A stretch of DNA of 64,000 nt from contig NZ_CP117460.1 in the NCBI RefSeq assembly GCF_030687145.1, positions 1,922,001 through 1,986,000 on the forward strand. Reading direction: 5' to 3'. A program made the translations under genes and the position numbers. Numbering within the stretch: the stretch's first letter is position 1; each line of letters begins with the position of its first letter. Positions 1 through 64,000 of the stretch are shown here, in pieces. Below the pieces are notes generated by a model. The model was not told the DNA's origin and did no database searches. It saw nothing but the letters and a program-made list of their open reading frames with translations. The stretch comes from Pseudomonas sp. FP1742. GTDB taxonomy: Bacteria > Pseudomonadota > Gammaproteobacteria > Pseudomonadales > Pseudomonadaceae.

Positions 1-1232
1 ATCCACATCGGCAGGTGGGCGAAGAATTCCGGACGCACGACCGGGATCAGTCCCATGCCGATGCTCACCGCCACCAGCAACTGGTTGCGCCGGTCACCGA
101 TGTCGGCCTCCTGGAGAATCTTGATCCCGGTGGCGGCGACCATGCCGAACATCGCGATTGCCGCACCGCCCAAGACCGCCGGCGGAATCGACGCCACCAG
201 GAACGCGGCTTTCGGCAGCAGGCTCAGCACCACCAGCAAGCCACCGGCGACGATGGTTACCGAGCGGCAACGTACGCCGGTCATCTGCACCAGGCCGATG
301 TTCTGGGCGAAAGAGGAGTGGGTGAAGGTGTTGAAGAAACCGGCGAAAAACGAAGCGCCGGCATCGCACAGCAAGCCGCGCCGCAGCATCCGTGGCGTGA
401 CGTCCTGGCCGGTGATTTTGCCCAGCGCCAGGAACATTCCGGTGGACTCGACGAAGATGATCACCACCACCAGGCACATCGACAGAATCGGTGCGAGCTC
501 GAATTTCGGCATGCCGAAATGCAGCGGGGTGACGATTTGCAGCCACGGCGCCTGGTCCATCCCGCTGAGGTCGACCATGCCGATCACGCCGCAAATCGCG
601 TAACCCAGGCACATGCCGATCAGCACCGAGATGTTGACCCAGAAATCGCGCATGAAGCGGTGGACCAGCAGAATGGTAGCCAGCACCAGTGCAGCGATGG
701 CCAGGTAGACAGGCGAACCGAATTGAGCCGCGCCAGCACCGCCACCGGCCCAGTTCACGGCCACGGGGAACAGCGACAAACCGATCGAGGTAATGACGGT
801 GCCGGTCACCAGCGGCGGGAAGAAGCGCACGACCTTGGACATGAAGGGAGCGATGAGCATGCCGAAAAAACCGGCGGCGATGGTCGCGCCGAAGATCCCT
901 TGCAGGCCGATGCCGGGCATCCCGGCCATGGCCACCATGCTGCCGACCGCGGCGAAACTGGCGCCCATCATCACCGGCATGCGAATGCCCATCGGGCCGA
1001 TGCCCAGCGACTGGACGATGGTGGCGATACCGGCCACCAGCAGGTCGGCGTTGATCAGAAAGGCGATTTCTTCACGGTTCAGGCCGGCGGCCTGCCCGAT
1101 GATCAGCGGCACTGCAATGGCGCCGCCGTACATCAACAGAACGTGTTGCAGACCGACCAGGATCAGTTGCACAAGGGGTAAACGGGCAATGGCGGGTGCG
1201 TCGGGGATGCGCGCTTCGGATAGCTCGGACAT
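1..1232 (-). CDS. uacT: NCS2-family uric acid/xanthine permease, cut by the window edge
   Basis: Inner-membrane proton symporter of the nucleobase:cation symporter-2 family, expected to import urate or xanthine. The reading frame runs open off the left edge, so the C-terminus is missing. It carries the NCS2 signature QNIGLVQMTG and successive hydrophobic segments. The ATG at 1232 has a GAGGTG ribosome site just upstream. It is the last visible member of the urate-degradation cluster and lies 229 bp downstream of puuD, separated by a REP pair. The symbol follows resemblance to E. coli UacT; a xanthine permease is the alternative. Confidence 0.85.
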   Translation of the reverse strand, partial: MSELSEARIPDAPAIARLPLVQLILVGLQHVLLMYGGAIAVPLIIGQAAGLNREEIAFLINADLLVAGIATIVQSLGIGPMGIRMPVMMGASFAAVGSMVAMAGMPGIGLQGIFGATIAAGFFGMLIAPFMSKVVRFFPPLVTGTVITSIGLSLFPVAVNWAGGGAGAAQFGSPVYLAIAALVLATILLVHRFMRDFWVNISVLIGMCLGYAICGVIGMVDLSGMDQAPWLQIVTPLHFGMPKFELAPILSMCLVVVIIFVESTGMFLALGKITGQDVTPRMLRRGLLCDAGASFFAGFFNTFTHSSFAQNIGLVQMTGVRCRSVTIVAGGLLVVLSLLPKAAFLVASIPPAVLGGAAIAMFGMVAATGIKILQEADIGDRRNQLLVAVSIGMGLIPVVRPEFFAHLPMW

Positions 1233-1282
1233 GCAACACCTCGGATCTTTTTTATTCTTGTGATTTTTGTATCAGGCAGACC

Positions 1283-1434
1283 TGTGGCGAGGGAGCTTGC
1301 TGTGGCGAGGGGGCTTGCCCCCGTTGGGCTGCAAAGCAGCCCCAATCCCAGCAATCGCGTTCTATCTAGAGGACCGCATCCGCCGGTTTTACGACCGCTT
1401 CGCGGTCGAACGGGGGCAAGCCCCCTCGCCACAC
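1283..1434. repeat. Paired REP (tgtggcgagggggcttgccc class)
   Basis: Two inverted copies of a palindromic unit begin 'tgtggcgagggggcttgc' and end 'gcaagccccctcgccaca', with an extra partial copy at the left end. They fill the gap between uacT and puuD. The same class recurs at 24576-24714 and differs from the commoner 'gtgggagcggg' class here. Confidence 0.85.
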
Positions 1435-1460
1435 AAGCCCTGTCTCCATCAAGTTTTTAC

Positions 1461-2762
1461 TTACTTGGTCGGCGCTCCCTGAACAATCCACGCGCCGATC
1501 AGGTCACGTTCCTGCTGGGTCATCTGGGTGATATTGCCCAGTGGCATGATCTGGCTGGTGACGGCCTGGGCCTGGATGCGAGCGGCGTTTTGGCGGATCT
1601 GTTCTGGCGTGTCGAACATCACGCCGGCGGGTGCGGCACTGAACAGCGGGCTGGTGGGTTTGGCCGAGTGACAGACCGCGCAACGTTCCTGAATCACGCT
1701 GTGAACCTTGTCGAACGTCGGGCCCTGATTCGAGGCTTGGGCCGGTGCAGCGGCAGGCGCATCAGGTTGCGCCGCTTCAGGTTTGGCACCACCGCCCAAG
1801 GCGGTTTCCGGCAGCGGCTGGTACTCGATGGTCCCGGGTGCCTTGGCCACTTCAGGTGCGCTGGACATCGGCGCCGGGCCAGTCACGTATGCCAGGCAAA
1901 TCATGCCGACCGCCGCAACGGGCAGGGTCCAGGCGAATTTGTGGCTGTCGTGACGGGTGTTGAAGTAGTGACGCACCAACACCGCCAGCACCGCGATCCC
2001 GGCCAGGATCAACCAGTTGTACTGGCTGCCGTAGGTGCTCGGGAAGTGGTTGCTGATCATGATGAACAGCACCGGCAAGGTGAAGTAGTTGTTGTGCCGC
2101 GAACGCAGCAAACCTTTGGCCGGCAGCGCCGGATCGGGCGTGCGGTTTTCGGCGATCGCCGCCACCAGGGCGCGCTGGGCCGGCATGATGATGCGGAACA
2201 CGTTGCCGACCATGATGGTGCCGATGATCGCGCCGACGTGCAGGTACGCGCCACGACCGCTGAACACTTTGCTGAAGCCGTAGGCGGCGCCGATGATCAG
2301 CACGAACAGGATTGCGCCTAGCAGGGCAGGGCGTTTGCCCAGGGCCGAGTCGCAGAGGAAGGAGTAGATGAACCAGCCGATGAACAACGAGCCGAGGCCG
2401 ATGGCCACGCCTTCAGGGCCGCTCAGGGTGCTGCCCGGAGCCAGCAGGTACAGCGTCGGGTTGGAGTAGAACACCACGCACAGCAGCGCGATCCCCGACA
2501 GCCAGGTGAAATAGGCTTCCCATTTGAACCAGTGCAGGTTGTCCGGCATGGTCGGTGGAGCCAGTTTGTATTTTTCCAGGTGGTAGATACCGCCGCCATG
2601 GATCGCCCACAAATCGCCCGCCAGGCCGTTTTTCGGGTTGACCCGATTGAGGTTGTTTTCCAGCCAGACGAAATAGAACGACGCGCCGATCCAGGCCACG
2701 CCAGTAATCATGTGAACCCAGCGCACGCTCAGGTTCAGCCATTCCAACAGATGTGCTTCCAC
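1461..2762 (-). CDS. puuD: Membrane urate hydroxylase with C-terminal cytochrome c domain
   Basis: Oxidises urate to 5-hydroxyisourate, passing electrons to a fused cytochrome c rather than directly to oxygen. The 433-residue protein has an N-terminal membrane domain of about 300 residues with roughly eight hydrophobic segments, then a Pro/Ala-rich linker and a cytochrome c domain with haem motif CAVCH at residues 361-365 and a possible distal Met in QIMPLGN. This order is typical of PuuD. It lies between the urate permease and allA, so it performs the first step of this cluster. Confidence 0.93.
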   Translation of the reverse strand: MEAHLLEWLNLSVRWVHMITGVAWIGASFYFVWLENNLNRVNPKNGLAGDLWAIHGGGIYHLEKYKLAPPTMPDNLHWFKWEAYFTWLSGIALLCVVFYSNPTLYLLAPGSTLSGPEGVAIGLGSLFIGWFIYSFLCDSALGKRPALLGAILFVLIIGAAYGFSKVFSGRGAYLHVGAIIGTIMVGNVFRIIMPAQRALVAAIAENRTPDPALPAKGLLRSRHNNYFTLPVLFIMISNHFPSTYGSQYNWLILAGIAVLAVLVRHYFNTRHDSHKFAWTLPVAAVGMICLAYVTGPAPMSSAPEVAKAPGTIEYQPLPETALGGGAKPEAAQPDAPAAAPAQASNQGPTFDKVHSVIQERCAVCHSAKPTSPLFSAAPAGVMFDTPEQIRQNAARIQAQAVTSQIMPLGNITQMTQQERDLIGAWIVQGAPTK

Positions 2763-2813
2763 AGTCTTTACCTCTCGCCCGTCACTCTGTTGTCGAGTGA
2801 TCGGACTCTTCTC

Positions 2814-3317
2814 TTATTGGTGGGGGGCGAGGATCAAACACTCATCCTCTTTGAAAAAATGCTCATCGCAGTTGTTGCCTGTGCCACTGCGATCAACCAC
2901 CAGGAAGTCATCCCGCTTTTCGATCGTCAGCACCGGGTGGTGCCAGACGCCGCGATGGTAATTAATGCCCTGCCTGCCGTTGGTGACGAAGGCGCGGACC
3001 AAGCCTGATACAGGTGCATCGCCAAGTGGCGCGACCACGATCAGAAAGGGGTTGCCGAGCAGCGGAATGAACGCCTGACTGCCCAGCGGATGGCGCTCCA
3101 GCATGCGCACGGTCAGCGGCATGTCCTGCGCGTCGGCGCGGAAGATGCTGATGATCGCCTTGTCCTCTGGCGTGGCGGTTTCCACCGTCGCCAGTTTGTG
3201 GAAGCGCATGGTCGAACCGTTGTTGATCATGAAGTGATCGCTGCCGTCGGTTTCGATCACGTCACCGAAAGGGGCGAAGGCTTCTTTGGTCAGCGGTTCA
3301 ATCGTCAATGTGCGCAT
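2814..3317 (-). CDS. allA: Ureidoglycolate lyase
   Basis: Splits ureidoglycolate into glyoxylate and urea, the final step of the ureide pathway encoded here. The 167-residue protein begins MRTLTIEPLTKEAFAPFGDV and has the cupin-like body and length usual for AllA. It is 51 bp upstream of puuD on the same strand and about 120 bp downstream of allantoicase, with a REP pair in that second gap. Neighbouring alc supplies its substrate, which supports a lyase rather than a hydrolase assignment. Confidence 0.92.
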   Translation of the reverse strand: MRTLTIEPLTKEAFAPFGDVIETDGSDHFMINNGSTMRFHKLATVETATPEDKAIISIFRADAQDMPLTVRMLERHPLGSQAFIPLLGNPFLIVVAPLGDAPVSGLVRAFVTNGRQGINYHRGVWHHPVLTIEKRDDFLVVDRSGTGNNCDEHFFKEDECLILAPHQ

Positions 3318-3362
3318 GCTGGTCTTCTTTTCGTTAAGTTCTGTGTTGTCTGTTCTGGCGTC

Positions 3363-3427
3363 TTCGCGAGCAAGCCCGCTCCCACAGGGGAATGCATTTC
3401 AAATGTGGGAGCGGGCTTGCTCGCGAA
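3363..3427. repeat. Paired REP (gtgggagcgggcttgctcgc class)
   Basis: Two inverted copies of 'cgcgagcaagcccgctccca' are separated by a short spacer in the alc-allA gap. It is the first of many copies of this class in the window. Confidence 0.85.
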
Positions 3428-3439
3428 TGGCCTCACCGC

Positions 3440-4435
3440 TTACTTGGCGACCTTGCCCAATACCCGCAGGCGGCTCACACCACCATCCGGGAACACGTTC
3501 AGGCGGATGTGGGTGATCGGGCCCAGTGCCTTGATCTGCTCGGCGAAGGTGTGTTCGGCGTGCATTTCCAGCTTCTGGCTTGGCAGCAGTTCGCGCCAGA
3601 ACAGCGATTGGGTTTCGATCTGGCTGTCGGTGCCGCCCTTCACGAATGCGCCCTGGATCGAGCAGCTGTCCGGGTAGTTGCCCTTGAAGTGCAGGGTGTC
3701 GACGATGACTTTCTCGACTTCACCGGCATGGCCCAGCGCGACGATCACCCAGTCATTGCCCGGCGTGCGACGGCGGGCGGTTTCCCAGCCGTCGCCCATG
3801 TTGATGCCGCGGCCCGGGTTGAGGATGTTGCTCATGCGGCCGAAGTGTTCGTCGGAGCAGGCGAGGGCGCGACCGCCGTTCAGGGCCGCAGCCAGGTCGA
3901 CCTGTTCGTTGTCGCCGACCGCCGACCAGTCGCGGAATGGAATGCCATACACACGCAGGCGGGCCACGCCGCCATCCGGATAGATGTTGAAGCGCAGGTG
4001 GCTGAAGGCTTGGTCGTTATTGATTTCGTGGTAGTGGTGGCTGTTGCCTTGCAGCTCGACGGCCGACAGCACTTCAGTCCACTGGGTATTCTCGTCCGGC
4101 TCGCCCGAGGCCAGGAAGCAGGCTTCCAGGGAGGCCGATGGCGGGTAGTTGCCGGTGAAGAATGAAGTGTCGATGTCCACGCCTTTGATCGAACCCGGCA
4201 CGCCCAGGCGGATCACTGCGCTGTCGTAGCCTTCGAAGCGCTTGCGGCGCGACTCCCAGCCGTCCATCCACTTGCCGTTGTCATCGAACACGCCCTCCTT
4301 CCACACGGCCGGAGTCGGCTGGAACAGACGGTTGGCGTCTGCGAACCAGTCATCGGTGACCGAGATGATTTTGGTGCCCAGACGGGCGTCGGCCAGGTTG
4401 ACGAACTTCTCGAAAGGTACGGCGTAAGCTTTCAT
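3440..4435 (-). CDS. alc: Allantoicase
   Basis: Hydrolyses allantoate to ureidoglycolate and urea. The 331-residue protein is made of two related halves with repeated features: [10 protein letters not shown] in the first half and [10 protein letters not shown] in the second, and [11 protein letters not shown] versus [11 protein letters not shown]. This internal duplication is the hallmark of allantoicase. It sits between uraD and allA on the same strand, matching the order of reactions. The start at 4435 gives the usual [12 protein letters not shown]-terminus. Confidence 0.95.
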
Positions 4436-4523
4436 TCTTCTTGTCTGCCTTTAATAAGTTGGCTTGGGATGCTTGCAGTGCCCTGGGTGCTGTTTGCGTT
4501 TGAGAACACTCGGGCAAAGCTCG

Positions 4524-5039
4524 CTATAGGGTCAGTAATCGGAACAACGCGATCTTGTTGATCTGCGCCAGCGCGCATTTGAATTCGGTGTCGACCGAAT
4601 TGTGAATGCGCGTTTCGAACGCCGCGAGGATCTGGTGCCGGTCGCTGCCTTTTACCGCCATGATGAAGGGAAACTTGAACTTGGCCTTGTAGGCGTCATT
4701 CAGCTCGGTGAAGCGTTCAAACTCATCGCTCGAGCATTGGTGAATACCGGCGCCAGCCTGTTCATTGGTGCTGGCTTCGGTCAGTTGGCCCTGGACGGCG
4801 GCTTTGCCGGCCAGGTCCGGGTGAGCGTTGATCAGGGCCAGTTGGCTGGCGTGATCGGCGCTCAACAGGATGTCGCTCATGCGCTGGTGCAGGGTTTCGA
4901 TCTCGTCGATTGAAGCGTCCTGGCCCAGATCGAAGGCCTTCTCGGCCACCCATGGCGAGTGTTCGTAGATATCGGCGAAGGCTTCGACAAACGCGTCGCG
5001 GCTCAAGGTCGATGGCTTCAGTGTCTGGAAGTGGCTCAT
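4524..5039 (-). CDS. uraD: OHCU decarboxylase
   Basis: Decarboxylates 2-oxo-4-hydroxy-4-carboxy-5-ureidoimidazoline to S-allantoin. The 171-residue protein starts MSHFQTLKPSTL and contains the family motif INAHPDLAGKAA with the catalytic histidine, and a downstream GSDRHQIL motif. The start codon at 5039 overlaps the puuE stop as ATGA, so the two are likely translationally coupled. A longer upstream start is possible in frame but would run into puuE. Confidence 0.94.
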   Translation of the reverse strand: MSHFQTLKPSTLSRDAFVEAFADIYEHSPWVAEKAFDLGQDASIDEIETLHQRMSDILLSADHASQLALINAHPDLAGKAAVQGQLTEASTNEQAGAGIHQCSSDEFERFTELNDAYKAKFKFPFIMAVKGSDRHQILAAFETRIHNSVDTEFKCALAQINKIALFRLLTL

Positions 5040-5962
5040 TTGGCGGCCCCTTGGTACGGGTGGGTTTGCTGCCAGTGGCGAGCGATGTCGACGCGCCGGC
5101 TGAACCACACCTGTTCATGGCTTTTAGCGTATTCGATAAAGCGTTTGAGCGAGGCCAGGCGCGCCGGGCGGCCGATCAGCCGGCAGTGCAGGCCGATCGA
5201 CAACATTTTCGGGGCTTCGGCGCCTTCGGCATACAGCACGTCGAAAGCGTCTTTGAGGTATTCGAAGAAGTCGTCGCCCTTGTTGAAACCCTGGACCTGG
5301 GTGAAGCGCATGTCGTTGGTGTCCAGGGTGTACGGGATCACCAGGTGCGGCTTGCCGGTCGGGTTGTTCGGTTCCCAGTAGGGCAGGTCGTCGTCGTAGG
5401 TGTCGCAGTCGTAAAGGAAACCGCCTTCCTCCATCACCAGCCGACGGGTATTCGGACCGGTGCGGCCGGTGTACCAGCCCAGTGGGCGCTCGCCGGTGAT
5501 TTCGGTGAGGATGCGGATCGCTTCGAGCATGTGCTCGCGTTCCTGCGCTTCGTCCATGTACTGGTAGTCGATCCAGCGATAGCCGTGGCTGCAGATTTCG
5601 TGGCCGGCCTCGACCATCGCGCGGATCACGTCCGGGTGACGCTGGGCGGCCATGGCCACGGCGAAGATGGTCAGCGGGATGTCGAATTCCTTGAACAGTT
5701 TCAGAATCCGCCAGACGCCGGCACGGCTGCCATACTCGTAAAGGGATTCCATGCTCATGTTGCGCTCGCCTTGCAGCGGCTGCGCCGAGACCATTTCCGA
5801 GAGGAAGGCTTCGGACTCTTTATCGCCGTGAAGGATATTGCGCTCGCCACCTTCCTCGTAGTTGAGCACGAAGGACAGGGCGATGCGGGCATTGCCCGGC
5901 CAGTGTGGGTGAGGAGGGTTACTGCCGTAACCGATCAGGTCGCGTGGGTAGTCAGCGCTCAC
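5036..5962 (-). CDS. puuE: Allantoinase, polysaccharide-deacetylase type
   Basis: Hydrolyses allantoin to allantoate. PuuE belongs to the metal-independent polysaccharide-deacetylase-like allantoinases, unrelated to the amidohydrolase AllB. The chosen GTG start at 5962 gives (M)SADYPRDLIGYGSNPPHP and 308 residues, and is preceded by AAGGAAG; a TTG start at 5998 is possible but weaker. It is the first gene of the minus-strand run puuE-uraD-alc-allA-puuD-uacT, and the operator-rich gap to divergent uraH lies directly upstream. Confidence 0.93.
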   Translation of the reverse strand: MSADYPRDLIGYGSNPPHPHWPGNARIALSFVLNYEEGGERNILHGDKESEAFLSEMVSAQPLQGERNMSMESLYEYGSRAGVWRILKLFKEFDIPLTIFAVAMAAQRHPDVIRAMVEAGHEICSHGYRWIDYQYMDEAQEREHMLEAIRILTEITGERPLGWYTGRTGPNTRRLVMEEGGFLYDCDTYDDDLPYWEPNNPTGKPHLVIPYTLDTNDMRFTQVQGFNKGDDFFEYLKDAFDVLYAEGAEAPKMLSIGLHCRLIGRPARLASLKRFIEYAKSHEQVWFSRRVDIARHWQQTHPYQGAAK

Positions 5963-6061
5963 TGCAGTCTTCCTTCTTGTTCGTGTTGACTTGTTCAAAG
6001 TCAGGGTGTGTGTGGCGGCCTGGCGATGAGAGGGCAGGCTGGCGTCACAGCGATGGAGTGA

Positions 6062-6071
6062 TTGTATACAA
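6062..6071. promoter_or_regulatory. Candidate GntR-type operator TTGTATACAA
   Basis: A perfect 10-bp palindrome lies about 100 bp upstream of the puuE start. Identical sites occur at 9110-9119 and 54426-54435 in front of two purine/ureide permease genes. TTGT-N2-ACAA matches the general pattern bound by FadR-type GntR proteins. Confidence 0.6.
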
Positions 6072-6256
6072 CTTTATATTAACTTTGTAAGCCTGATTTT
6101 TTGCATTTTTCACTGACTGCTCTCATTGGAGGGTACTGCAAGAAACCTGCCTGACTGGTCAGCTAATGGATGGAAGGTCCATTGATCTTATGGTTTGGCG
6201 CAAGATTCGCCTGCAAACCAGGAATGCCGTTGGTGGTCGTAAAAATGTCGTTTTTA

Positions 6257-6266
6257 TTGTGTACAA
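6257..6266. promoter_or_regulatory. Second candidate operator TTGTGTACAA
   Basis: This is a one-base variant of the 6062 palindrome, flanked as aTTGTGTACAAt, about 130 bp upstream of uraH. It would let the same regulator control the rightward promoter. Confidence 0.5.
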
Positions 6267-6397
6267 TTTTTTTGAAAAATGTCTTAATCTGTCGCTCGCC
6301 GCAACTTTTCGTGCTCCGGAACGGTGCGGTCTCCTTTTCACCTGACTTCGGGAGGCGCGAGGTCTGACTGCTCCACGCAGGCAGGCGCGCAGAATCA

Positions 6398-6751
6398 ATG
6401 GGACGTTTGACTACACACGTTTTGGACGCTGCACACGGTTGCCCGGGCAGTTCGATCAAGGTCGAGCTGTACCGCGTCGAAGGCTCGCAGCTGGAGCTGG
6501 TCGCCACGGCGCTCACCAACAGCGACGGCCGGGTCGATGCGCCGTTGCTGCAAGGCGATGACTACCGTACCGGGGTCTATCAGCTGCAATTTCATGCGGG
6601 CGATTACTACCGCGCCCGTGGCGTTCAGTTGCCTGAGCCTGCGTTCCTCGACGTGGTGGTGCTGCGGTTCGGCATCTCTGCCGAACAGGATCACTACCAT
6701 GTGCCTTTGCTGATTTCGCCGTATAGCTATTCGACCTATAGAGGAAGCTAG
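6398..6751 (+). CDS. uraH: 5-hydroxyisourate hydrolase (transthyretin-like)
   Basis: Hydrolyses the PuuD product 5-hydroxyisourate to OHCU, the substrate of UraD. The 117-residue protein begins MGRLTTHVLDAAHG, with the conserved N-terminal histidine, and ends in the diagnostic tetrapeptide YRGS. It is divergent from puuE and ends before a strong terminator, so it is probably a single-gene transcript. No signal peptide is visible, so it should act in the cytoplasm. Confidence 0.95.
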   Translation: MGRLTTHVLDAAHGCPGSSIKVELYRVEGSQLELVATALTNSDGRVDAPLLQGDDYRTGVYQLQFHAGDYYRARGVQLPEPAFLDVVVLRFGISAEQDHYHVPLLISPYSYSTYRGS

Positions 6752-6800
6752 GACTTTCCCCCCCAAAAAAATCCTGCGCATATAGCTTCTTTGGTCTTTT

Positions 6801-6828
6801 GCCCGCTCACACTGCGGGCTTTTTTTTG
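6801..6828 (+). terminator. Rho-independent terminator after uraH
   Basis: The stem GCCCGC/GCGGGC with a seven-base loop is followed by eight T residues. Confidence 0.85.
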
Positions 6829-6842
6829 CCTGGTGGAAAGTC

Positions 6843-6928
6843 AAAAGATCGCAGCCTTCGGCAGCTCCTACATGGAAACGCATTCCCCCTGTAGGAGCTG
6901 TCGAGTGCAACGAGGCTGCGATCTTTTG
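6843..6928. repeat. Paired REP (gatcgcagcc / gtaggagctg class)
   Basis: Inverted arms 'aaaagatcgcagcc' and 'ggctgcgatctttt' enclose inner arms 'agctccta' and 'taggagct'. This is a different REP family from the 'gtgggagcggg' class. Confidence 0.8.
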
Positions 6929-6931
6929 CCC

Positions 6932-7558
6932 TTAGCGGCTCAACAATGAGGCCGCGCCCGCACCACTGAACAACCCGGCACTGACCCGGTTAAACCAGCT
7001 CTGCCCCTTGCCACTGCGCAGATACCGCGCCGCGCCATGAGCCCCCAGCCCATAAGCCAGCTTGCACAGCAGATCCAGCACGGTCCAGGTGGCAATCATC
7101 ACCAGCAACTGCGGCAGGAACGGTTGTTCGGCACTCAAAAACTGCGGCAGGAACGCGGCAAAGAATAAAATGTCTTTCGGGTTGCTGGCGCCGAGCATGA
7201 ACGCGCGCCCGAACAGTGCACGAAAGCGTGGCACCGGCGCAGCCTGGGGCACTTCGGCGCCCAGGGAGGGTTGGCGCGATTGCTGCCAGCTCTGCCAGGC
7301 GAGGTAGAACAGGTACAGCGCGCCGACGATTTTCAGGGCGCTGAACAGCTGTTCCGACGCCAGCAACAATGCGCCCAGGCCAAGCGCCGAAGCACTGAGC
7401 AGACAGATCGAGGCAAACACGCCCCCGAGAAAGGCCGGGTAAGAACGGCGCAAACCGTAATTCAGACTGTTACTGATCATCAGCAAAGACAGTGGCCCCG
7501 GTATCAGGATCACCACCAGTGCAGCGCCGCTGAACAGCAGCCAGGTTTCCAGACTCAT
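6932..7558 (-). CDS. LysE/RhtB-family amino acid exporter
   Basis: Inner-membrane exporter of the LysE family, whose members export amino acids or related metabolites. The 208-residue protein starts MSLETWLLFSGAALVVILIP at 7558 behind a GGAGG site and includes the family motif IPGPLSLLMISNSLNYG near residues 20-36, with about six hydrophobic segments. An upstream in-frame start at 7588 is less likely. A terminator separates it from the permease upstream. The substrate cannot be told from sequence. Confidence 0.88.
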   Translation of the reverse strand: MSLETWLLFSGAALVVILIPGPLSLLMISNSLNYGLRRSYPAFLGGVFASICLLSASALGLGALLLASEQLFSALKIVGALYLFYLAWQSWQQSRQPSLGAEVPQAAPVPRFRALFGRAFMLGASNPKDILFFAAFLPQFLSAEQPFLPQLLVMIATWTVLDLLCKLAYGLGAHGAARYLRSGKGQSWFNRVSAGLFSGAGAASLLSR

Positions 7559-7576
7559 CACTTTCCTCCCTATGCA

Positions 7577-7604
7577 CAAAAGCCCCACCCGACGGGGTGA
7601 GGCT
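7577..7604 (-). terminator. Terminator after the AzgA-type permease
   Basis: Read on the minus strand, a near-perfect stem AGCC(T)CACCC / GGGTG(G)GGCT is followed by a short T run. It lies between the permease stop and the LysE gene. Confidence 0.6.
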
Positions 7605-7630
7605 GGTTTGAAACGCGTACCGCGTGACGC

Positions 7631-8980
7631 TTATAAGAAGATGAACTTGGCGATGAAGATCGCGCAGAGCACCCACAGGCTGACGGATATTTCCTTGTAC
7701 TTACCGGTGCCGGCCTTTAGCACCACGTAAGTGATGAAGCCCAGCGCGATGCCGTCGGCGACCGAGAAGGTCAGCGGCATCATGATCGCGGTGACGATCG
7801 CCGGAATGCTGTCGGTCGCTTCTTCCCATTCGATGTGCGCCATGCCGCCCATCATCAGCATCGCTACATAAATCAGCGCACCGGCGGTTGCATAAGCGGG
7901 GATCATGCCAGCCAGCGGTGCGAAAAACATTGCGGCAATAAATAGCACACCTACGGTCACGGCGGTAAGACCAGTCCGACCACCCGCCGCTACGCCAGCG
8001 GCACTTTCCACGTAACTGGTGACCGGCGGAACACCCACCACCGCCCCGAAAACGCTGGAGGCACTGTCGGCTTTCATGGCACGGGACAGGTTTTCGATCC
8101 GGCCGTCAGCGTTCACCAGGTTGGCGCGCTGAGCGACGCCCATCAAGGTGCCGGCGGTGTCGAACATGTGCACAAAGAGGAAGGCCAGCACCACGCTGAT
8201 CATGCTGACGTTGAACACGCCGGCGATGTTCATGGCCATCCAGGTCGGTGCCAGGCTCGGCGGGGCCGACATGATGCCCTCGTAGTGCACCAGGCCCAGG
8301 CCCCAGCCGGCGAGGGTCACGGTGATGATGCTGATGAGGATCGCGCCGAACACTTTGTGGTAGCTGAGCACGGCGATCATCAGGAAGCAGATGGCAGCCA
8401 GCAGCGGGCCGGGCTCGCGCAGGGAGCCGAGCTTGATCAGGGTGGCCGGGCTATCGACGACGATGCCCGAGGTTTTCAGGCCGATCAGCCCCAGAAACAG
8501 GCCCACACCCGCGCCCATGGCAAAGCGCAGGCTCACCGGAATGCTATTGAGCAGCCATTCACGAATCCGGGAAAAGGTCAGGAACATGAACAACACACCG
8601 GACACGAACACCGCGCCGAGAGCGGTTTCCCAGTTGTAGCCCATAGTGCCGACCACGGTGTAGGTGAAGAATGCGTTCAGGCCCATGCCCGGCGCCAAGC
8701 CCACCGGCCAGTTGGCGTACAGACCCATCAACAGGCAGCCCAGCGCGGCGGCGATGCAGGTGGCCACGAACGCGGCACCGTGATCGATCCCGGCGTCGGC
8801 CATGATGTTGGGGTTGACGAAGATGATGTAGGCCATGGTGATGAAGGTTGTCAGACCGGCGATCAGCTCGGTCTTCACCGTGGTGCCGTGCAAGCTGAGT
8901 TTGAAGATGCGCTCCAGCCAGCCATTGCGTAACGGCGGCGAGAGTTCCAGCGTCGAGGCTTCGGATTTGCGGCTTTCCAC
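7631..8980 (-). CDS. Purine permease of the AzgA/GhxP type
   Basis: Proton-coupled importer of hypoxanthine, guanine or adenine in the inner membrane. The 449-residue protein contains the family features TTFITMAYIIFVNP, GLAPGMGLNAFFTYTVV and GAVVGVPPVTSYVESAAG. The start is GTG at 8980 behind GGAG. Its promoter region holds a TTGTATACAA palindrome shared with the urate cluster, which supports joint regulation. Which purine base it carries is not resolved. Confidence 0.88.
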   Translation of the reverse strand: MESRKSEASTLELSPPLRNGWLERIFKLSLHGTTVKTELIAGLTTFITMAYIIFVNPNIMADAGIDHGAAFVATCIAAALGCLLMGLYANWPVGLAPGMGLNAFFTYTVVGTMGYNWETALGAVFVSGVLFMFLTFSRIREWLLNSIPVSLRFAMGAGVGLFLGLIGLKTSGIVVDSPATLIKLGSLREPGPLLAAICFLMIAVLSYHKVFGAILISIITVTLAGWGLGLVHYEGIMSAPPSLAPTWMAMNIAGVFNVSMISVVLAFLFVHMFDTAGTLMGVAQRANLVNADGRIENLSRAMKADSASSVFGAVVGVPPVTSYVESAAGVAAGGRTGLTAVTVGVLFIAAMFFAPLAGMIPAYATAGALIYVAMLMMGGMAHIEWEEATDSIPAIVTAIMMPLTFSVADGIALGFITYVVLKAGTGKYKEISVSLWVLCAIFIAKFIFL

Positions 8981-9109
8981 AGCGAGTACTCCTCAAGAGT
9001 TTTATTGTTATTTCCAGGGCCGGACCCATGAGGGTGGCAGCGACCCTTTGAGGTGCTTGCGAATTTGTTGACCTGATGGTCAGGAACTCGCACGAAGCGA
9101 ATTATGCTT

Positions 9110-9119
9110 TTGTATACAA
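9110..9119. promoter_or_regulatory. Candidate GntR-type operator TTGTATACAA
   Basis: A perfect palindrome, flanked as tttTTGTATACAAat, lies about 130 bp upstream of the AzgA-type permease start. It is identical to the sites at 6062 and 54426. Confidence 0.6.
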
Positions 9120-9191
9120 ATAAAGCAAATAATGTTTTTGATTTTGTAGACGAAAAGTTTGGCAATAGTGATATATCGCCTACTCTGACCC

Positions 9192-9274
9192 CTTCGCGAG
9201 CAAGCCCGCTCCCACATTCGATCGCATTCCCCTGTAAGGACTCGGTCGGATGTGGGAGCGGGCTTGCTCGCGAA
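9192..9274. repeat. Paired REP (gtgggagcgggcttgctcgc class)
   Basis: Inverted arms 'ttcgcgagcaagcccgctcc' and 'gtgggagcgggcttgctcgc' are present downstream of the MarR gene. Confidence 0.85.
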
Positions 9275-9314
9275 GGCGCTGGATCGGCTAATACAAACCC
9301 AGCAGATAAAATGC

Positions 9315-9761
9315 TTAATCAGTAGCCAACTGGCTTTTCCCCAGCGCCAGATTCACCGCCAACCACCCATTCACCGCCGTCTCCCCAGCCTCGGAAAACA
9401 CCCGCTCGAGCAATTTCACCTGCTCGCGCCGCAACGACTGCTCGAACCGCGCGCCTTCCGCGGTCAGTTCCAGCAGCCGCTTACGCTTGTCGGTCTCGGA
9501 CGCCACGCTGTTCACCAGGTGCATTTCCACCAACTGACGCAGTGGAATGTTCAACGCCTGCTTGCTCACACCGAGCAACGCCAGCAGTTCCTTGACGCTG
9601 AGGGCAGGGTAACGGGCGATGAAAAACACGATGCGTTGATGCACCCGGCTCAAGCCGCGCCGCTCGAGCATTTCATCAGCCTTGGCGGTGAAGGCCTGGT
9701 AGCCGAAGAAAAACGCTTCCATGGCCTGTTGTTGAGTGCTGGGGTTTTTAAGGTCAAGCAT
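9315..9761 (-). CDS. MarR-family transcriptional regulator
   Basis: DNA-binding regulator of 148 residues. A winged-helix core is visible around residues 45-105, with LSRVHQRIVFFIARYPALSV, the recognition-helix region LLGVSKQALNIPLRQLVE and the wing SETDKRKRLLELTAEG typical of MarR proteins. It is divergent from the aminotransferase gene that starts about 80 bp away, so it may control that gene. The ligand is unknown. Confidence 0.88.
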   Translation of the reverse strand: MLDLKNPSTQQQAMEAFFFGYQAFTAKADEMLERRGLSRVHQRIVFFIARYPALSVKELLALLGVSKQALNIPLRQLVEMHLVNSVASETDKRKRLLELTAEGARFEQSLRREQVKLLERVFSEAGETAVNGWLAVNLALGKSQLATD

Positions 9762-9843
9762 GTTGACGTATCCGCTCGGTCTGTCGTAATTTCGGTCAAC
9801 CAGTTTGACTCATTTTCCTCAGGCCTCGCTACCGGTGACCCCC

Positions 9844-11010
9844 ATGGCTTTTTCCGAACGTGTCTCGCGCCTTAAAAGTTCTTTGATCCGTGAAATCCTC
9901 GCCGCCGCCCAGCGTCCGGAAGTGATGTCGTTCGCCGGCGGGTTGCCGGCCGAAGCCATGCTGCCGAAAGTCGAGTGGGCGGACATGCCGCTGGCCATGG
10001 GGCAATACGGCATGAGCGAAGGCGAGCCGGCGCTGCGTGAGGCACTGGCGGCCGAAGCCCGCGCATTGGGTGTGCCGTGCGAGGCGAGCCAAGTGTTGGT
10101 GGTCAGCGGTTCGCAGCAAACCCTCGATCTGGCGGCCAAGCTCTATATCGACAAAGGCACCAAGATCCTGCTCGAAGCGCCGACCTACCTGGCGGCATTG
10201 CAGATATTTCAGCTGTTCGGTGCTGACTGCATCACCGTCCCACAGGAAGCCGATGGCCCGAACCTGGCACAACTGCGCAGCCGCCTGGAACAACACCGAC
10301 CTGCGTTTATCTACCTGATTCCGACGTTTCAGAACCCGTCGGCGGTGCGCTACAGCGAAGCCAAGCGCGACGCGGTGGCGGCGTTGCTCGACGAATTCGG
10401 CGTGACCCTGATCGAAGACGAACCCTATCGCGAACTGACCTTCGATGGCGGCAGTGCCACACCGATCGTCAGCCGCTTGACCAAGGCCAGTTGGATCTAC
10501 ACCGGCACCGTGTCGAAAACCCTGCTGCCAGGGCTGCGGGTTGGTTATCTGATCGCCAGCCCGGACCTGTTTCCGCATTTGCTGCGGCTCAAGCAATCGG
10601 CCGATCTGCACACCAACCGCATCGGGCAGTGGCAAGCGTTGCAATGGATCGGCACTGAAAAATACCAGCAGCACTTGGGCGAGTTGCGGGACTTCTACCG
10701 GGGGCGGCGGGATGCGTTCCAGTCGGCACTTGAAAGGCACTTTTCCGATCTGGCGGATTGGAACGTGCCGCAGGGTGGGCTGTTTTTCTGGCTGACGCTC
10801 AAGCGGCCGCTGGATACCCGCACGCTGCTCAAAGCGGCGCTGGCGGCGGATGTGGCGTTCATGCCGGGCGAACCATTTTTTCCTGAGCCGGACAACAATC
10901 ACGGTCATCTGCGGCTGAATTTCAGCCACATCGACCCGACGCGGCTGGACGAAGGGCTCAAGCGATTGGCGGCGGTGGTGCGTCAGGCACAGGCGGCAGA
11001 AGCGGCCTGA
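9844..11010 (+). CDS. PLP-dependent aminotransferase, 2-aminoadipate type
   Basis: Class I/II aminotransferase of fold type I, probably acting on 2-oxo acids. Visible motifs are MSFAGGLPAEAMLP near the N-terminus, a SNxP-like region FIYLIPTFQNPSAV, IEDEPYRELTF with the cofactor Asp, and TGTVSKTLLPGLRVGYL with the Schiff-base Lys. The ATG at 9844 gives the common N-terminus MAFSERVSRLKSSL (388 residues); a TTG at 9805 would add 13. There is no N-terminal GntR domain, unlike MocR proteins. It is divergent from the MarR gene and ends at a strong terminator. Confidence 0.85.
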   Translation: MAFSERVSRLKSSLIREILAAAQRPEVMSFAGGLPAEAMLPKVEWADMPLAMGQYGMSEGEPALREALAAEARALGVPCEASQVLVVSGSQQTLDLAAKLYIDKGTKILLEAPTYLAALQIFQLFGADCITVPQEADGPNLAQLRSRLEQHRPAFIYLIPTFQNPSAVRYSEAKRDAVAALLDEFGVTLIEDEPYRELTFDGGSATPIVSRLTKASWIYTGTVSKTLLPGLRVGYLIASPDLFPHLLRLKQSADLHTNRIGQWQALQWIGTEKYQQHLGELRDFYRGRRDAFQSALERHFSDLADWNVPQGGLFFWLTLKRPLDTRTLLKAALAADVAFMPGEPFFPEPDNNHGHLRLNFSHIDPTRLDEGLKRLAAVVRQAQAAEAA

Positions 11011-11029
11011 GAGGAGGGTATAAAACAAT

Positions 11030-11057
11030 AAACCGGCCAATTGGCCGGTTTATTTTT
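11030..11057 (+). terminator. Rho-independent terminator after the aminotransferase
   Basis: A perfect 11-bp stem AAACCGGCCAA/TTGGCCGGTTT is followed by ATTTTT. Confidence 0.85.
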
Positions 11058-11089
11058 GTCTGGGATTTGCGGTGTTTGTACCGGCCTCA

Positions 11090-11180
11090 TCGCGGGCAAG
11101 CCCGCTCCCACAGTGGACCTGTTTCAAACACAGATTCCATCTACCTTACAAATCCCTGTGGGAGCGGGCTTGCCCGCGAA
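11090..11180. repeat. Paired REP (gtgggagcgggcttgcccgc class)
   Basis: Inverted arms 'cgcgggcaagcccgctccca' and 'tgtgggagcgggcttgcccg' lie between the terminator and the convergent glutaredoxin-like gene. Confidence 0.85.
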
Positions 11181-11206
11181 GGCGTCAGTCAAAGCACCAC
11201 AAAACC

Positions 11207-11578
11207 TCAGACCGCAGCAAATCGCTTATCCAGATAATCAATGATCACCTTGGACTCATACATCCAGGTGGTCTGGCCATTCTCTTCGATGCGCAGGCAC
11301 GGCACCTTGATCTTGCCGCCTTGCTCCAGCAGGGCCTGGCGATCCTGTTCGCTGTTCTTGGCATCGCGCAAGGCCACCGGAACGTTCAGGCGACGCAGGG
11401 TGCGGCGGGTTTTCACGCAGAACGGGCAGGCATGGAACTGATACAGGGTCAGGTCCTTGGCGGCCGCTTCGACCTGAGCCTGAGCGGCGGCGGGGCGCTG
11501 CTTCTTGCCAGGACGGGTGATGAAGTCGATGAAGATGATCAGTTGGCCGAGGCCGACACGAAGCGCTTTTACGAACAC
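11207..11578 (-). CDS. Glutaredoxin-like / GST N-terminal domain protein
   Basis: Small 123-residue thioredoxin-fold protein. After about 40 residues that include a hydrophobic stretch (LGQLIIFIDFITRP), it has the redox motif CPFC in LYQFHACPFCVKTRRTL, the cis-Pro region GGKIKVPCLRIEENGQ and YESKVIIDYLDKRF, as in glutaredoxins fused to a membrane-proximal segment. The N-terminal hydrophobic part may tether it to the membrane. The start is GTG at 11578. It is likely a glutathione-dependent reductase; the partner is unknown. Confidence 0.8.
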   Translation of the reverse strand: MFVKALRVGLGQLIIFIDFITRPGKKQRPAAAQAQVEAAAKDLTLYQFHACPFCVKTRRTLRRLNVPVALRDAKNSEQDRQALLEQGGKIKVPCLRIEENGQTTWMYESKVIIDYLDKRFAAV

Positions 11579-11636
11579 GGTATAAGTCTCTCAGGGCAAA
11601 CAGAAGGCGCGCAGCTTACCTGATTTTTCGCAGGCG

Positions 11637-11666
11637 AAAAAAAACCGGCGATCAGTGCCGGTTTTC
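11637..11666 (-). terminator. Terminator after folE
   Basis: On the minus strand, stem AAAACCGGC/GCCGGTTTT is followed by a T-rich run immediately downstream of folE. Confidence 0.75.
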
Positions 11667-11679
11667 TTCGTACTGCGAA

Positions 11680-12225
11680 TTACTTGATCAGGCTGAGAAA
11701 CTCGCTGCGAGTGGCCGCGTTTTCGCGGAACTCGCCGAGCATCACCGAGGTGATCATCGTCGAATTCTGTTTCTCCACACCGCGCATCATCATGCACATG
11801 TGCTTGGCCTCGATCACCACCGCCACGCCCAGGGCGCCGGTGACTTGCTGGACCGCATCGGCGATCTGGCGGCTGAGGTTTTCCTGGATCTGCAGGCGGC
11901 GGGCGTACATATCGACGATCCGCGCGACTTTCGACAGTCCCAGTACCTTGCCGCTCGGAATATAGGCAACGTGCGCCTTGCCGATGAACGGCAGCAGGTG
12001 ATGCTCGCACAACGAGTAGAGCTCGATGTCCTTGACCAGCACCATCTCGCTGTTGTCGGAGCTGAACAAGGCACCGTTGGTGACCTCTTCCAGCGTCTGT
12101 TCATAACCGCGGCAGAGGTACTGCATGGCTTTGGCGGCACGTTTTGGCGTGTCGAGCAGGCCCTCGCGGGAGGCATCCTCGCCCAATTGGCCGAGAATCT
12201 CGGTGTAATTCTGTTCCAGGGACAT
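11680..12225 (-). CDS. folE: GTP cyclohydrolase I
   Basis: Converts GTP to 7,8-dihydroneopterin triphosphate, the first step of folate synthesis. The 181-residue protein has [10 protein letters not shown] with zinc ligands near C73 and H76, and [17 protein letters not shown] with the third cysteine ligand. The length fits bacterial type IA enzymes. A terminator follows it, and the Smr gene lies 77 bp upstream on the same strand. Many pseudomonads carry more than one folE, so this may be one of several. Confidence 0.95.
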
Positions 12226-12302
12226 GAAACTACCTGTGGGATTTTACGCAAAGGGCAAGGGTACGGTGGCAAACACGGCGCTGCAAGCGTGAAGCGACAG
12301 CT

Positions 12303-12860
12303 TTACTCGTCGCGACCTTCCATCATGGTGCGTTTGAGCATCACGTAAACGGCTCCGGCACCGCCGTGTTTCGGCTGGCACGAGGTGAAGCCGAGCACCT
12401 GGGGATGCTGACGCAGCCAGGTGTTGACGTGACTCTTGATCATCGGCCGCTTGCCGTCCAGACGCACGGCTTTGCCGTGGGTGACGCGTACGCAGCGGAT
12501 TTCGAATTTGGTTGCTTCAGCCAGAAATGCCCAGAGGGTTTCACGGGCCTTTTCCACGTTCATGCCATGCAAGTCGAGGCTGCCTTCGAACGGTATCTGT
12601 CCGATCTTGAGCTTGCGTATCTGGCTTTCCTGAACACCATCGCGCGCCCACATCAGCTCGTCTTCCGGGCCGACATCAATCACAAACTGATCGGACAGCC
12701 CATCAACGGTGGTGGCGTCGGTACGCACGGTGGCGGCCTGGCGCAGCTTGGCGATTTGCGCGCGGTCGGCCTTGGGTTTGCCGGTTTCGGCGCGATCATG
12801 CTTGATCGGCTTGACGCCTTGGATCGCACTTTTGAACAGGGAAAAATCGTCGTCTTGCAT
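12303..12860 (-). CDS. Smr-domain protein
   Basis: Predicted nucleic-acid-acting protein of 185 residues with a C-terminal Smr domain. The diagnostic DLHGMNVEKARETLWAFL is followed by VRVTHGKAVRLDGKRPMIK and a Gly-rich end (QPKHGGAGAVYVMLKR). The start MQDDDFSLFKSAIQGVKP at 12860 follows GGAGG. Small Smr proteins of this type are linked to endonuclease activity or ribosome rescue; the exact role here is unknown. Confidence 0.88.
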   Translation of the reverse strand: MQDDDFSLFKSAIQGVKPIKHDRAETGKPKADRAQIAKLRQAATVRTDATTVDGLSDQFVIDVGPEDELMWARDGVQESQIRKLKIGQIPFEGSLDLHGMNVEKARETLWAFLAEATKFEIRCVRVTHGKAVRLDGKRPMIKSHVNTWLRQHPQVLGFTSCQPKHGGAGAVYVMLKRTMMEGRDE

Positions 12861-12919
12861 GTCAGCCTCCGCGAAGGGGGGGCAGTTTACCCAAGTCGGA
12901 GCGCTATCCATAACAATTG

Positions 12920-12942
12920 AGGCCCGTCAAAACGCCGGGCCT
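12920..12942 (-). terminator. Weak stem-loop after the small membrane protein gene
   Basis: AGGCCCG/CGGGCCT stem lies just past the stop at 12948. No good T run follows on the minus strand. Confidence 0.3.
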
Positions 12943-12947
12943 TTGAT

Positions 12948-13268
12948 TCAGTCGTGTTTTTTCATCAGGTGCGGGGCCATGTTCAGCTCTCGCGACTGGC
13001 GCGAACGGCGACGGCAGCGGCGCCATAGCAATATGCCGAGGTACAGCACGAACAGCCCCACTGCCAAAATGATTGCCGAGCCCAGCGGGCTGGCGTTCAA
13101 CTCGCCCAACGCAGGTGGGCGCCCCAGCAGGCTGGCCGCGCCGGCCATCGCCAGTAACACGCCGCACATCGCCAACAGGGCCGCGAATGCTGCGCCGAAG
13201 CGAAACCGCCAGTTGCGTTGGCCTTTGGGCCGCAAGCGGCGTGCATCAAAACCATCGGATAACTTCAT
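12948..13268 (-). CDS. Small two-helix membrane protein, unknown function
   Basis: A 106-residue protein with a basic N-terminus and two clear membrane segments (FGAAFAALLAMCGVLLAMAG and SAIILAVGLFVLYLGILLW), ending in a strongly basic tail RRCRRRSRQSR. The ATG at 13268 follows GAGGAAGG; one upstream in-frame start at 13283 is weaker. I do not recognise the family. It is on the same strand as the Smr gene but separated by a stem-loop. Confidence 0.7.
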   Translation of the reverse strand: MKLSDGFDARRLRPKGQRNWRFRFGAAFAALLAMCGVLLAMAGAASLLGRPPALGELNASPLGSAIILAVGLFVLYLGILLWRRCRRRSRQSRELNMAPHLMKKHD

Positions 13269-13399
13269 TCCGACCTTCCTCAATGGGTATCGGCCCTTCG
13301 ACCGGGAGTTGACCGGGATGTTCCTGAGGCTAGGGCAATTACAGCAAATGAGAAATTTTTGCGGATGAGCGGCGGGATGGACCGCTCATCAAAGGTCGA

Positions 13400-13990
13400 T
13401 CAGATCAGATCGCGGGTCAGGGCGAGGGTGGCGAAGTTGTCCGCCATGATCGCCATTTCGGTCTGCTGAACGTGTTCGGCGCTGAGGATTCCGCCCTTGC
13501 AAGGCAAATCCCGCGTCGCGCAGGCATCTTCCACCAGGGTGCAGCGAAAGCCCAGGTTCTTCGCCGCGCGCACGGTGGTGCTGACGCTGGAGTGACTCAT
13601 GAAGCCACAGACGATCAGGTCGAGCGAGCCCAGTTGTTGCAAGCGATCGTACAACTCGGTGCCGTGAAACGCGCTTGGCAGCAATTTGCCGATGACAGTT
13701 TCGTCGCCCTGTGGCTCCAGGCCCGGAATGAACTCACCGCGTTCGCCCTGAGGGTCGAACAGCCCACCGACAGTGCCGAGGTGGCGCACATGCACGATCG
13801 GCCGACCGGCTGCACGGGCAGCGGCCAGCAGTTGTTTGATGTTCGCGACGGCAGCATCCATGCCGCTCAGGGCCAGAGGACCACTGAGGTATTCTTTCTG
13901 GGCATCGATGATGACAAGGGTCGCATGACCCAGGTTGGCCGCTGCGTAACCACGGCCGCTGAGTTGAAACATCGTTTTTGGAACGGACAT
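13400..13990 (-). CDS. Isochorismatase-fold hydrolase with Ser at the usual Cys position
   Basis: A 196-residue cysteine-hydrolase-fold protein. The family's Asp (IIDAQKEYL, D29) and Lys (VIGKLLPSAF, K102) are present. The nucleophile motif, normally like GFMTHMCVSTT, reads GFMSHSSVSTT, so the cysteine is replaced by S135. The start MSVPKTMFQLSG at 13990 follows AAGGAG; the longer frame upstream is not needed. It may be a non-cysteine isochorismatase-like enzyme or an inactive relative. It stands alone, divergent from prmB. Confidence 0.82.
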   Translation of the reverse strand: MSVPKTMFQLSGRGYAAANLGHATLVIIDAQKEYLSGPLALSGMDAAVANIKQLLAAARAAGRPIVHVRHLGTVGGLFDPQGERGEFIPGLEPQGDETVIGKLLPSAFHGTELYDRLQQLGSLDLIVCGFMSHSSVSTTVRAAKNLGFRCTLVEDACATRDLPCKGGILSAEHVQQTEMAIMADNFATLALTRDLI

Positions 13991-14228
13991 TCTGGGGCTC
14001 CTTCGGGTGGGGCTTTTGCGACATTGTCCTCTGGCTGAGCGCTTCTGTGAATCGCTACCATCGCAGGCACCGTCGTTGTTGGCTCGCAGCCTTGTCAAGA
14101 TACTCGTTCTGTTCAATAGCTGGCTGGAAAAATAGAAGAGTCCTACATCTGATCCGGTGTTTTTCCTGCGTCGTCGCGGCGCCTTTTGGCTGTTAGAATC
14201 ATCAGTCGTTTTTTCTGGAGTTTACCCC

Positions 14229-15137
14229 GTGATCACTTCCCGACTTCGTACCCTGCGCGACCATATCCGTTGGGCCGTCAGCCGCTTCCATGGGGAGGAT
14301 CTGTTTTTCGGCCATGGGACCGATAACGCCTGGGACGAAGCCCGTCAACTGGTGTTGGGGGCACTGCACCTGCCGTGGGAAATCGCCGACAGCTACCTGG
14401 ACTGCCGTCTGGAAGACGATGAGCTGGTCAATCTGCAACGCTTGCTCAAGCGCCGTATCGAAGAGCGCATACCGACTGCTTACCTGTTGGGCGAAGCCTG
14501 GTTCTGTGGCTTGTCGTTCATTGTTGACGAACGCGTACTGATCCCGCGCTCGCCGATTGGTGAGCTGATCGAAAAACGTTTCGAGCCGTGGCTGGGTGCC
14601 GAACCTGCGCGCATTCTTGACCTGTGCACCGGTTCCGGTTGCATCGGCATCGCCTGTGCCTACGAATTCCAGAACGCCGAAGTGGTGCTGGCCGATCTGT
14701 CATTCGAAGCCCTGGAAGTGGCTAACCAGAACATCGAGCGTCACGGGGTCGACGAGCGCGTATTTACCGTTCAGGGCGATGGTTTCGATGGCTTGCCGGG
14801 GCAACGTTTCGACCTGATCGTATCGAACCCGCCTTACGTCGATGCGGAAGACTTCGCCGACATGCCGGACGAATACCAGCACGAACCGGAGCTGGGCCTG
14901 GCCTGTGGCGACGATGGTTTGAACCTGGTGCGCCGCATGCTTGCCGAAGCGGCGGATCATCTGACCGAGAAGGGGTTGTTGATCGTCGAGGTGGGTAACA
15001 GCCAGGTTCATGTCGAGGCGCTGTACCCGGAAGTCGATTTCGCCTGGCTGGAATTCGAGCGCGGTGGGCATGGTGTGTTCATGCTGACCGCGGAGCAGTG
15101 CCGCGATCATCAGGCGCTGTTCGCTTCCCGCGTCTGA
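14229..15137 (+). CDS. prmB: 50S ribosomal protein L3 glutamine methyltransferase
   Basis: SAM-dependent N5-glutamine methyltransferase modifying ribosomal protein L3. The 302-residue protein has the SAM motif [15 protein letters not shown] and the catalytic NPPY in [16 protein letters not shown]. The GTG at 14229 gives [20 protein letters not shown], preceded by GGAG, and is preferred over a longer upstream frame. The NPPYVD context and N-terminal domain separate PrmB from the release-factor enzyme PrmC. In Pseudomonas it commonly lies near aroC, as here. Confidence 0.95.
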
Positions 15138-15150
15138 CCGCAGAAAGCTT

Positions 15151-15242
15151 TCGCGGGCAAGCCCGCTCCCACAGGGGATCGTTGTCGATCACAAATATGT
15201 AGTCAGACACAGATTCAGTGTGGGAGCGGGCTTGCTCGCGAA
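15151..15242. repeat. Paired REP (gtgggagcgggcttgc class)
   Basis: Inverted arms 'ttcgcgggcaagcccgctcc' and 'tgggagcgggcttgctcgcg' lie between convergent genes. Confidence 0.85.
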
Positions 15243-15266
15243 TGGCCGCGCCGGGGTCTCAAGCCT

Positions 15267-16058
15267 TCAGCGATGCGTGGCAATCCAGATCAACAACCCC
15301 GCCTGAAACACCGCAAACGCCACCAGACACGTAATGGTAAAGCGCAACCCGGCGTCTTCACGCTTGTACTTGCTGACCTTTTCTTCGTGCTTCTTGAGTT
15401 TGACTTCCTGTTCCGCCAGGTTCTGCTCGGCTTGCTGGAGCATCTGCGCGGCTTCGAGGATTTCCACCTGCTGCAGTTTTTCGCTGTTCCAGTCGCCCAG
15501 CAAATCCCCGACCTGCACCTCTTTGACATTGCCCTTCAAATGCTGGGCATCGGCGTAGACCACGTCAAAACCGTGCACCCGCAGAAAGTGGTCACGGCGC
15601 AGGCGCGTGTCTTCGTTCAACGCATCCTTGTTGTTCAGGTCGGTGCCGTCGACGGTGTAGGCGGGCCATCGTTTCTTCGCCCAAGTGATGCCTTGAGCCG
15701 CCATATAGCGCCCGATGCCACGGTTCATCGGCTCTATCTGCAAGCCGCTTTCCGGAGCGAAATGCACGCGTTTGGCGGCGTGATCGACCCATACGTCCAG
15801 ATGATTCTGTTCTTTGCGTACCCGTTGGCCTGGCAGTTTGATGGCCATGCGCAGCAGGCTGTGTTCCTTGCTGTTGCGTTCGGCGTAACCGAATTCGACA
15901 AAGCGCAGCGGTCGGCCGCCGGTGTTACGGTCGGTTTGCAACGGCGCCAGGCGGAGCATTTTGTGGTGCTCGACGTGGACGTCCGCCCACGGCAGCTCGA
16001 CCGCTGGCGGTGTGTCTTTTTCAGCGGTGGAGTCGGGTGAAGTCTGGGTATCAGTCAT
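15267..16058 (-). CDS. Tail-anchored coiled-coil protein, unknown function
   Basis: A 263-residue protein that I do not recognise. Residues about 25-190 form a mixed soluble domain with a W/H-rich start (PWADVHVEHHKMLRL). Residues about 195-235 are rich in Glu, Gln and Lys with heptad character (LQQAEQNLAEQEVKLKKHEE). A single hydrophobic segment near the very end (ITCLVAFAVFQAGLLIWIA) is followed only by THR. The layout suggests a tail-anchored inner-membrane protein with its bulk in the cytoplasm. It is convergent with prmB. Confidence 0.75.
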   Translation of the reverse strand: MTDTQTSPDSTAEKDTPPAVELPWADVHVEHHKMLRLAPLQTDRNTGGRPLRFVEFGYAERNSKEHSLLRMAIKLPGQRVRKEQNHLDVWVDHAAKRVHFAPESGLQIEPMNRGIGRYMAAQGITWAKKRWPAYTVDGTDLNNKDALNEDTRLRRDHFLRVHGFDVVYADAQHLKGNVKEVQVGDLLGDWNSEKLQQVEILEAAQMLQQAEQNLAEQEVKLKKHEEKVSKYKREDAGLRFTITCLVAFAVFQAGLLIWIATHR

Positions 16059-16156
16059 AACGGCGAGATCCTGTCCAAGCTCTGTTGCCGCCAGTCATAG
16101 CGCTGGCGACAAAGGCTTATCGGCCGTTTTTTTCAGGACTGGAGGACAAACAGCGC

Positions 16157-17110
16157 TTAACTGGGGCGAAGTCCGTCAATAAATCCGAGGATTCGTGCGC
16201 CGAGTTCCGCCGCCAGGGGCAATTGCGGATCTTTATAGGAGGCCAATTGCCGCTTCACGTCGTTGGGCACGATGCGCATGACGTGGTTCATGCCTTCGAT
16301 CAGTGCCAGTTCGGCGTCCGGTTTGGCGGCTTTGAGCGCCCTGGCGTCACCCACGCCGACCTGGATGTCGTTGCTGCCCTGAATGATCAGTGCCGGCATC
16401 TTCAGTTTGGCAAAGGCTGCCGCCGGGTCCTGGCGGAACAGCGAAATCAGGTACGGCTGCACGCTGGGGCGGAAAATCACCTGCAACTGCGGCGGCACGT
16501 TGTCGTCAGTGTGGCCGGCCTTGAGGCTGTCGAGCAGTTCATTGCTGCGCAGCATCAAGGCTGGCGGCAGGCGATTGCTCAACTGCTGGCGCAGCACTTG
16601 ATCGATCGGCCGGGCGCTGCCGGACAGGGAAATCACCGCCGCGGCATCGACACTGGGCGCCGCCAGGCTGGCAATCAACGCACCTTCGCTGTGGCCCAGC
16701 AAAATCAGTTTGCCCAGACGCGGATCGGCCTTGAGCTTCTGCCCCCAGGCCACGGCATCGGCCACATAGGCTTCCACCGACAGATTGCGTTCATCCGGCG
16801 TGGCCGCAAGGCTCGCCGCCACGCCGCGCTTGTCATAACGCACACTGGCGATGTTGTGTTTGGCCAGCACCCAGGCCAGCCGTTTCAGGCTGTCGTTGCG
16901 CCCGCCGTCGGGGTTGTTTCCGTCACGGTCCGTAGGACCGGAGCCGGAAATGATCAGGACAACCGGTACCGGCGTGTCGGACTTGGGCAGCAACAGCGAG
17001 CCGAAAAGCTCGCCACTGCCGGTGTCCAGGGTGATCGGGCGTTGCAGGACGGAGGCCTGTACAAAACCGGTAAACAGGGTAAGGCTCAAGGCAAGAACTC
17101 GCAGCATCAT
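16157..17110 (-). CDS. Exported alpha/beta hydrolase
   Basis: Serine hydrolase of about 317 residues with a signal peptide (MMLRVLALSLTLFTGFVQAS). It has the oxyanion region LIISGSGPTDRDGNN, the nucleophile elbow LGHSEGALIA and a late GMNHVMR that supplies the catalytic His. It should act in the periplasm or envelope on esters or thioesters. The start is one of two adjacent ATGs at 17110/17107; a longer upstream frame would bury the signal peptide. It is divergent from aroC. Confidence 0.82.
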   Translation of the reverse strand: MMLRVLALSLTLFTGFVQASVLQRPITLDTGSGELFGSLLLPKSDTPVPVVLIISGSGPTDRDGNNPDGGRNDSLKRLAWVLAKHNIASVRYDKRGVAASLAATPDERNLSVEAYVADAVAWGQKLKADPRLGKLILLGHSEGALIASLAAPSVDAAAVISLSGSARPIDQVLRQQLSNRLPPALMLRSNELLDSLKAGHTDDNVPPQLQVIFRPSVQPYLISLFRQDPAAAFAKLKMPALIIQGSNDIQVGVGDARALKAAKPDAELALIEGMNHVMRIVPNDVKRQLASYKDPQLPLAAELGARILGFIDGLRPS

Positions 17111-17240
17111 CACGCCATCATCAACAAGGTGCCGGTTGGACTCGCAGGCACCCATAAGGTTCGAGGATGAACTACTTGGGTAGCCTGCGTATACTGGCGC
17201 GCATTACGTATTTTAGGTTCGATTTCACGGAGCGTCCTGC

Positions 17241-18332
17241 ATGTCCGGCAATACCTACGGCAAGCTGTTCACTGTCACCACCGCGGGCGAAAGCCATGGT
17301 CCGGCGTTGGTCGCCATTGTCGATGGCTGCCCGCCGGGCCTGGAGATCTCTATTGAGGACCTGCAGCGCGACCTGGACCGCCGCAAGCCCGGCACCAGCC
17401 GCCACACCACCCAGCGTCAGGAAGCCGACGAAGTCGAAATCCTTTCCGGCGTGTTCGAAGGCCGCACCACCGGTTGCGCCATTGGTCTGTTGATCCGCAA
17501 CACTGACCAGAAGTCCAAGGACTACTCGGCGATCAAGGATCTCTTCCGTCCGGCCCACGCCGACTACACCTACCACCACAAATACGGCGAGCGCGATTAC
17601 CGCGGCGGCGGTCGCAGTTCGGCCCGTGAAACCGCCATGCGCGTAGCCGCTGGCGCGATTGCCAAGAAATACCTGGCCACCCAGGGCATCGTCATTCGTG
17701 GCTACATGAGCCAGCTCGGCCCGATCGAAATCCCGTTCAAGACCTGGGATTCGGTGGAAGAGAACGCCTTCTTCAGCCCCGACCCGGACAAAGTGCCGGA
17801 GCTGGAAGCCTATATGGACCAATTGCGTCGCGACCAGGATTCGGTCGGCGCGAAGATCACCGTGGTCGCTGAAGGCGTGATGCCGGGCCTCGGCGAGCCG
17901 ATCTTCGACCGCCTCGACGCCGAACTGGCCCATGCGCTGATGAGCATCAACGCGGTCAAGGGCGTGGAAATCGGCGCCGGTTTTGCCAGCATCGCCCAGC
18001 GCGGCACCGAGCACCGCGACGAAATGACCCCGGAAGGTTTCCTCAGCAACAACGCCGGCGGCATTCTCGGTGGCATTTCGTCGGGTCAGCCGATCGTTGC
18101 GCACCTGGCGCTCAAGCCTACATCGAGCATCACCACGCCGGGCCGTTCCATCGACATCCATGGCAACCCGGTGGAGGTCGTCACCAAGGGCCGTCACGAC
18201 CCGTGCGTCGGCATCCGCGCCACGCCAATCGCCGAAGCGATGATGGCCATCGTGCTGATGGACCACTTGCTGCGTCACCGCGGGCAGAACGCCGATGTGC
18301 GGGTGAGCACTCCGGTGTTGGGGCAGCTTTAA
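17241..18332 (+). CDS. aroC: Chorismate synthase
   Basis: Converts EPSP to chorismate with reduced FMN, the last common step of aromatic biosynthesis. The 363-residue protein begins [20 protein letters not shown] and shows the signature [17 protein letters not shown] and the C-terminal [20 protein letters not shown] plausible promoter TATACT precedes it. pabB at 56-58 kb uses its product. The MFS gene starts 28 bp downstream and could be co-transcribed. Confidence 0.98.
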
Positions 18333-18360
18333 TGGTTGATCTGATAGCCGCTGCAGTCTG

Positions 18361-19512
18361 ATGGCAGCGGCGGCGCTCCCGTACTGGCGGCTCTCCAGTT
18401 TCTACCTGTTCTATTTCGCCTTGCTCGGTTCGACGGCGCCGTTTCTGGCGCTGTACTTCGATCATCTGGGCTTCAGCGCCGCACGCATTGGCGAACTGGT
18501 GGCGATTCCGATGCTGATGCGCTGCGTGGCGCCGAATATCTGGGGCTGGCTCGGTGACTACACCGGGCGACGCCTGGCCATCGTGCGTTTCGGCGCCGCC
18601 TGCACCTTGCTGACCTTCTCGCTGATATTCGTCAGCAAAAGCTACGCCTGGCTGGCGATGGTCATGGCCTTGCACGCGTTCTTCTGGCATGCGGTGTTGC
18701 CGCAGTTCGAAGTCATCACCCTGGCGCACTTGCAGGGACAGACCTCGCGTTACAGTCAGATCCGCCTGTGGGGTTCCATCGGTTTCATCATCACCGTGGT
18801 GGCGCTGGGCCGATTGTTCGAATGGCTGAGTCTCGACATTTACCCGGTGGCACTGGTGCTGATCATGGCCGGGATCGTGGTCAGCAGCTTGTGGGTGCCC
18901 AACGCGCAACCGGTTCAGAGTGAACGGTTGGCGGGGGAGGGATTTCTCCAGCAATTGCGCAACCCCGGAGTATTGGCGTTTTACGCGTGCGTGGCGCTGA
19001 TGCAGATGAGTCACGGGCCGTATTACACCTTTCTGACCCTGCACCTTGAGCGACTTGGCTACAGTCGCGGGCTGATCGGCATGCTCTGGGCGGTCGGCGT
19101 GGTCGCCGAAGTCTTGATGTTTCTGTTCATGAGCAAGATTCTCGCGCGCTTCTCGGTGCGTCGGGTGCTGCTGGCGAGCTTCCTGTTGGCGGCTTTGCGT
19201 TGGTTATTGCTCGGTTCGTTTGCCGAATTCCTCTGGGTGCTGTTGTTCGCCCAGGTGCTGCACGCCGCCACCTTCGGCAGCTTTCACGCCGCTGCCATCC
19301 AGTTCGTGCAACGTAGCTTCGGCGCGCGCCAGCAAGGCCAGGGCCAGGCGTTGTATGCCGCGCTGGCCGGCACCGGCGGCGCACTGGGGGCGTTGTATTC
19401 CGGCTACAGCTGGAATGCCTTGGGCGCCACATTGACCTTTAGTATCGCCAGTCTCGCAGCCTTCGCCGCTGCCGTTATCATTGCCACACGTATGCAAGAG
19501 GACAGGCCATGA
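18361..19512 (+). CDS. MFS transporter, HcaT-like
   Basis: Inner-membrane major facilitator of 383 residues and about twelve hydrophobic segments, resembling the HcaT/MFS_1-like group. An early cytoplasmic-loop motif lies near GWLGDYTGRRLAIVRFG. Its stop overlaps the mtnB start as ATGA, so its production is coupled to methionine salvage. That context suggests transport of a methylthio-sugar or other salvage intermediate, but this is inference; HcaT-like members also carry aromatic acids. Confidence 0.85.
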   Translation: MAAAALPYWRLSSFYLFYFALLGSTAPFLALYFDHLGFSAARIGELVAIPMLMRCVAPNIWGWLGDYTGRRLAIVRFGAACTLLTFSLIFVSKSYAWLAMVMALHAFFWHAVLPQFEVITLAHLQGQTSRYSQIRLWGSIGFIITVVALGRLFEWLSLDIYPVALVLIMAGIVVSSLWVPNAQPVQSERLAGEGFLQQLRNPGVLAFYACVALMQMSHGPYYTFLTLHLERLGYSRGLIGMLWAVGVVAEVLMFLFMSKILARFSVRRVLLASFLLAALRWLLLGSFAEFLWVLLFAQVLHAATFGSFHAAAIQFVQRSFGARQQGQGQALYAALAGTGGALGALYSGYSWNALGATLTFSIASLAAFAAAVIIATRMQEDRP

Positions 19513-20135
19513 GCCTTACCCGTGAACACCTCGCCCAGGAAATCATCGACGCCGGGCGCTTTCTGTATGGCCGCGGCTGGTCGCCGGCCACCAGCAGCAA
19601 TTACTCGACCCGCCTGTCGCCGACCGAAGCCTTGCTGACCGTGTCCGGCAAGCACAAAGGTCAGCTGGGGCTTGATGATGTGTTGGCCACCGACCTGTCG
19701 GGCAACAGCCTGGAGCCAGGCAAGAAGCCGTCCGCCGAAACCCTGTTGCACACCCAGCTCTATAGCTGGCGCCCGGAGATCGGTGCGGTGCTGCACACCC
19801 ATTCGGTGAATGCCACGGTGCTGTCGCGCCTGACGCCGGAAGACTTCATCGAGTTCGAAGACTACGAACTGCAAAAAGCCTTCAGCGGCGTTTCGACCCA
19901 CGAGTCCCGGGTGCGCGTGCCGATTTTCGACAACGATCAGGACATTGCGCGGCTGGCCGCCAAGGTGCAGCCTTGGCTCGACGCCCACCCTGATTGCGTC
20001 GGCTACCTGATTCGCGGCCATGGTCTCTATACGTGGGGCGCGCGCATGAGCGACGCACTGCGGCAGATCGAAGCCTTTGAATTTTTGTTCGAGTGCGAGC
20101 TGAAGGCGCGCTCGCTCTTTAACCGTAATGCATGA
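19509..20135 (+). CDS. mtnB: Methylthioribulose-1-phosphate dehydratase
   Basis: Dehydrates methylthioribulose 1-phosphate to the diketo intermediate of the methionine salvage pathway. The 208-residue class II aldolase-fold protein contains SNYSTRLS near the N-terminus, the zinc-binding VLHTHSVNATVLSR, and a later HGLYTWG with the third metal-binding His. It overlaps the MFS gene by 4 bp and is followed after 18 bp by mtnD. Confidence 0.95.
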   Translation: MSLTREHLAQEIIDAGRFLYGRGWSPATSSNYSTRLSPTEALLTVSGKHKGQLGLDDVLATDLSGNSLEPGKKPSAETLLHTQLYSWRPEIGAVLHTHSVNATVLSRLTPEDFIEFEDYELQKAFSGVSTHESRVRVPIFDNDQDIARLAAKVQPWLDAHPDCVGYLIRGHGLYTWGARMSDALRQIEAFEFLFECELKARSLFNRNA

Positions 20136-20153
20136 ACCGTTAAGGAGTTGCCC

Positions 20154-20699
20154 ATGAGCAGCCTGTCCGTTTATCACGTCTCCAGCCCTGACATTCCGAA
20201 CAAGGTGCTGACCCACTTTGAAGACATCGCCTCGACCCTGGCCGAGCAGGGCGTACGCTTCGACCGTTGGCAAGCCGCGGCGAAAATCCAGCCCGGCGCC
20301 AGCCAGGAAGAAGTGATCGCCGCGTACCAGGAGCAAATCGACAAGCTGATGACCGAGCGCGGTTACATCACCGTCGACGTGGTCAGCCTGAACAGCGATC
20401 ACCCGCAAAAAGCCGAGCTGCGCGCCAAGTTCCTCGATGAACACCGCCATGGCGAAGACGAAGTGCGATTTTTCGTCGCCGGCCGTGGCCTGTTCACCCT
20501 GCACATCGATGATTACGTGTACGCCGTGCTCTGCGAGAAAAACGACCTGATCTCGGTACCGGCGGGTACGCCGCACTGGTTCGACATGGGCGAAAACCCG
20601 CACTTCGTCGCGATCCGCCTGTTCAACAACCCCGAAGGTTGGGTGGCCAACTTCACCGGTGATGACATTGCCAGCCATTTCCCGCGTCTTGAGGACTGA
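20154..20699 (+). CDS. mtnD: Acireductone dioxygenase
   Basis: Cleaves acireductone to formate and the oxo-acid precursor of methionine. The 181-residue cupin has the metal motif [15 protein letters not shown] (His-His-Glu) and a following FTLHIDD histidine. The ATG at 20154 follows AAGGAGTTGCCC; a TTG two codons upstream is not needed. It sits between mtnB and mtnC in the salvage operon. Confidence 0.95.
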
Positions 20700-20703
20700 G
20701 CCG

Positions 20704-21387
20704 ATGCCGATCAAAGCGATTCTCACCGACATCGAAGGCACCACCAGCGCGGTGAGTTTTGTGTTCGACGTATTGTTTCCCTACGCGGCCAAACACCTGC
20801 CGGACTTCGTTCGGCAAAATGCCGAACGCGCTGACGTCGCCGAACAGCTCGCCGCTGTTCGGCGTGACAGCGGTGAACCGCAAGCCGACGTCGAGCGGGT
20901 CATCGACATCCTTCTGGGCTGGATCGCCGAAGACCGCAAGGCCACGCCGCTCAAGGCGTTGCAGGGCATGGTCTGGGAGCAGGGGTATAAGGCCGGGCAG
21001 TTGAAAGGCCACGTTTATCCGGACGCCGTTGACGCGCTGAAGCGCTGGCATCAGGAAGGCTATCAACTGTTTGTTTATTCCTCGGGTTCGATTCAGGCAC
21101 AAAAGCTGATTTTCGGTTGCTCGGAGGCGGGGGATTTGTCGCCGTTGTTCAGCGGCTATTTCGACACCACTTCGGGCCCCAAGCGCGAAGCGCAGTCGTA
21201 CGAGCGCATCACCCGGGCGATTGGCGTCGAGGCTTCGCAGATTCTGTTTCTGTCCGATATCGTTCAGGAACTGGACGCGGCGCGCACGGCCGGCATGGCC
21301 ACCTGTGGCCTGGCACGTGAAGGCGGGGAGTTGGCGGGGCATGCGACGGTGGACAGTTTTGCCGGGATCACTCCTTCTACCTTTTAA
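20704..21387 (+). CDS. mtnC: Enolase-phosphatase E1
   Basis: HAD-type enzyme that enolises and dephosphorylates the diketo intermediate to acireductone, the substrate of MtnD. The 227-residue protein begins [20 protein letters not shown] with the DIEGTT catalytic motif and has [14 protein letters not shown] and [12 protein letters not shown]. It starts 4 bp after mtnD and is followed by a terminator. Salvage genes mtnA, mtnK or mtnP are not in this window. Confidence 0.95.
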
Positions 21388-21409
21388 ACATCAGCCGTAG
21401 AAACAACTC

Positions 21410-21447
21410 AGGCCGTGAAGCGAAAGCTCTCACGGCCTGTTTGTTTG
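21410..21447 (+). terminator. Terminator of the mtn operon
   Basis: A 9-bp stem AGGCCGTGA/TCACGGCCT with an 11-base loop is followed by a T-rich run. Confidence 0.8.
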
Positions 21448-21475
21448 TAGCGCGTTTATTTATACAACCGCAGGT

Positions 21476-21754
21476 TTAAACCGAGTGATAAGTCGGCAGG
21501 GCGAACCGTTGCTGGCTTTGCAGCATGGAGATCTGTGGCAGTTCGCTGGCCTGTTCGGCGATGTCACGGCGAATCGCGCTGATCACCCATGACAGTTGAT
21601 CGCCGGCGTGTAACTGCTGGTAGGAAATCGAACGTTTGAAGACTTTGCCTTCCTGACTGCGCAGGGTCAGCAGAATGCCGCCGTCAGGCCGTGGCTGGGT
21701 GATGACTTCGAAGTTGGAGAACAGCGACGAAAATTTTTCCTGGATCAGGCTCAT
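21476..21754 (-). CDS. DUF3509 family protein
   Basis: Small Pseudomonas-type protein of 92 residues beginning MSLIQEKFSSLFSNFEVITQ, a pattern I recognise as DUF3509. It has a short beta-rich core (GGILLTLRSQEGKVFKRSI) and no membrane segment. The start at 21754 is preceded by GGAG; upstream in-frame starts at 21769 and 21790 are possible. It is convergent with the mtn operon and divergent from the acyl-CoA synthetase gene. The function is unknown. Confidence 0.75.
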   Translation of the reverse strand: MSLIQEKFSSLFSNFEVITQPRPDGGILLTLRSQEGKVFKRSISYQQLHAGDQLSWVISAIRRDIAEQASELPQISMLQSQQRFALPTYHSV

Positions 21755-22098
21755 GTCTATCAGCTCCATTTTGTGCTTGAAGGGCAACATGGAGAGGTAG
21801 TTGCAGTGATTGTGCCAGTGTCGTTATTTTTAAAATTTCATATAAATCAACAAGTTATATATTCATGATTTTCAGGGTATCGTGCAATTTGCATGAATGG
21901 CCATCGTGCATCCTGCATTTTGCGAGGTTGGCGACAATTGGATGGAACCAATCGCAATCGCCGGGGTTGCGCTTTTCGAATGCGGCGGCCGTGGATACAA
22001 AACATTGCAAAAACCGCGTGTACAGCCCAAGAAGCCCTGACGTATTTTCGGCCTCAATCAACGCCACCCGACAATAAAAAGATCGAACGGGAGCAACC
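21755..22098. other. Intergenic region between DUF3509 and the acyl-CoA synthetase
   Basis: This 344-bp divergent gap is AT-rich at its left end. It shows a small stem TTGG-ATGGAA-CCAA near 21939 and repeats of 'tgca' between 21880 and 21920. I see no credible gene in it; it presumably carries both promoters. Confidence 0.5.
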
Positions 22099-23937
22099 AT
22101 GAGCCGCACGCAGAACGACACGATTACCTGGGGCATGATGCTCCGCAAACTGCCTTCCATTGCCAAAGCCATCCCCCGCGTGGTCAAGGGCATGAAAGTG
22201 GCCAACGTCAAGGATCCGACCCAACCGTGTGGTCTGGGCTGGAGTTTCGAACAGGCGACGCTGCGCAACCCCGATGGCCCGGCATTGATGCAGGGCGACG
22301 TGACGCTCACTTATGCACAGATCAATCAGTGGGCCAATCGCATCGCCCATCATCTGATCGCTCAAGGCATTGGCAAGGGCGATGTGGTGGCGATCTTCAT
22401 CGAGAATCGTGTGGAGTTGCTGGTGACGATATTGGCGGTGGCCAAGGTCGGCGCGATCAGTGCCTTACTCAATACTTCCCAGACCCGCGACACCCTGGCT
22501 CACAGCCTGAACCTGGTGATGCCCGTAGCGATCGTGGTCGGAGAAGAGCTGGTTCCGGCCTTTAATGCGGTGCGCGAGCGGGTGGCCATCGATGTGGCGC
22601 GTACCTGGTTTGTCGCCGATCAAGACACCTTCAGCGACCCGGGCAATTCGCCCGATGGCTTCACCAATCTGATGACGGCCAGCTGCGAGGCGTCCAGCGA
22701 CAATCCCGCCAGCAGCCGACGGGTTTTTTTCGACGACCCTTGCTTCTATATCTACACCTCGGGCACCACCGGGTTGCCCAAGGCCGGGGTATTCAAGCAT
22801 GGCCGCTGGATGCGCAGCTGTGCCAGTTTCGGGCTGATCGCCCTGGACATGCAGCCGCAGGACGTCGTTTATTGCACCTTGCCGCTGTACCACGCCACCG
22901 GGCTTTGCGTGTGCTGGGGCTCGGCGATCAGCGGGGCGTCGGGGTTTGCCATCCGCCGCAAGTTCAGCGCCAGCCAGTTCTGGAGCGACGTGCGCAAGTA
23001 CCGGGCGACCACCCTCGGTTATGTCGGCGAATTGTGCCGCTATCTGGTGGATCAACCGCGCAGCGTCGACGACAGTCGGCACGGCGTGACGAAGATGATT
23101 GGCAATGGTCTGCGCCCTGGAGCGTGGCGCGAGTTCAAGACGCGGTTTGCCGTCGACCATATCTGCGAGCTATACGCCGCCAGCGACGGCAATATCGGTT
23201 TCACCAATATCCTCAACTTCGACAACACCATTGGCTTTTCCCTGATGGCCTGGGAGCTGGTGGCGTACGACCACGACAGCGGCGCCCCCACGCGGGATGC
23301 CAACGGCTTCATGCGCAAAGTGGCCAAGGGCGAGCAGGGTTTATTGCTGGCGAGAATTGACGACAAGGCGCCGCTGGACGGCTACACCGATCCGCAGAAG
23401 ACCGCAAAAGTGGTGCTCCACGACGTGTTCGTGAAGGGCGACCGTTACTTCAATACCGGTGATCTGCTGCGCAACATCGGTTTTGGTCATGCGCAATTTG
23501 TCGATCGCCTGGGCGACACCTACCGCTGGAAGGGCGAAAACGTCTCCACCACCGAGGTCGAAAACATCCTGTTGCAACATCCGCATATTGCCGAAGCCGT
23601 GGCCTATGGCGTGGAAATCCACAACACCAACGGGCGAGCGGGGATGGCCGCGATTACCCCAGCCGAATCCCTGGCGACTCTGGATTTCAGCGAATTGCTG
23701 GCTTTCGCCCGGCAACAAATGCCGGCCTATGCGGTGCCATTGTTTCTGCGGGTGAAGGTGAAAATGGAGACCACCGGAACCTTCAAATACCAGAAGGCCC
23801 GGCTCAAGGACGAAGCCTTCGACCCGAACAAGTCTGGCGAGGACCCGGTCTACGCCTGGCTGCCGGGCACCGAGACTTATGTGCAAGTCACCGAGCAGGT
23901 GTCGGCGGATATTCGCGGTGGCAGGTATCGCTATTGA
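22099..23937 (+). CDS. Long-chain acyl-CoA synthetase, FATP/FadD6 type
   Basis: AMP-forming ligase of 612 residues that activates long-chain fatty acids to CoA thioesters. It has the P-loop motif YIYTSGTTGLPKA, the adenine-binding region ELYAASDGNIGF, and the late YFNTGDL and DRLGDTYRWKGENVSTTEVE motifs of the family. The FATP-like sequence separates it from the FadD1/FadD2 enzymes of Pseudomonas. Start ATG at 22099 follows GGGAG. It appears to be transcribed alone. Confidence 0.88.
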   Translation: MSRTQNDTITWGMMLRKLPSIAKAIPRVVKGMKVANVKDPTQPCGLGWSFEQATLRNPDGPALMQGDVTLTYAQINQWANRIAHHLIAQGIGKGDVVAIFIENRVELLVTILAVAKVGAISALLNTSQTRDTLAHSLNLVMPVAIVVGEELVPAFNAVRERVAIDVARTWFVADQDTFSDPGNSPDGFTNLMTASCEASSDNPASSRRVFFDDPCFYIYTSGTTGLPKAGVFKHGRWMRSCASFGLIALDMQPQDVVYCTLPLYHATGLCVCWGSAISGASGFAIRRKFSASQFWSDVRKYRATTLGYVGELCRYLVDQPRSVDDSRHGVTKMIGNGLRPGAWREFKTRFAVDHICELYAASDGNIGFTNILNFDNTIGFSLMAWELVAYDHDSGAPTRDANGFMRKVAKGEQGLLLARIDDKAPLDGYTDPQKTAKVVLHDVFVKGDRYFNTGDLLRNIGFGHAQFVDRLGDTYRWKGENVSTTEVENILLQHPHIAEAVAYGVEIHNTNGRAGMAAITPAESLATLDFSELLAFARQQMPAYAVPLFLRVKVKMETTGTFKYQKARLKDEAFDPNKSGEDPVYAWLPGTETYVQVTEQVSADIRGGRYRY

Positions 23938-24033
23938 ATCTGGCTATGACCGTCCATGAGAAAAAACAAGTGACAGGTTCCGGGCTGCTCGGGAAACTAT
24001 CGGCTTTCCGATTGACCGAATGTGGAGTCCCCA

Positions 24034-24552
24034 ATGTCAGACAAAAGCCGCCAGATGACCCCCGAAGAGGCTGCCGAATTTGCCGAACAGGTGTTCAACA
24101 AAGCGCGCGAGGGTGATGCGGCCATGATGGCTGCGCTGCTGACCAAGGGCCTGCCGCCGAACCTGCGCAACCACAAGGGCGACACCTTGCTGATGCTCGC
24201 CGCGTACCACGGCCATGTCGACACGGTAAAAGTCCTGCTCGAACACAAGGCCGATCCCGAGATTCGCAACGACAACGGCCAGAGCCCGATTGCCGGCGCG
24301 GCGTTCAAGGGGGATCTGGCAGTGGTCAAGGCATTGGTTGAAGGTGGCGCTGAAGTGGAAGGTTCGTCCTTCGACGGTCGCACTGCGCTGATGATGGCGG
24401 CGATGTTCAACCGCGTCGAAATCATCGACTACCTGATCAGCAAGGGCGCCGATCCGGCAGCCAAGGATGCCAATGGGGTGTCCGCGCTGGACGCGGCCAA
24501 GACCATGGGGGCGGCGGATACTACGGCGCAGCTGCAAAAACTCCTGGCCTGA
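24034..24552 (+). CDS. Ankyrin-repeat protein
   Basis: A 172-residue cytoplasmic protein built of about four ankyrin repeats after a short helical start. Typical units are GDTLLMLAAYHGHVDTVKVL, GQSPIAGAAFKGDLAVVKAL and GRTALMMAAMFNRVEIIDYL, each starting with N-x-G or D-G. The start MSDKSRQMTPEEAAEF at 24034 follows GGAG. Small ankyrin proteins of pseudomonads bind partner proteins; no partner is evident from the neighbours. Confidence 0.88.
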   Translation: MSDKSRQMTPEEAAEFAEQVFNKAREGDAAMMAALLTKGLPPNLRNHKGDTLLMLAAYHGHVDTVKVLLEHKADPEIRNDNGQSPIAGAAFKGDLAVVKALVEGGAEVEGSSFDGRTALMMAAMFNRVEIIDYLISKGADPAAKDANGVSALDAAKTMGAADTTAQLQKLLA

Positions 24553-24575
24553 CCTCTGTAGTGTCGCGGGGCTTT

Positions 24576-24714
24576 TGTGGCGAGGGAGCTCTGTGGCGAG
24601 GGGGCTTGCCCCCGTTGGACCGCGAAGCGGTCCCCTTTGGTATCTCAGTCAAACCCAGTTCTCTGGTTTTACGACTGCTTCGCAGCCGAACGGGGGCAAG
24701 CCCCCTCGCCACAG
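24576..24714. repeat. Paired REP (tgtggcgagggggcttgccc class)
   Basis: Inverted arms 'ctgtggcgagggggcttgcc' and 'gcaagccccctcgccacag', plus a partial extra copy at the left. This is the second copy of the class seen at 1283-1434, with the same asymmetry. Confidence 0.85.
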
Positions 24715-24795
24715 GTTCCTGCCAGGTCCCGCAATCCGTTTCCGAATGCGTTATCCTTCGCGCCCTCAAAATTCCCTCGCTACAGGATCCACTTC

Positions 24796-25326
24796 ATGAA
24801 AGCCGCACTCGTCGAACTCATCAGCAAAATCAGCTCCGGGTGCATGGGCGAGGACGAAATCCTGAAAATCGCTGACGAAGCGGCTCAGGCCTACGCCGAT
24901 CCCGAGGCTTTTCTGGCGGCCAATCCAGACATCAACTACGACGACACCTTTCCGATCCCGTTGGGCGAGTGGGTTGTCGTCGGCAGTCTGCCGGAAACCG
25001 TGCTGTTCCAGGCCGACACCTACATGGACCTGTTCGCGCAGATCGTCGCCTCGTTCGGCCCCGGCGTTGCGTTCAACATCAAACCCAAGCAACTGGCCAA
25101 AACCGAAGCCCTCACGGCACTCAACCGCATTCAGGTGCAGATGAGCAGCCTGAACAAGGAAAACGGTGGCTACACCTTGATGAACTTCAGCCAGTTGCTC
25201 GACGATGAACTGCAAGTGGTACTGGTCTACGGCAACGACGTGCCACGGGTGCTGGAATTGTGCGCCGAAGTCGGCATCGCCGCCGCGCCCTCCCTGGAAG
25301 CCCTGAAAGTGGCCATCCACGTCTGA
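24796..25326 (+). CDS. Conserved cytoplasmic protein, unknown function
   Basis: A 176-residue protein beginning MKAALVELISKISSGCMGED with no signal peptide or membrane segment. It has an N-terminal helical part, a middle with GEWVVVGSLPETVLFQADTY and a C-terminal alpha/beta portion. I do not recognise the family. The ATG at 24796 lies after a REP pair; no strong ribosome site is visible, although CAGGATCCACTTC precedes it. It is followed by the small membrane protein gene after about 80 bp. Confidence 0.65.
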   Translation: MKAALVELISKISSGCMGEDEILKIADEAAQAYADPEAFLAANPDINYDDTFPIPLGEWVVVGSLPETVLFQADTYMDLFAQIVASFGPGVAFNIKPKQLAKTEALTALNRIQVQMSSLNKENGGYTLMNFSQLLDDELQVVLVYGNDVPRVLELCAEVGIAAAPSLEALKVAIHV

Positions 25327-25409
25327 AGCCGTCTACAACGGTAATAAAACGGAACCCTTGCAAGACCCGACTATCCTAAGAGTGCCTACCATTTTTTTGG
25401 AGCGACACC

Positions 25410-25601
25410 ATGGGTTCCACGTTCAACACCCTGATCGGCCTGATTATTTTTGCCCTGGACATCTGGGCCATCATCAACGTGCTTAAAAGTGGCGCCGAAA
25501 CCGGGATGAAAGTCCTTTGGGTGCTGTTGATCCTGCTGCTGCCGGTCCTGGGCCTGATCATCTGGGCCATCGCCGGGCCAAGAGGCGATGTGCGGATCTG
25601 A
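25410..25601 (+). CDS. Small PLDc_N-type membrane protein
   Basis: A 63-residue protein with two hydrophobic helices (LIGLIIFALDIWAIINVL and VLWVLLILLLPVLGLIIWAI) joined by a short loop, ending in GPRGDVRI. This matches the phospholipase D nuclease N-terminal (PLDc_N) family of stand-alone membrane proteins. An SD-like GGAG precedes the ATG at 25410. Its role is unknown. Confidence 0.78.
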   Translation: MGSTFNTLIGLIIFALDIWAIINVLKSGAETGMKVLWVLLILLLPVLGLIIWAIAGPRGDVRI

Positions 25602-25628
25602 TGCCGCTCCCAGGCCAACACATTTTCC

Positions 25629-25721
25629 CTGTGGGAGCGGGCTTGCTCGCGAAAACGGACTTTCAGTCGACATCAATGTTGAATGATCAGCCGCCTTCGC
25701 GAGCAAGCCCGCTCCCACAAG
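25629..25721. repeat. Paired REP (gtgggagcgggcttgctcgc class)
   Basis: Inverted arms 'ctgtgggagcgggcttgctc' and 'gagcaagcccgctcccacaa' lie between the PLDc_N gene and speE. Confidence 0.85.
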
Positions 25722-25883
25722 GGGACCTCCTGAGCGTTCAAAATGTCTTCTGTCTGACGAAGGTTCGACCTGTCATGTTCCGCGACGTAGAATGCGCGCC
25801 TTTCCCGGTCAATCGAGGTGATCGATTGGCCATCATGGGCGGGTAACCGTCCGTTGCCACCCGCATTCATCGGAGCACTTCCC

Positions 25884-26759
25884 ATGAGCAATACCCCAAC
25901 CAGCGACTACCTGGAAACCCTCTACGAAGGCTATGGCCAGCGTTTTCGCATGGAAAAACTGCTGCACGAAGTGCGCACCGAACACCAGCACCTGGTGATC
26001 TTCGAAAACCCGCGCATGGGCCGGGTGATGGCGCTGGACGGTGTAATCCAGACCACCGAAGCCGACGAATTCATCTACCACGAGATGCTCACCCATGTGC
26101 CGATCCTCGCCCATGGCACCGCCAAGCGCGTGCTGATCATCGGCGGTGGCGACGGCGGCATGCTGCGTGAAGTGGCCAAGCACCGCAGTGTCGAGCACAT
26201 CACCATGGTCGAAATCGACGGCACCGTGGTCGACATGTGCAAGGAATTCCTGCCGAACCACTCCAAGGGTGCGTTCGATGATCCACGCCTGAACCTGGTG
26301 ATCGACGACGGTATGCGTTTCGTCGCCACCACCACCGAAAAGTTCGACGTGATCATTTCCGACTCTACCGACCCGATCGGTCCGGGCGAAGTGCTGTTTT
26401 CCGAAAACTTCTACCAGGCATGCCATCGCTGCCTGAACGAAGGTGGCATTCTGGTGACCCAGAACGGCACCCCGTTCATGCAAATCGAAGAAGTCAAAAC
26501 CACCGCCGGCCGCCTGCGCAGCCTGTTCCCGGACTGGCACTTCTATCAAGCGGCGGTGCCGACCTACATCGGCGGCGCGATGACCTTCGCCTGGGGCGCG
26601 ACCGATACCGCCTATCGCAAATTGTCCCGCGAAACCCTGCAACAGCGCTTCGCCGGCAGCGGCATCATCACCCGCTACTACAATCCGGAAATCCACATCG
26701 GCGCCTTCGCCTTGCCGCAGTACGTGCTGCAAGCGGTGAACAAACCCAGCAACGACTAA
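25884..26759 (+). CDS. speE: Polyamine aminopropyltransferase (spermidine synthase)
   Basis: Transfers the aminopropyl group of decarboxylated SAM to putrescine, releasing methylthioadenosine. The 291-residue protein begins [20 protein letters not shown], with nucleotide motif [18 protein letters not shown] and the catalytic/substrate region [20 protein letters not shown]. The by-product MTA feeds methionine salvage, whose mtnBDC genes lie 5 kb away. A speD gene is not adjacent. Confidence 0.93.
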
Positions 26760-26774
26760 AGTTATCCACACCCC

Positions 26775-26867
26775 TTGTGGGAGCGGGCTTGCTCGCGAAG
26801 GCAGTCTTTCAGTCGATAGAGATGTCGACTGACACACCGCTTTCGCGAGCAAGCCCGCTCCCACAGG
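26775..26867. repeat. Paired REP (gtgggagcgggcttgctcgc class)
   Basis: Inverted arms 'tgtgggagcgggcttgctcg' and 'gcgagcaagcccgctcccac' follow speE by 15 bp. Confidence 0.85.
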
Positions 26868-26973
26868 TTTTGTTTTTTACAGGCTGGCGCGGTGTAATCC
26901 GTTTGAACGATCACTCAAGGCAAAAGTCCAGATAGATGTAAGCCCATCCAAGGGTTTTATCGAGGAGGCACCG

Positions 26974-27207
26974 ATGCAAAAGTGGAAAATCACTTTCGTG
27001 GATGATCACGGTGAAACAGTCGACGAACTCTTCGAGTGCGAGGAATGCCCGAATAGCGAGCAGGCCGCCAAACTCATTCGCGCCCGGCGCCTGCCGGTCG
27101 CTGCTGAACTTGATCTCAATGATCTGGAGGGTCGCACCGATGATCCGACCGTCAAAAGCCTGAAATCCCAGTACAGCATTGAAATCCTCGGCATTACCCC
27201 GATTTGA
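26974..27207 (+). CDS. Small conserved protein, unknown function
   Basis: A 77-residue acidic protein, MQKWKITFVDDHGETVDELF at its start, with an ECEECPNSEQ motif containing two cysteines three apart, and no membrane segment. The ATG at 26974 follows a GAGGAGG-like site. I do not recognise the family; the C-x-x-C may bind a metal. A possible branched RNA element and rraB lie downstream. Confidence 0.65.
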   Translation: MQKWKITFVDDHGETVDELFECEECPNSEQAAKLIRARRLPVAAELDLNDLEGRTDDPTVKSLKSQYSIEILGITPI

Positions 27208-27229
27208 TACACCTCTTGTCACATTCACT

Positions 27230-27304
27230 ACCAGACCTTGGCAGCAGCTCTATCTAAGGGCTACTCTGCAAGCGAGATCAGCGAATGACTCGCTAAGGTC
27301 TGGT
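27230..27304 (+). ncRNA. Candidate three-way-junction RNA element upstream of rraB
   Basis: Perfect 10-base arms ACCAGACCTT (27230-27239) and AAGGTCTGGT (27295-27304) enclose a second hairpin AGCGAG/CTCGCT (27271-27276 / 27289-27294) abutting the outer stem, and a third GCAG/CTGC plus AGC/GCT (27241-27269). There is no T run, so it is not a terminator. It lies about 120 bp upstream of rraB and could be a leader structure. Confidence 0.4.
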
Positions 27305-27422
27305 CTTGTCAGCTACATGCTTGTTTCCCGGCGGCAACCTCTGTTGCCGTATCGCTCTCACCAATCGGTTGAAAGTGCAGGGAATACGGAAAGTCTATCC
27401 ATCAGTCTGAGGGGGACGTTTC

Positions 27423-27764
27423 ATGAGCACAGCCTATCAAGAAGACATCAGCAGCAGCGTGCTGCGCCGCATGAAAGAAGGCGGTTTCGACTTTTCACGA
27501 TTCCATCCCATCGAGTTCTACGCCATTTTCCCGGACGAGGAGCGGGCACGCAGGGCGGCAGGTCATTTTTGTGGTGAATCCTTGAATGCCCAGATCAGCG
27601 TGCGTGATGACGGCGCATGGTCTCTGGAACTGAGCAAAGTGATGTACGCCACCTACGACGGGATCGGCGACTTCGAGCAGGACTTCGAGGCGGTGGTCGA
27701 GCCTCTGGGCGGCATTATCGAGGGATGGGGCGTCAAGCAGGAGGTACGAGGGCTACTCGCATAA
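27423..27764 (+). CDS. rraB: RraB-type regulator of RNase E
   Basis: A 113-residue protein of the RraB family (PF06877-like), whose E. coli member binds RNase E and modulates its activity. The pattern is DEERARRAAGHFCGESLNAQ and SLELSKVMYATYDGIGDFEQ, then PLGGIIEGWGVKQEV at the end. The start MSTAYQEDISSSVLRRMKEG follows GGGGGACG. A structured leader precedes it. The symbol is by family; some pseudomonads carry paralogues. Confidence 0.75.
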   Translation: MSTAYQEDISSSVLRRMKEGGFDFSRFHPIEFYAIFPDEERARRAAGHFCGESLNAQISVRDDGAWSLELSKVMYATYDGIGDFEQDFEAVVEPLGGIIEGWGVKQEVRGLLA

Positions 27765-27790
27765 CCTTATGAACAGCGACAACACTCAGC

Positions 27791-27826
27791 AACGGCTGAC
27801 CTTCGGGTTGGCCGTTTTCGTTTTCG
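27791..27826 (+). terminator. Terminator after rraB
   Basis: The stem AACGGC...ACC-TTCG-GGT...GCCGTT with a UUCG-type tetraloop is followed by TTCGTTTTCG. Confidence 0.75.
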
Positions 27827-27879
27827 TGGTTTGAAAAGGCCGAAGATTGTGTTTTCGATTCATAACGTTTCAAAAATGC

Positions 27880-27905
27880 AAAAAAAGCCGCCTGAACAGG
27901 CGGCT
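27880..27905 (-). terminator. Orphan minus-strand terminator
   Basis: The 9-bp stem AGCCGCCTG/CAGGCGGCT with a two-base loop is followed on the minus strand by seven T residues. Confidence 0.65.
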
Positions 27906-28169
27906 AAAAGGGAAGAGCGACAAGTTTTGCAACGAATGCGCGAATTATCCGCCTCTCCCTCCCGAGCAGTGAAATCAACTCTGACTATGCTGCTGATAGG
28001 CGACAACATGGCCTCGCCATGAAGCGGGGGCGTTCAGGTTGGGGCATTTATCGCACAGGATTGGTGCGGTGCGTGCGGCAGCATTATCCAACTGATTGAT
28101 ATCAAAGCGTTTATGCCGATGGCACGGGCCTTGCGAAGGTCTGGACGTCCGGGTGACAAGGAGTACGGC

Positions 28170-29579
28170 ATGATCCGCACCTATTTTGATGAGATGTACG
28201 ATGCCGGCGGCCAGGTCCGTCCGCATTATCGGGAGTTTGCCCGTTGGCTGGCCGAAACGCCTGACGAGCTTCTGGCACAACGGCGACGCGAGGCCGATCT
28301 GTTATTTCATCGCGCCGGGATTACCTTCACGCTCTATGGTGATGAGCAGGGGACAGAGCGCCTGATTCCCTTCGACACCATTCCCCGCAGCATTCCCGCC
28401 AGTGAATGGCGGGTCGTCGAGCGCGGCTGTATTCAGCGGGTCAAGGCATTGAACATGTTCCTGGCCGACCTCTATCACGAGCAGCGCATCATCAAGGCCG
28501 GCATCATCCCGGCCGAACAAGTGCTGGCCAACGAGCAATACCAGTTGGCGATGCAAGGGCTGGATCTGCACCGCGATATCTATTCGCACATTTCCGGCGT
28601 CGACCTGGTGCGCGATGGCGACGGCACGTATTACGTGCTCGAAGACAACCTGCGTACCCCCAGCGGCGTGAGCTACATGCTCGAAGACCGCAAAATGATG
28701 ATGCGCCTGTTCCCCGAGTTGTTCGCGGCCCAGCGCATCGCACCGATCGACCACTATCCGAACCTGTTGCTCGACACCCTGAAAAGCTCCAGCCCGCTCG
28801 ACAACCCGAGCGTGGTGGTGCTGACGCCGGGGCGTTTCAACAGCGCGTTTTTCGAGCATGCGTTTCTGGCGCGGGAAATGGGTGTTGAACTGGTGGAAGG
28901 CGCGGACCTGTTCGTGCGTGATGACAAGGTGTTCATGCGCACCACGGACGGGCCGAAAGCGGTCGACGTGATCTACCGTCGCCTCGACGATGCCTTCCTC
29001 GATCCGCTGGCGTTCAACCCGGATTCGATGCTCGGTGTTCCAGGGCTGCTGTCGTCCTACCGCTCCGGCAACGTGGTGCTGGCGAATGCCATCGGCACCG
29101 GGGTTGCGGACGACAAGTCGGTGTACCCCTTCGTCACGGACATGATTCGTTTCTATCTGGATGAAGAACCGATCCTGAAGAACGTGCCGACGTGGCAGTG
29201 TCGTAACCCCTCGGAACTGTCCCACGTGCTGGCCAACCTTCCGGAGCTGGTGGTCAAGGAAACCCAAGGCTCCGGCGGTTACGGAATGCTGGTGGGGCCG
29301 GCGGCGACGGCGGCGGAGATCGAGTCTTTCCGCGAGCGGATCAAAGCCAAGCCCCATGCGTATATCGCGCAACCGACATTGTCGCTGTCGACCTGTCCGA
29401 CCTTTGTCGAAAACGGCATTGCTCCGCGCCACATCGACCTGCGTCCGTTTGTATTGTCTGGCCGCGAAACCCGGGTTGTGCCCGGCGGTTTGACCCGTGT
29501 CGCCTTGCGTGAAGGTTCCCTGGTGGTGAACTCGTCCCAGGGCGGCGGCACCAAGGACACCTGGGTGGTCGAGGATTGA
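28170..29579 (+). CDS. Circularly permuted ATP-grasp ligase (type 2)
   Basis: Predicted amide-bond-forming ligase of 469 residues. Motifs include YYVLEDNLRTPSGVSYMLED and the late ELVVKETQGSGGYGMLVGP with ATP-binding Lys/Gly-rich features. The start MIRTYFDEMYDAGGQVRPHY at 28170 follows AAGGAG. It is followed after 12 bp by the alpha-E gene and then a transglutaminase. This trio is a known predicted peptide-synthesis or tagging cassette, often with the proteasome-like Anbu protease, which is absent here. Confidence 0.88.
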   Translation: MIRTYFDEMYDAGGQVRPHYREFARWLAETPDELLAQRRREADLLFHRAGITFTLYGDEQGTERLIPFDTIPRSIPASEWRVVERGCIQRVKALNMFLADLYHEQRIIKAGIIPAEQVLANEQYQLAMQGLDLHRDIYSHISGVDLVRDGDGTYYVLEDNLRTPSGVSYMLEDRKMMMRLFPELFAAQRIAPIDHYPNLLLDTLKSSSPLDNPSVVVLTPGRFNSAFFEHAFLAREMGVELVEGADLFVRDDKVFMRTTDGPKAVDVIYRRLDDAFLDPLAFNPDSMLGVPGLLSSYRSGNVVLANAIGTGVADDKSVYPFVTDMIRFYLDEEPILKNVPTWQCRNPSELSHVLANLPELVVKETQGSGGYGMLVGPAATAAEIESFRERIKAKPHAYIAQPTLSLSTCPTFVENGIAPRHIDLRPFVLSGRETRVVPGGLTRVALREGSLVVNSSQGGGTKDTWVVED

Positions 29580-29591
29580 AGGAAGCTTGCC

Positions 29592-30542
29592 ATGTTAAGT
29601 AGAACTGCCTCGGATCTGTATTGGATGTCGCGTTACCTGGAGCGGGCGGAAAACCTCGCGCGGATGCTCGACATCAGTTATTCGCTGTCGCTGATGCCCC
29701 AGGACGGTCGTGGCGACGGCTTGCACGAACTGGCCATGCCGTTGCTGATCACCGGCACCCTGGACGATTACCTGGCGCGCCACGGCGATCTGCATGCCGA
29801 ACGGCTGCTGCATTTTTTCGCCCTGGACGCGGCCAACCCGGCGAGCATCTACAGCTGCCTCGGTGCCGCACGAGCCAGCGCCCATGCGGTGCGTGGGCGA
29901 ATCACCGCTGACATGTGGGAAAACATCAACGCCACCTGGCTGGAAATTCGCGGGATCGCCGAGCAGGGCTTGAGTCGCTACGGCATGAGCCGTTTCTGCG
30001 AGTGGATCAAGGAACGTTCCCATCTGTTCCGCGGCGCTTGCTACGGCACGATCATGCGTAACGACGCGTTCCGCTTCATTCGTCTGGGCACCTTTATCGA
30101 AAGGGCCGACAACACCTTGCGCCTGCTCGACGCCCGTTACGAAATGGCTGGCGATCAGGCCGAAGCGATCAGCGACGGCACGGCCCACGCCTATTACCAG
30201 TGGAGCGCTTTGCTGCGGGCCTTGTCGTCGTTCGAGGCTTACACCGAAATCTATCGCGACGCCCCCGGCGCCCGGCATGTGGCTGAACTATTGCTGTTGC
30301 GCGCCGACGTGCCGCGATCCCTGCGCGCCTGCACCGAAGAAATCGACCAGATCCTCGCCCAATTGTCGGGGGCCAACGGTCGTCCTGCCCAGCGTCTGGC
30401 GGCAGAAATGGACGCGCGCCTGCGCTACACCGGTATCAACGAAATCCTCGACGAAGGCCTGCACGCCTGGCTGACCGAGTTCATCCCGCTGGTGCGCCAG
30501 TTGGGCAACGCCATACACAGTTCCTATCTGGAGGCTGCATGA
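29592..30542 (+). CDS. Alpha-E (DUF403) protein
   Basis: A 316-residue, almost wholly alpha-helical protein opening MLSRTASDLYWMSRYLERAE, the signature of alpha-E domain proteins. The family is an obligate companion of circularly permuted ATP-grasp ligases. It lies between that ligase and the transglutaminase, and its stop overlaps the transglutaminase start by 4 bp. Its biochemical role is not established. Confidence 0.9.
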   Translation: MLSRTASDLYWMSRYLERAENLARMLDISYSLSLMPQDGRGDGLHELAMPLLITGTLDDYLARHGDLHAERLLHFFALDAANPASIYSCLGAARASAHAVRGRITADMWENINATWLEIRGIAEQGLSRYGMSRFCEWIKERSHLFRGACYGTIMRNDAFRFIRLGTFIERADNTLRLLDARYEMAGDQAEAISDGTAHAYYQWSALLRALSSFEAYTEIYRDAPGARHVAELLLLRADVPRSLRACTEEIDQILAQLSGANGRPAQRLAAEMDARLRYTGINEILDEGLHAWLTEFIPLVRQLGNAIHSSYLEAA

Positions 30543-31342
30543 GACTTTCCATTAGCCACGAGACCGCCTATCACTACGAAGATCAGGTGCGGGCGAGCAT
30601 CCAGTACCTGCGACTGACACCCCACGACAGCGAGCGCCAGCACGTGCTGAGCTGGCAACTCGACCTGCCGCGCCCGGTGCGCGCGCAACTCGATCCGTTC
30701 GGCAACATCCTGCATGTGTTGACCCTGGATGAGCCGCATGAAGCGATCATCATCGGCGCCCGTGGCCAGGTCGACATCGACGAGCTGCGCGAAGCCGAGC
30801 ATGAAAGCCAGTCGGCGCTGCCGTTCCTGCGTTTCACCCGGCTGACTGAAGCCGATGAAGCCCTGCGCGCGTTTGCCGAGAAGGCGTGCAAGCAACGGCG
30901 GGATCGCACGGCGCTGATCGATTTGATGCATGGCCTGAACCAGCACATGACTTACACCCCGGGTTCCACTGAAGTGGACACCAGCGCAGCGCAAGCTTTC
31001 GCCGGGCGCTCCGGCGTCTGCCAGGACCATACCCATGCGTTTCTCGCCTGCGCCCGCAGCCTGGGCATTCCTTCGCGTTATGTGTCGGGGTATTTGTACA
31101 GCGATAATAGCGAGCACCTGGCCAGTCACGCCTGGGCTGAAGCCTGGCTGGATGACGCCTGGTACAGCTTCGACGTGACCAACGAACTGGCCCGGCCTGA
31201 ACGTCATCTGAAGCTGGCCGTGGGCCTGGATTACCTCGACGCCTGCCCGGTGCGTGGTATGCGTCGGGGCGGTGGGGGTGAGCAGATGCATGCGAAGGTG
31301 TTGGTCTCGCCGACACCGGTGATTACCGTCCAACAGCAGTAA
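30539..31342 (+). CDS. Transglutaminase-like cysteine peptidase
   Basis: A 267-residue protein with an N-terminal beta domain (MRLSISHETAYHYEDQVRAS) and a transglutaminase-like core. The catalytic triad is visible: Cys in GRSGVCQDHTHAFLACAR, His in SHAWAEAWLDDA and Asp in YSFDVTNE. It overlaps the alpha-E gene by 4 bp. In this context it probably trims, transfers or cleaves the peptide made by the ATP-grasp partner. No signal peptide is visible. Confidence 0.9.
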   Translation: MRLSISHETAYHYEDQVRASIQYLRLTPHDSERQHVLSWQLDLPRPVRAQLDPFGNILHVLTLDEPHEAIIIGARGQVDIDELREAEHESQSALPFLRFTRLTEADEALRAFAEKACKQRRDRTALIDLMHGLNQHMTYTPGSTEVDTSAAQAFAGRSGVCQDHTHAFLACARSLGIPSRYVSGYLYSDNSEHLASHAWAEAWLDDAWYSFDVTNELARPERHLKLAVGLDYLDACPVRGMRRGGGGEQMHAKVLVSPTPVITVQQQ

Positions 31343-31349
31343 GTAGTCC

Positions 31350-31441
31350 CTGTGGGAGCGGGCTTGCCCGCGATGGCGGCCTTCCAGTCACCGCATTTAT
31401 GTCTGGAGTAACGCTATCGCGGGCAAGCCCGCTCCCACAGG
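31350..31441. repeat. Paired REP (gtgggagcgggcttgcccgc class)
   Basis: Inverted arms 'tgtgggagcgggcttgcccg' and 'gcgggcaagcccgctcccac' lie between convergent genes. Confidence 0.85.
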
Positions 31442-31452
31442 GAGGGGTGTTG

Positions 31453-32277
31453 TCATTCCGGCTTCACTTTGCGCCCAGCCATATGCTTCAAATACCCCAC
31501 CAACAACTCCAGGTCCCCCTCCGGCAACACCGTCGTCGAGAACGCGGGCATCTTCGCCTGCGGCCACTGGCGCAAGCTCTGCGGGTCACGGATGTAACGC
31601 TTGAGGAAGTCCGCGCCGAAATACTCGGTCGGGTTGAACGGAATATTCAGGTCCGGCCCGAACTGCGCGTCCCCCGCGCCATTGAGTCGATGGCAAGCCA
31701 GGCAGTTCTTCTGAAACAGCGCGAAGCCCTTGTTCACCGGATGGTCCGACTTCAGTGCAGGGTCGGGTAACAGGGCAGGGAAGCGTTCGGCCACCGGGGC
31801 CATGCGCTTGATGCTCGCCACTTCGAATGGCCATTGCTCGGGGCTGATATTGCCCGCCTGTGGATCGGTCCAGACCAGATAGAACGGCCCGGCACTGGGC
31901 TTGCCCTCGGACAGCGGCGGCCACGGCTTGGCCGGGTCTTCAATCGCCAGCCAGGCCCGCGCGCCCTGGGTCTTGAGCAGCGGCGCGGCGGCCAGTTCGG
32001 CGGCAAAACCGTCCAAAGCTACTGCTTGCAGGTGATCGTCAGGCTTGATGCCGGTCAACAACGCCGCCATCGGCACGGCGCGATAGCTCATGTCCCGCTT
32101 GTAGGAAACGTCGTTGGTGATCGTGATGGTCTGAGCCTGAGGATGCTTGAGCAATTCCTCGGTCTGCCAGGTGCGAGGGCTCGCGCCCAACTCAAGATTC
32201 AGCTGCGCGGCGGACAGAGGCGTGCTGAGCAGCAAGGCCCCAAACAGAATGAGCGCTTTCAAGTGATCGTCGTCCAT
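31453..32277 (-). CDS. Exported cytochrome c with an N-terminal molybdopterin-oxidoreductase-like region
   Basis: A 274-residue periplasmic protein with a signal peptide (LKALILFGALLLSTPLSAAQ). Residues about 25-165 resemble the fold of sulfite-oxidase-type molybdopterin domains (YRAVPMAALLTG, VALDGFAAELAAA, PFYLVWTDPQAG), with no obvious cofactor Cys. A cytochrome c domain follows with CLACHRLNGAGDAQFGPDL and a possible distal Met in KMPAFS. The start at 32277 is preferred over an upstream one. The fold assignment of the first part is tentative. Confidence 0.75.
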   Translation of the reverse strand: MDDDHLKALILFGALLLSTPLSAAQLNLELGASPRTWQTEELLKHPQAQTITITNDVSYKRDMSYRAVPMAALLTGIKPDDHLQAVALDGFAAELAAAPLLKTQGARAWLAIEDPAKPWPPLSEGKPSAGPFYLVWTDPQAGNISPEQWPFEVASIKRMAPVAERFPALLPDPALKSDHPVNKGFALFQKNCLACHRLNGAGDAQFGPDLNIPFNPTEYFGADFLKRYIRDPQSLRQWPQAKMPAFSTTVLPEGDLELLVGYLKHMAGRKVKPE

Positions 32278-32374
32278 GTCGTGGAAGTGCCGCAAAGGTT
32301 GGCACAGCCACGCCGGCCCGGATAGCGAGCCAGTCACATTTTTATCAGGCGAAATGAAAACCCCCGCTGCTCGA

Positions 32375-32470
32375 TCAGCCAAGCACCTTGGTCAGGTTCG
32401 GCAAAATCAACAACAGCGTAGTAGCAAATAGAATGAGCCCGGCTTGACGTACTTTCGAATGTTTGAACAT
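32375..32470 (-). CDS. 31-residue single-helix membrane peptide
   Basis: A very short gene: MFKHSKVRQAG, then a hydrophobic stretch LILFATTLLLILP, ending NLTKVLG. An AAGGCGG site precedes the ATG at 32470. The basic N-terminus then one membrane helix suggests an inner-membrane micropeptide. It lies just upstream of the cytochrome c gene on the same strand and may be co-transcribed. Without conservation data this stays moderate. Confidence 0.5.
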   Translation of the reverse strand: MFKHSKVRQAGLILFATTLLLILPNLTKVLG

Positions 32471-32857
32471 GGCTTGACCGCCTTTTTTGTTATTTCCTGG
32501 TTGCCTGCCTGCATATCTCCATGACGGCAGAGCGCTGCACTTCCTGTAGGACGAGAGCCTCGGCAAAACCCGACGACAACTTCGTACAGGTTTACATTAG
32601 GGCCCGCGTCACGCTTGGCTTAGATCCATTTCGTATGGACTTAGCGCTGATCGCTGCTAAAAAGACATGAGGCCTATGGCCAGCTTCTTGGGCGCCCGTT
32701 GGCTAGACAGCTTGGTGACACGAATCGATTAATCCGATAGCTGACTACCGTTCGTCTGAGCGTGACCGTCAACGTCAATGAGCGCTGTGGTCATTGAATC
32801 CACGGCTGCTCGGCATAAGGTGAGGGTATAGAGATCACCCTCAGGTTCGAGAACGCC
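32471..32857. other. Intergenic region before the thiolase
   Basis: This 387-bp divergent gap lies between the micropeptide and the thiolase. I see no gene, REP or clear PsrA/FadR-type operator in it. It probably carries the promoter of the beta-oxidation pair and the minus-strand promoter. Confidence 0.45.
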
Positions 32858-34063
32858 ATGACCCAAGCTTTGATATTCGACGCGTTACGCACGCCCCGTG
32901 GCAAAGGCAAGGCCAATGGCGCCTTGCACAGCGTCAAGCCAGTGAACCTGGTGGCCGGGCTGCTGACGGCGTTGCAGCAGCGCACCTCCCTGGACACCAG
33001 TCAGGTCGACGACGTGGTGCTTGGCTGCGTGACGCCTATCGGTGATCAGGGCGCCGACATCGCCAAGACCGCCACACAAGTGGCCGACTGGGACGTCAGC
33101 GTGGCGGGTGTGCAACTCAATCGCTTCTGCGCGTCGGGGCTGGAAGCAGTGAACCTGGGCGCGATGAAAGTGCGTTCCGGCTTCGAAGACCTGGTGGTGG
33201 TCGGTGGCGTCGAGTCGATGTCCCGCGTGGCCATGGGCAGCGACGGCGGGGCCTGGGCGCTGGACCCGGAAACCAACTTGCACAGCCATTTCACACCCCA
33301 GGGCGTGGGCGCCGACCTGATCGCGACAATCGAAGGTTTCAGTCGTCAGGACGTCGATGCCTTCGCGTTGCACTCCCAGCAGAAGGCGGCGCGGGCGCGG
33401 GCGAATGGTTCCTTCAACAAGTCGCTGGTGCCGGTGCAGGACCAGAACGGCATCATCCTGCTCGATCATGATGAGTTCATTCGCGCCGATTCGACCATGG
33501 AAGGCCTGGGCAAGCTCAAGCCGAGTTTCGAGATGATCGGGCAAATGGGCTTCGACGCCACGGCATTGCGGGTGTACAGCCAGGTCGAGCGGATCAACCA
33601 TGTTCACACGCCGGGCAACAGTTCCGGGATCGTCGATGGCGCGGCGCTGATGCTGATCGGCTCCGAAGCGAAGGGCCGGGCACTGGGTTTGCAGCCACGG
33701 GCGCAGGTCGTCGCCACGGCGGTCACCAGCACCGACCCGACCATCATGCTCACCGGCCCGGCGCCGGCCACCCGCAAGGCGCTGGCCAAGGCCGGGCTGC
33801 GGGTCGAAGACATCGACCTGTTCGAAGTCAATGAAGCGTTCGCCTCGGTCGTGTTGAAGTTCATCAAGGACATGGCCATCGACCCGGACAAGGTCAACGT
33901 CAACGGCGGCTCCATCGCCATGGGCCACCCGCTCGGCGCCACCGGTTGCGCGATTCTCGGCACGCTGCTCGATGAACTGGAAACCCGGCGCCTGCGCTAT
34001 GGCCTGGCGACATTGTGTGTCGGCGGCGGCATGGGCATTGCCACCATCATCGAACGCCTCTGA
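32858..34063 (+). CDS. Acetyl-CoA acyltransferase (thiolase)
   Basis: A 401-residue thiolase that cleaves 3-ketoacyl-CoA or condenses acetyl-CoA. It has the active-site Cys in [12 protein letters not shown], the His region [15 protein letters not shown] and the second Cys in [11 protein letters not shown]. It starts [20 protein letters not shown]. It is followed after 38 bp by a bifunctional hydratase-dehydrogenase, so the two form a beta-oxidation operon distinct in sequence and gene order from the classical fadBA. Confidence 0.93.
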
Positions 34064-34101
34064 GCCTGCCTTTAAGAAAATCCGACTCAAGGAAAATTGC
34101 C

Positions 34102-36246
34102 ATGACCCAAGCCATTCGTTACGAAAAGGGCCAGGACCGGATCGTCGTCCTGACCATCGACATGCCGGGCCAGAGCGCCAACACCATGAACGCGGTCTAC
34201 CGCGAGGCCATGGCCATCTGCGTCGAGCGCCTGGTCGCCGACAAGGACGCCATCGCCGGCGTGATCATCACCTCGGCCAAGAAAACCTTCTTCGCCGGTG
34301 GCGACCTCAATGAACTGATCAAGGTCGGCAAACCCGAAGCCAAAGCCTTTTACGACACGGTGCTGACCCTCAAGGGCCAGTTGCGCACCCTGGAAACCCT
34401 CGGCAAACCGGTGGTCGCTGCCATTAACGGCGCGGCGCTCGGTGGCGGTTGGGAAATCTGTCTGGCGTGTCATCACCGTGTGGCGCTGGACAATCCGTCG
34501 GTGCTGCTTGGCCTGCCGGAAGTCACCCTCGGCCTGTTGCCGGGCGGTGGCGGGGTGGTGCGCATGGTGCGCATGGTGGGCATCGAAAAAGCTCTGCCGT
34601 ATCTGCTGGAAGGCAAGAAAATCCGCCCACAACAGGCGCTGCAAGCGCGGTTGATCGATGAGTTGGCCGTCGATCACGATGAGCTGATGGCCAAGGCGCG
34701 GGCATGGATCGCTGCTCATCCGATCGCTGTGCAGCGCTGGGACATGAAGGGTTATCAGATTCCCGGCGGCACGCCGTCGGATCCGAAAGTCATGCAGATG
34801 CTGGCCATCACGCCCTCGATCCTGCGTAGTAAAACCCAGGGCTGCCTGCCCGCGCCGGAGAAAATCCTCTGCGCCGCAGTGGAGGGCGCTCAGGTGGATT
34901 TCGACACCGCGCACCTGATCGAAACCCGTTACTTCACCGAACTGACTACGGGCCAGGTGTCGAAAAACCTCATTGGCACCTTCTGGTTCCAGCTCAATGA
35001 GATCAATGCCGGCGGCTCGCGACCTCAGGGCATAGCGCCTTACGTGACGAAGAAAGTCGGCGTGCTCGGCGCCGGGATGATGGGCGCGGGCATCGCGTTT
35101 GTCAGCGCCTCGGCCGGTATCGATGTGGTGCTCAAAGACATCAACCTCGCCGCGGCAGAGAAGGGCAAGGCTCACTCGGCGGCGCTGCTGGACAAGAAGG
35201 TTGCTCGGGGTCAGTTGAGCCGGGAACAGCGCGAAGCGATTCTGGCGCGGATCCATACCACTGAAAATGATGCGGATCTGGCCGGTTGCGATTTGATCAT
35301 TGAAGCGGTGTTTGAAGATCGCGAACTGAAGGCCAGGGTCTCATCGGCGGCACAAGCCGTTGTCGGCCCGGATGCGGTGATCGCCTCTAACACCTCGACG
35401 TTGCCAATCAGTGGCCTGGCCACCGCCGTGCCAGACCAGGGCAAATTCATCGGCCTGCATTTCTTCAGTCCCGTGGAGAAAATGCCGTTGGTGGAAATCA
35501 TCAAAGGCGTCCATACCAGCGACGAAACCCTGGCTCGCGGTTTCGATTTCGTCCTGCAAATCAAGAAAACGCCGATTGTGGTCAACGACAGTCGCGGCTT
35601 CTTTACCTCGCGGGTGTTCGGCACCTTCACCAACGAAGGCATCGCCATGCTCGGCGAAGGGGTGAGCGCGCCGATGATCGAGACCGAAGCGCGCAAGGCC
35701 GGCATGCCCGTCGGGCCGCTGGCGATTTCCGACGAAGTTTCCCTCAGCCTCATGAGCCATATCCGCCAGCAAACCGCCAAAGACCTGCAAGCGGAAGGGA
35801 AACCGCTGATTGAGCACCCGGCGTTCGCCGTGATTGACTTGCTGCTCAAGGAATTCAAGCGTCCTGGCAAGGCCGCTGGAGGTGGTTTCTACGATTACCC
35901 GGCCGCCGGCCAAAAACATTTGTGGCCGGAACTGAAAACCCGCTTCGAGAAAGCCGACGGGCAGATTTCGCCGAAGGACGTGCGCGATCGCTTGCTGTTC
36001 ATCCAGGCCATCGAAACCGTGCGTTGTGTGGAGGAGGGCGTGCTGACCTCGACGGCGGATGCCAACGTCGGCTCGATCTTCGGCATCGGCTTCGCGGCCT
36101 GGACCGGCGGTGCGCTGCAATTCATCAACCAGTACGGCGTGAAAGACTTCGTCGCCCGCGCCCAGTACCTGGCCGAGCAATACGGCGAGCGCTTCACACC
36201 GCCCGCACTGTTGCTGGAGAAAGCCGCCAAGGACGCGCTGTTCTAA
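34102..36246 (+). CDS. Enoyl-CoA hydratase / 3-hydroxyacyl-CoA dehydrogenase
   Basis: A 714-residue multifunctional beta-oxidation enzyme. The N-terminal crotonase domain has FFAGGDLNEL and INGAALGGGWEICLACHHR and GLPEVTLGLLPGGGG. The NAD-binding dehydrogenase starts near residue 315 (KKVGVLGAGMMGAGIAFVSA) with the signature HFFSPVEKMPLVEII. The ATG at 34102 follows AAGGA. It resembles FadJ/FadB; with the upstream thiolase it supplies the last three steps of a beta-oxidation turn. The preferred chain length is unknown. Confidence 0.92.
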   Translation: MTQAIRYEKGQDRIVVLTIDMPGQSANTMNAVYREAMAICVERLVADKDAIAGVIITSAKKTFFAGGDLNELIKVGKPEAKAFYDTVLTLKGQLRTLETLGKPVVAAINGAALGGGWEICLACHHRVALDNPSVLLGLPEVTLGLLPGGGGVVRMVRMVGIEKALPYLLEGKKIRPQQALQARLIDELAVDHDELMAKARAWIAAHPIAVQRWDMKGYQIPGGTPSDPKVMQMLAITPSILRSKTQGCLPAPEKILCAAVEGAQVDFDTAHLIETRYFTELTTGQVSKNLIGTFWFQLNEINAGGSRPQGIAPYVTKKVGVLGAGMMGAGIAFVSASAGIDVVLKDINLAAAEKGKAHSAALLDKKVARGQLSREQREAILARIHTTENDADLAGCDLIIEAVFEDRELKARVSSAAQAVVGPDAVIASNTSTLPISGLATAVPDQGKFIGLHFFSPVEKMPLVEIIKGVHTSDETLARGFDFVLQIKKTPIVVNDSRGFFTSRVFGTFTNEGIAMLGEGVSAPMIETEARKAGMPVGPLAISDEVSLSLMSHIRQQTAKDLQAEGKPLIEHPAFAVIDLLLKEFKRPGKAAGGGFYDYPAAGQKHLWPELKTRFEKADGQISPKDVRDRLLFIQAIETVRCVEEGVLTSTADANVGSIFGIGFAAWTGGALQFINQYGVKDFVARAQYLAEQYGERFTPPALLLEKAAKDALF

Positions 36247-36276
36247 GGGGACGTTCTAAGGGACCGATGACGCTTA

Positions 36277-36317
36277 CCAGGGCTTGCCTTGCCACCGTGT
36301 TTCAAGGCAGGCTCTGG
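36277..36317. other. Stem-loop between the beta-oxidation operon and the amidotransferase
   Basis: Imperfect arms CCAGGGCTTGCCTTG and CAAGGCAGGCTCTGG enclose an 11-base loop. No T run follows, so it may be an attenuating or mRNA-stabilising hairpin rather than a normal terminator. Confidence 0.45.
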
Positions 36318-36354
36318 GGTGTGCATTATTCCCATCACGTGTCAGGTATTTTTT

Positions 36355-37095
36355 ATGTCGTTACGCATCTGCATTCTGGAAACCGACATCCTGCGTCCGG
36401 AACTGGTCGATCAATATCAGGGTTACGGGCAGATGTTCCAGCGTCTGTTCTCGCAGCAACCCATCGCGGCCGAATTCACCGTGTACAACGTGATGCAGGG
36501 CGATTATCCCAGCGATGAGCTGACCTTCGATGCGTATCTGGTCACCGGCAGCAAGGCCGATTCCTTCGGCACCGACCCATGGATTCAAACCCTCAAGACG
36601 TATCTGCTCAAGCGCTACGAGCGTGGCGACAAACTGCTGGGCGTGTGCTTCGGTCACCAACTGTTGGCGCTGCTATTGGGCGGCAAGAGCGAGCGGGCGA
36701 CCCAGGGCTGGGGCGTCGGCACCCACAAATACAAACTCGCGGCCAAGGCGCCGTGGATGAGCCCGGTGAGGGAAGAGCTGACGCTGCTGATCAGTCACCA
36801 GGATCAGGTCACCGCGCTCCCGGAAAACGCTACGGTGATTGCCTCGAGCGATTTCTGCCCGTTCGCCGCGTACCACATCAACGATCAGGTGCTGTGCTTC
36901 CAGGGGCATCCGGAGTTCATTCACGATTACTCACGGGCGTTGCTGGATATTCGTCAGGAAGCGCTGGGCGAGCAGATTTATTCCAAAGGTATGGCGAGTC
37001 TTGAACACGAGCATCACGGCACTACCGTCGCAGAGTGGATGATGCGGTTTGTGGCGCACAAGCCTGATGCTGGACCGGTTGAAGTTAAAAGCTAA
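36355..37095 (+). CDS. Class I glutamine amidotransferase-like protein
   Basis: A 246-residue stand-alone glutaminase domain of the GMP-synthase-like group. The triad residues are visible: C98 in LLGVCFGHQLLALLL, H185 and E187 in QGHPEFIHDYS. The start MSLRICILETDILRPELV at 36355 gives the usual N-terminus. Such proteins hydrolyse gamma-glutamyl compounds or donate ammonia to an unknown partner. It follows the beta-oxidation genes after a stem-loop. Confidence 0.87.
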   Translation: MSLRICILETDILRPELVDQYQGYGQMFQRLFSQQPIAAEFTVYNVMQGDYPSDELTFDAYLVTGSKADSFGTDPWIQTLKTYLLKRYERGDKLLGVCFGHQLLALLLGGKSERATQGWGVGTHKYKLAAKAPWMSPVREELTLLISHQDQVTALPENATVIASSDFCPFAAYHINDQVLCFQGHPEFIHDYSRALLDIRQEALGEQIYSKGMASLEHEHHGTTVAEWMMRFVAHKPDAGPVEVKS

Positions 37096-37099
37096 AAGC

Positions 37100-37193
37100 T
37101 TCACGAGCAAGCCCGCTCCCACAGTAGATCCTCGGTGTGCGCACGATGGGTGACACACTGAGATTCCCTGTGGGAGCGGGCTTGCTCGCGAAT
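37100..37193. repeat. Paired REP (gtgggagcgggcttgctcgc class)
   Basis: Inverted arms 'cacgagcaagcccgctccca' and 'ctgtgggagcgggcttgctc' lie between convergent genes. Confidence 0.85.
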
Positions 37194-37226
37194 GGGGGCA
37201 ACCGGCTCTCACTGAAACTAGCGGCT

Positions 37227-38198
37227 CTACAACCACCCCGACCGCTTGAAGCTCGCCCACAAACCGACGCACCCAACGGTAATAAACCCCAACACCGCGA
37301 AATACCCGTAATGCCAAGTCAACTCTGGCATGTCCTGGAAGTTCATCCCGTAAATCCCCGCGATCGCCGTCGGAAACGCCAGAATCGCCGCCCATGCCGC
37401 AAACTTGCGCTGCACCACGCTCTGGCGTGACGCTTCCAGCAACACCCCGACCTCGATGGTCTGGCTGGCAATGTCCGCCAGGGTCGTCAGGTCTTCCATC
37501 TGCCGCGTGACATGAATCTGCACGTCGCGGAAATACGGACGCATATTCTTGTCGATGAACGGAAAGCTCAGTTTTTGGAGTTCTTCACCGATCTCCACCA
37601 TCGGTGCCGCAAACCGGCGCAAGCGCAACACATCGCGACGCAGACTATGGAGTTTCTGGATGTCGCGTTCATTCAGGGAGCTGCACATGACGTTGCGTTC
37701 CAGCTCATCGATCTCGGCATGGATCGCTTCGCCCATCGGCTGGTAGTTTTCAATCACGAAATCGAGGATGGCATAGAGTACGAAATCTTCCCCATGCTCC
37801 AGCAACAGCGGCCGTGCCTCACAGCGCTGTCGGACATGGGCGTAGGACGCCGAATGACCGTTACGTGCGGTAATGATGTAGCCCTTGCCGGCGAAGATAT
37901 GCGTCTCGATGAACTGCAGTTTGCCTTCGCTGCGGATCGGCGAATACGTGACGATGAACAGCGCATCGCCGAACGTTTCCAGCTTCGGTCGACTGTGTTT
38001 TTCCAGGGCGTCTTCGATGGCCAGTTCGTGCAGGTTGAACTGGCGTTGCAGGTTGAACAGCTCCTGCGCATTGGGCTCTTCGAGGCCGATCCACACAAAG
38101 TGGCCAGGCTTGGCCGCCCAGGCCGCACCTTCGTCAAGCGTGATATTGGTGACTTTCTTACCAGCGCTGTAAACCGCAGCAGCAACGACTCTACCCAT
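37227..38198 (-). CDS. corA: CorA-family magnesium/cobalt transporter
   Basis: A 323-residue inner-membrane channel for Mg2+ and Co2+. It has the large N-terminal cytoplasmic domain and two C-terminal membrane segments, with the filter motif YGMNF in AIAGIYGMNFQDMPEL, and a basic C-terminus. It is monocistronic by position. The symbol is by family, since pseudomonads may carry more than one CorA-type gene. Confidence 0.92.
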   Translation of the reverse strand: MGRVVAAAVYSAGKKVTNITLDEGAAWAAKPGHFVWIGLEEPNAQELFNLQRQFNLHELAIEDALEKHSRPKLETFGDALFIVTYSPIRSEGKLQFIETHIFAGKGYIITARNGHSASYAHVRQRCEARPLLLEHGEDFVLYAILDFVIENYQPMGEAIHAEIDELERNVMCSSLNERDIQKLHSLRRDVLRLRRFAAPMVEIGEELQKLSFPFIDKNMRPYFRDVQIHVTRQMEDLTTLADIASQTIEVGVLLEASRQSVVQRKFAAWAAILAFPTAIAGIYGMNFQDMPELTWHYGYFAVLGFITVGCVGLWASFKRSGWL

Positions 38199-38321
38199 GA
38201 TGGTGATTCACTTCTTATTGGTCGCTTTCTATTGGTAAAGACTGGCGGTGCCAGGCAGGATTCAGCTTAACCTTGTCTACTGCTTGAGAGTCAGCAAAAT
38301 CTGCAGAGTTCGCGGGCAAAA

Positions 38322-38344
38322 GAAAACCCGCACAGGGCGGGTTT
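38322..38344 (-). terminator. Terminator after plsC
   Basis: On the minus strand, AAACCCGC-CCTGT-GCGGGTTTT is followed by CTTTTG just past the plsC stop. Confidence 0.7.
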
Positions 38345-38347
38345 CCA

Positions 38348-39070
38348 TCAGGCGGCTTGCAGCTGCCGATCCATCGAGTCGATGCACTCGCGCATCTGCT
38401 CGCGGCACTGGGCGATCAACATCGGCATGTCATCCAGACTCAATCCGGCCGTAGGAATCGCCGGCAGCGAACGGATCAGAATCTTCCCACTGCGCCAGCG
38501 GTTCAATCGCATGTGTTTGACGTAACTGCTGACACACACCGGCACGATTGGCACGCCGGCGGCAATCGCCATCTGGAATGCGCCTTTCTTGAACGGCAGC
38601 AGCTCTTCACCGAGATTGCGGGTGCCTTCGGGGAAGACCCAGATCGAGGTATCTTCATTTTGCAAGGTGTGAGTGGTGGTCAGCATCGACTGGCGTGCCT
38701 TGTGCGCATTGCCGCGATCGATCAACACATTGCCGGCCAGCCAGAACAACTGCCCGAACAACGGCACCCACTTCAGGCTCTTCTTGCCGATGCACACGGT
38801 GCGACGGGGCACCACGTTGCCGAACACAAACAGATCGTAGTTGGACTGGTGGTTGGCGATGATCACGCAGCTGTCGGGTTTATCCATCAACGGCCCGACA
38901 TCGGCCTTCACCCGTAAACGTAAAATACACATCGCGGGCCACGCATACAGACGCGCGCATAAACGGCTGTTGTCCGGATTAAACGGCCGGCATAGACCGA
39001 GGATCACTCCAAGCACGCCGGCCAGAATAAAGTGCAAGCCCATCAATAACATACGAAACACAAACAGCAT
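38348..39070 (-). CDS. plsC: 1-acyl-sn-glycerol-3-phosphate acyltransferase
   Basis: A 240-residue membrane acyltransferase that makes phosphatidic acid from lysophosphatidic acid. It has an N-terminal membrane segment (LHFILAGVLGVILGLC) and the acyltransferase blocks NHQSNYD, the region KKSLKWVPLFGQ, FPEGTRN and VPIVPVCVSSY in order. The terminator follows. Pseudomonads have several PlsC-like proteins, so the symbol is by family. Confidence 0.88.
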   Translation of the reverse strand: MLFVFRMLLMGLHFILAGVLGVILGLCRPFNPDNSRLCARLYAWPAMCILRLRVKADVGPLMDKPDSCVIIANHQSNYDLFVFGNVVPRRTVCIGKKSLKWVPLFGQLFWLAGNVLIDRGNAHKARQSMLTTTHTLQNEDTSIWVFPEGTRNLGEELLPFKKGAFQMAIAAGVPIVPVCVSSYVKHMRLNRWRSGKILIRSLPAIPTAGLSLDDMPMLIAQCREQMRECIDSMDRQLQAA

Positions 39071-39232
39071 TTAAAGGGCCCACCGGGACAAAAGGTGGCG
39101 CAGTGTACGGATGTGCACTGTTTTCGGCAATTGCCGCTATAGAGGTGGGAGATAGCCGATGTTTGAGCGCATGTTTCCGACTTGTGAGTCAGATGCGGCC
39201 TAGAGCGGTTGTAAGGTTTTAAACCAGACGCC

Positions 39233-39262
39233 CAAGAAAAAGCCCGACACGACGGTCGGGCT
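39233..39262 (-). terminator. Terminator after the crotonase gene
   Basis: On the minus strand, stem AGCCCGAC/GTCGGGCT is followed by a T run. Confidence 0.75.
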
Positions 39263-39284
39263 TTTCGGTGCAGCGCATTTGGGC

Positions 39285-39974
39285 TTAACCCATGTGCTCC
39301 TGATCCAGGATGATCGCGTTGTCCAGCGTCTCCAGCAGCGCCTTGCGCGTTTTCAACTTGGTGTTTTTGTGGGCGATCATGTTGAGCTTCTTCAACTGAC
39401 GAGCCGCCGCCAGCGCCGCGCCTTGGAGCTCTTCGGCCGACACCACCATGTCGAGGAAACCGGCATCCACGGCACTCTGCGGGTTGAACATCTCGGCGTT
39501 GATCACCGCGCGATGAAACGCCGACTTGCGCAGACGATCGCGGGCCAGTTCGATACCGGCGTGGTGCATGGTCATGCCGATCTGCACTTCGTTCAGGCCA
39601 ATGCTGAACGGGCCATCGACACCGATGCGGTAGTCAACCGACAACAGAATAAACGCACCCTTGGCCACCGCATGCCCAGGACACGCCACGACCACCGGGA
39701 AGGGGTGCGACAGCAGGCGACGAGCCAGGGTCGATCCGGCAGCCACCAACGCCATGGCCTCGTTAGGGCCGGCCGTCATCACCTTCAAGTCATAACCACC
39801 CGACAGAATCCCCGGCTGACCGGTAATGATCACCACCGCCCGATCCGCTACCGCCCGATCCAGCGCAGCGTTAAACGCCACAATCACGTCCGGAGAGATG
39901 GCATTGACCTTGCCATTGCTCAAGGTCAGGGTCGCGATACCGTCTTCGAGATGGTAGGAAATCAACTCACTCAT
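39285..39974 (-). CDS. Crotonase-family enoyl-CoA hydratase/isomerase
   Basis: A 229-residue crotonase-fold protein. The first oxyanion region SGGYDLKVMTAG and the second PGHAVAKGAFILLSVDYRIG are recognisable. The usual catalytic Glu regions are replaced by LNEVQIGMTMHHAGIELARD, so the precise reaction is uncertain. It starts MSELISYHLEDGIATLTLSN. It stands alone with its own terminator, between plsC and tRNA-Ser. Confidence 0.82.
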   Translation of the reverse strand: MSELISYHLEDGIATLTLSNGKVNAISPDVIVAFNAALDRAVADRAVVIITGQPGILSGGYDLKVMTAGPNEAMALVAAGSTLARRLLSHPFPVVVACPGHAVAKGAFILLSVDYRIGVDGPFSIGLNEVQIGMTMHHAGIELARDRLRKSAFHRAVINAEMFNPQSAVDAGFLDMVVSAEELQGAALAAARQLKKLNMIAHKNTKLKTRKALLETLDNAIILDQEHMG

Positions 39975-40282
39975 GACGCCAATCCTTCTAATAAAGTAAG
40001 GCAGACGTTACCCACCGCTGTAGGCCAGGTAAAGCGCCGTGACTGACCCGCCAGTCACCCTTTTCCCGCCCGCCAGGCACCGCCCGCCCCGCCCACCGCG
40101 CATTAGCCTCTATATAGAAGGGGAGGCGAAGCCGGAGATTGGCAGGTTTGCCATGCCCTTGAACGCGCCCAAAGCACTAATCGCGTTAAGCGCATGAAAA
40201 TTCTGAAAAAAATATTTGCCATCAGAAAAGCTTTCGACTACATTAGCGCGCCTCGACAGACTGAATAAGTTTGACGAGATAC
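39975..40282. other. Intergenic region before tRNA-Ser
   Basis: This 308-bp gap holds the minus-strand crotonase promoter and, at its right end, an AT-rich tract with a likely TACATTAG -10 region about 40 bp before the tRNA. I see no gene. Confidence 0.5.
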
Positions 40283-40372
40283 GGTGAAGTGTCCGAGTGG
40301 CTTAAGGAGCACGCCTGGAAAGTGTGTATACAGGAAACTGTATCGAGAGTTCGAATCTCTCCTTCACCGCCA
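40283..40372 (+). tRNA. tRNA-Ser (GGA anticodon)
   Basis: A 90-nt class II tRNA. The acceptor stem GGTGAAG pairs with CTTCACC, the anticodon loop CTGGAAA carries GGA, there is a long variable arm (GTATACAGGAAACTGTATC) and a T arm with GTTCGAATC, and the gene encodes the terminal GCCA. It reads serine codons UCC and UCU. Confidence 0.97.
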
Positions 40373-40386
40373 AATTCGATATACAT

Positions 40387-40424
40387 AAAACCCCTGATTT
40401 CGAGAGAAGTCAGGGGTTTTGTGG
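40387..40424 (+). terminator. Terminator after tRNA-Ser
   Basis: The stem AAAACCCCTGA/TCAGGGGTTTT lies 15 bp past the tRNA end and finishes in a T-rich run. Confidence 0.85.
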
Positions 40425-40551
40425 TTTCTGGCGTCTGGATTTCATGCATTAGACTGCCAAACTCCTCGAGCGGAATCGACCTGGGTGCCCAAACCCTCGC
40501 GTCAGTTTCGTTGTTTCAGCCATTGATGACAGCTCTGAACAAGGACATCCC

Positions 40552-40872
40552 ATGATCACCACCACTACCCACACCATCGAAGGCCGGCAAATCACCGCTT
40601 ACCTGGACATTGTCAGCGCCGAGTCGGTGCAGGGCGTTAACGTGATCCGCGACATGTTCGCCGGGATGCGGGATTTTTTTGGTGGGCGTTCTCAGACGTT
40701 GGAGCGGGCGTTGAAGGATGCGCGGATTCAGGCGACCGACGAGATCAAGGAGCGGGCGCGGGCGCTTCAGGCGGATGCGGTGGTGGGGCTCGATTATGAG
40801 ATCAGCATGCCGGCCGGCAAGGGTGGGATGGTGGTGGTGTTTGTCACCGGGACGGCGGTCAAGCTGAGGTAG
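40552..40872 (+). CDS. YbjQ-type (UPF0145) protein
   Basis: A 106-residue protein of the YbjQ/UPF0145 family: TYLDIVSAESVQG-like start, a middle with FGGRSQTLERALKDARIQA and the end DAVVGLDYEISMPAGKGGMV. The family forms a small pentameric fold sometimes annotated as heavy-metal-binding, with no settled function. It follows the tRNA terminator and has its own ribosome site upstream. Confidence 0.85.
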   Translation: MITTTTHTIEGRQITAYLDIVSAESVQGVNVIRDMFAGMRDFFGGRSQTLERALKDARIQATDEIKERARALQADAVVGLDYEISMPAGKGGMVVVFVTGTAVKLR

Positions 40873-41019
40873 GCCGGGCAGTACTGGCCATTCGTCGGGC
40901 ATGTAACGATCTGAATCACAAGTCTGGGAATGACCGGCTAGTCTCAAAAACCAGGGTGGTCGATATTTCCAGGCAAAAAGGGCTTGCCGGTATCGACCCG
41001 TTTTGAGAGGAGCGAAGAT

Positions 41020-41214
41020 ATGGCTGAGCCGTATATCGAAGACGACGGGGCAGAGTTTCCGATCAATAATTGCGTGCAGTGTGGTCAGACGGACTATGTG
41101 CCGAGCTTCGGCGAAGACCGTATCAAAATCAATAAAATCAAATCTGCAGTGCCTCGAACCCGGGGACCGAAATCGAAATTTATGCCCAAGCTGGGGGCGC
41201 CCTCCAGGAAGTAA
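41020..41214 (+). CDS. Small protein with one CxxC motif
   Basis: A 64-residue protein, MAEPYIEDDGAEFPINNCVQ at its start, with NNCVQCGQTD and a basic C-terminal half rich in Lys and Pro. The ATG at 41020 follows GAGAGGAGC. The single C-x-x-C could bind a metal in a dimer. I do not recognise the family. A terminator follows 15 bp after the stop. Confidence 0.6.
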   Translation: MAEPYIEDDGAEFPINNCVQCGQTDYVPSFGEDRIKINKIKSAVPRTRGPKSKFMPKLGAPSRK

Positions 41215-41228
41215 ATAGTAAACAGCAC

Positions 41229-41262
41229 AAACCCCGCCAACTCAGAGCGGGGTTTCTTGTTT
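41229..41262 (+). terminator. Terminator after the CxxC small protein gene
   Basis: The stem AAACCCCGC/GCGGGGTTT is followed by CTTGTTTCTG. Confidence 0.7.
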
Positions 41263-41398
41263 CTGAAGGGGTGAAAGCGTCGTTCGACGGCCATGCCAAG
41301 AAACGTCCTACAACTTTGCAGGCGTTGGTGTTTTTTTTCACAAACTTTTCACACCGGCCTACGTAGTCTCAGCTCATCCGTTAGAAAGCAGTACCCTG

Positions 41399-41427
41399 GC
41401 CCGTCTCCCCAGCGGGCTTTTTTTTGC
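41399..41427 (+). terminator. Terminator of an unassigned short transcript
   Basis: The short stem GCCCG/CGGGC with a nine-base loop is followed by TTTTTTTTT. No gene precedes it within 170 bp. Confidence 0.6.
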
Positions 41428-41565
41428 CTGTTATAAAACCTTTTGCATAAATGCTGTCCAACCGTCGCCAATGGCGAGGTTGTTCCGGTTTTGCGTCTGG
41501 ACTTTACCTTCGCTACAGCATTCAATCTCCGGCCTTTCGGTTCCCCTTTTTTTGAGGTTCTTGTT

Positions 41566-41931
41566 ATGCGTTTGACACTGCCTGCTCTGGTTCTGGGCCT
41601 TTTGGTCGCTCAAGGTGCGATGGCTGCCGGTGATGGCACGGCCGCGCTCGGTGGTGGTCTGGGTGGCGCGTTGGGTAATGTGGTCGGCCAGAAAATGGGC
41701 GGCAGCACGGGTGCGGCGATTGGTGCTGGTGTAGCGGGTGCAGCCGGCAGCGCTGTTGCCGCACGTAAAGGCAGCCGCACCAAAGCGGCCATTGGCGGCG
41801 GTGTTGGCGCGGCGGGCGGTTCGATAATCGGTAACAGCCTGGGCGGCAAGAACGGCTCCACCATCGGCGCAGGCTTGGGCGGTGCATTGGGCGGTGGCGT
41901 GGGCAGCAACCTGTCCAAAAAGGGTCACTGA
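41566..41931 (+). CDS. Exported glycine-zipper protein (first of a tandem pair)
   Basis: A 121-residue protein with a signal peptide (MRLTLPALVLGLLVAQGAMA) and a body of alternating Gly/Ala segments such as GGGLGGALGNVVGQKMGGS and GAAGGSIIGNSLGGKNGS. Glycine-zipper motifs usually pack into membrane helices. It is clearly paralogous to the next gene. The start at 41566 is the first Met with a ribosome-site-like GAGG upstream. Function unknown; an envelope role is likely. Confidence 0.75.
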   Translation: MRLTLPALVLGLLVAQGAMAAGDGTAALGGGLGGALGNVVGQKMGGSTGAAIGAGVAGAAGSAVAARKGSRTKAAIGGGVGAAGGSIIGNSLGGKNGSTIGAGLGGALGGGVGSNLSKKGH

Positions 41932-41948
41932 TCCTTAATGATCCGCTG

Positions 41949-41984
41949 AAAAAGCCCGGCTTACCTGCCGGGCTTTTTCGTTTT
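41949..41984 (+). terminator. Terminator after the first glycine-zipper gene
   Basis: The stem AAAAAGCCCGGC/GCCGGGCTTTTT is followed by CGTTTT. Confidence 0.85.
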
Positions 41985-41985
41985 G

Positions 41986-42012
41986 GAACGTTTCTCCGGC
42001 ATATGACTCAAA
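41986..42012 (+). promoter_or_regulatory. AlgU-like promoter candidate for the second glycine-zipper gene
   Basis: GAACGT, a 16-bp spacer and TCAAA lie about 107 bp before the start. The pattern GAACGT-N16-TCRAA is repeated at 42613 and is close to the AlgU consensus GAACTT-N16/17-TCTGA. Confidence 0.35.
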
Positions 42013-42118
42013 TCTCATACAGTCGGTATTTGGTTTGCTGTACAACAGATGCAGATGCCAGGCTGAAGCCATCCGCGGCATGTTCTTTTCTCCAAGGCGG
42101 AAATTAGAGGTGCATATC

Positions 42119-42544
42119 ATGCGTTTGACATTGTCCACGGTGTTTTTAGGGCTTTTGGTCGCTCAGGGCGCAATGGCGGCCGGCAACGGCGACGCTGCAG
42201 TCGGCGGTGGTCTTGGCGGTGTATTGGGCAACGTAGTCGGCGGGCAGTTGGGCGGCAGCACCGGGGCTGCGGTGGGCGCAGGCGTCGGCGGTGCGGCAGG
42301 CAGTGCGGTCGGTGCACGCAAGGGTAGCCGCACAGAAGCGGCCGTTGGCGGTGGTCTCGGCGCGGCGGGCGGTTCGGTGATCGGCAACAGCCTGGGCGGC
42401 TCCACTGGTTCGGCCATTGGCGCAGGTGTGGGCGGCGCAGCCGGTGGCGCGGTGGGCAGCAGCATGGGTGATGACCGCGGCGGTTCGCATTCCGGTGGCG
42501 GCTATTACAAACACAAGCATAAAAATAAGTACAAGCATCGCTAA
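42119..42544 (+). CDS. Exported glycine-zipper protein (second of a tandem pair)
   Basis: A 141-residue paralogue of the previous gene. It has a nearly identical signal peptide (MRLTLSTVFLGLLVAQGAMA) and Gly/Ala repeats, such as GGVLGNVVGGQLGGSTGAAV. It adds a C-terminal tail rich in His and Lys (YYKHKHKNKYKHR) that the first copy lacks, which could bind metal or polyanions. Start at 42119 after TTAGAGG. It ends at a strong terminator. Confidence 0.75.
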   Translation: MRLTLSTVFLGLLVAQGAMAAGNGDAAVGGGLGGVLGNVVGGQLGGSTGAAVGAGVGGAAGSAVGARKGSRTEAAVGGGLGAAGGSVIGNSLGGSTGSAIGAGVGGAAGGAVGSSMGDDRGGSHSGGGYYKHKHKNKYKHR

Positions 42545-42563
42545 CTCGTGATCGAGTGACAGT

Positions 42564-42596
42564 AAAAACCCGGCCCAGCGCCGGGTTTTTCGTTTC
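42564..42596 (+). terminator. Terminator after the second glycine-zipper gene
   Basis: The stem AAAAACCCGGC/GCCGGGTTTTT is followed by CGTTTC. Confidence 0.85.
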
Positions 42597-42612
42597 TGTC
42601 GTTAGGACTCTG

Positions 42613-42639
42613 GAACGTTTCGCCGTAGGACGTCTCGAA
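42613..42639 (+). promoter_or_regulatory. AlgU-like promoter candidate for the acidic small protein
   Basis: GAACGT, a 16-bp spacer and TCGAA, with the same flanking TGGAACGTTTC as at 41984, lie about 35 bp before the 42674 start. Confidence 0.3.
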
Positions 42640-42673
42640 CTTTATATACACCCTGAACGTTGTGAGACATGCC

Positions 42674-42844
42674 ATGACTCCAGATACCGAAGACAAGGAA
42701 GAAGAAGGCCCGATCAACGATCCCGGCAACGAAGATCCGGGTTCTCTGATGGACGACGCCACGGTACCGCTCAACGATGCCGATGACGCAGGCGACGTGG
42801 GCAACCTGGAGAATGATGAGTATGACGAGGAAGACGACGAGTGA
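42674..42844 (+). CDS. Very acidic disordered small protein
   Basis: A 56-residue protein made almost wholly of Asp, Glu, Asn, Pro and Gly (DKEEEGPINDPGNEDPGS at the start, EYDEEDDE at the end). No hydrophobic segment is visible, so it should be soluble and disordered. The start at 42674 is preferred to a GTG at 42662. I do not recognise the family. A similar acidic protein follows. Confidence 0.55.
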   Translation: MTPDTEDKEEEGPINDPGNEDPGSLMDDATVPLNDADDAGDVGNLENDEYDEEDDE

Positions 42845-42952
42845 TCGGGCTTCGGGGGCGGGACGACCAATCGTCCTTCTGATCGAACCGCGTCTATTGA
42901 GTTGTCCTCGAAATATCAGGATCTGCTTTTCAGGTCCATTGAGAGGTGCGTT

Positions 42953-43168
42953 ATGAAAGCTGATCCGAAAGACTCCGATATCGACGATACCCCCGAATAC
43001 CCGCTGCCTTCGCCCACGAACCCCCTGAGTCGCGATCAGCGCCCACCCGACGATGACGATACCGCTGTGGAGCAAGTGCCGGACGATGATGTAAAGCGCG
43101 GTGATGTGGAAGCCGATCCGGACGACCCGGACATTGCCGGTGATGACGCTTCGGGCGAACCGAGCTGA
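42953..43168 (+). CDS. Second acidic disordered small protein
   Basis: A 71-residue protein rich in Asp and Pro (MKADPKDSDIDDTPEYPLP; ADPDDPDIAGDD), predicted disordered. The ATG at 42953 follows GAGAGG. Its composition, not its sequence, resembles the previous gene, and no clear common ancestry is visible. The function is unknown. Confidence 0.55.
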   Translation: MKADPKDSDIDDTPEYPLPSPTNPLSRDQRPPDDDDTAVEQVPDDDVKRGDVEADPDDPDIAGDDASGEPS

Positions 43169-43269
43169 AACCTGTGCGGTGGTTCATCGCAGATTGTCGA
43201 TTGAGCGACACCTTTTAAAAGCGATCACTGCCAGAGATCAGGTAACGCACTCTTTAAAGGAGACGCACC

Positions 43270-43620
43270 ATGATCAGGTCAAAATGGAAGGTGCTGACGA
43301 TGGTCGGCTTATTGTCGATCAGTTCAATGACGGCGCTTGCTGAATCTACCGGTCGCGATGCGCCGGTCGACAAGGGCGGGATGCCGCCTTATTCGGAAAT
43401 GAATGCGGGTACCTCGGATGGAAAGGTGCTGCCAGCGGACAGCATTGGTAGTGGAAATGGCGGTGGTGCGAAAGGGAGTAGCATCAACCCGGGGGAGGGA
43501 AGCGGGTCGGTGAGTGGGGGAGGTTCGATGGGGAGTGGTTCTGGAAATGGGTCTGGAGAATCAGGTGGTTCTGGGGGGAGTGGAGGCGGTGCAGGTAAAA
43601 CCGGTAGTTCGGGCGGCTAA
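43270..43620 (+). CDS. Exported Gly/Ser-rich protein
   Basis: A 116-residue protein with a signal peptide (MVGLLSISSMTALAEST after a basic start) and a C-terminal half that is nearly only Gly and Ser (GSGSGNGSGESGGSGGSGGG). It is likely exported and disordered. The ATG at 43270 follows AAAGGAG. The base composition is that of a low-complexity repeat tract, so its length may vary between strains. Function unknown. Confidence 0.65.
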   Translation: MIRSKWKVLTMVGLLSISSMTALAESTGRDAPVDKGGMPPYSEMNAGTSDGKVLPADSIGSGNGGGAKGSSINPGEGSGSVSGGGSMGSGSGNGSGESGGSGGSGGGAGKTGSSGG

Positions 43621-43644
43621 GTCAGACTCTTTACTGTTCAACTG

Positions 43645-43666
43645 AGCCCAGCGTCGAGCTGGGCTT
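43645..43666 (+). terminator. Stem-loop after the Gly/Ser-rich gene
   Basis: The 8-bp stem AGCCCAGC/GCTGGGCT with a five-base loop is followed by TCGGTGTTT; the T run is weak. Confidence 0.5.
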
Positions 43667-43699
43667 CGGTGTTTAGCACTGATCTCTTTTTTTGACTCG

Positions 43700-44098
43700 T
43701 TAATCCTCTTCAATCTCTGATTCAAACCAGCGCATAAAGAAGTCTCTCTGAACCTCTGGATCGTTTGTAAGATTGTTTTCTTCATAGTCAAAAATATTTA
43801 CCAGATCATTCCTTGTTGCATACTTACCTAGTGTGAGTTCATATGCTTTTACTCCGAGCGACATCTGTGAGGACATGCTGGAAGGGTGTACGTTTATTTT
43901 TGCTCCTTTGCACAGAAAAATTACACTGCAGTGCTCTTTTCTGATATTGCCAAGGCACTCGTAAAAATCTCCACCTGCATAGGTTTTGCTATATCCATCC
44001 TCCATCATGAAATTAATAGTCAGCGCTTCCGAGTCGCAGAAAAGCTTCGCGATCTGGCGCCTACCGTTTTTGATTATCACAATTTCTACGCAGTCCAC
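43700..44098 (-). CDS. Likely immunity protein to the Rhs toxin tip
   Basis: A 132-residue acidic protein of low GC content, starting with GTG at 44098, 3 bp after the Rhs stop. Its ribosome site AGGA lies inside the last codons of the Rhs gene, so the two are translationally coupled. It has no signal peptide or membrane segment, so protection would be in the cytoplasm. I do not recognise the family; the role is inferred from position, size, composition and the toxin tip next to it. Confidence 0.7.
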   Translation of the reverse strand: MDCVEIVIIKNGRRQIAKLFCDSEALTINFMMEDGYSKTYAGGDFYECLGNIRKEHCSVIFLCKGAKINVHPSSMSSQMSLGVKAYELTLGKYATRNDLVNIFDYEENNLTNDPEVQRDFFMRWFESEIEED

Positions 44099-44101
44099 TT
44101 T

Positions 44102-44599
44102 CTATTTCCTGTTCGGATTTAAGGTGGTGTAGCTAGTGGGGCGACCGTCAGCACCAATAGGCGTAACACCGAGAATATCTTCTCTTTTGATTCCACCTTG
44201 AATTGCTATCTCCCTTTCATTGCTAAATTTATATTTTTTACCCAGTTCCTTTATTAAGTCTCTACCTGGAATCATTCGCATTGTGTACAAAAAACCACTT
44301 CTCGTATTGAATTTTGTCGCGAAATCAATACCAACTTCTCTTTTTGGAGAAGTGCTAACAAAATTGCTCGGCGGATTATTGCTGTCCAGTGAGTGAAGCA
44401 GCAAATTATTGCTATCGCCCTTGGTTTTAAAGCCCTGGTAAAAGACTTCATCTGGATGGCGACTATCTCCACGATATAAATACTTTTCCTCCGTATGTGA
44501 GGGAAGTTCAGCATCTCCCTGATCAACCCCCACCTTCCCCGTCGGATCCTCATCCCCAAACGACGGCTTCTTACACCCATCCCCCCCAGGGCATTCACT
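44102..44599 (-). other. Variable toxin tip of the Rhs protein
   Basis: This segment follows the DPLGL motif and encodes the last 165 residues. Its middle and end are AT-rich compared with the GC-rich Rhs core, the usual mark of a horizontally exchanged toxin cassette. The immunity gene continues the AT-rich block. Confidence 0.75.
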
Positions 44600-47500
44600 C
44601 AACCCCAACGGATCAACCCAACCCGCCGGATTGCGCGTGTACTGATACCCGTTTAACCCGCCCGCCAACTTGCTCGGATCCGGGGTCAAATACCGCCCGA
44701 CATCCGGATTGTAGTAGCGATGCCGGTTGTAATGCAGGCCGGTTTCCGCGTCGAAATACTGCCCTTGAAATCGCAACGGCTGATCGAGCACCTGATGGGT
44801 GTCGCGGTTGAGGCGGGTGAGGCGGCCATAGGCGGTGTATCGGGCGGCCCAGATGATGTCGCCGCTGTAGTCGGTGAGTTCTTGCGGGGTGCCGAGGTGG
44901 TCGAGTTGGTAATAAAACGGGCAGGCCTTGCGCGGGCCTTTTCCGTCGAGCATGGCCAGCGGGCGGAAGCTGCCCGGCTCGTAGACGTAGCTGCGGTAAT
45001 GCTCGCGGCTGCTTTCAGCGACAAGGTTGTCGCCCTGCCAGAAAAACTCGGTGGTTTTGCCGTCGACGGTTTTGGCAATGCGACGGCCGAAAGCGTCATA
45101 GCGATAAGTTGAGCAACGACCGTCCGGGGTGGTGACACCGACCAACCGGTGCTGGCAGTCATAACGGTACTCGGTGACCAGTTTCTGCGCGGTGCCACGG
45201 CGTTCGCGGATCAGGTTGCCGAAGGCGTCGTAGTCGAAGTGGCAGTCGCCATGCATCAACAGGCGGTTGCCTTTGACGGTGGCCGGGCCCGGGCGGTCCT
45301 GCATCAGCAGGTTGCCGGCCGGGTCGTGGGCGAAGCTTTCCGGTGGCTGGTCGCGAGAGTGGCGCACGCGGATCAGCCGATTCAACGCGTCGTACTGGTA
45401 GCTACGTTGGCCATGGCGGGTGTCGGCGATGTGGTCGAGATTGCCATTGAGGCTGTAGGCATAGTCGCGGCGATACAGCGGATATTGGTGTTGGCCGACG
45501 GCGTGGGCCTTCAGGCGACCCTGTTCGTCGTAGGCATATTCACTGAGCAACAGACCCTGTTGACGCTGCTGTTCGCGGCCGAAGGCAAATTGGTGGCTGG
45601 TGAGGCGTGCGCCGTTAAGGTCAATGGCCGTCAGCGCGCCGCCCTTGGCGTGGTGATAATCGAGTTTGCTGCCGTCCGGCAGGCGTAGGCGGTTGAGCTG
45701 GCCGCAGGCGTCGTAGCCATAACGCAAGGTGCCCCAGCCCTGGTGTTCGGTGATCAGGCGGTCCTGTTGGTCGTATTCGAATTCCAGCGGATGATCGTGG
45801 CCGTCGTCGACGCTGGTCAGTCGGCCCAGCGAGTCGTAGCGGTACGCGACCTGAGTCCTGTCGGGCAGGGTCTTGACCAACAGGCGTCCGGCCGAATCCC
45901 GTTGATAGCCCGTGACCAGCTGCGAGCCGTCGTCGCCGAACTCGGTTTTCTCCAGCAGGTGGCCGTTGAGGTCGTAGGCATACGCGGTACGCCGGCCGTC
46001 GAAACCGGTTTCCTGTCGGATCAAGCCGTTGGGCGTGTAGTCCAGCCGATATTTTTCGCCGGATTCGTTCTCGATTTCCGTGAGCAGCAGCTGCGCGTTG
46101 TCGTAGCGGTACTGGAGCTGGGTGCCGTCGGGGTTGATCCGGCGGCTGACCAGGTGCAGGTCGTCGGCGTATTCGTAGCGGGTGACGCGGCCCAGTTCAT
46201 CCCGTTCAGCGGTTATCTTGCCGTAGGCGTTGTAACTGAACCCGCGGGTGGCCCCGGTAGGCAACGTCGTCTGGATCAGTCGGCCGACGGCATCCCATTG
46301 GTACTGGGTGACTGCACCGTGTTCGTCCTGACGGGTAATCTGCCGCCCCAGCGCATCGTAGGAAAAACGTCGTTGCCCGCCGTCCGGCAGTGTTTCCTCA
46401 AGCAACTGCCCCAAGGCATTCCAGACAAAGACATGCCGACTGGTGTCCGGGTAGCGGACCGACAACAGCCGGCCCTGAGGGTCGTAGTGGTAATGGGTGA
46501 CCTGACCGTTCGGATCGGTCGCCTCGGTGACGTCACCCTGAGCATTGCGCTGGTATTTCCACACCGCTTGGCCGCGATAGCGCGCATGCAGGAAACCGTG
46601 GCGATACTCGTAGGCCGTCGGCTCGTCTTCCGGTGGAATCAGCGCCACCAGCCGACCGACGTCGTCGTAGCGGTATTCGGTGACGGCTCCGAGCGGATCC
46701 TGCTCGGCCACCAACCGGCCCTGCTCGTCGTAGGCCTTGAGCTGTTCGCCGCCATCCAGCCCGACCCGGCGCACCAGTCGCGCCCGGTCGTCGTGGACGT
46801 AAACTTCTTCGCTGCCGTCGATGTTCTGGACCGTGACGCTGCCCTGGTCATCCCAGACATAGCGCGTGTCCATCTGTGAAAACGACGCCCAGTGGCGAAT
46901 ACATCTGGCCGCCTTGCCGGACCGTTGCCATTCCCAGTAGAAACTCGCGCCGCCGGCCAGTTGCCGCTGCAAAATTACGTGGTGGTCGTCGTAGTCGTAG
47001 CGCTCGCTTTCCCCGGCGGCATTGGTCGCCGCGATCAAGCGTTGGCGGGCGTCGTAGCGATAGGAAACCAGTGTCTGCTCTGTACGCCAGGCTTCACCCG
47101 GGACATCGCCGGAGTGAAACGACTGGTATTCGACGGCCACAAGGTGCCTGCGCTCGTAGCAAAACAACAATGAACGCCCGGCACCATTATCGAGGCGCTG
47201 GATGCGCTCCTGGCGGTCGCGGGTGATGCGCAGGCGGTTGTCGTAGGCATCGCTGATCGCCGTCAGACAGCCATTGTGAAAGTGGTAGAAACGCGTGTCG
47301 TCGCCAGCCTGGGCGAGGATCAGTTCTTCGGGTGCATTGCCCAGATAAATCGCCGCGCGCGAGAGGCTGTTATGGATCGCCGGGCGTTGGGCACTGGGCA
47401 GCGGGAAGGGGGTACGGCGGTTTTCGTGGTCGATCCAGATGACCTGATCACCCTCGATCTCCAGTCGATGGGCGAGCGAATGACTCCAGCCAAAACCGAG

Positions 47501-48967
47501 GCCGCAGTCGATCTCGGCGGCGCTGGTGCGATAGAGGCGGGTGAAGTCGAACGGCAGGAGGCCGTCCAGCGAGCCGTCGGTGAGGGTCAGCAGTTCTTCG
47601 CCGGTGACCATCGACACCGGGCAGCCGTTTTTGCAGGTAGACGGCACGCACGTGGCGCTGTCGCCGTTGGGGTTTTTCGCTTGATTCGGTACGTCGTCGT
47701 GAGGTTCGTGACGGCCTAGCCGGGTCATGGCTGTGGACTTGTCGCGAGCAATGGCGACCGGATTGTCCACCCGCACAACGGGTGCGTCGCCGGGACTGAT
47801 TTTTAGCGGAACCGTCGGTGCAGGTTTCAGCGGTGCATTGCGCGCGTTGACCATGAGCGGTTTGAGCGCGCCAGCGTGGGCTGTCAGGTTGGAGTTGGCT
47901 GTCAGTTCAGCCAGTCGCAAACTGGCCGCCGCCAACCACTGCCGAGCCCTTTGGGACTTGATTTTGTCCAGAACTCTGGCGCTCATGCCGAGCTTCAGCC
48001 CCGTAGGACCGGTGAGGCACATCAGCAGGAAGCTGATCAGTATTTCCGTACGAATTTGTGCCACGACTTCGGCGATGTACTGCGGCGGCAACATTCTCAG
48101 CCAACTGCTGAAGGCTGCGAGATGGATGAACATCAATGGCTCATCGCTCAACATCAGCAGCACGTTGGCGATGGTGTCAGCCGAAGCGTTCAGCAGCGTC
48201 TCAAGCTCGCCTTGGGTCAGGTACTCAAGGAGTTTTTCGCTGTTGCCTTGCAGGTCCGCCATCAGCGCGTAGACCTGTTTCACGTCATCCCATAATCCGT
48301 GCAGCGAATGTTCGAAGGCGCGCCAGTCGGCCTGCTGCAACAGGCCGTAGCGCCGGGTGAACCCTGCTTCGGAAAACTCTGCCCACAACGCCTGGAATTC
48401 GCTTTTCCATTCGTTGCGCAACCAGCCTTCCAGCTCGCCGATCACGCCTTGATAGGAGGCGTAGAGTGCTTTGACGTGTTCAGTGGAAACATCGGGGAAG
48501 AAGGTGATGCGATAGCGCTGGCCGCGCCAGCATTCGGGGATTTCGAGGATGCCGCTGGGGCCGATGGTTTTGTGGACGGGCTCGCCGAATGTGAGTTCAC
48601 CATTACGCTGCGAGATAACCGGCTCGAGCATTACAGGCGTATCGCCAATGGGCACGAAACGGGCGGCTTCAAACATATGCACCAGGGTCAACGGACCGCT
48701 GGCCGGGCACATGGCGAGTGTCGAACTGACAGGGGCGGTGGACTCTTTCGGCGCGCTGAGCCGGACTTCGTTACCGACCTTGAACACTTGCTCGACGTTC
48801 AGCGCCCCACCGGTCCAGAACTTTTCCGCCCAGGCCTCGTAGTCGTTGAGGCAGAGTCGGAAATCACCGAGCAGCGCTTCGATGTCCGGCTGTTCGGGGT
48901 TCATGGCGGCGACCACCAGCAAGCCGATGGCATTGTTCAAGGCCAGGACCTTGTCAGGTTCGAACAT
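44102..48967 (-). CDS. Rhs polymorphic toxin with C-terminal ADP-ribosyltransferase tip
   Basis: A 1621-residue Rhs protein. The first ~420 residues are helical with a hydrophobic stretch (EILISFLLMCLTGPTG); a DUF6531-like entry (CPVSMVTGEELLTLTDGS), many YD repeats and the closing RYLTPDPSKLAGG and DPLGL cleavage motif near residue 1456 follow. The 165-residue tip has low GC and the R-S-E triad of ADP-ribosyltransferases: R1499 in YLYRGDSR, STS in NFVSTSPK, and E1584/E1586 in NEREIAI. The ATG at 48967 is preferred over a GTG two codons upstream. No PAAR domain is visible. Confidence 0.9.
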   Translation of the reverse strand: MFEPDKVLALNNAIGLLVVAAMNPEQPDIEALLGDFRLCLNDYEAWAEKFWTGGALNVEQVFKVGNEVRLSAPKESTAPVSSTLAMCPASGPLTLVHMFEAARFVPIGDTPVMLEPVISQRNGELTFGEPVHKTIGPSGILEIPECWRGQRYRITFFPDVSTEHVKALYASYQGVIGELEGWLRNEWKSEFQALWAEFSEAGFTRRYGLLQQADWRAFEHSLHGLWDDVKQVYALMADLQGNSEKLLEYLTQGELETLLNASADTIANVLLMLSDEPLMFIHLAAFSSWLRMLPPQYIAEVVAQIRTEILISFLLMCLTGPTGLKLGMSARVLDKIKSQRARQWLAAASLRLAELTANSNLTAHAGALKPLMVNARNAPLKPAPTVPLKISPGDAPVVRVDNPVAIARDKSTAMTRLGRHEPHDDVPNQAKNPNGDSATCVPSTCKNGCPVSMVTGEELLTLTDGSLDGLLPFDFTRLYRTSAAEIDCGLGFGWSHSLAHRLEIEGDQVIWIDHENRRTPFPLPSAQRPAIHNSLSRAAIYLGNAPEELILAQAGDDTRFYHFHNGCLTAISDAYDNRLRITRDRQERIQRLDNGAGRSLLFCYERRHLVAVEYQSFHSGDVPGEAWRTEQTLVSYRYDARQRLIAATNAAGESERYDYDDHHVILQRQLAGGASFYWEWQRSGKAARCIRHWASFSQMDTRYVWDDQGSVTVQNIDGSEEVYVHDDRARLVRRVGLDGGEQLKAYDEQGRLVAEQDPLGAVTEYRYDDVGRLVALIPPEDEPTAYEYRHGFLHARYRGQAVWKYQRNAQGDVTEATDPNGQVTHYHYDPQGRLLSVRYPDTSRHVFVWNALGQLLEETLPDGGQRRFSYDALGRQITRQDEHGAVTQYQWDAVGRLIQTTLPTGATRGFSYNAYGKITAERDELGRVTRYEYADDLHLVSRRINPDGTQLQYRYDNAQLLLTEIENESGEKYRLDYTPNGLIRQETGFDGRRTAYAYDLNGHLLEKTEFGDDGSQLVTGYQRDSAGRLLVKTLPDRTQVAYRYDSLGRLTSVDDGHDHPLEFEYDQQDRLITEHQGWGTLRYGYDACGQLNRLRLPDGSKLDYHHAKGGALTAIDLNGARLTSHQFAFGREQQRQQGLLLSEYAYDEQGRLKAHAVGQHQYPLYRRDYAYSLNGNLDHIADTRHGQRSYQYDALNRLIRVRHSRDQPPESFAHDPAGNLLMQDRPGPATVKGNRLLMHGDCHFDYDAFGNLIRERRGTAQKLVTEYRYDCQHRLVGVTTPDGRCSTYRYDAFGRRIAKTVDGKTTEFFWQGDNLVAESSREHYRSYVYEPGSFRPLAMLDGKGPRKACPFYYQLDHLGTPQELTDYSGDIIWAARYTAYGRLTRLNRDTHQVLDQPLRFQGQYFDAETGLHYNRHRYYNPDVGRYLTPDPSKLAGGLNGYQYTRNPAGWVDPLGLSECPGGDGCKKPSFGDEDPTGKVGVDQGDAELPSHTEEKYLYRGDSRHPDEVFYQGFKTKGDSNNLLLHSLDSNNPPSNFVSTSPKREVGIDFATKFNTRSGFLYTMRMIPGRDLIKELGKKYKFSNEREIAIQGGIKREDILGVTPIGADGRPTSYTTLNPNRK

Positions 48968-49230
48968 TCGCACTCCCTCGCGCTGATCAATTTGGAGCGA
49001 GAGACTTTGCGTGGGATCTGCAAGGAAAGAAGTCGGGAAAGGAGGTGTTTGGTGTAGGGGAAATCGCTAAATCATCGCGGGCGCCTCGACACAGGTTTTT
49101 TGTATCCGCCGGGCATTGCCCGTTGCTCCCGACCGGCCGCGCTGGCTATGCTGCTGAACCCTTTAATTCATCACGGATCCGGCTGTGCCTGAGTCGCCCG
49201 GGGATGTCATGAGAAAACGGATCAGATGCG

Positions 49231-49926
49231 ATGAGTGCACCCTTGGATGAGTTCGGTCCGATCAAGGCCGTGATTTTCGATATGGACGGTTTGCTGCTGG
49301 ACACCGAGGGCATATACACCGAAGTCACGTCCATCATTGCCGAGCGTTATGGGCGCACCTTCGACTGGAGCGTCAAACAGAACATCATTGGCCGTGGCGC
49401 GGGTGATCTGGCGCGCTATGTAGTCGAGGCGCTGGACCTGCCGATCACCGCCGAAGAGTTTCTGGTGATCCGCGAGCCGCTGATGCGCGAGCGTTTTCCG
49501 ACAGCACTGGCGATGCCCGGCGCAGAGGAGCTGGTTCGGCACTTGAAAGCCAACAACATTCCTATCGCGGTGGGCACCAGTTCTTCGCGTCAGTCGTTCG
49601 GCCAGAAAACCACCTTGCACCGCGACTGGTTCGCGCTGTTCGACTTCATCGTCACGGCTGACGACCCGGAAGTGGGCGCGGCGAAACCGGCGCCGGATAT
49701 TTTCCTGACAGCGGCACGGCGCCTGGGTATCGCGCCCCGGGATTGTCTGGTGTTCGAGGATTCACCGTTCGGCGTCACTGCAGCCAAAGCGGCGGGGATG
49801 ACGGCGATTGCGGTACCGGATGCGGCGATGGCCGACGAAAAATACGCACACGCCGATGGCATTCTTCGTACGTTGAAGGCATTCAAGCCCAGCGCATGTG
49901 GCTTGCCGGCGCTTGAATGGGCCTGA
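49231..49926 (+). CDS. HAD-family phosphatase (beta-phosphoglucomutase-like)
   Basis: A 231-residue HAD-IA hydrolase. The catalytic motif is FDMDGLLLDTEG near residues 15-26, motif II is VGTSSSRQS, and motif III/IV are KPAPDIFL and VFEDSPFGVTAAKAAG. The substrate is not resolved; sugar phosphates or pseudouridine 5-phosphate are likely for this subfamily. It is convergent with the SDR gene, sharing a bidirectional terminator. Confidence 0.88.
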   Translation: MSAPLDEFGPIKAVIFDMDGLLLDTEGIYTEVTSIIAERYGRTFDWSVKQNIIGRGAGDLARYVVEALDLPITAEEFLVIREPLMRERFPTALAMPGAEELVRHLKANNIPIAVGTSSSRQSFGQKTTLHRDWFALFDFIVTADDPEVGAAKPAPDIFLTAARRLGIAPRDCLVFEDSPFGVTAAKAAGMTAIAVPDAAMADEKYAHADGILRTLKAFKPSACGLPALEWA

Positions 49927-49947
49927 CCATTCGATAATCCCAGACAC

Positions 49948-49985
49948 AAAAAAACGCCGGCAATCGAGTGCCGGCGTTTTTGTTT
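49948..49985. terminator. Bidirectional terminator
   Basis: The stem ACGCCGGC/GCCGGCGT has an A run on one side and a T run on the other, so it can stop transcription from both sides. Confidence 0.85.
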
Positions 49986-50000
49986 CAATCGAGCGATATA

Positions 50001-50747
50001 TCAGGCGCCGAAACCACCGTCGATGGTCAGGCTGGCACCGGTGATGTAGCCGGCTTCGGGACCGACAAGGTAGGCGACGAAGCTGGCGATTTCTTCCGCT
50101 TTGCCGTAACGACCCACGGCCATCAGCGGGATCAGGCTTTCGGCGAAGTCACTATCGGCCGGGTTCATGTCGGTGTCGACCGGGCCCGGTTGCACGTTGT
50201 TGATGGTGATGCCCCGTGGGCCGAGGTCGCGAGCCAGGCCTTTGGTCAGGCCGACCAGCGCCGATTTGCTCATGGCATACGGGCCACCACCGGCGAAGGG
50301 CATGCGCTCGGCATTGGTGCTGCCGATGTTGATGATGCGACCGCCTTCGGTCATGTGGCGGGCGGCTTCCTGGGTGGCGATGAACACACTGCGTACGTTG
50401 ATGGCCAAGGTCTGGTCGAAGTCTTCGAGTTTGAAGTCTTCCAGCGGTGCGATGGCCAGGACACCTGCGTTGTTGACCAGGATGTCCAGGCGACCGAAGG
50501 CTTCGACGGTGGCGTTGACGGCACCGCGAATGGCAACGGCATCGGCGCTATCGGCCTTGATGGCCAGGGCTTTGCCGCCGGCGGAGATGATGCTGTTTTG
50601 CAGGTCTTCGGCTTTGGCGGTAGAGCTGACATAGGTGAAGGCAACGGCTGCGCCTTCGGCGGCCAGGCGTTTGACGATGGCGGCACCGATGCCCCGTGAA
50701 CCGCCTTGAATCAGAGCTACTTTGCCGCTGAGGTGTTGAGTGGTCAT
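50001..50747 (-). CDS. SDR-family oxidoreductase
   Basis: A 248-residue NAD(P)-dependent short-chain dehydrogenase. It has the cofactor motif GGSRGIGAAI, NNAGVLAI, the catalytic Ser and YxxxK in GGPYAMSKSALVG, and the C-terminal ITGASLTIDGGFGA. It resembles 3-oxoacyl-reductase-like enzymes. The start at 50747 follows GGAG; longer upstream frames are not credible. It is divergent from a LysR regulator, its probable controller. Confidence 0.88.
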   Translation of the reverse strand: MTTQHLSGKVALIQGGSRGIGAAIVKRLAAEGAAVAFTYVSSTAKAEDLQNSIISAGGKALAIKADSADAVAIRGAVNATVEAFGRLDILVNNAGVLAIAPLEDFKLEDFDQTLAINVRSVFIATQEAARHMTEGGRIINIGSTNAERMPFAGGGPYAMSKSALVGLTKGLARDLGPRGITINNVQPGPVDTDMNPADSDFAESLIPLMAVGRYGKAEEIASFVAYLVGPEAGYITGASLTIDGGFGA

Positions 50748-50871
50748 GTCGATCTCCAGAAGTGCAAGGCGGGCTGCCTTGTTGTTGGAGTCGAGTATCG
50801 GCTTCGCATTACCCTCGGGGTAGACCGTGATTGCTATAGTCTGTGTAAACCAGAAGTTTATAGTGGCGCCT

Positions 50872-51795
50872 ATGGAAACCTTCAGCAGTATCGAATGCTT
50901 CGTGCGCAGCGCCGAGGTCGGTAGCTTCGCCGAAGCCGCGCGGCGCTTGAGTCTGACACCGGCGGCGGTGGGCAAGAGCGTCGCCAAGCTGGAGGCGCGA
51001 CTGGGTGTGCGGCTGTTCCAGCGCAGTACGCGTAGCCTGACGCTGACCGAGGCCGGCCAGCTGTTTCTCGGCGAAGTCAGCGCCAGCCTGCACACGATCC
51101 AGAATGCCGTGGCCAACCTGGCCAGCGCCGAAGGACGTCCGGCGGGAACGCTGAAGGTCAGCATGGGCACGGTGTTCGGGCGTTTGTACATCGTGCCATT
51201 GCTCGGAGAGTTTTTGCGGCGCTTTCCGGCGATCAATCCCGACTGGCATTTCGACAACCGTCAGGTCGACCTGATCGGCCAGGGTTTCGATGCGGCGATT
51301 GGCGGTGGATTCGAACTGCCTCAGGGCGTAGTGGCGCGCAAGCTGACGCCCGCCCATCGAGTGTTGGTGGCTTCAGCCGAGTACCTGGCGGGACACGAGG
51401 CGATCATCGAGCCCGATGACCTCCAGCACCACGACGGCATCTTGATACGGTCGCCGCAGACAGGGCGCGTGCGTTCCTGGCAGTTGACCAGTCGCAACCG
51501 GCAACACAACCCGCTGACGCTCAAGGCGCGGATGACCATGAGCGATTCGGAAGCCGCCTGCGCAATCGCCACTCAGGGTTTAGGCATTGCGTTGGTGAGC
51601 ATGCCATTCGCCGTGGGCTATCTGGACGCCGGGACCTTGCAGCGGGTGTTGCCCGACTGGTACGTCGACGATGGCAACATCTCCATCTATTACGCCGAGC
51701 ACAAACTGCTGCCGGGCAAGACCCGGGCGTTTGTCGATTTCATCATTGAGCAGTTTGCCGAACAGGGGTTGGGGCAGAGATTTAGTGCAGTTTGA
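50872..51795 (+). CDS. LysR-family transcriptional regulator
   Basis: A 307-residue regulator with an N-terminal winged helix (METFSSIECFVRSAEVGSFA, AARRLSLTPAAVGKSVAKLE) and a substrate-binding domain from about residue 90. Divergent by 124 bp from the SDR gene, it fits the common LysR pattern of controlling its neighbour, with likely binding sites in that gap. The inducer is unknown. ATG at 50872 is preferred over an upstream start. Confidence 0.9.
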   Translation: METFSSIECFVRSAEVGSFAEAARRLSLTPAAVGKSVAKLEARLGVRLFQRSTRSLTLTEAGQLFLGEVSASLHTIQNAVANLASAEGRPAGTLKVSMGTVFGRLYIVPLLGEFLRRFPAINPDWHFDNRQVDLIGQGFDAAIGGGFELPQGVVARKLTPAHRVLVASAEYLAGHEAIIEPDDLQHHDGILIRSPQTGRVRSWQLTSRNRQHNPLTLKARMTMSDSEAACAIATQGLGIALVSMPFAVGYLDAGTLQRVLPDWYVDDGNISIYYAEHKLLPGKTRAFVDFIIEQFAEQGLGQRFSAV

Positions 51796-51821
51796 GCTCG
51801 GCTTGGGACCGAGGTGTGGCC

Positions 51822-51913
51822 TTCGCGGGCAAGCCACGCTCCCACAGGGTTTTGTGTTGTGCCAGGGTGATGTGAACGACGCAGAACCTGTGGAAGCGGG
51901 CATGCCCGCGATG
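51822..51913. repeat. Degenerate paired REP
   Basis: Inverted arms 'ttcgcgggcaagccacgctc' and 'tgtggaagcgggcatgcccg' differ by several bases from the intact class elsewhere in the window, so this pair is decaying. Confidence 0.75.
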
Positions 51914-51927
51914 AACGATAACGCGGT

Positions 51928-52656
51928 CTAGCGCCCAAACCGCCCCGGCCAACCCATAATGTTCTTCGGCCGAGGCGTCGCATACGTCCGCACTTTCGAC
52001 GTCGACAACCCCAACCGTACCAGCGATTCGGCAATGGTCACCGCCGCCGTCACGCCATCCACCACCGGTACGCCGGTGCGCCGACGAATCTGTTCATCCA
52101 GCCCGGCCATGCCGCCACAACCCAGGCAAATCACCTCGGCCTTGTCCTCGCTCACCGCCAGTTCCGCCTGGCGGACAATCGCCTCCAGCGCACGCTCTGG
52201 ATCGGACTCCAGCTCCAGCACCGCCAACCCACTGGCCCGCACCGATGCACAACGATCCCAGAGCCCGGACAATTTGAGGCGATCCTCGATCAGCGGCACG
52301 GTGCGGTCCAGGGTAGTGACCACCGAGTAGGCATGGCCGAGGAACATCGCGGTGCTGGCGCCGGCATCGGTGATGTCCACCACTGGAACGTTGAGCAACT
52401 CTTGCAAACCTTCGCGACCGTGCTCGCCATAACCGGCCTGGATCACCGCATCGAAGGGCTGATCGTAGGACATGACCCGGTCCATCACGGCGATGGCGGC
52501 CAGGTAGCTTTCGAAATTGCCTTCAATGGAGTCGGCGCCGAAATGCGGGGTCAAGCCGATGATTTCCGTGCCGGGTGCGGCCACGGATTGCGCTTGACGT
52601 GCGATGGTCTGGGTAATGGATTCGGTGGTGTTGACGTTGACCACGAGAATTCGCAT
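51928..52656 (-). CDS. Asp/Glu/hydantoin racemase-family protein lacking the first catalytic Cys
   Basis: A 242-residue protein of the Asp/Glu racemase superfamily, close to hydantoin/allantoin racemases (HyuE/HpxA). Racemases use two cysteines in ACFGDPG- and GCAGM-like motifs. Here the first reads QAGYGEHG with G75, while the second, CLGCGGM with C180, is intact, a pattern like arylmalonate decarboxylase. The start at 52656 follows AGGACCTCCC. It lies 58 bp downstream of the NCS1 permease, so it probably acts on an imported ureide or hydantoin. Confidence 0.82.
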   Translation of the reverse strand: MRILVVNVNTTESITQTIARQAQSVAAPGTEIIGLTPHFGADSIEGNFESYLAAIAVMDRVMSYDQPFDAVIQAGYGEHGREGLQELLNVPVVDITDAGASTAMFLGHAYSVVTTLDRTVPLIEDRLKLSGLWDRCASVRASGLAVLELESDPERALEAIVRQAELAVSEDKAEVICLGCGGMAGLDEQIRRRTGVPVVDGVTAAVTIAESLVRLGLSTSKVRTYATPRPKNIMGWPGRFGR

Positions 52657-52714
52657 GGGAGGTCCTTTTATAGCGAGTGGTTCTGCGGCCCGGCGTTGCC
52701 GGGCCGCCAGGGGA

Positions 52715-54256
52715 TTAATGGCTGACATTATCGACCGCGATGGCTTCGCCGCTGACATCGGCGTAGTAAGGCTGACGTTTGGCGATGATCAGGTAGAGCA
52801 TCCCTGCAATCCCGGCGCCAATCAGCCAGGAGAATGGCGAGACACTGTCGAAACCTGGCACCAGGGCCAGGACAATGGCGATCAAGGCTGCCGGAATGAA
52901 CGCCGCCACGGCGCGCAAATTGACTCCGTGGCTGTAGTAATAATCGCCATCGGGATCTTCGCTGTACAACTGCGGTACGTTGATCCGACCTTTCCGTACC
53001 TGCCAGTAGTCGACCATGATCACCCCGTACAACGGGCCGAGCAGGGCGCCGAGGCCGGACAGGAAATACACGATCACCAGCGGGCTGTTGTAGAGGTTCC
53101 ACGGCAGGATCAGCACCGCGATGGTCGCGCTGATCAGCCCGGCGCGGCGGAAGGTCAGGTATTTGGGCGCCAGGTTGCTCAGGACAAAGGCCGGGGCGAC
53201 GAAGTTGGCCATGATGTTCACCGCCACGGTGACAATCAGGAACGCCAGGCAACCGAGCACCAGAAAGAAGGTGTTGGGAATCGACGCGATGATCTCGGTC
53301 GGGCTTTCGATGATCCGGCCATTGATCTGAAATTGCGCGCCGCACAGCAGGACCGTGATTGCGGCAAATACCAGAATGTTGACGGGCAGGCCCCAGAAAT
53401 TTCCGACCCGGATGGTCTTGCGGCAGGGGGAGGAGCGGGCGAAGTCGCAGAAATTGAGGATCAGCGTGCCGTAGATCGACAGCCACAAGGCGCCGCCGGC
53501 AAAGATATTGCGCCACATCTCACCGCCACTCAGCGGTTCGCGAATCGACCAGGCGATGGTGGCGTTGGCCTGGAAGTACATCCACCCGGCAAGGGTGGCG
53601 ACGGTCAGCAAAATCACCGGGCCGGCAAACGCCTCGTAGCGCCGCACCATTTCCATGCCATAGGCCAGGATCGCCAACTGCACGAACCAGATCGCCACGA
53701 AACACACCCAACCCAGGCTCGATAGCCCGAGGATTGAGTTGTGGTCGTAATCGGCGAATCCGGGATGCACCGCCGTCAGCAATACGCGAAAGACCACTGA
53801 CGCCAGGTACGTCTGAATCCCGAACCAGGCAATGGCGATAACGGCGCGAATCAATGCGGGAATCTGCGCCCCGTGGATGCCGAAACTGATGCGGCTGATC
53901 ACCGGAAACGGCACACCGGTTTTCTGGCCCATGTAACCGGAAAGGTTCATGAAGCAATACACCATCGCTGCACCGATCCCCAGGGACAACAGAATCTGCC
54001 AGCCGCCCAGGCCCAACGCGTACAAGCCAATGGCGAAAGAGTAGTTGGCAATGTTGTGCACATCGTTTGTCCACAGGGCAAAGATGCTGTAACGACCCCA
54101 GCGCCGACCTTCGGCCTTGGTCGGCGCAAGATCCTTATTGTGCAAGCGGGGGCTGAGCACCACGGGTGGTTGAAACGTTTGATCGTGAATCACAGAGGTG
54201 GAAAGGGAGGAGGGCAGATCCAGCACAATATTGTTATTGGGGAGGCTAGTACGCAT
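52715..54256 (-). CDS. NCS1-family ureide/hydantoin permease
   Basis: A 513-residue inner-membrane transporter of the nucleobase:cation symporter-1 family, about twelve hydrophobic segments after an N-terminal tail, with the early motif ALWTNDVHNIANYSFAIG. Members carry allantoin, hydantoins, uracil or cytosine. The start at 54256 follows AGGAG; an upstream in-frame start at 54343 is less likely. The operator at 54426 and the downstream racemase-like gene point to an allantoin or hydantoin substrate. Confidence 0.88.
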   Translation of the reverse strand: MRTSLPNNNIVLDLPSSLSTSVIHDQTFQPPVVLSPRLHNKDLAPTKAEGRRWGRYSIFALWTNDVHNIANYSFAIGLYALGLGGWQILLSLGIGAAMVYCFMNLSGYMGQKTGVPFPVISRISFGIHGAQIPALIRAVIAIAWFGIQTYLASVVFRVLLTAVHPGFADYDHNSILGLSSLGWVCFVAIWFVQLAILAYGMEMVRRYEAFAGPVILLTVATLAGWMYFQANATIAWSIREPLSGGEMWRNIFAGGALWLSIYGTLILNFCDFARSSPCRKTIRVGNFWGLPVNILVFAAITVLLCGAQFQINGRIIESPTEIIASIPNTFFLVLGCLAFLIVTVAVNIMANFVAPAFVLSNLAPKYLTFRRAGLISATIAVLILPWNLYNSPLVIVYFLSGLGALLGPLYGVIMVDYWQVRKGRINVPQLYSEDPDGDYYYSHGVNLRAVAAFIPAALIAIVLALVPGFDSVSPFSWLIGAGIAGMLYLIIAKRQPYYADVSGEAIAVDNVSH

Positions 54257-54425
54257 TCCGGCAGGCTCCTGAAGCTCATTGCCGCGATGACTGTGCATGA
54301 GCGTGGGCTCGACAAATCTTCGTCGCGGGCGGGAGAGCATCATTGGTTACGGGGCATCTGCAGCCTGTACGGGATAGGGCGCTTCAGGCTTGCGGATCTA
54401 AAGTGTGTGTATGTTTTTGTATTTA

Positions 54426-54435
54426 TTGTATACAA
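54426..54435. promoter_or_regulatory. Candidate GntR-type operator TTGTATACAA
   Basis: A perfect palindrome, flanked as taTTGTATACAAaa, lies about 170 bp upstream of the NCS1 permease start. It is identical to sites at 6062 and 9110. Confidence 0.6.
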
Positions 54436-54720
54436 AACATGTGTTCACTTAAGCCAGATGTGTGCCAGTCGGTGATCTATAAAATTTAGCGCTAATTTCG
54501 TTTTGTTATTGATTGAAGATAACTAGTTGAAAAAAAGACAATATAAATTGACCGATTGAACAGGTATTTATTTTGGGTGGGGTTTTGTGCGAGTGATCGA
54601 CTGAGAAAATCAGGGCCGGGGAATGTAACTTTTTGGGGCGCTAAAACTAAAAGTGCACACAGATATGGCACTTATGGTGACATTTCTGTGTACACATTTA
54701 TTCGAGCTGACTCACGTCAG

Positions 54721-54812
54721 CGTGGGAGCGGGCTTGCTCGCGAAGAGGCCGTCACATTCAATGCTGATATTGACTGACAGTCCGCTTTCGCGAGCAAGCC
54801 CGTTCCCGCGAG
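54721..54812. repeat. Paired REP (gtgggagcgggcttgctcgc class)
   Basis: Inverted arms 'cgtgggagcgggcttgctcg' and 'cgagcaagcccgttcccgcg' lie downstream of cysH; the second arm is slightly degenerate. Confidence 0.8.
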
Positions 54813-54832
54813 GGCTTGCATCGGGCGTGAGA

Positions 54833-55573
54833 TTACGCCTTGGATTTGCTGATGATATTGCCCGCATGCAACCCACATTCTTTCTGCGTGGCTTCTTCCC
54901 ACCACCAACGACCTTCGCGCTCATGCTGGTTCGGCAGCACCGGCCGGGTGCAAGGTTCGCAACCAATGCTGATGAACCCGCGCTCATGCAGGCTGTTGTA
55001 TGGAAGCTCCAGCATGCGGATGTAACCCCAGATCTCTTCGCTGGTCATCTGCGCCAGCGGGTTGAATTTGTACAGGGTACGTTCCGGGGTGGAGAACGCG
55101 GTGTCGATTTCCAGCACCGCGACCGCGCTGCGAGTGCCCGGGCTCTGGTCCCGACGCTGGCCGGTGGCCCAGGCGGTCACGCCAGACAGCTTGCGACGCA
55201 GCGGCTCGATCTTGCGAATGCCGCAGCACTCGCCATGGCCGTCCTTGTAGAAGCTGAACAGGCCTTTTTCCTTCACGAAAGGTTCGAGTTTGCTGTAGTC
55301 CGGCGATACCACTTCGATATCGATCTTGTAGTGCTCGCGCACCTGCTCGATGAAGCGGTAGGTCTCGGGATGCAAGCGGCCGGTGTCGAGGCTGAACACT
55401 TTGACGTTCTTGTTCAGCTTCCAGGCCATGTCCACCAGCACCACATCTTCGGCGCCGCTGAAAGATATCCACAGGTCGTCGCCGAACTCGGCGAACGCGA
55501 GTTTCAGGATGTCCTGGGCGGATTTGTTGGCATAGGTCGTGGCGAGTTCCACGACATCGAACGATGGGCTCAT
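54833..55573 (-). CDS. cysH: Adenylyl-sulfate (APS) reductase
   Basis: A 246-residue assimilatory reductase that makes sulfite from activated sulfate. The four cysteines of the [4Fe-4S] type are present: C116 and C117 in HGECCGIRK, and C205 and C208 in IGCEPCTRP, plus the catalytic C233 in KECGLH. This set marks an APS-specific reductase, as known for Pseudomonas, rather than a PAPS enzyme. It is divergent from thrH. Confidence 0.95.
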
Positions 55574-55744
55574 CAGGGCGGCTTCCTACAGGTCGGTGGC
55601 GCTGGGCGCTCTATATGCGTCGATGGTAACAAAATCCTGCGGCGGCTGGCGCGTCCTCTGCGTTGCACAGAGGGGGGCGAGTCGCTAGAGTTCGGCAGTG
55701 CTTTTGCTCGCTAGACTCATAAACAATACCAATGGGAGTGTCTT

Positions 55745-56362
55745 GTGGAAATTGCCTGTCTGGATCTTGAAGGTGTGCTGGTCCCGGAAATCTGGATCGC
55801 CTTTGCCGAAAAAACCGGGATCGAGTCCCTCAGGGCCACCACTCGGGACATTCCCGACTACGACGTGTTGATGAAACAGCGCCTGCGAATTCTCGACGAG
55901 CATGGCCTGAAGCTCTCCGATATCCAGGAAGTGATCGCCACGCTCAAGCCTCTGGAAGGCGCCAGCGAATTTGTCGACTGGCTGCGGGAGCGCTTTCAGG
56001 TGGTGATTCTGTCGGACACCTTTTACGAATTTTCCCAGCCGCTGATGCGTCAACTGGGCTTCCCGACGTTACTTTGCCATCGTCTGATTACTGACGATGC
56101 CGGTCGAGTGACGGGTTATCAGTTGCGTCAGAAAGATCCCAAGCGTCAGTCGGTATTGGCGCTCAAGAGCCTTTACTACCGGGTGATCGCCGCGGGCGAT
56201 TCCTACAACGACACCACGATGCTGGGCGAGGCGGATGCCGGGATCCTGTTCCATGCGCCGGACAATGTGATTCGTGAGTTCCCGCAGTTCCCGGCGGTGC
56301 ACAGCTTTGCCGAGTTGAAACAGGAGTTCATCAAGGCTTCGAATCGGGCGTTGAGTTTGTAG
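55745..56362 (+). CDS. thrH: Bifunctional phosphoserine phosphatase / homoserine phosphotransferase
   Basis: A 205-residue HAD-type enzyme typical of Pseudomonas that can transfer phosphate to homoserine. It starts with GTG at 55745 and reads MEIACLDLEGVLVPEIWIAF, with the ThrH-type DLEG catalytic motif, LSDTFYEF and the late AGDSYNDTTMLGEA. It is divergent from cysH and appears to be a single-gene unit. Confidence 0.95.
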   Translation: MEIACLDLEGVLVPEIWIAFAEKTGIESLRATTRDIPDYDVLMKQRLRILDEHGLKLSDIQEVIATLKPLEGASEFVDWLRERFQVVILSDTFYEFSQPLMRQLGFPTLLCHRLITDDAGRVTGYQLRQKDPKRQSVLALKSLYYRVIAAGDSYNDTTMLGEADAGILFHAPDNVIREFPQFPAVHSFAELKQEFIKASNRALSL

Positions 56363-56380
56363 TCGTCCGGGATGGCCCCA

Positions 56381-56453
56381 TCGCGGGCAAGCCCGCTCCC
56401 ACAGGATTTGTGTGGTTCGACACATGACCTGTGGGGGCGGGCTTGCCCGCGAA
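56381..56453. repeat. Paired REP (gtgggggcgggcttgcccgc class)
   Basis: Inverted arms 'atcgcgggcaagcccgctcc' and 'tgtgggggcgggcttgcccg' lie between convergent thrH and pabB. Confidence 0.85.
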
Positions 56454-56457
56454 GCTT

Positions 56458-57801
56458 TTAAAGGCCCTGCAACGTATCGAGCAACACCTTCACCTTGGTG
56501 ATCGATTCCTGATATTCCGCCTGCCAATCCGAATCCGCGACGATTCCGCCACCCCCCCAGCAGCACACCTGCCCGTCCTTGACCAGCAAGCTGCGAATGG
56601 CGATGGAACTGTCCATCTCCCCGCGTACGTCCAGATACAGCAATGAACCGCAATACAACCCGCGACGGGTCGGCTCCAGTTCGTCGATGATCTGCATCGC
56701 GCGAATCTTTGGCGCGCCGGTAATCGAGCCGCCGGGGAAGCTGCCGGCGATCAGATCCAGCGCATCCTTGTCATCCGCCAGTTCGCCGGTAACGCTGCTC
56801 ACCAGGTGATGCACGTTCGGATAGCTTTCCAGGCTGAACAACTCCGGCACACGTACCGAACCAATGCGGCAGGTACGACCCAGATCGTTGCGCAGCAAGT
56901 CGACGATCATCAGGTTTTCCGCGCGATCCTTGGGACTGGCCAGCAGTTCGGCGGCGTTCGCCGCATCTTCGACGGCAGTCAGGCCGCGGGGGCGGGTGCC
57001 TTTGATCGGGCGGGTTTCGACGTGGCGTTCGCTGACTTTGACGAAGCGCTCCGGCGACAGACTAAGCACGGCGCCGCCGTCGGGCAGGTTCTGGAAGCCG
57101 GAAAACGGTGTCGGGCACGCCGCCCGCAGCGCGCAATAGGCCGCCCACGGATCGCCCTGGCATTGGGCGCGAAAGCGCTGGGCGAAGTTGACCTGATAGC
57201 AGTCGCCAGCCTGGATGTATTGCTGAATGCGCTCGAAGGCTTGCCGATAGTCGTCGGCGCTCAGGTCGGCGTTCATCGGGCCGTCCAGTTTGAAAGGCTC
57301 GATCTGCTGAGGGACGGGTTGCGTGAACAGTTCGATCAGCCGCTGTCGTTCGCTGTCGATCAACGCCGGGTGGAACACCAGTTGGCTGGTGGCCTGGTGG
57401 TGATCGCTGATCAGTGCCCAGTCGTAGAGCCCGAAACGTGCGTCGGGCAATTGCAGGTCGTCCTGCGCCTGGCTCGGCAGGTTTTCCAGATGCCGGCCGA
57501 AGTCATAGCTCAGGTAGCCGATCAGGCCGCCAGCGAAGGGCAGGTCGCAGGACGCAGGCAGGGCTGCGTTACCGAGACGTGTCAGATGGTCGCGAAGGCG
57601 TTGCAGGAAATGGCTGCCGCTTTCATCCGGCAACACCGCCAATTGCTCCAGCGGCCAGGCGCTGAGCAGGTCAAAACGCCCACGCTCGGCGCTCGGCCGG
57701 CCGCTGTCGAGCAGCACGGCACCGGGGGCATGACGAATCGCCGCGAAGTACTCGGCGGGGTTGGCGCGATAGGGCAGCGGGTGTACGGAACAGGTCAACA
57801 T
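56458..57801 (-). CDS. pabB: Aminodeoxychorismate synthase component I
   Basis: Makes aminodeoxychorismate from chorismate for p-aminobenzoate and folate. The 447-residue protein has the N-terminal domain and the chorismate-binding domain with KGTRPRG, the KDRAENLMIVDLLRNDLGR block and GSITGAPKIRAMQIIDELE. It lacks an N-terminal glutaminase, so it works with a separate PabA. It uses chorismate, as made by aroC at 17-18 kb, and folE in this window acts on the other folate branch. Confidence 0.94.
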   Translation of the reverse strand: MLTCSVHPLPYRANPAEYFAAIRHAPGAVLLDSGRPSAERGRFDLLSAWPLEQLAVLPDESGSHFLQRLRDHLTRLGNAALPASCDLPFAGGLIGYLSYDFGRHLENLPSQAQDDLQLPDARFGLYDWALISDHHQATSQLVFHPALIDSERQRLIELFTQPVPQQIEPFKLDGPMNADLSADDYRQAFERIQQYIQAGDCYQVNFAQRFRAQCQGDPWAAYCALRAACPTPFSGFQNLPDGGAVLSLSPERFVKVSERHVETRPIKGTRPRGLTAVEDAANAAELLASPKDRAENLMIVDLLRNDLGRTCRIGSVRVPELFSLESYPNVHHLVSSVTGELADDKDALDLIAGSFPGGSITGAPKIRAMQIIDELEPTRRGLYCGSLLYLDVRGEMDSSIAIRSLLVKDGQVCCWGGGGIVADSDWQAEYQESITKVKVLLDTLQGL

Positions 57802-57929
57802 GGGCGGGGTAGATCAGCCATCGAGGCGGGGGAGCGATTGTAGTCCTCTGCAGGATTTGCTCCTAGAGGCATGTCGGGGATTGGCAGATTGGCGGCAAGG
57901 TTGAGAGGTGTGGTGATTTGGTGTCAGCC

Positions 57930-57993
57930 TTCGCGGGCAAGCCCGTTCCCACAAGGACTGCGCGAATCCTGTGGGAGCGGGCTTGCCCGCGAA
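57930..57993. repeat. Paired REP (gtgggagcgggcttgcccgc class)
   Basis: Inverted arms 'ttcgcgggcaagcccgttcc' and 'tgtgggagcgggcttgcccg' lie between pabB and the ligase gene. Confidence 0.85.
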
Positions 57994-58013
57994 TGGGTCG
58001 CCGCAGTCCTGGA

Positions 58014-59000
58014 TCAGCCCTCGACCGCTGGAATATGCCCGAATAATTCCTGAACGAACTCCACACGCTCCTGCGCCGTTTCAGTGATCCCGCGGGCCTT
58101 CAACTCTTCGAGTCGCGCCTCGACCGCGTGGGTACGGGACGTCAGCCCGCAATCGTTGGCGATCTGAATGTTCAACCCAGGCCGGGCGTTGAGCTCGAGA
58201 ATCAGCGGTCCTTTTTCCTGGTCGAGCACCATGTCGACGCCGATGTAACCCAGCCCGCACAGCTCATAACAGCCGGCGGCCAGTTTCATGAAGCCGTCCC
58301 AGTAGGGCAGTTGCACACCGTCTACCGCGTTGGTGGTGTCCGGGTGTTTGTTGATGATGTTGTTCAGCCAGGTGCCGCGCAATGTCAGGCCGGTGGCCAG
58401 GTCGACACCGACGCCAATGGCGCCCTGGTGCAGGTTGGCCTTGCCGCCGGACTGGCGCGTCGGCAGGCGCAACATGGCCATCACCGGATAGCCCATCAGC
58501 ACGATGATGCGGATGTCCGGCACGCCTTCGTAGCTGATGCTTTTGAATATCTGGTCCGGGGTCACGCGGTATTCGATCAGCGCACGGTCGCGGTGACCGC
58601 CCAGGGAATACAGGCCGGTGAGGATGCTCGAAATATGGTGCTCGAGTTCCTCATGGTCGATGATCTTGCCGGACACTGTGCGATAGCGCCCCTCGAACCG
58701 GTCGGCAACCACAATGATGCCGTCGCCGCCGGCACCCTGGGCCGGTTTGATCACGAAGTCGGTGCGCCCGCCGATGATCTCCTTGAGGTTATCGATTTCC
58801 TTCTCGGTGGAGATCACGCCGTACAGTTCCGGCACGTGGATGCCGGCGGCGATGGCGCGTTCCTTGGTGATGATCTTGTCATCGACGATCGGGTACAGGC
58901 TGCGCTTGTTGTACTTGAGCACGTAGTCGGCGTTACGCCGATTGATCCCCATGATGCCCCGGGCCTCCAGGGCTTTCCAGGTCTTCCAGAGGCCGAACAT
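58014..59000 (-). CDS. RimK-like alpha-L-glutamate ligase (ATP-grasp)
   Basis: A 328-residue ATP-grasp ligase related to RimK. ATP-site features are DFVIKPAQGAGGDGIIVV, and the metal-binding end is GPLILELNARPGLNIQIAND. It starts MFGLWKTWKALEARGIMGIN at 59000, overlapping the previous stop by one base, so it is coupled to the degenerate transglutaminase. It is predicted to add amino acids to a carboxyl group; the substrate is unknown. Confidence 0.87.
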   Translation of the reverse strand: MFGLWKTWKALEARGIMGINRRNADYVLKYNKRSLYPIVDDKIITKERAIAAGIHVPELYGVISTEKEIDNLKEIIGGRTDFVIKPAQGAGGDGIIVVADRFEGRYRTVSGKIIDHEELEHHISSILTGLYSLGGHRDRALIEYRVTPDQIFKSISYEGVPDIRIIVLMGYPVMAMLRLPTRQSGGKANLHQGAIGVGVDLATGLTLRGTWLNNIINKHPDTTNAVDGVQLPYWDGFMKLAAGCYELCGLGYIGVDMVLDQEKGPLILELNARPGLNIQIANDCGLTSRTHAVEARLEELKARGITETAQERVEFVQELFGHIPAVEG

Positions 59001-60535
59001 CAGGCGTCAGCCTCCTTCAGGAAAGCCTTGAAACGCACCAGTTCGGTCAGGCGGTAGCCGCGATAGCGACCCATGGCCAGCATGAACCCCACCAGGATCA
59101 GCAGGACCGCCGGGAAGGTGAACACGAAGTACACCAGCTCCGGCACGCTCATGATCAGGTGCGCCAGGGAGGCGGCGAACAGCGTGCCGATCGCCACTTT
59201 CATGGCATGGCCGCCACCGCGCTCTTCCCAGGTGATCGACAGGCGTTCGATGGTCATGGTCAGAATCACCATCGGGAACAGTGCTACCGACAATCCGCGT
59301 TCCAGGCCGAGTTTGTGGCTGAACAGGCTGATCGCGGCGATCAGCACCACCACGAAGGTCAGCACCACCGATAGCCTCGGCAGCATTTGCAGTTTCAAGT
59401 GCTCGAGGTAGGAACGCAGCGACAGCCCCAGCGCCGTGATGATGGTAAACAGCACGATGCCGAAGCCGAGCTGGGTTTCCCGGAAGGCGAGGGCGATCAG
59501 CACCGGGGTAAAGGTGCCGAGTGTCTGGATGCCGATCAGGTTGCGCAGGATCAGGATCACCAGCACGCCGATCGGGATCATCACCATGATCATGAAGGTC
59601 TGCTGGGTTTGCAGCGGCAGGCCGTACAGCGAGTAATCGAGGAAGTTGGCGTCGGAGTTTTCGTCGGTGAGCTTGGCCAGGCGAATGGCGTTCATTTCGC
59701 TGTTGTTCAGGCTGAAAGTGACGTTGGCTTTCTTGCCGCCATCGACGGTGATCAGGTTTTCATCGCCGGTCCACCACAGCAAGCGGTCGGTGGGCAGGCC
59801 CTGTTCGCCGGTTTCCGGGTTGAAGTACAGCCAGTCGGTACCGTTGAAGCTGCGCAGCCAGAGTTCAGGCATTTGCGGCTGATCGGCCACCAGGCGGATG
59901 GTGTGGACCTTTTCCACCGGGACGTGGGCGATGGACAGTACCAGTTCGACGATTTTGGCTTTGTTCGCGGTGGACGGGTCGCCGGCCAGCAGCAGTTTCA
60001 CGTTGTCGTCGTTGAGATTGTTGACACGCTTGATGGCTTCGCCGATGAAGGTTTCGACGTCGGCCGAATGCTGGCGGATCGGCGCGAGCAGGGCTTCGGC
60101 GGCGATTTTTTCCGGCCCTTCGACGGCGATGCTGTCGCGGAAGGTCGCCCCTTTGACCTTGGATTTTTCGCCGCTGTAGCGCTTGGTCAGCACCAGGCGG
60201 TAATAAAGGGTCTGGTTGCCCTTGGCCCGACGCGCCGACCAGGTGACCTTGCGGTTGCCATCGACACGGTTCACCGCCACGCCATAGTTATTGGAAATGA
60301 AACTCTCGTTGAGGCTCACATAGTCGCGGCTCAGAGGCGGCACGAACATCTGGATCTTGATCGGGTCTTTGGCGTTGGCGACGAACTCGACCTTGGCGTC
60401 GATGTTCCACAAGTCGTCGGTGGCGTCTTCAGTCACCGGAATGCCGAGCACGAAAATCTGATAGGCCGTAACTGAAATGCCCAGCACCACCAGGATGGCG
60501 ATGAGCAATTTCAGATGGAGGGTAAGAGAGCGCAT
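59000..60535 (-). CDS. Inactive-transglutaminase protein with membrane domain
   Basis: A 511-residue protein with an N-terminal anchor (LLIAILVVLGISVTAYQIFV), a periplasmic transglutaminase-like region that appears to lack the catalytic Cys/His/Asp set, and a C-terminal domain of about seven hydrophobic segments from residue ~315. This matches the 'inactive transglutaminase fused to 7TM' family. It lies between the retropepsin-like protease and the ligase, in the common three-gene order. Confidence 0.85.
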   Translation of the reverse strand: MRSLTLHLKLLIAILVVLGISVTAYQIFVLGIPVTEDATDDLWNIDAKVEFVANAKDPIKIQMFVPPLSRDYVSLNESFISNNYGVAVNRVDGNRKVTWSARRAKGNQTLYYRLVLTKRYSGEKSKVKGATFRDSIAVEGPEKIAAEALLAPIRQHSADVETFIGEAIKRVNNLNDDNVKLLLAGDPSTANKAKIVELVLSIAHVPVEKVHTIRLVADQPQMPELWLRSFNGTDWLYFNPETGEQGLPTDRLLWWTGDENLITVDGGKKANVTFSLNNSEMNAIRLAKLTDENSDANFLDYSLYGLPLQTQQTFMIMVMIPIGVLVILILRNLIGIQTLGTFTPVLIALAFRETQLGFGIVLFTIITALGLSLRSYLEHLKLQMLPRLSVVLTFVVVLIAAISLFSHKLGLERGLSVALFPMVILTMTIERLSITWEERGGGHAMKVAIGTLFAASLAHLIMSVPELVYFVFTFPAVLLILVGFMLAMGRYRGYRLTELVRFKAFLKEADA

Positions 60536-60540
60536 TGGAA

Positions 60541-61077
60541 TTACTCTGCGGTATGTGCGTCGGTGGCGCAGGCAGGTTTGCCAGCAGCGTATTTAAGACT
60601 TGGATCGACCAGCGCATCGAAACGCTTGAGCGCCTCGGAGCCGATCAGGAGCGGGTATTGGAAGGCACTGCGGTCGGTCAAGTTCACTTCGATACTGCGT
60701 AAGGCCGAACCCATGCAGATATCCAGCTCGATGACCGGACGGGCGGTGTACTTCTTGCCTTCTTCCGGGTCGTAGTCACCGGCCCGGCGCTTGATCTTGC
60801 TGACACGGGCCAGCGGTCGTTCGATCGGGTGCGAATGCGCGGCGTCGATGGCCAGATAGAAACGCACCCAGGATTCGCCATTGCGTTTGAAACGTTTGAT
60901 GTCGCGGGCGCTCAGCGAGGCGGTTTTCGCCCCGGTGTCGAGTTTGGCGGCGACTTGCAGATTGATGCCGTCCAGCGAAGCGTACTCATTGAGGCCGTAT
61001 ACAGTCTTTTCCCCTGCCCCGGCGAAACCTGACAAGCCAAGAAGACAAAGGAGTGTGGTGAAGAGCTTGAGTCTCAT
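60541..61077 (-). CDS. Retropepsin-like 'ATP-dependent zinc protease' (PF05618 type)
   Basis: A 178-residue exported aspartic-protease-fold protein with a signal peptide (MRLKLFTTLLCLLGLSGFAGA) and the single-domain catalytic motif LDTGAKTASLSARDI. The domain would work as a dimer, as in retropepsins. The next gene begins 6 bp downstream. Together with the ligase and the transglutaminase-like membrane protein it forms a conserved envelope module; the family name does not reflect a shown zinc or ATP need. Confidence 0.86.
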   Translation of the reverse strand: MRLKLFTTLLCLLGLSGFAGAGEKTVYGLNEYASLDGINLQVAAKLDTGAKTASLSARDIKRFKRNGESWVRFYLAIDAAHSHPIERPLARVSKIKRRAGDYDPEEGKKYTARPVIELDICMGSALRSIEVNLTDRSAFQYPLLIGSEALKRFDALVDPSLKYAAGKPACATDAHTAE

Positions 61078-61289
61078 AAATCCTGATGCGCAGCGGTCCG
61101 TTCTTCAATTCAAGGCCCTGGCATTGCTGCACAAGCTCCCTCGTATGCCTATCCTTTTTTCATGACAGGCAATGCAGATGACAAGCAAATGCGGGCGGCA
61201 TTCTAGCACGGTGGGTTTATGGCGCCAGCGTTCACGGACGGCTGTAACTGGAGGCGCTGCTTCGTTATGGTGCAAGCGGTTATTAGACG

Positions 61290-61301
61290 ATTGTCGACAA
61301 T
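61290..61301. promoter_or_regulatory. Candidate GntR operator ATTGTCGACAAT
   Basis: A perfect 12-bp palindrome 74 bp upstream of the GntR gene. It shares TGTCGACA with a second copy at 61365-61372, 73 bp away, about seven helical turns. Confidence 0.65.
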
Positions 61302-61364
61302 GTCTATTTATCCTTTGACGTAACTGGCCTTATTCGCTAGTTTTTGCGGCATTGCTTTTAAAGG

Positions 61365-61372
61365 TGTCGACA
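61365..61372. promoter_or_regulatory. Second operator copy TGTCGACA at the GntR start codon
   Basis: The palindrome ends two bases before the ATG at 61375, so binding here would block transcription or translation start. It suggests autorepression. Confidence 0.55.
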
Positions 61373-61374
61373 AT

Positions 61375-62097
61375 ATGCTGGATCAACTCGATCCCCCGGT
61401 CACGGTTCAGGACGACTCGGAAACACTTTCCGAAAATGTCTTCCGACGCATTCAGGCGGCTATCGTCAAGGGCGAGATCGCCCCGGGCAGCAAGATCTCC
61501 GAGCCGGAGCTGGCGCGCACCTACGGTATCAGCCGCGGGCCGTTGCGCGAGGCGATCCACCGCCTGGAAGGCCAGCGCCTGCTGGTTCGCGTGCCGCACG
61601 TCGGGGCGCGGGTGGTGTCGCTGAGCCACGCCGAATTGCTGGAACTCTACGAAATCCGCGAATCCCTGGAAGGCATGGCCTGCCGTCTGGCGGCCGAGCG
61701 CATGACCGTCGAAGAAATCGACGAGCTGCGCCGGGTGCTGGAAACCCACGAGCGCGATGCAGCGTTTCAGGCGGGTGTCGGCTACTACCAGCAGGAAGGC
61801 GATTTCGACTTTCATTACCGGATCATTCAGGGCAGCGGCAACCGCACCCTGACCCAGATGCTCTGCGGCGAGCTGTACCAACTGGTGCGCATGTACCGCA
61901 TCCAGTTTTCCACCACGCCCAATCGGCCCCGCCAGGCGTTTGCCGAGCACCACCGAATTCTCGATGCCATCGCCGACCGTGACGGTGAGTTGGCCGAGTT
62001 GTTGATGCGCCGTCACATAGGCGCCTCCAAACGCAACATCGCCCGTCACTACCAGGACGGCGCTAACCCGACAGCCACTGAACGAGGTGAGTCATGA
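61375..62097 (+). CDS. FadR-type GntR regulator of the methylcitrate operon
   Basis: A 240-residue regulator with an N-terminal winged helix ([39 protein letters not shown]) and a C-terminal FCD ligand domain ([29 protein letters not shown]) that probably binds a metal and an acid ligand. Its stop overlaps prpB as ATGA. It likely senses propionyl/methylcitrate intermediates and controls this operon; this is inferred from position. Confidence 0.9.
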
Positions 62098-62984
62098 GTT
62101 CCAACAAGAGCACTCCAGGCCAGCGTTTCCGCGATGCGGTCGCCAGCGAGCATCCGCTGCAAGTGGTCGGCACGATCAATGCCAACCATGCACTGCTGGC
62201 CAAGCGCGCCGGTTTCAAGGCTATTTACCTGTCGGGGGGCGGGGTGGCTGCCGGCTCCCTCGGCGTGCCGGACCTGGGCATTACCGGCCTGGATGACGTG
62301 CTGACCGATGTGCGCCGCATCACCGACGTCTGCGACCTGCCGCTGCTGGTGGACGTGGACACCGGTTTCGGTTCCTCGGCGTTCAACGTCGCCCGTACCG
62401 TCAAGTCGATGATCAAGTTCGGCGCGGCGGCGATTCACATCGAAGACCAGGTCGGCGCCAAGCGCTGCGGTCACCGCCCTAATAAAGAGATCGTCTCGCA
62501 GCAGGAAATGGTCGACCGCATCAAGGCGGCCGTCGATGCCCGCACCGACGACAGCTTCGTGATCATGGCCCGCACCGATGCCCTGGCGGTGGAAGGTCTG
62601 GAGTCTGCACTGGATCGCGCCGCCGCGTGCATCGAGGCCGGTGCCGACATGATCTTTCCGGAGGCCATCACTGAGCTTGAGATGTACAAACTGTTCGCCA
62701 GCCGCGTGAAAGCGCCGATTCTGGCCAACATCACCGAATTCGGCGCGACGCCGCTGTACACCACCGAGCAGCTCGCCGGCGCCGACGTGTCGTTGGTGTT
62801 GTACCCGCTGTCGGCGTTCCGCGCGATGAACAAGGCTGCGGAAAACGTCTACACCGCGATCCGCCGCGACGGCACGCAACAGAACGTCATCGACACCATG
62901 CAGACACGCATGGAGCTTTACGATCGAATCGATTACCACACCTTCGAGCAGAAGCTCGATGCGTTGTTCGCGGCGAAGAAGTAA
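62094..62984 (+). CDS. prpB: 2-methylisocitrate lyase
   Basis: Splits 2-methylisocitrate to pyruvate and succinate in propionate catabolism. The 296-residue PEP-mutase-fold enzyme has [10 protein letters not shown], the catalytic KRCGHRPNK and the ending typical of PrpB. It overlaps the GntR stop by 4 bp and is followed after a REP pair by prp[21 protein letters not shown] near its C-terminus is also typical. Confidence 0.95.
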
Positions 62985-62992
62985 TGAAAGCC

Positions 62993-63142
62993 CTGTAGCA
63001 GCTGCCGAGCCTGCGAGGCAGCGTTCGAGACCGAAGGGCTCGCCAAGCCAGGCAATTCGGTCTTTCAGATACATCGCGTATGCAGGGTTTACGACTGCTG
63101 CGCAGCCGAACGCAGCCTCGCAGGCTCGGCAGCTGCTACGAA
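62993..63142. repeat. Paired REP (gtagcagctgccgagcctgc class)
   Basis: Inverted arms 'tgtagcagctgccgagcctg' and 'caggctcggcagctgctacg' lie inside the prp operon between prpB and prpC. It is a third REP class in the window and may affect mRNA stability. Confidence 0.8.
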
Positions 63143-63202
63143 AATAAGATAACCGTATAGAAGTTGCAGATTCCCTAACAAATTCAAAAACTGGAGACAG
63201 CA

Positions 63203-64000
63203 ATGGCCGAAGCAAAAGTACTCAGTGGCGCCGGGCTCCGTGGCCAGGTGGCCGGGCAAACCGCACTGTCCACCGTGGGCCAGTCGGGTGCCGGCCTGAC
63301 CTATCGCGGCTACGACGTGCGCGAACTGGCGGCTGACGCACAGTTCGAAGAAGTGGCTTACCTGCTGCTGTACGGCGAACTGCCGACCAAGGCACAGCTC
63401 GCGGCCTACACCCAGAAGCTGAGCAAGTTGCGCGACCTGCCGCAGACGTTGAAGGAAGTGCTGGAGCGCATCCCCGCCGACGCCCATCCGATGGACGTGA
63501 TGCGCACCGGTTGCTCGTTTTTGGGCAACATCGAGCCGGAGAAAGATTTCTCCGAGCAGCACGACAAAACCGACCGCCTGCTGGCCGCGTTCCCGGCGAT
63601 CATGTGCTACTGGTATCGCTTCAGCCACGACGGCAAACGCATCAATTGCGTGACCGACGAAGCCTGCATCGGCGGCCATTTCCTGCACCTGTTGCACGAC
63701 AAGAAGCCGAGCGAATTGCACGTCAAGGTGATGAACGTTTCGCTGATCCTCTACGCGGAGCACGAATTCAACGCCTCGACCTTCACCGCCCGGGTGTGTG
63801 CCTCGACGCTGTCGGATTTGTATTCCTGCATCACGGCTGCCATCGGTTCCCTGCGCGGCCCGCTGCACGGCGGGGCCAACGAAGCGGCGATGGAAATGAT
63901 CGAGCGCTTCAGCTCGCCGGAAGAGGCGGTCGAGGGCACCCTCGGCATGCTGGCACGCAAGGAGAAGATCATGGGCTTCGGCCACGCGATCTATAAGGAC
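63203..64000 (+). CDS. prpC: 2-methylcitrate synthase, cut by the window edge
   Basis: Condenses propionyl-CoA with oxaloacetate to methylcitrate. The visible 266 residues begin MAEAKVLSGAGLRGQVAGQT and reach GFGHAIYKD; the citrate-synthase motifs HEFNASTF and GSLRGPLHGGANEA are present. The ATG at 63203 follows GGAG. The gene runs off the right edge; acnD/prpF or prpD would be expected beyond. Confidence 0.95.
   Translation, partial: MAEAKVLSGAGLRGQVAGQTALSTVGQSGAGLTYRGYDVRELAADAQFEEVAYLLLYGELPTKAQLAAYTQKLSKLRDLPQTLKEVLERIPADAHPMDVMRTGCSFLGNIEPEKDFSEQHDKTDRLLAAFPAIMCYWYRFSHDGKRINCVTDEACIGGHFLHLLHDKKPSELHVKVMNVSLILYAEHEFNASTFTARVCASTLSDLYSCITAAIGSLRGPLHGGANEAAMEMIERFSSPEEAVEGTLGMLARKEKIMGFGHAIYKD

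Follow-up and report, generated by a model that had tools for sequence, protein, structure and literature searches.

The window, as we call the whole 64-kb stretch of Pseudomonas DNA that was analysed, carries on its minus strand a gene for an Rhs protein in which NPAGWVDPLGL is followed by a tip of 165 residues (44102..44599, stop codon included). An earlier note, made from the letters of the sequence, had called this an Rhs protein with a DPxGL motif, and Pfam and NCBIfam bore this out; the adjacent gene for a TriX-like immunity protein was absent from that note. The features on which the argument depends are the following:

44102..48973, minus strand: Rhs toxin gene, 1623 aa from a GTG; Pfam RHS_repeat, DUF6531 and RHS, NCBIfam Rhs_assc_core
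47654..48973, minus strand: N-terminal domain, approximately residues 1-440, from the Pfam scan and comparison with Rhs proteins of the same genome
44600..44614, minus strand: DPLGL of the PxxxxDPxGL motif, residues 1454-1458, a sequence motif
44492..44599, minus strand: linker, tip residues 1-36, GC-rich and also found before other tips
44105..44491, minus strand: TreX-like ADP-ribosyltransferase domain, tip residues 37-165, from Pfam, PDB sequence search, alignment and predicted fold
44471..44473, minus strand: codon of Arg1501, the R of R-S-E, from alignment
44348..44356, minus strand: codons of Ser-Thr-Ser 1540-1542, from alignment
44210..44218, minus strand: codons of Glu1586-Arg-Glu1588 (ExE), from alignment
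44105..44140, minus strand: C-terminal tail, tip residues 154-165, aligned with TreX past the end of the Scabin match
43700..44098, minus strand: TriX-like immunity gene, 132 aa from a GTG start, from its PDB sequence match to TriX; a gap of 3 bases separates it from the toxin stop

The true start of the Rhs gene may be the ATG two codons later (48965-48967), which is preceded by GAGGGA. Within 43300-49300 no sigma-70-like promoter was found, and terminator-like sites occurred there only at chance level. Small glycine-rich proteins, two of them alike, are encoded downstream on the plus strand at window positions 41443-42544 and 43270-43620.

The protein has the features of an Rhs polymorphic toxin, namely an Rhs core, exchangeable tips and the PxxxxDPxGL motif in the form given in a passage of PMC13324451. 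Its GC content was 61.7% in the body, 58.3% in tip residues 1-36 and 40.3% in tip residues 37-165, and that of the immunity gene was 41.4%; the description of all 165 tip residues as AT-rich therefore applied to residues 37-165 but not to the first 36. Elsewhere in the genus, linker-like sequence following DPLGL leads into tips that differ greatly from this one, and three of the eight such alternative tips that were scanned contained Pfam families at E 0.01 (ParBc_2, Tox-HNH-EHHH and Tox-ART-HYD1). Five tips following a similar linker, at loci L064, L065, L066, L067 and L068, had no Pfam match at the same E threshold; on visual comparison L064 resembled L067, and L066 resembled L068.

The tip matched the Scabin-like Pfam family (PF22596) at E=2.5e-18; the score of 66.7, where the curated cut-off is 27, is not one expected by chance. 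In a PDB sequence search the closest solved protein was the Rhs toxin TreX of Xenorhabdus bovienii (E=1.9e-31), to which the tip was homologous across the whole catalytic domain, and ScARP and Scabin were the next solved relatives. The model of the tip was of middling confidence, with pLDDT below 50 at residues 60-67 and 69-81; in a structure search its best PDB matches were ADP-ribosyltransferases, and the Arg, Ser-Thr-Ser and Glu-x-Glu elements lay in order on the predicted fold. Thus the two checks that the earlier note had suggested, structure prediction and a profile search of the tip, both agreed with its reading of an R-S-E ADP-ribosyltransferase with an ExE motif, and the segments YLYRGDSR, NFVSTSPK and NEREIAI were all present in the order it had described. 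Its numbering required correction: the arginine is Arg1501, residue 1499 being a leucine, and Glu1586, which does belong to the ExE, is only the first glutamate of that motif, the catalytic one being, by analogy, Glu1588. The arginine, the serine and both glutamates did not vary among 19 aligned tips (A1); of the 19 fetched loci this alignment used 18, omitting L005 because of an upstream break in its Rhs frame. A broader collection of 51 sequences, possibly including near-duplicates, had Arg43 (Arg1501) and Glu130 (Glu1588) in 51 of 51 and Glu128 (Glu1586) in 50 of 51, but Ser82 (Ser1540) was kept in only 44, with proline in six and glycine in one; members of the family can thus do without the textbook serine, which counts against the reading.

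The only NCBIfam model to match the tip, ADPrt_Strmyces, gave a score of 56.5 against a cut-off of 250, and therefore membership in that family is not claimed. Searching a plasmid collection with the tip at E 1e-5 gave no match.

The 132-aa product of the adjoining gene matched TriX, the immunity protein present in the same PDB entries as TreX, with E=6.3e-23 in the sequence search and 1.1e-35 with a profile. A Pfam and NCBIfam scan of this product gave no family above the cut-offs, the one Pfam match (E 0.094) being below its own cut-off. All 20 TriX sequences in a second alignment (A2) shared FLCKG.K.NV..S.M.SQM..G..AYE; as the copies had been picked using part of this motif, its conservation is partly built in. 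That selection missed L009, in which one motif residue differs, and the copies of L005, L018 and L019, as well as the incomplete one of L014, were excluded deliberately. The structural model of the protein had a mean pLDDT of 61.0, with a weak conserved middle (below 50 at residues 64-93), and its fit to solved TriX was loose (TM 0.53-0.56, rmsd 9.5-9.7); the identification as TriX therefore rests on sequence. Because the tip matches TreX and its neighbour matches TriX, the proposal that the tip might form a new ADP-ribosyltransferase subfamily was rejected, and the family can be named: it is that of TreX (PDB 8s2m, 8s2n and 9gco). We consider the tip to belong to the TreX-TriX family, as a representative from Pseudomonas, and to have an antibacterial ADP-ribosyltransferase function (probability about 0.88), and the adjoining gene to be its likely antidote.

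Tip matches at E 0.001 or better occurred in 45 of 149 genomes sampled from the genus; in 12 of these 45 it extended no further than the linker or some short segment. We counted 34 tips, distributed over 33 of the 149 genomes, and found a TriX match directly downstream of every one, whereas among the 116 genomes lacking a counted tip TriX was present in three (Fisher p 5.5e-30, a value that ignores kinship). The count took 34 of 58 tip match rows. Those dropped were 22 short rows, mostly linker, whose length did not exceed about 90 residues; a cut-short tip (G087:C26) in a genome with no TriX match; and the divergent tip G137:C52, which is 31% identical and part of a TccC-like protein, on a contig without a TriX match. 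A tip with two stops (G129) and a fragment (G116) were retained. These broken tips, together with the shortened one in G087, would be expected if such domains could persist by hitch-hiking in a degenerate, inactive form, but the tip in the window has an open frame, intact catalytic residues and an intact immunity gene, and we regard inactivity here as extremely improbable. Outside the genus TriX was rare, occurring in 3 of 274 genomes of the class with the source genome included; the 19 named relatives are all Pseudomonas, and the source genome (one contig of 6.67 Mb) carries the tip once.

Sixteen of the 50 TriX matches were not the first gene behind a counted tip, and some of these stood in rows behind a tip; one genome (G030, contigs C23 and C32) had four TriX matches and no counted tip. 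Extra or orphan copies were also seen in G036 and G097. At L020, where the tip is 52% identical to that of the window, the TriX beside the tip was 48% identical to the window TriX and an extra copy (2018-2419) was 77% identical, as if, judging by these identities, an immunity gene had outlasted its toxin.

ExE is the arginine-directed form of the catalytic motif in many toxins. In R-S-E enzymes NAD is bound and the transfer carried out with the help of Arg, Ser-Thr-Ser and ExE, according to a section of PMC7827354, and in Scabin and ScARP guanine is held by the tryptophan of the ARTT loop and the glutamine of QxE, as set out in parts of PMC7827354 and PMC7828395. In the tip the tryptophan is replaced by Phe125 (F in 25, H in 17 and Y in 9 of the 51 sequences) and the glutamine by Glu128 (Glu in 50 of 51), so that both of these features of the guanine-specific group are missing. 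Scabin Asn110 aligned with Asn75, a position at which just 14 of the 51 sequences have Asn, and there was no tryptophan at positions 96 and 97, the rough place of Scabin Trp128, where the alignment contains gaps. A guanine-specific nucleic-acid ADP-ribosyltransferase like those of the Scabin, ScARP and pierisin group, acting on the DNA, RNA or guanine nucleotides of the victim, would agree with Scabin-like being the best Pfam family and with the rank of ScARP and Scabin directly after TreX; since, however, the guanine readers named in PMC7827354 and PMC7828395 (the ARTT-loop Trp, the Gln of QxE, Asn110 and Trp128) are not kept, we consider such an activity unlikely. The presence of ExE and the replacement of the guanine-reading residues lead us to favour, with modest confidence, a protein rather than DNA as the acceptor.

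One of the TreX complexes, PDB 8s2n, bears the names TreTu and TriTu in its title, and TreTu, in passages of PMC10469887 and PMC12288458, is a Salmonella Rhs toxin that modifies EF-Tu; this title is the sole reason for counting elongation factor Tu, whose modification would halt translation, among the possible targets. In sequence, however, the two chains of 8s2n, toxin and immunity protein, are identical to those of 8s2m and 9gco, which are named TreX and TriX, so the title may be a slip, and we think it rather unlikely that the tip acts on EF-Tu. The first glutamate of ExE is usually tied to transfer, and its retention in 50 of 51 relatives speaks against a tip that chiefly destroys NAD+. 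Such glycohydrolase action, as reported for the ART-fold toxin Tne5, has a precedent among Rhs toxins, one of which combines the ART fold with cleavage of NAD(P) as a glycohydrolase according to a passage of PMC13285283; we judge it quite improbable for the tip in the window.

Among known systems the closest parallel is TreX-TriX of Xenorhabdus bovienii, which likewise pairs an Rhs C-terminal ADP-ribosyltransferase with a homologous immunity protein and which the window pair resembles in its F..ExE loop and in a match extending through the C-terminal tail; the differences are the host, Pseudomonas, and a domain that is 43-47% identical to TreX in structural alignments. Scabin and ScARP of Streptomyces share with the tip the Pfam family (PF22596), the R and ST(T/S) motifs and the ART fold; unlike them, the tip has ExE and Phe in place of QxE and Trp and an extra C-terminal tail beyond the match, and neither of them is, to our knowledge, an Rhs tip. 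Similarity to pertussis toxin S1 and cholera toxin A1, which have the same R-S-E ART fold, is distant; the pertussis and cholera toxins act on animal cells and have B subunits. Tre23, RhsP2, TreTu and RhsF have Rhs carriers and the same general chemistry as the window protein, and none of them was among the PDB sequence matches of the tip up to E 1. Tre23 acts on 23S rRNA. The targets given in parts of PMC11833690 and PMC12288458 are the 2'-OH of RNA for RhsP2 and EF-Tu for TreTu, and a passage of PMC13324451 assigns to RhsF an R-Y-E triad.

The tail aligned with TreX through tip residue 164, the Scabin match having ended at 153, and within it Asn161 was present in 51 of 51 sequences and Pro162 in 49 of 51. 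Dumont et al. 2024 are said to have found that TreX, which is without cysteine, binds TrxA by a C-terminal extension; a TrxA chain is present in PDB 8s2n and 9gco, and the genome studied here encodes a TrxA of 109 aa. Since the tail of the window tip is TreX-like and conserved and the enzyme part contains no cysteine, it is plausible, by analogy, that this tip depends on thioredoxin as TreX does.

An own PAAR domain or an adjoining vgrG gene is common in type VI Rhs effectors, though not required, and the window protein has neither: the Pfam scan gave no PAAR match in the Rhs protein and no family for the N-terminal domain, and a search with TIGR03361 found no VgrG gene in the 64-kb window. 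Elsewhere in the genome there are three TssC loci, and TIGR03361 gave 12 rows corresponding to about 10 VgrG loci, one with an internal stop and some incomplete; the search of the genome for VgrG with PF13296 gave no match. DUF4123 proteins are adaptors that load effectors on VgrG. Two further Rhs proteins encoded in this genome have N-terminal domains that share 30-32% identity with part of the one considered here, and both proteins follow a vgrG match and a DUF4123 gene; before the first of them the VgrG frame was confirmed by Pfam, and before the second it rests on the TIGR03361 match. This recurrence of the domain behind vgrG and DUF4123 genes suggests type VI delivery, which, as the window holds no vgrG and the protein no PAAR, we infer rather than observe; the protein is probably an orphan type VI effector whose machinery is encoded elsewhere.

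We propose that the Rhs body forms a cage whose N-terminal domain attaches it to the type VI needle, with loading probably carried out by a VgrG from another locus, and that, as the motif implies, the protein would cleave itself after DPLGL. The freed domain, in the cytoplasm of the neighbour, would probably be kept soluble by the victim's thioredoxin 1 through the C-terminal tail, as proposed for TreX. With Arg1501 and the STS motif it would bind NAD+, and Glu1586 and Glu1588 would transfer ADP-ribose to a macromolecule, most likely, given the ExE and the lost guanine-reading residues, a side chain of an essential protein. TriX, as the solved TreX-TriX complexes suggest, would bind the tip and thereby shield the producer and its kin. 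The window protein is probably used against rival bacteria, and the tip very likely poisons them by attaching ADP-ribose. A pair solved from Xenorhabdus bovienii thus occurs in 33 of 149 sampled genomes of this genus, mostly at one chromosomal site among the fetched relatives, and what had been called possibly a new subfamily becomes a named one, with natural variants that can be used to find the target and to test the generality of thioredoxin-dependent toxins.

Of the 15 fetched loci in which the N-terminal domain was present, 14 had the same HAD-hydrolase gene upstream at this site, and the downstream region (from about 40900) was common, fully or partly, to 18 of 19 fetched relatives; L006 had neither the upstream gene nor the downstream region. 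Among the 15 loci, six of the seven whose N-terminal identity was 88% or more had tips of 52-62% identity, and six of the seven at 79% or less had tips of 73-81%; the rank correlation of body with tip identity was -0.38 (p 0.16, n=15) and was not significant. Body and tip similarity, compared at the sequence level, appear to disagree at a shared site, as in tip exchange, though the claim goes no further than these counts; the discordant tips are alike among themselves in five cases of six, so these loci are not independent and may represent a few events. The loop residue that touches the substrate in relatives is Phe, Tyr or His depending on the member, and the serine is Pro in some, which would fit a change of acceptor within the Pseudomonas TreX branch, such that tips behind one body modify different targets, TriX copies record lost toxins and all depend on the victim's thioredoxin; we offer this as a speculation that is more probably wrong than right by a wide measure. 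A carrier quite unlike these Rhs bodies, at L059 in G112 (9080-11500, minus strand), also bears a TreX-like tip: its frame is 3474 residues long or more and contains YD-type repeats and LysM, and 152 nt behind the edge of the tip match lies a match to TriX. Two further loci showed related pieces: L060 (G137:C52) had a divergent ADP-ribosyltransferase-like tip, 31% identical, on a carrier that by eye was TccC-like, and L070 (G116) had a TreX-like fragment with two more DPLGL tip pieces within 6 kb.
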